A stretch of DNA of 14,589 bases from Gracilaria vermiculophylla (lineage: Eukaryota > Rhodophyta > Florideophyceae > Gracilariales > Gracilariaceae), in assembly GCA_019155205.2 (NCBI GenBank), contig JAHNZQ020000079.1, positions 1,495,286 to 1,509,874 on the forward strand, given 5' to 3'. The notes beneath the pieces were generated by a model that did not search any database, was not told where the DNA came from, and saw nothing but the letters and a program-made list of their open reading frames with translations. The first letter of the stretch is position 1. Every line of letters starts with the position of its first letter. Position numbers and translations under genes: made by a program. Of the stretch, positions 1 through 14,589 are shown in pieces.

Positions 1-776
1 CGGTAACTCTAGAACAGATACTTCAGACTCCTGTAGCCAATTTTTGATTAAAGATGAAGTGTGTACAGGCGCAGTATCCTGTTGAAAAAAGAAAATTTCT
101 TCATGAAAACATAAAACCAAGCGGTAGAAAATAACTTTATAGAACTTCTTGATATTTTTACGCACTCATGTTTGCTTCAATGATGGCAATTTCCGTCAAA
201 CCTTTTTTAGAAATACCTGCCCAAACCATTACAGAGCCTCCACCTGAATGCCTGGTATAAAAGTCATGACGTTGTCTACGAAGATCGTGCCAAATAAATT
301 TATAGCAATCTTGTCCGTCTAAATTGAACTTTTTTTCATCATTAAGAATAATATTATCCCATTTTTTTCTCCATTAGGCTTTTCCAGCACACCTGACAAT
401 TCTTTTGGGCTTGTGATGGTCTTGGAGAACGAAAGTGTTTTTCATTTTTTTATATTTTAATAAGTTTGTGCTGTTTATCTGCCTCCATATATTTGATTTA
501 GAAACGTTGAGATTAAGATTAATTCTAATTGTTTTGCACGATACTTTTCCTTTGCACAGCTCCCTTTTTAATACCTCTCTTATCTACTGGTCTGCGCTTC
601 TCTGGGCGTCCAGAAGATGATTTTAAGCACTATAGAGTCGGGTTTTATAAAAAAGTAGCAATTGTGACCCTAGAACGCTTTACTTTTTTAGCGATAGCAC
701 TGTTGGAATGTTTCTTGGCGTTTAACTAATCGATTTGAAGCTGTTCATGCTTGAAAAGTGGCGGGCGTCGAGCCAT
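1..776 (-). pseudogene. Degenerate Tc1-like transposase (truncated by window edge)
   Basis: The start is the ATG at 774-776, which opens MARRPPLFKHEQLQ. One frame then runs through a helix-turn-helix region (SAIAKKVKRSRVTIATF) and a basic GRPEKRRP linker, but it is broken by stops. After frame shifts the second DNA-binding part (LNVSKSNIWRQ) and the DDE catalytic core appear. The first catalytic Asp is in NDEKKF (codon 338-340), followed by HSGGGSVMVWAGIS; the second Asp is in FFQQDTAPVHTS (codon 76-78). The last D/E, about 34 residues further, falls outside the window. At least five in-frame stops and more than one frameshift show that it is dead. The family call rests on motif order and spacing and is secure; the exact clade is not. 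Confidence 0.88.
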
Positions 777-797
777 TTTTATTATAAAGAAGACGGT

Positions 798-902
798 GTA
801 CATATCTTTTTGAAACGATTTTACATAGACTATGTGGAAAATCTAGTCTACAGTACAGTTTTGGCGCACTTTTGAGGGGTAATATGTTTTTGAAACGCAC
901 TG
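798..902 (-). repeat. Terminal inverted repeat with internal direct repeat (IR/DR arrangement)
   Basis: Two near-identical copies of a motif lie in the same orientation. The outer one is at 879-897 (minus-strand reading CGTTTCAAAAACATATTAC) and the inner one at 798-817 (CGTTTCAAAAAGATATGTAC), about 80 bases apart. This is the IR/DR layout of Sleeping Beauty-like Tc1 elements, where each direct repeat binds the transposase N-terminal domain. The matching right-hand repeat is outside the window, so the inverted arrangement itself cannot be confirmed here. Confidence 0.75.
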
Positions 903-904
903 TA

Positions 905-2850
905 TGAAGATGTTCTTTAATTGGTCTCAAAACGATTGCACCGAAAAATCATACTACCAGATTTGGCGCCCAGAGCTCGTAAGGAGCTTCGTCGGTCTGA
1001 GCCGGAATATGCTGGATGCCAAGCACACGCTGCCATTTGGCGACCTTGTGTGATACTTTTACTGGGCTCTGTAGCCCAATGCATGTTTTGCAGAGCGTAG
1101 ATATGATCTCCTTGGTAGCAGTATACAGCAGGTTGCTCCCAGATAGGGGAACACCCTGAACACTTTATATACAGACAATCATTAAGCTTCTCAGTGAAAT
1201 CCTACGGTCCTAGAGTTCCCCTACTTGCACTCAAGTAAATGCTTTTCCTGCGCCGCAGCCGCGCACAGTTTTTCATGAAATACGGTAATAACGGCTATGG
1301 ATAAAATAAAGAAGAGAATGTGCTTCAAGGAAGTTAAATGACCCATAGCAACATTCTTTTGTAGACTGGAACGCTAATACGTCTACAAGAACCCTTTCCA
1401 ACACAATATCAAAACATGTTTTAAGTCCGCTCACAACATAGAGAAATTGAAAAACACTCAAACATGAAGCTAAAGTTTCACGAAAAAAAACCTGAGCTAC
1501 CAGCGTATACTACTAAAACAATCTGTGAAAATATATCAACCAGGAATCTGAGTTCACAAAAGAAAATCTGGAACCGTGTAAGCTTACAGAAAAATAATCA
1601 TAAAACAGAAAAAGATTCCATTTATTTTCTTGTCGTTGAAGAAAAAAATACATTTAATTATATTTTTTAATGATTTACTGGCTTTCCCTGATTTCAATTA
1701 CCAATATCCTTTTCGTACTTTGATTACTCGCTTTCAATCGTATGCGATAGGTGTAAGAGGGTTTCAGCCAAAATTAACGTGTCTAAATCTAGGTACGTAT
1801 TCTCTGCAGGAAACACTTAAAGTTTAATGTATCCGAGTTGACCAAGCCTAGAACAGAGCTTCAAATGTTGTCTTTTGTTCGATGGAGCACTTTATTTAAA
1901 CATAGCTATAAAGAATGAAAGTTAATGCAACGCAGTCTAATTTTAAACTTTGATTCACTGTCTTGTTCTGCTGTTAATTAAAGTATTTAGCGTTCCACTC
2001 ATCTATTGCTACAAAGAATGGTTTTGCACTTCACAATAAATCATATTTACTTTTTGTAGAAAAATATTGTACATAAAGATATTTATATATATATTTATAT
2101 ATATACATATTCGTACATATGATATGGAATTGTCTTCTTTTCTTTAAATGTAAACTTTTATTTTTTTTTAAAGTCATTGGACTATGAAGATACAGTTTGA
2201 AAATGCTCTCGTGTTCCAGAAATATCATAACTATATACATATTTGAAATAACAACAAATCGCTTTGTTGTTTCTGCGATGGAAATCCTGTTTTTTGTTTT
2301 TTTTCTGTTAAAAGTGAGTTTCTAGACATTATAAAATATCACACGTTTGATTTATGGAAAAATGATTTTTAATGTAGCCCACAATAAGAAGGGAAGGGGT
2401 TGTTGTCGTAGTTTTGACTCTTTTCGTTTCTTTTATAACCTATGAAACTGTAGAACGATTATATTTAAAATAAAATCTGGTTTGTTATTTTTTAGTGCCC
2501 TTTTTCATTGAAGTTAAGAAACTGTCAAAAAAGATGATATTTTATGTGATATTTATCATACCTAATGTTGGAGAATAGATGTTGATTTATAGGAAGGCCC
2601 AAAGTAATACAGCGTATATTCAACCAAGTGTAACCCCTTCATTGCTGTTTACCTGAAGAACGTTCTAACTACCTTTATTGCTCCATCATCTATAGTTTGT
2701 TTGACGTTCTGGATTTCTCCAACACGATTCTATGCTCTAGATTTCTCCAAGGGGCAGGATCTACAAGGGTATAGAAAGGCTGGGTTCACTCGAGTAATAG
2801 AGGCATCAAGCAACTCAAGATATGTTTAATTCAACCTACAGTCTATGCTA
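905..2850. other. Gene-less AT-rich stretch
   Basis: I see no gene here. The short open frames (for example at 1273-1461 and 1464-1670) have low-complexity, lysine- and asparagine-rich translations without recognisable motifs. The part at 945-1260 is less AT-rich than its surroundings and may be a remnant of something older, but I could not identify it in either strand. A short direct repeat ATTTCTCCAA occurs twice near 2712 and 2741. Confidence 0.5.
2081..2116. repeat. AT simple-sequence tract
   Basis: A run of alternating T and A bases with interspersed TTTATAT units, typical of low-complexity AT-rich intergenic DNA in eukaryotes. It has no visible coding role. Confidence 0.7.
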
Positions 2851-4199
2851 CCTATTTGTTGTAGTATACAAGGGAGTGCAGATGTTGTGAACAGAATTGC
2901 CGTTGATAAATGTAGGCTGAAGCTGAATAGCAGAGACGCGGAGCTCCTGCTGAGACAGCTTTGATGCAGTGCGCAGCAGGAACAAGCACGTTCGGAGACC
3001 AACGCGGAAGTGATTCACAGCCTGGCGCAGAATCGCGGAACGAGGGAAAGGCTAGTGACATAAACAACTGGCACCCTCCATGGCTTGGTTTTACCTTGTG
3101 AGATGCCTCCTGAGGACTCAGAGGGCCTTTTATGGGCCCCGTTTTCCCCTTCGGTTGTTCGCTGACTTTCGCAAGAACTCCTCAAACGCAAAGTGTGCAA
3201 CCTAGCGCTATTCGGCAGTTAGTGCAACCTACGTGGCTGCAACCCAAGCAGTTGTCGGCCACGTTGCTGCAATCTATCGTTTTGTACTACCTACCCAGCA
3301 ATGGTAAGGTACGGCCTCTATAATGTAGAACAACTTCAAAAACCTTTACGCTGCGCAGGGAAATAACCTCTTGTTTGCACGCTCTGCAACGTGGCTTCTG
3401 TTTTCAAGACATAGTGAGTTTTCACGTTTTCTGTCAGATCGTCAAGAAAGTCATGGAACGCCCCCGGAAATCTTGAAAGAAAGACCTACCTGCGCTGCGG
3501 ATCAGAAAAGTGGGTGCAATATGAAAAGACTTGACTCAAAGAACAAATGCACATTTTTCTTTTCTTTGATTATAATGTTGTACAGTTGAGTGTTCTCAAA
3601 GTGTTTTATGTATTTCAGGATGCATCCAGTGCATCAGAGCTCTGAAGATCCAGCAATTCGCATGATTGTCTTTGTCTTCATCTGTTTGACTACTCGTGGT
3701 ATCATTGTAAGTAAAGTATAACGTGAAGTTACATAATTGTGTGAAAGTTAATTGAGGTTGTATTATCTGATACATGGAGATGTACACAATCATTACAGCA
3801 GTCATGACTCTTGTTGTTCTGTACCTATATTTATCTTCACGTGTACAGCATGTCGTTTGTTTGCTCCGTTTTGCGGCCACCTCATCAGCAACAACGCATT
3901 TGAATTGAGAAATGATCATTATATGATACAGACGATGAGTGATTACTGTTTGTACTCATTCAAATATCCATAACATTATGTTGTTTGTCGCGCAAAATGA
4001 CAGGAGACCATTATTCTGCTTCGTGTTTTGTCGACATGGAAAAAAAACGAACCCCCTTCGATTTCTTTCATTGGCGAATGGGATCAAAATGCCACGTAGA
4101 TGAAAAGCAAGAAGTTCCCAAACGTTCAAACACTCTTAAAAAGAAGCTTACAAGACTTCAATAACAAAACCTAAACGAGCACAACCACTTTTTCCGCAG
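2850..4199. other. Gene-less stretch with a GC-richer patch
   Basis: From about 2870 to 3320 the base composition is richer in G and C than on either side, but the open frames on both strands show no known domain. A motif GTGCAACCT or a close relative recurs at 3195, 3222, 3238 and 3268, and the ten-base arms GCCACGTTGC (3258-3267) and GCAACGTGGC (3386-3395) form a loose inverted repeat. Bases 3400-4199 are AT-rich with nothing recognisable. The last part is presumably the upstream region of the M15 peptidase gene. Confidence 0.45.
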
Positions 4200-4206
4200 T
4201 ATTTAA
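4200..4206 (+). promoter_or_regulatory. Probable TATA box of the M15 peptidase gene
   Basis: The sequence TATTTAA lies 81 bases before the start codon at 4287. A transcription start about 30 bases downstream would give a short leader of roughly 55 bases. The ATG context (AAAAATGG) is good for eukaryotic initiation. This is inferred from position and sequence only. Confidence 0.5.
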
Positions 4207-4286
4207 CCGGTGATGGAAAAAATCTTTGCATGACAACTTCCAGCCGACCACCAGCTTTAGTGTAAGACACTGAGGCCAAAGTAAAA

Positions 4287-4922
4287 ATGGCAAATCACGT
4301 ACTCACTCTCGTATGCGTTTCTCTCATCTGTTTCAGCCGTGCGGTAGCGATTCCAACCGACCGCAGTGTGATCATCAAAGTGCAACGTGACCTCCGAACA
4401 ATAGGGTGGCCAATCTCTATCGACGGTGATTACGGATCGGCCACCACCGCTGCCGTTAAACACTTTCAAGCTGGCTGGACGTTCAAATCACTTGTCGCTG
4501 ATGGAGATGCAGGACCGCTCACACGCCCAGAAATAGCCAGATGCGCTGCCGCGGGCGGTTACGCTAGTCAGCACTTTAAGTATTCTGAGTTCAAATCCAA
4601 AGGCAATGGCGATATCAAAGTGGCACGCGAGTTGTTACTGGCGCTCGAGAAGCTTAGGGCAGCAATGGGAGGCAAGTCACTCAAAATCGTGTCTGGGTAC
4701 CGCGATCCAGCGCATAACGATAATGTGGGAGGAGCAAGAAGTTCTCAACACCTTTTCGGAACTGCAGCAGATATTCCGCAAGGCTACGGGGCTACTGTTG
4801 CTTCTGTCAAGCAATTGAAAGTATTTACCGGCATTGGAATTAAGTGTAATAAATGGGTTACACACGTAGATGTACGTCCAGGAGATCCGTCTAGACCCAC
4901 AACCTGGCAATATCCTTGTTAA
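4287..4922 (+). CDS. Secreted zinc D-Ala-D-Ala carboxypeptidase, family M15, with peptidoglycan-binding domain
   Basis: Single-exon protein of 211 residues. Residues 1-22 form a signal peptide ending near AVA-IP. Residues 25-88 form a PG_binding_1 domain (VQRDLRTIGWP, IDGDYGSATTAAVKHFQ, DGDAGPLTR). Residues 95-211 form an M15A/M15_3 peptidase domain, with SGYRD at 136-140, SSQHLFGTAAD at 152-162 and WVTHVD at 190-195. His155, Asp162 and His193 match the zinc ligands of the Streptomyces albus G enzyme, and the domain order is also the same. The family cleaves the terminal D-Ala from peptidoglycan stems. A secreted eukaryotic copy would act on bacterial walls outside the cell or in the gut. The lack of introns, bacterial domain order and eukaryotic secretion signal suggest horizontal transfer. 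All key residues are intact. It is convergent with the bestrophin gene. Substrate and role are inferred from the family. Confidence 0.93.
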   Translation: MANHVLTLVCVSLICFSRAVAIPTDRSVIIKVQRDLRTIGWPISIDGDYGSATTAAVKHFQAGWTFKSLVADGDAGPLTRPEIARCAAAGGYASQHFKYSEFKSKGNGDIKVARELLLALEKLRAAMGGKSLKIVSGYRDPAHNDNVGGARSSQHLFGTAADIPQGYGATVASVKQLKVFTGIGIKCNKWVTHVDVRPGDPSRPTTWQYPC

Positions 4923-5824
4923 ACAACATAGAATTTATGCCATCCCAGTTGGAATGCACGTAAAGTAATCCAGCAGCATGTGATTCATTCATAGTCTGTC
5001 AATATCTTTAAGATAAAAGTTCTTTCATGATTCAAGCTCCAGATATCCTTTTCTTAAACAGTTTTCTTAATCCAACAATGCTGAACAGCATGTGAAATGA
5101 GTTTTTTTTCAAGTTCTACATTTTAAGCGGTTGTTATTCTGTACTGAACTATTTAATAGAATTTCGTACTATTTTGAGATAAAAAAATTAAGATGCTGTG
5201 TGAAAGAAATACGTCAGGAATCACTTAATAAATGCCTTTGAATGAAAAAAAAATAAAATTACATTCCTTCCGGCCTGCATTCCGAAAATCTGCGACGCTT
5301 TCTTTGATATTGTTCCATTGAAACTCGGTCCTCGAGTTTGCGCATACTGCTTTAACTTGCTTAGATACTTAGTGCAACATGAAATACACATAACAATTAT
5401 TTTGTGAAGACACAAATGGTGAACTTATTCAAAATTAAGAAAAAAATTGTATTTGTTCTTTGTGTACTCAAATTTTCAGGTTGCACCAACTGTGTTCTTC
5501 TTACGTTTGAACTGATGCTTTTCATTCAACACATAGAAATTACGTAAATAAACATCTTGTTTGTTATTAGAAGTGTAGATTCGAGGTCATCTGTGTATTT
5601 CTGGGTATGCTACGAAAAGATACTTGCTGTACGTGGTTATCTGGTATTCTTGCAAGAGCTGTAGTACTGGAGATATTGTGTCAGGATTGTAACCTCCTCG
5701 TTTTCTAGAACGGATTCAACTTTTCTACCGCCCCTTTCCTCGCAAAACTGAAAAAAATCTTCACGGCTGAGGCTGTTCTGTCTTCGTTTTTGTGTCCAGT
5801 ATTCAGCACTATTTGTTATTTTTC
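4923..5824. other. Convergent intergenic region shared by the 3' ends of two genes
   Basis: About 900 bases separate the M15 stop from the stop of the minus-strand bestrophin gene. The left part is the likely M15 3' untranslated region. For the bestrophin gene I see no canonical AATAAA on the minus strand between 5825 and 5160. ATTAAA at 5152-5157 and variants such as AATAAG at 5424-5429 are the only candidates. No coding sequence is recognised. Confidence 0.5.
5227..5257 (+). terminator. Probable polyadenylation signals of the M15 peptidase gene
   Basis: AATAAA occurs at 5227-5232 and again at 5252-5257, just over 300 bases after the M15 stop codon and on the same strand. They would give a 3' untranslated region of ordinary length. 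A further AATAAA at 5547-5552 is possible but more distant. Confidence 0.5.
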
Positions 5825-8800
5825 TCACAGTGGAAATCCAATGCGGTTCGTCTCCACAACATCCCTGACACCATTTCCGTACAAGTGAAAATTACATCTA
5901 ACAGCCCCCACGCATTTTTCAACAAAAGATTCGAGAGGAACATCGGATATATCGAAACCAAATGGATTAGACAGCTCAGCTGCCCACTTTTCGATGCCAA
6001 GGACACCGTATAGGATAAAAGGAATCCAAAAGACAGTCAACCATCCACTAGATTCTACTAAAGCCAGTGGTAATAGTATGAACCAAATCACAAGAATTAT
6101 GTTCAGATGTTGCAAGTAGCCATATGGCATAGGCACCCGTACCATTTTGTCGCACTCAAATGAATATTCATTTAGAGAGTGAAGATCAGTCCAGATGTGT
6201 TCCAGTTCCAAGTCACCGGCTGGATAGACCATATCCTTGCTCGAAGAAATTCTTTCGCCTTGAGCAAGATAGTTTTCAACCACATCTATGCAGTAACTTG
6301 CTCTTTCAGGGCTCAGGAGCACCTTTCGTGTGTCTTCTTCCCCCAAAACGTGCTGAAATTCCGCCTCATAGTCCTCTCCTCGCAATTTGCTCATGACTGC
6401 AATGGCAAACCCTGCCAGATGTGCAGCTAATCGCTGCAAATCTCCAGAATGCCACACATTATCCTGATAGCTTTCAAACAGTCGATTGCTCAGCACAAGC
6501 AATTTACAAAAAATCCCTTGCTGCCATATTTGAGTGGCTGAAACGTATCGGAGGTGGCTGTCATAGAGGCGTAAACCCAAAAGAAGAAATAAAGCATATC
6601 CAATGTATTCTTCCACAGAACTGTCAATTGCAACACGGGAACAAAACCACGGGGCGCAAGAATCATTGAAATATCTTTCAAAAGGATAGATCTTTGAAAT
6701 ATACCAGGCGAAGATAGTTGAAACCACTGTCCATGCCAGCATGCCTATTAATGCCCACGGAGTCAACGCACTGCGTGCTAATCTTGCTGTATCGCTCATA
6801 TGCTTCAGACCGCTGACCCCATCCAATAAATTTTCGATATTCTTTGTCTTCCAGTACGGACTGCTTTTTGATGGGGTAATGAGTCCATGTTTTCTGCTTC
6901 TATAATATCGGGCAATATGAAGCACGTCGGAGACAATGTTGTGAGCAAACTCATCGAGATCTAAGTCATTCACCTCCAAACCAAATGGATCTTGAATCTC
7001 CTCTGCAATGGAATACATGCTGCAAATATACATTTGTTAGTCTCGTTAACATTCGACACAACAATGAAGTTCTTTCAACATACCCAAGCACGCCAAACGC
7101 TATTATCGGTACAAGAAAAATTGTGAACCAACCTGCACAAAACATACTCAAGAATTCGACATAAACGAAGATTGTGTGTTAGTAGGCTTCAAATAGAACT
7201 TGTAGGTGATACTCTGATCTTACCGGATATTTCTGCCAACGCAAACGGTAGTATGAAGAACCAAATTCCAAGCAGAGCATTCAATAAAGAGGAGAAACTA
7301 GGAGCAATCGGAATGGTGCTTAAAAATTCTGAATGTTGAACGGCTTCTTCCAATAACTCCATTTCTTTTTGAATAGCTATAAAGCGCGGGCTGAAGGTAA
7401 TTGTTTTCTTCGAATACTCTGGACGAGTTGCAGCAGCAAGCTGATATGCTTTTAAGACTTCCAAGCAATGTCGAGACATGCTTGTTGCGCAATGCACTCG
7501 GGCAATATCCTCTTGAGAGATGAGCCCTTTCACTTGACGCACATCACGACTTTTCCTCACTTCACTCTTCAGAACAAGAGGAAGAGCAGCAATATGAGCA
7601 ATGATACGTTCGTGATCACCTTCATGAATGGTTCCACTTTCAAATAATGTAAGAAATTGAACTGCGAGCGAGTGGCAAGATGAGTGAAGCGTATGAACCC
7701 AAATATTTCCAGCCTCCTTGTATCGATCAAAAGCTGCATCTACATAAAAACCAAGAAGAAGAAAAGCTATGAATCAAGTTTTTGAATAAGAACCCGAGGA
7801 CGGATCTTTTTCTTGTCAGTTCTATTCTTGATTCAAAAATTATTATCTATTTGAAAACAGGAAAGAGAATGCATACCTGGAAAAGAGACATAGCTTCCGA
7901 CTGGCCTAGCAATGCTTATGGCAGAAAACCACCATTTTGCATTTTTTGAGGGGTTTCTGAACATAAAAGATACAAATACTGTGAACCCTGTGTAACATGT
8001 AACTAAAAGCAGTGCTTTCCAAGGAATAGAGTACGTAATATGAGAGTATAGATTTGGTTTTGCTTTCGGGGCTTCGAGTCGATCAAAAAACTGCATGTCG
8101 CAATCCTCAACATCAGAATGCAACACGTTTTCAAGGTGAGGGAGAATATATCGTTTTCTCACCGTCTGATGGCGTAGTTTGACGCCAAGATAGGCGTTTG
8201 AATCTGGAAAAGAGTCTTCCAGGTACCGTTTGCAATCCCATTCTGCGCTTACAACTCCGTCTATGACAAATTCTGCAGTTTCAAGGCATATTTTGTCAAC
8301 CGGTATATCTATATCATCAGTTCCATACGGATCTACCAGCTTCTTTGCAACTTCTTCTAAGGCAAGCACCCCATAAGATATAATTGGCGCCAAAAGTATT
8401 GTGAAACCTCCTGTCTTTGGAGTCATTGCAAACGGAAGCAGCATAAGCCAGATTACGGTGAAGAGATACTGATGCCTAGTATAGCTTTTCACCACTGGAT
8501 ATTTTTTCACGGCGAATGCTTGGTGAAGGAGTTCTCTGATTTTAAGGACTCTGTTTAACAATAAAGTCACCATTTTACCGTCAAACCGATATCGACCTTT
8601 CTTATTACATATCGCCGGATGCTCCATGTCTTGTAAAATAATGTAGGATTCGATACTTTGAAGTAGATACGATAGTGGTTCTTGGCTGTTTTCCAAAGCC
8701 CTTTTATCATCTTTCGAAAGCAAACCGTGCACATCATTAACTCTTTTTCTGAAATCTCCTCCCAAAAGACAGTCTCGAAATGTCAGAGGAATTTGTGCTA

Positions 8801-11456
8801 TATGTGCTACGATACGTTCTTTATCGTTGTCATGAAATTCACCATCCATTATTGTCTGAGACACTTCAAGTGCTAAACTTCTCAGTTGCATTTTTAACTC
8901 AAACAAAAGTCTCACACCTTTCTCGTACCGCCATATTGCCGCAGAAGCTCTAAACGCCAAAATCAAGAAAAGCGAAAACCCAGCATTTTTCAAAACTCGT
9001 AGATCAACATCTATCGGACTGCACCAAGCGTGACATGCATTTCTTTTCTCATTGTCCCATAAAATTGAAGTGATGTATGATGAAACCACGGCAAGCATAT
9101 TCCACGATATGACCATAATCATATCTTTAGCTTTCAGCGATGGAATTTTTGAAAGAAGTCTTGCAAGTGCAGAAATCAGAGATGGTGCTCTTTCTTTTCG
9201 TTTTTTCTGCAACCATTTCCAAATCGAAGGGCCTTCTTTAATATTGCGCCTGACCAATGTAGAACTGATACTTTTCTTCATTTCTTTTGGCTCGAACATA
9301 ATTCGAGAATAACCCGACTCATAGATGTACCCAGCAGATCCACTTGCGCTTGCTTTGTATATATCGTGCAAAGATTGCTTCATTTCCTCGCAAAAAGTTT
9401 GCAAAGGAATATCATCAGGATCAAACCCAAAAGGCTCCGAAATATTTTTTCCAATTTCCAATAGATTAACAACGGAATATCCAACTGGAATCACATAGAA
9501 GAAAACCAAGAATCCATTGAATTCGACAGTGATAAGCGGCAGAAGAAACAACCAAAGATAAGAAAATACGTGCAAATGAGCGGTGAGAGACGGAGATGCT
9601 GGATATCGATGTATTGCAACACATTCTTGTACAGCCGTCTCAATATTTTTCAAGGCGTATGCTATGCTTCTTCCCGTTTTTCTCGCAGGTGGCTGAGATA
9701 AGTTGCAATATTCCTTGTTAACACTGTCTAAACTGTTACAGTAAGCAAAAATTACATCCATAGCATGTTCAAAGAGATCCTCTGCTTCGTTAAACGCCGC
9801 GATATCCTTGGACGAAAGCAATGCATGCAATTCACTTGTATCTCTACTATCGCGGAGCATCAGTTTTGCTGCAAACGGCAAGGCAGCAATATGGGAAAAT
9901 AGACGTTCCCTGTCTCTCTGGTGCCATGTACCAGGCTCACAGACGATGGCAAATCGAAAAGCAATCTCTTCTATGGCAGGCTTAACCTTACAGAGCCAGA
10001 GTTCTAGACCCCTTGAGTATCGTTGGTACGAATCATTTAGCCAAAATCCTAGAACGAGAGATAGACCAAGACTAACGTATGCATCTGTCGAGCTTTTGAC
10101 TGGAATATAAATGCTCCACCATCGACTATTCCCGTTTTCTATATTTTTTGATTTATACCATGCCCACAGGACAACAACAGTGGTCCACATCAATAAAGTG
10201 AATAGAGTCAGCGTCACATTTCCGACGACATACCCGGTCCATGAGGAACTTATGAACGATTGATCTCGAGTAGAATCAATCTTGTTTGACTTCGAAAGGT
10301 AGGAGGCCGGAGCGGGCTGCTCTAGCCATGCTGGAGTGTCATGTTTTGCATCAATCAAAGAAACATATGAACTTTTCTGGGAAAAGAATGTGTTAAAAAT
10401 ACGCAGAGCGGTTCCACAAGATATTTCATTGAGCTTGATGTCGTGTATATCGTATCCAAACGGGTCGTTAAGTGCCATGGCTATGTAGTACAGCATTGAT
10501 ATCGAGTAGCTGATTAGAACAGTCCAAACTACTGTGAACCACCCGCTTGTCTGCACTATAGTAAGAGGAAGAAAAAACATCCAGATATATAAAAAAATAT
10601 GTAAGTGATTAATATAGCCAGCGGATGGTGTGAATTGGGAAATTGTGATGAGAATGCTCGCATGGGAATCAATAGCGTCCACGTTGTTCATGAGTATATG
10701 ATGTGTGGCACGACCAGCTGGGGACTTTTGCATGGCAGCAGATTTGAAAGAAACTGGAGCATCATCCTGCGCTGCACTCAGATAGGTCCTTATCACCCTC
10801 GTACATTGAAAAGGCATAATCTTCGCAGAAATCACGTCGGAAATATCTTCTTTACAGAGGATACGTTCGAGCTGCTGTGCTTCTCTCTCTCCCCGAAGGT
10901 GCATCTTCAACGCGATGGGAAACGCAACCAGATGAGCAACAATGCGATCAAGGTCACCAGGATGCCACGATCCAGGTGGAAAACTCTGACGGAGATCTCT
11001 GACAATTCCCCGTAGTTGCGCATCCATATGCGTCCAATTCAGTTGTGCTTTCCAAAAGCGGTTGCTGGCTTCACGCACAAAAAAGCCTAAGAGAATGAAG
11101 AGCGCCCATCCGACAGCGTAAGCGACGGATGAAGAAACATTAATATGTGATGTCCAAAAGTCATCAGAGAATGAGCTGATGCCTTTTGGTGCAAGCGCAT
11201 ACGCGATAAGTGTGACAAGCACAGTCCAAACGACTTGGAAACCTAGAACGGTCCTGGGAAGTGTGATCAGTATTTGTGCAATGAAAGAGACACTCGACGG
11301 GTCTGGTTCAGATGGAGCAGAGCCAAGTTTTCGAACTCTGGCGCACTGGAGAAGGTGATTGGCTAAATGCTGACGTGAGAAAGAGTGATATAAACGTGAT
11401 GTGGTTGAGAGCAGTGGCGCCTCTTCGTCGGGAGGCATCACCTCTTCAACGGGCAT
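5825..11456 (-). CDS. Five-domain tandem bestrophin (RFP-TM/UPF0187) anion channel, 1788 residues in four exons
   Basis: Exons on the minus strand are 11456-7877, 7766-7224, 7132-7084 and 7019-5825. Together they are 5367 bases, an exact multiple of three, ending at the TGA at 5827-5825. All introns have GT..AG borders and restore perfect alignment between domains. The product contains five consecutive bestrophin-like domains, at about residues 50-355, 405-700, 770-1070, 1140-1425 and 1470-1770. Each has TM1, TM2 with an LLGF-type pore-neck segment, a cytosolic helical part with H..D..R...H, a TM3-TM4 module (IW..LLP...) and a closing PFG....D(I/L/V) motif. Known bestrophins are pentamers of one-domain subunits, so this chain could form a whole channel. 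The sequences look closer to the bacterial/fungal YneE type than to animal BEST1-4. The ATG follows an in-frame TGA 21 bases upstream, with context ACCATGC. Transport function and single-chain assembly are inference. Confidence 0.9.
5882..6784 (-). other. Bestrophin domain 5 (about residues 1470-1770)
   Basis: TM1 is at about 1476-1498, TM2 near 1529-1546 (ALFLLLGLRLYDSHLRY), WHSGDLQRLAAHLAGFA from 1580, the TM3-TM4 module (IWFILLPLALVESSGWLTVF) from 1702, and NPFGFDISDVPLESF at 1742-1756. Only about 30 residues follow before the stop, so the chain ends with this domain. Cys1512 and Cys1517 lie in the TM1-TM2 loop, at nearly the same place as the cysteine pair of domain 3. Confidence 0.88.
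7020..7083 (-). other. Intron 3 (64 bases, phase 2)
   Basis: The donor is TGG|GTATGT and the acceptor TTGCAG|CATG. The split codon GG|C gives Gly in GVLGMYSIAEE, which aligns with GVLGIEKWAAE in domain 5. Together with intron 2 it isolates a 49-base exon (7132-7084) that encodes most of TM4. Skipping that exon would shift the frame. Confidence 0.85.
7133..7223 (-). other. Intron 2 (91 bases, phase 1)
   Basis: The donor is CCG|GTAAGA and the acceptor GTGCAG|GTTGG. The split codon restores Gly in the sequence EISGWFTI, matching ESSGWLTV of domain 5 and QTSGWFTV of domain 1 at the TM3-TM4 turn. Confidence 0.85.
7767..7876 (-). other. Intron 1 of the five-domain bestrophin gene (110 bases, phase 1)
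   Basis: The donor is CAG|GTATGC and the acceptor CATAG|CTTTTC. The junction makes VGSYVSFP|AFLLLGFYV, which aligns without gaps to domain 5 (VEEYIGYALFLLLGLRL). If retained, translation would run 14 further residues to a stop, leaving three complete domains plus TM1 of the fourth. A second, in-frame acceptor after the pyrimidine-rich tract lies at 7740-7741. Confidence 0.82.
8247..9149 (-). other. Bestrophin domain 3 (about residues 770-1070)
   Basis: TM1 is at about 776-799, TM2 at 822-840 (SLFLILAFRASAAIWRY), FHDNDKERIVAHIAQIP at 874-890, the TM3-TM4 module (IWLMLLPFAMTPKTGGFTI) at 1002-1020, and DPYGTDDIDIPV at 1042-1053. It is the most divergent in TM2: the usual LGF is LAF, and the Trp of the WH motif is Phe. 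Two cysteines, Cys808 and Cys812, sit in the TM1-TM2 loop and could pair outside the membrane. Confidence 0.86.
9357..10244 (-). other. Bestrophin domain 2 (about residues 405-700)
   Basis: TM1 is at about 408-432, TM2 at 457-475 (SLVLGFWLNDSYQRY), WHQRDRERLFSHIAALP at 511-527, the TM3-TM4 module (LWLFLLPLITVEFNGF) at 634-649, and EPFGFDPDDIPL at 674-685. The last motif is nearly the consensus of one-domain bacterial bestrophin-like proteins. A linker of about 50 residues joins it to domain 1. The long linker after it (about 700-770) is basic and polar, with KKRKER at 751-756. Confidence 0.88.
10392..11309 (-). other. Bestrophin domain 1 (about residues 50-355)
   Basis: TM1 lies near residues 60-88 and TM2 near 111-130 (ALFILLGFFVREASNRFW). 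The cytosolic motif WHPGDLDRIVAHL is at 164-176, the TM3-TM4 module (IWMFFLPLTIVQTSGWFTVV) at 291-310, and DPFGYDIHDIKL at 331-342. The TM1-TM2 loop, luminal or extracellular in bestrophins, carries an N-glycosylation sequon at Asn106 (NVS). Residues 10-16 ahead of the domain read DEEAPLL, an acidic dileucine sorting motif. The insert between the H..D..R motif and TM3 is about 110 residues, similar to the other four domains. Confidence 0.88.
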
Positions 11457-11477
11457 GGTTGTGACTGGTGCGCGTCA
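11454..11477 (-). promoter_or_regulatory. Translation start context of the bestrophin gene
   Basis: On the minus strand an in-frame TGA (11477-11475) is followed 21 bases later by ACCATGC (ATG at 11456-11454). The stop rules out an N-terminal extension within this exon, and A at -3 is favourable. An upstream spliced coding exon is not excluded but is not needed, since domain 1 is complete. Confidence 0.6.
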
Positions 11478-12611
11478 GCCGGAAGGAGTGGAACATGGAT
11501 TCAACAAAAAGTAAGCAGTTGTTTGTGATGAAACTCTTTCCGAGGGAATTTTGTAGGGCTGAGTCGGAGTGCGAAGATGTTCGTTTGGAGTTGCAATCAG
11601 ATGCCCGGGTTCCAGGATGAACAATATTAGTTGCTCTCTCTACTGTTGGTCACTGTCGCCGGTCTCACGAAGAAAGTGCACTGCAAATTAACGTTTTCTG
11701 AATTATGTAATTTCCAAATGACAGGAAAATATGATGGTTTTGGGCAACAAAAATAATGGATATGTGACAACTGGTTAAAAATGATTAAAAAAGCTCCTGT
11801 CCCGGACCAGATCAGTCAAATCAATCAGAACCAAACAATTAATTCGTGAAAAAGCCAAGATTCAACAAGAATTCCGAATTGTTCTATTAACGCGAAGAAA
11901 TCCTTCCAATAAGATGAGAGGTCTTTTGGGAACAAGTAAATAATCCACTGCTTTGCTAACAGGGAGTCAAAAAGGCCATGTATTGCATCATGAGTGATAT
12001 TTCATAACCTCTTAAAACCTGAAAATTCTTAGCTTTCCAGTTGCAAAGATATGAGCGATTATAAAATTTTCAACAGGTTTACTTCTCCAGTTCTGAACTG
12101 CTCGGTAACTGAGGGTATGCAACGCCAATCATTTTACGGTACATAATTACCTTTCCAAAAAAAGGTAGATTTGAATGAGTGACTAAGATAAACATGCTTC
12201 TGTGCTTTTGGTATTTCCAGCTAACAGAATTTCTTTTTTACCAAGAGAGAGATTGAATGTTACAGAAATTAAATGCTGCCTAGTCTTTTTTTCTTTACAG
12301 AAGGCTGTAAGCGCCAATGCCAGTCTAGAATGGTGTTTTCAATTACCATGCTTTGATAGAGGGTCTACTCAACCACAACACGACTGCAACACATGACAAT
12401 CATTCTTACAGCATCCAAAACGTACCAGCGGAGCCTGGTTTTCCAGTGTAATTCCATTAAGAGTTTCTGTTTTTCAAGCTGCATACCATTCGGTGCAATC
12501 TCCACGCGCAGATTTGCTACGCGCGAGTAAAAATCTGTCGTTCGCTGCGATAGCCTTCAATGTCGCAGCCGGAGACAAGAGTCGCAGTGCCACACCTTAG
12601 CTGTTCTCGGA
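11478..12611. other. Divergent intergenic region between the bestrophin and dehalogenase genes
   Basis: No gene is seen. It must hold the 5' leader and promoter of the minus-strand bestrophin gene, but I find no clear TATA box upstream of 11456. From about 12480 onward the composition becomes visibly GC-richer toward the dehalogenase gene. An inverted repeat CAGATTT (12509-12515) / AAATCTG (12531-12537) encloses alternating CG-rich sequence. Confidence 0.45.
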
Positions 12612-12618
12612 AATATAT
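12612..12618 (+). promoter_or_regulatory. Possible TATA box of the haloalkane dehalogenase gene
   Basis: AATATAT lies 72 bases before the start codon at 12684. Transcription starting about 30 bases downstream would leave a leader of about 40 bases. This is position-based inference only. Confidence 0.35.
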
Positions 12619-12683
12619 GTGTACTGCAGGAACACCAACCGTGAACTATCCTTCTGCTGCGCAACGGAAGCCAACACTTCAAA

Positions 12684-13670
12684 ATGTCGGCAGTATTTCC
12701 ATCATCGCTTCTGTTAGTGCTGTTTGGGATATTACTTCTCACCTTTTCCCACTGCCTGCACGGCAATTCAATTCCGACTCCCCCGCCCGCGCGCTTTCTG
12801 ACCAAGAAGTTCAAGACCATATCTGGAAAGCATATGGCCTATGTGGAGGTGGGTGAGGGCGATCCCATCATCTTCCTCCATGGCAACCCGACCTCCTCCT
12901 ACCTGTGGCGCAACGTCATGCCGTATCTGGAAGCTCCCGGTCGCCGCCTCATCGCTCCAGATCTCATCGGTATGGGCGACTCTGAAAAACTCAATTTCAG
13001 CCGCCCCAATCTGTACACATTTGTGCAGCATTCAAATTTCCTGTTCCAGCTACTGGAGGCGCTGAACGTGAAGAACAACGTCACGCTCGTGCTTCACGAT
13101 TGGGGCTCCGCGCTTGGCTTTTTGTGGGCATTTTACAACCGCGCAAATCCGTCAGCCGTGAAGGGCATTGCCTTCTTTGAAGCCATTGTCACCCCTTTCA
13201 GTTCCGCCACGTTTGCACCCGACGCTGTGGACTTTTTTACCCTAATGCGGTCGCCGGCCGGCGAAAATCTCATCTTGCAGCAAAATCAGTTCATTGAACG
13301 GGTGTTGCCGGACTCTATCTTGCGCAGCCTTGAGCCGCAGGAGTTTGCCGAGTACCGCCGCCCGTTCCTGCAACCGGGCGAGGATCGACGGCCCACGCTG
13401 ACGTGGCCCCGGCAGCTTCCAATTGATGGTGTGCCGACTGACGTCACGGCTCTGGTTGAAATGTACTCGCAGTGGTTGGCCACTTCCAACATTCCGAAGC
13501 TGTTCATCAAGGGCGAACCGGGCATTTTGATCACAAATGGCTCGGAGCCTCTGAAGCTTGTGAGGTCATGGCCGCTAACAACGGAAACTTCAGTGAAGGG
13601 TATTCACTTTTTACAGGAAGATTCCCCAGATGACATTGGAAGGGCCATTGCTAATTGGCTACCATCGTAA
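12684..13670 (+). CDS. Secreted haloalkane dehalogenase, subfamily HLD-II (Renilla luciferase-like relative)
   Basis: Single-exon alpha/beta-hydrolase of 328 residues. Residues 1-24 are a hydrophobic signal peptide ending near FSHC. The core then shows IIFLHGNPTSSYLWRN (62-77), LIAPDLIGMGDS (89-100), the nucleophile elbow LHDWGSALGF (137-146), FFEAIVTP (164-171), LEPQEFAEYRRPF (216-228) and GIHFLQEDSPDDIG (306-319). Asp139 is the nucleophile, Glu166 the acid, His308 the base, and Asn68 plus Trp140 the halide-binding pair, all as in DhaA/LinB. The family hydrolyses carbon-halogen bonds to alcohols. Renilla-type luciferases share the same residues, so a luciferase or another hydrolase role is possible. 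It lacks introns and most of it is GC-rich relative to its surroundings, with an AT-richer last part; both suggest bacterial origin. There are sequons at Asn104, Asn132 and Asn285. Secretion is unusual for the family. Confidence 0.92.
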   Translation: MSAVFPSSLLLVLFGILLLTFSHCLHGNSIPTPPPARFLTKKFKTISGKHMAYVEVGEGDPIIFLHGNPTSSYLWRNVMPYLEAPGRRLIAPDLIGMGDSEKLNFSRPNLYTFVQHSNFLFQLLEALNVKNNVTLVLHDWGSALGFLWAFYNRANPSAVKGIAFFEAIVTPFSSATFAPDAVDFFTLMRSPAGENLILQQNQFIERVLPDSILRSLEPQEFAEYRRPFLQPGEDRRPTLTWPRQLPIDGVPTDVTALVEMYSQWLATSNIPKLFIKGEPGILITNGSEPLKLVRSWPLTTETSVKGIHFLQEDSPDDIGRAIANWLPS

Positions 13671-14484
13671 TCAATTGTGGTCCGTTCAACATGTTTGTAA
13701 ACACAGAAGTGTCGGGCGACATGGATCCTCGACGACAGTGTAAAGCGATAGGGGTTTTGGATTATGGTTCCACTGTCTTAATTTACTTTTCTTCCCTTGG
13801 TGGCAGCTTCAGGTTTGAGATCATGAGTGTCTGAGATTTGACCGGGTGGTGAAGGTGGCATTGCTATAACATTGTGCTGGTGAGAACCTCTCACTGCGCG
13901 CAGCACACTCACCATGAAATTTGCTTTTCCTGGGGAAGACATGGGTAGGATTTAAATTGGTACTGTGGTGCAGAGAGGTTCTTAAGAAAACCAGATCGCG
14001 ACTTTCATGATGGCGTATAACACAGCAGAAGGCAACAATCAGAAGTGCACTCGTTGTACTCACCCCAGAGAGCCAATTCTGCATCTCATCTCTTACACAC
14101 ATATATATATATATAGTTTATGAGGTACCGTTCGCATCATTTATTGCATTCGGATTTGTCTAGGTAATCGTTTGAGGTTGCTCTCATTTTCTCCCGCATC
14201 TTTTCTCATATATTCTGGAGAGAAGGAGAACGGCTGACAATATCTGTTTAGCTGCCTGTTTTCAACTCTCATCATCTTGGTTTCACCTGAGTTGTCTCAG
14301 ACCTCATTTGAATTCGTGCTGGAAATTTCTGCTCTGTTTTCTATAATTGAAAAGCTTTCCGTGGAATTGAGAGAAAAAGTCAAAAGGATTTACTGTCACG
14401 AAAACTCGAAATTGAAGCTAATCATTTGAGAAAAGACTGTCAATGTCTGCAGTGTGATAGAGGTCGATGTTGTATACATATATC
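13671..14484. other. Gene-less stretch downstream of the dehalogenase gene
   Basis: Probably the 3' untranslated region plus intergenic DNA. The open frame on the minus strand at 13821-14102 has no recognisable motif. No AATAAA occurs close after the stop; the first clear one on the plus strand is at 14485-14490. Confidence 0.45.
14095..14114. repeat. ACAC/AT microsatellite
   Basis: ACACAC is followed directly by seven AT units. It is a simple-sequence tract of the kind that varies in length between individuals and has no visible function. Confidence 0.75.
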
Positions 14485-14490
14485 AATAAA
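14485..14490 (+). terminator. Possible distant polyadenylation signal
   Basis: AATAAA lies about 815 bases after the dehalogenase stop codon. It could end that transcript, giving a long 3' untranslated region, or belong to nothing. It is immediately followed by the hairpin at 14505-14573. Confidence 0.25.
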
Positions 14491-14504
14491 CTGATAACTA
14501 TATA

Positions 14505-14573
14505 GTGTGTTTGGCATAGCTTGCTGGCACCTCTGGGCTGACGCTATGCGTCGCAGATCGTATCCCAACACAC
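14505..14573. repeat. Nested inverted repeat (potential hairpin)
   Basis: The outer arms GTGTGTTTGG (14505-14514) and CCAACACAC (14565-14573) pair with one bulge. The inner arms GCATAGC (14514-14520) and GCTATGC (14543-14549) are perfect, with a 22-base loop. The right side has about 15 unpaired bases between the arms. It could be the end of a small transposable element or a structured RNA; the sequence alone does not decide. Confidence 0.5.
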
Positions 14574-14589
14574 TCTGCGGCTCAACAGT

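Follow-up and report, generated by a model that had tools for sequence, protein, structure and literature searches.

Gene structure and domain content of the locus

The window, that is, the whole analyzed stretch of 14,589 nucleotides from Gracilaria vermiculophylla, carries on its minus strand one long gene encoding five bestrophin domains in a row. The domains are denoted D1 to D5 in the N- to C-terminal order, and the gene itself (5825..11456) is referred to as the window gene. Its features are as follows.

5825..11456, minus strand: the gene, with the start codon at 11456 and the stop codon at 5825; 1788 aa, ~204 kDa
7877..11456, minus strand: exon 1, comprising D1, D2, D3, and the beginning of D4 (ORF list, spliced frame)
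7767..7876, minus strand: intron 1, GT..AG, in the TM1/TM2 interval of D4; same place in paralog L021, absent from L022 and L023
7224..7766, minus strand: exon 2, the central part of D4 (splice sites, joined frame)
7133..7223, minus strand: intron 2, GT..AG, at the SG|W motif of D4; shared by the three paralogs of the same genome
7084..7132, minus strand: exon 3, a micro-exon of 49 nt; same length in all four genes of the genome
7020..7083, minus strand: intron 3, GT..AG; present in all three paralogs of the same genome
5825..7019, minus strand: exon 4, comprising the last part of D4, the entire D5, and the stop (ORF list, joined frame)
10362..11288, minus strand: D1, aa 57-365 (PF25539, E 9.1e-36; profile match)
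9321..10262, minus strand: D2, aa 399-712 (PF25539, E 1.2e-34; profile match)
8259..9182, minus strand: D3, aa 759-1066 (PF25539, E 2.9e-29; profile match)
6878..8051, minus strand: D4, aa 1136-1438, split by all three introns (PF25539, E 2.4e-39 for the spliced piece; profile match)
5852..6805, minus strand: D5, aa 1463-1780 (PF25539, E 2.3e-37; profile match)

On the unspliced minus strand, an open frame of 1213 codons is followed by bestrophin-like frames of 194 and 403 codons. The joined exons form a frame of 1788 codons whose sole stop is terminal, while the other two frames contain 93 and 97 stops; the gene model with three GT..AG introns suggested in the earlier note is thus borne out by splicing. 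Since exon 1 alone reads through all of D1-D3 and into D4 without meeting a stop codon, the tandem layout does not depend on the introns.

All five protein pieces match the Pfam family PF25539 (Bestrophin_2) with 102.9-136 bits against a cut-off of 27, in agreement with the five full bestrophin repeats that had been read from the sequence. A domain count with PF01062 (Bestrophin) had been proposed as a check: the count of five stands, although the matching model is PF25539, and none of the five pieces has PF01062 listed by Pfam at E<=1. NCBIfam returned no family at E<=1 for D1 or D5. Genome searches with PF01062 and PF14023 gave no match here or in any control genome and are therefore uninformative, whereas the PF25539 search did work. 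The profile built from the five window domains covers each domain at near full length. It assigns 252-352 bits to the domains of eight other complete members, except for D5 of P0002, which is split into matches of 64 and 224 bits, and no more than 2.5 bits to any of 204 control sequences, shuffled or reversed. By hydropathy alone, each domain shows helices, fewer in total than the 20 transmembrane helices expected.

Several other features were seen in the window. On the plus strand, positions 4287-4919 encode, in one open frame, a small secreted-looking protein with peptidoglycan-binding and peptidase M15 domains, possibly a horizontally acquired cell-wall enzyme of the bacterial type in an algal genome. 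Also on the plus strand, the single open frame at 12684-13667 encodes an alpha/beta hydrolase with an N-terminal hydrophobic stretch, which by eye resembles haloalkane dehalogenases. Positions 1-900 of the minus strand probably contain what is left of a Tc1/mariner-type transposase, spread over several disrupted frames; one of the three pieces searched matches HTH_Tnp_Tc3_2_like weakly, below the cut-off.

Five-domain relatives in the same genome and in other species

In the 44.8-Mb genome of 27 contigs, PF25539 has 23 matches at six places. After splicing, three further five-domain genes were obtained, L021, L022, and L023, with lengths of 1793, 1842, and 1805 aa; two of these paralogs lie ~0.3 Mb apart on contig C14 and one on C21. 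The D4 micro-exon of 49 nt and its flanking introns 2 and 3 are common to the window gene and all three paralogs. L021 has intron 1 as in the window gene and one additional intron in D1 (L021:2602-2700). The introns of D1 and D4 were considered as a possible shared trace of domain duplication, the L021 D1 intron being near the D4 intron-2 site; because it is four bases away and in a different phase, no intron homology is claimed. Contig C11 contains two apparently single-domain bestrophins interrupted by introns (L024 and L025), presumably ordinary homopentamers. Among other observations in this genome are nine PsaA/PsaB-type matches on contigs C2, C17, C19, and C20, two of the three on C17 being inside frames of 2750 and 3246 codons; these may be organellar copies, insertions into the nuclear genome, or parts of a foreign contig.

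Three protein database searches yielded 26 different proteins, P0002 to P0027, the last of which was left outside the counts as a weak match (stretches of 63.8 and 11.2 bits). Complete or nearly complete are P0002 of Agarophyton chilense, P0004 of Gracilariopsis chorda, P0016 of Gracilaria domingensis, and the database proteins P0005 and P0006. Each has five domains, although ~29 profile positions are missing from D5 of P0002, hence its two separate matches. Complete models from other species are annotators' predictions or of uncertain making, and the titles of the relatives are limited to 'unnamed protein product', 'hypothetical protein', and 'Bestrophin/UPF0187'. By taxonomy look-up, G. chorda belongs to Gracilariaceae, Rhodophyta, and the Agarophyton and Gracilaria relatives are presumably placed likewise.

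Homologs with variable domain counts, which according to the earlier note would argue against a pentamer, were looked for. All nine members that are complete or nearly so, four from this genome and five from the databases, have five domains, and none of the 20 fragments exceeds five. Twelve fragments start within D1 and/or end within D4 (P0003, P0007-P0015, P0017, and P0018), and eight of these begin or break within ~20 profile positions of an intron site known from the own-genome genes. The other eight (P0019-P0026) are pieces of D5, seven of them also carrying the D4 tail. The counts refer to searches that sample short exact words within length bounds, two of which scored the best 8000 candidates, so that they may have overlooked tandem bestrophins in other lineages. 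One search admitted proteins of 0.55-1.75 times 1193 aa, and thus two- to four-domain proteins as well; all seven of its results belong to the five-domain family, the shorter ones being fragments. Among prokaryotic contigs, a scan with one peptide pattern matched 203 stretches, none confirmed as a relative by tblastn. In plasmid records, D5 matches 44 entries, the ten best at 22-26% identity over at most 76% of the query; these matches served solely as a source of outgroups.

P0007 is probably derived from a transcript, as judged by its label. In this protein the D4 exons are joined as in the proposed model, but the frame breaks inside the D4 micro-exon, and all 23 residues of the tail are compatible with L022 exons 3 and 4 spliced together and read in a shifted frame. 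The break may be a sequence error or reflect a truncated isoform. Given the broken frame and the label-based origin, P0007 lends only partial support to transcription.

Domain order, selection, and the pore neck

Two trees of the domains were built. The quick tree has 104 rows, with domain pieces spanning fewer than 150 profile positions left out; here each of D1, D2, D3, and D4 is set apart from all other rows by a branch of support 100. When the eight last-exon pieces are given a label distinct from D5, the groups take 5 (D5) and 4 (last-exon pieces) changes; with the last-exon pieces unlabelled, D1-D5 need 4 label changes, which is the minimum. The careful tree comprises 49 rows, 45 of them domains from the nine complete proteins, plus three bacterial bestrophins and one single-domain bestrophin of the same genome. 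In it, each of D1-D5 is one clade (bootstrap 100, SH-aLRT 99-100), again with the minimum of 4 label changes. E. coli is a long row in both trees and L024 in the larger one.

The domain order is identical in all nine complete members. Since each position is its own clade across genes and species, the order was set before the genes diverged, and since then no domain has changed place, been lost, or been swapped for another position in these nine proteins. At four of the five positions the two Gracilariaceae-like gene groups exclude P0005 and P0006, the branching in D4 being indecisive; the pentad therefore predates the deeper splits sampled. Within the window gene, D1-D5 share 24-31% identity with each other, compared to 54-61% with the same position of L023 and 49-55% with that of L022, as expected from the strong divergence and old duplication proposed earlier. 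The fixed order of five different subunits, also proposed there, agrees with the position-specific clades and the uniform order, and is what one would expect if each domain occupied a particular site of a ring.

All five domains bear codon patterns indicative of purifying selection, judged from codon-position identities rather than from a fitted dN/dS model. In three gene pairs of this genome, identity is 0.57-0.88 at codon positions 1 and 2 and 0.27-0.45 at position 3 in all five domains, second positions alone being 0.73-0.88 identical in every domain. The third base of shared fourfold codons agrees in 3 of 39 to 18 of 51 cases. Silent positions are nearly saturated with changes, yet the protein sequence is maintained.

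At every position, 90-117 columns are conserved in eight or more of the nine members. Among 273 well-filled columns, 18 have one residue at all five positions, each in at least eight of the nine proteins, whereas 55 are conserved at three or more positions, but not alike. These 18 columns include H..D..R, W...LP, P.G.D..D, and the neck Phe, all among the landmarks noted in the original reading of the sequence. In seven of the nine members the four linkers are, by position, 62-69, 82-87, 87-92, and 59-61 residues long. They deviate in the two distant members, being 98, 67, 90, and 70 residues in P0005 and 68, 70, 103, and 125 in P0006.

For comparison of the pore, the 45 domains of the nine complete members were aligned to a KpBest fragment, whose neck sites are I62, I66, and F70 and whose aperture site is I180. 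The F70 site is Phe in 44 of the 45 domains, the exception being Leu in D5 of the window gene. The I62 site depends on the position: it is Trp in D1 and Leu in D2 of all nine proteins, and Phe in eight of nine for each of D3, D4, and D5 (W, L, F, F, and Y for D1-D5 of the window gene). Hydrophobic or aromatic residues occupy the I62 and F70 sites in all 45 domains and the I66 site in 44, with Ala included and one Thr. At the R71 site, which follows the neck, arginine occurs in D3 (9/9) and D5 (6/9) but at no other position. The site of I180 is variable among the domains and the alignment is gapped there. As this site is not kept, the second constriction either differs or is misaligned. A pore formed jointly by the five domains would carry a Trp, a Leu, and three aromatic side chains in the first ring of its neck.

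Proposed architecture of the channel

Both termini of a bestrophin subunit are cytosolic, and hence end-to-end fusion requires no change of topology. We consider it likely that the product of the window gene is a covalent pentameric bestrophin made of one chain, that is, a complete asymmetric pseudo-pentamer acting as an anion channel. The five domains, tethered by linkers of about 60-90 residues, would be arrayed next to one another about a single central pore, each taking the place of one separate subunit of an ordinary bestrophin, and the fixed order together with the position-specific neck residues would make the pore asymmetric. This is the simplest explanation of five domains per chain, five in every complete member, the same order, and selection on each domain. 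The equality of repeat number and oligomer number, from which a complete pentamer had been proposed in the earlier note, is supported by the count of five and by the position clades; closure of the ring within one chain, a stoichiometry of one chain per channel, anion conduction, asymmetric gating, and the membrane location are inferences. The channel type is most likely anion, Cl-/HCO3-, the substrate and the membrane being guesses; by eye, the N-terminus is acidic, unlike a plastid signal.

Several known bestrophins can be compared with this layout. KpBest (PDB 4wd7, 4wd8, 5x87, 6iv0, and others) and the bestrhodopsin entries contain five identical chains each. KpBest is of the same family by sequence, being matched by a ten-domain profile at E 2.8e-34, its TM2 neck ends in Phe, and the P.G motif follows TM4; however, each of its five identical chains has a single domain, in contrast to five different domains in one chain of the window gene. 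Bestrhodopsin (PDB 7pl9), a rhodopsin-bestrophin fusion (Rozenberg et al. 2022, as cited in PMC11453091), is a giant fused algal bestrophin (domain profile E 7.2e-28). It has one bestrophin match per 1187-residue chain, five chains, and rhodopsin as the fusion partner, whereas here the repeated unit is bestrophin. VCCN1 and Chlamydomonas BST1-4 share with the window gene the bestrophin domain and an origin in photosynthetic eukaryotes (profile E 6.3e-17 for 7ek1), but they are single-domain proteins with separate subunits. The plant entries 7ek1-7ek3 have one chain each and so carry no stoichiometry information, while Chlamydomonas BST4 was counted at five molecules per complex according to PMC11638005. 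Red-algal homologs detected by BLAST are mentioned in PMC11142338, none of them within the BST1-3 orthologue clade. No account of a five-domain bestrophin was recognized from titles and abstract openings among the matches listed in the open-licence literature.

It is improbable, in our opinion, that like domains pair across five chains, forming a cluster or lattice of five linked homopentameric pores without self-closure. Ordinary bestrophins do assemble like with like, linkers of 60-90 residues might span adjacent pores, and for BST4 peaks at multiples of five molecules, possibly grouped pentamers, are reported in PMC11638005. However, such an arrangement does not require five domains, yet all nine complete members have five, and the position-specific necks suit different neighbors in one ring at least equally well. 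Slightly less probable still is a real ring in which some domains have degenerated to a scaffold or to ligand sensing, the protein being a regulator or transporter rather than an anion pore. The variability of the aperture site and the restriction of the R71-site Arg to D3 and D5 would fit this, whereas the neck is hydrophobic throughout, save one Thr at one of its three sites, and 90-117 columns per position are conserved.

That the five-domain frame arises from annotation or assembly, by stitching of genes or with the domains produced apart, seems very improbable. The gene model for this locus was derived from genomic sequence rather than from cDNA, and P0007 ends in D4. Nevertheless, one unbroken exon holds three domains and the beginning of the fourth, the same five occur at three other loci and in proteins of three named species, and P0007, its frame break aside, connects the D4 exons as proposed.

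The covalent pentamer has a parallel in the four-domain chains of Nav/Cav, which relate to tetrameric K+ channels and are the well-known natural one-chain channels with four-fold arrangement. The number of repeats per chain equals the number of subunits per oligomer there as well, and the repeats have diverged by position, but the fold is unrelated, four-fold, and cation-selective. We know of no natural single-chain version of a pentameric channel. It is likely that red algae evolved a five-fold counterpart of Nav/Cav, a single-chain pseudo-pentamer with an asymmetric neck (Trp, Leu, and three mostly Phe residues in the first ring), whose repeats acquired fixed and non-interchangeable places in an ancestor that predates the duplications behind the four genes of this genome.

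The family would then be a natural concatemer with the subunit order set by evolution. Therefore, the role of each place in the pore could be read from conservation and tested by mutation of a single position, which is impossible in a homopentameric bestrophin. The occurrence of five domains in all complete members found also argues, from evolution and without recourse to crystals, that bestrophins are pentameric, and these red macroalgae gain a distinctive set of probable anion channels.
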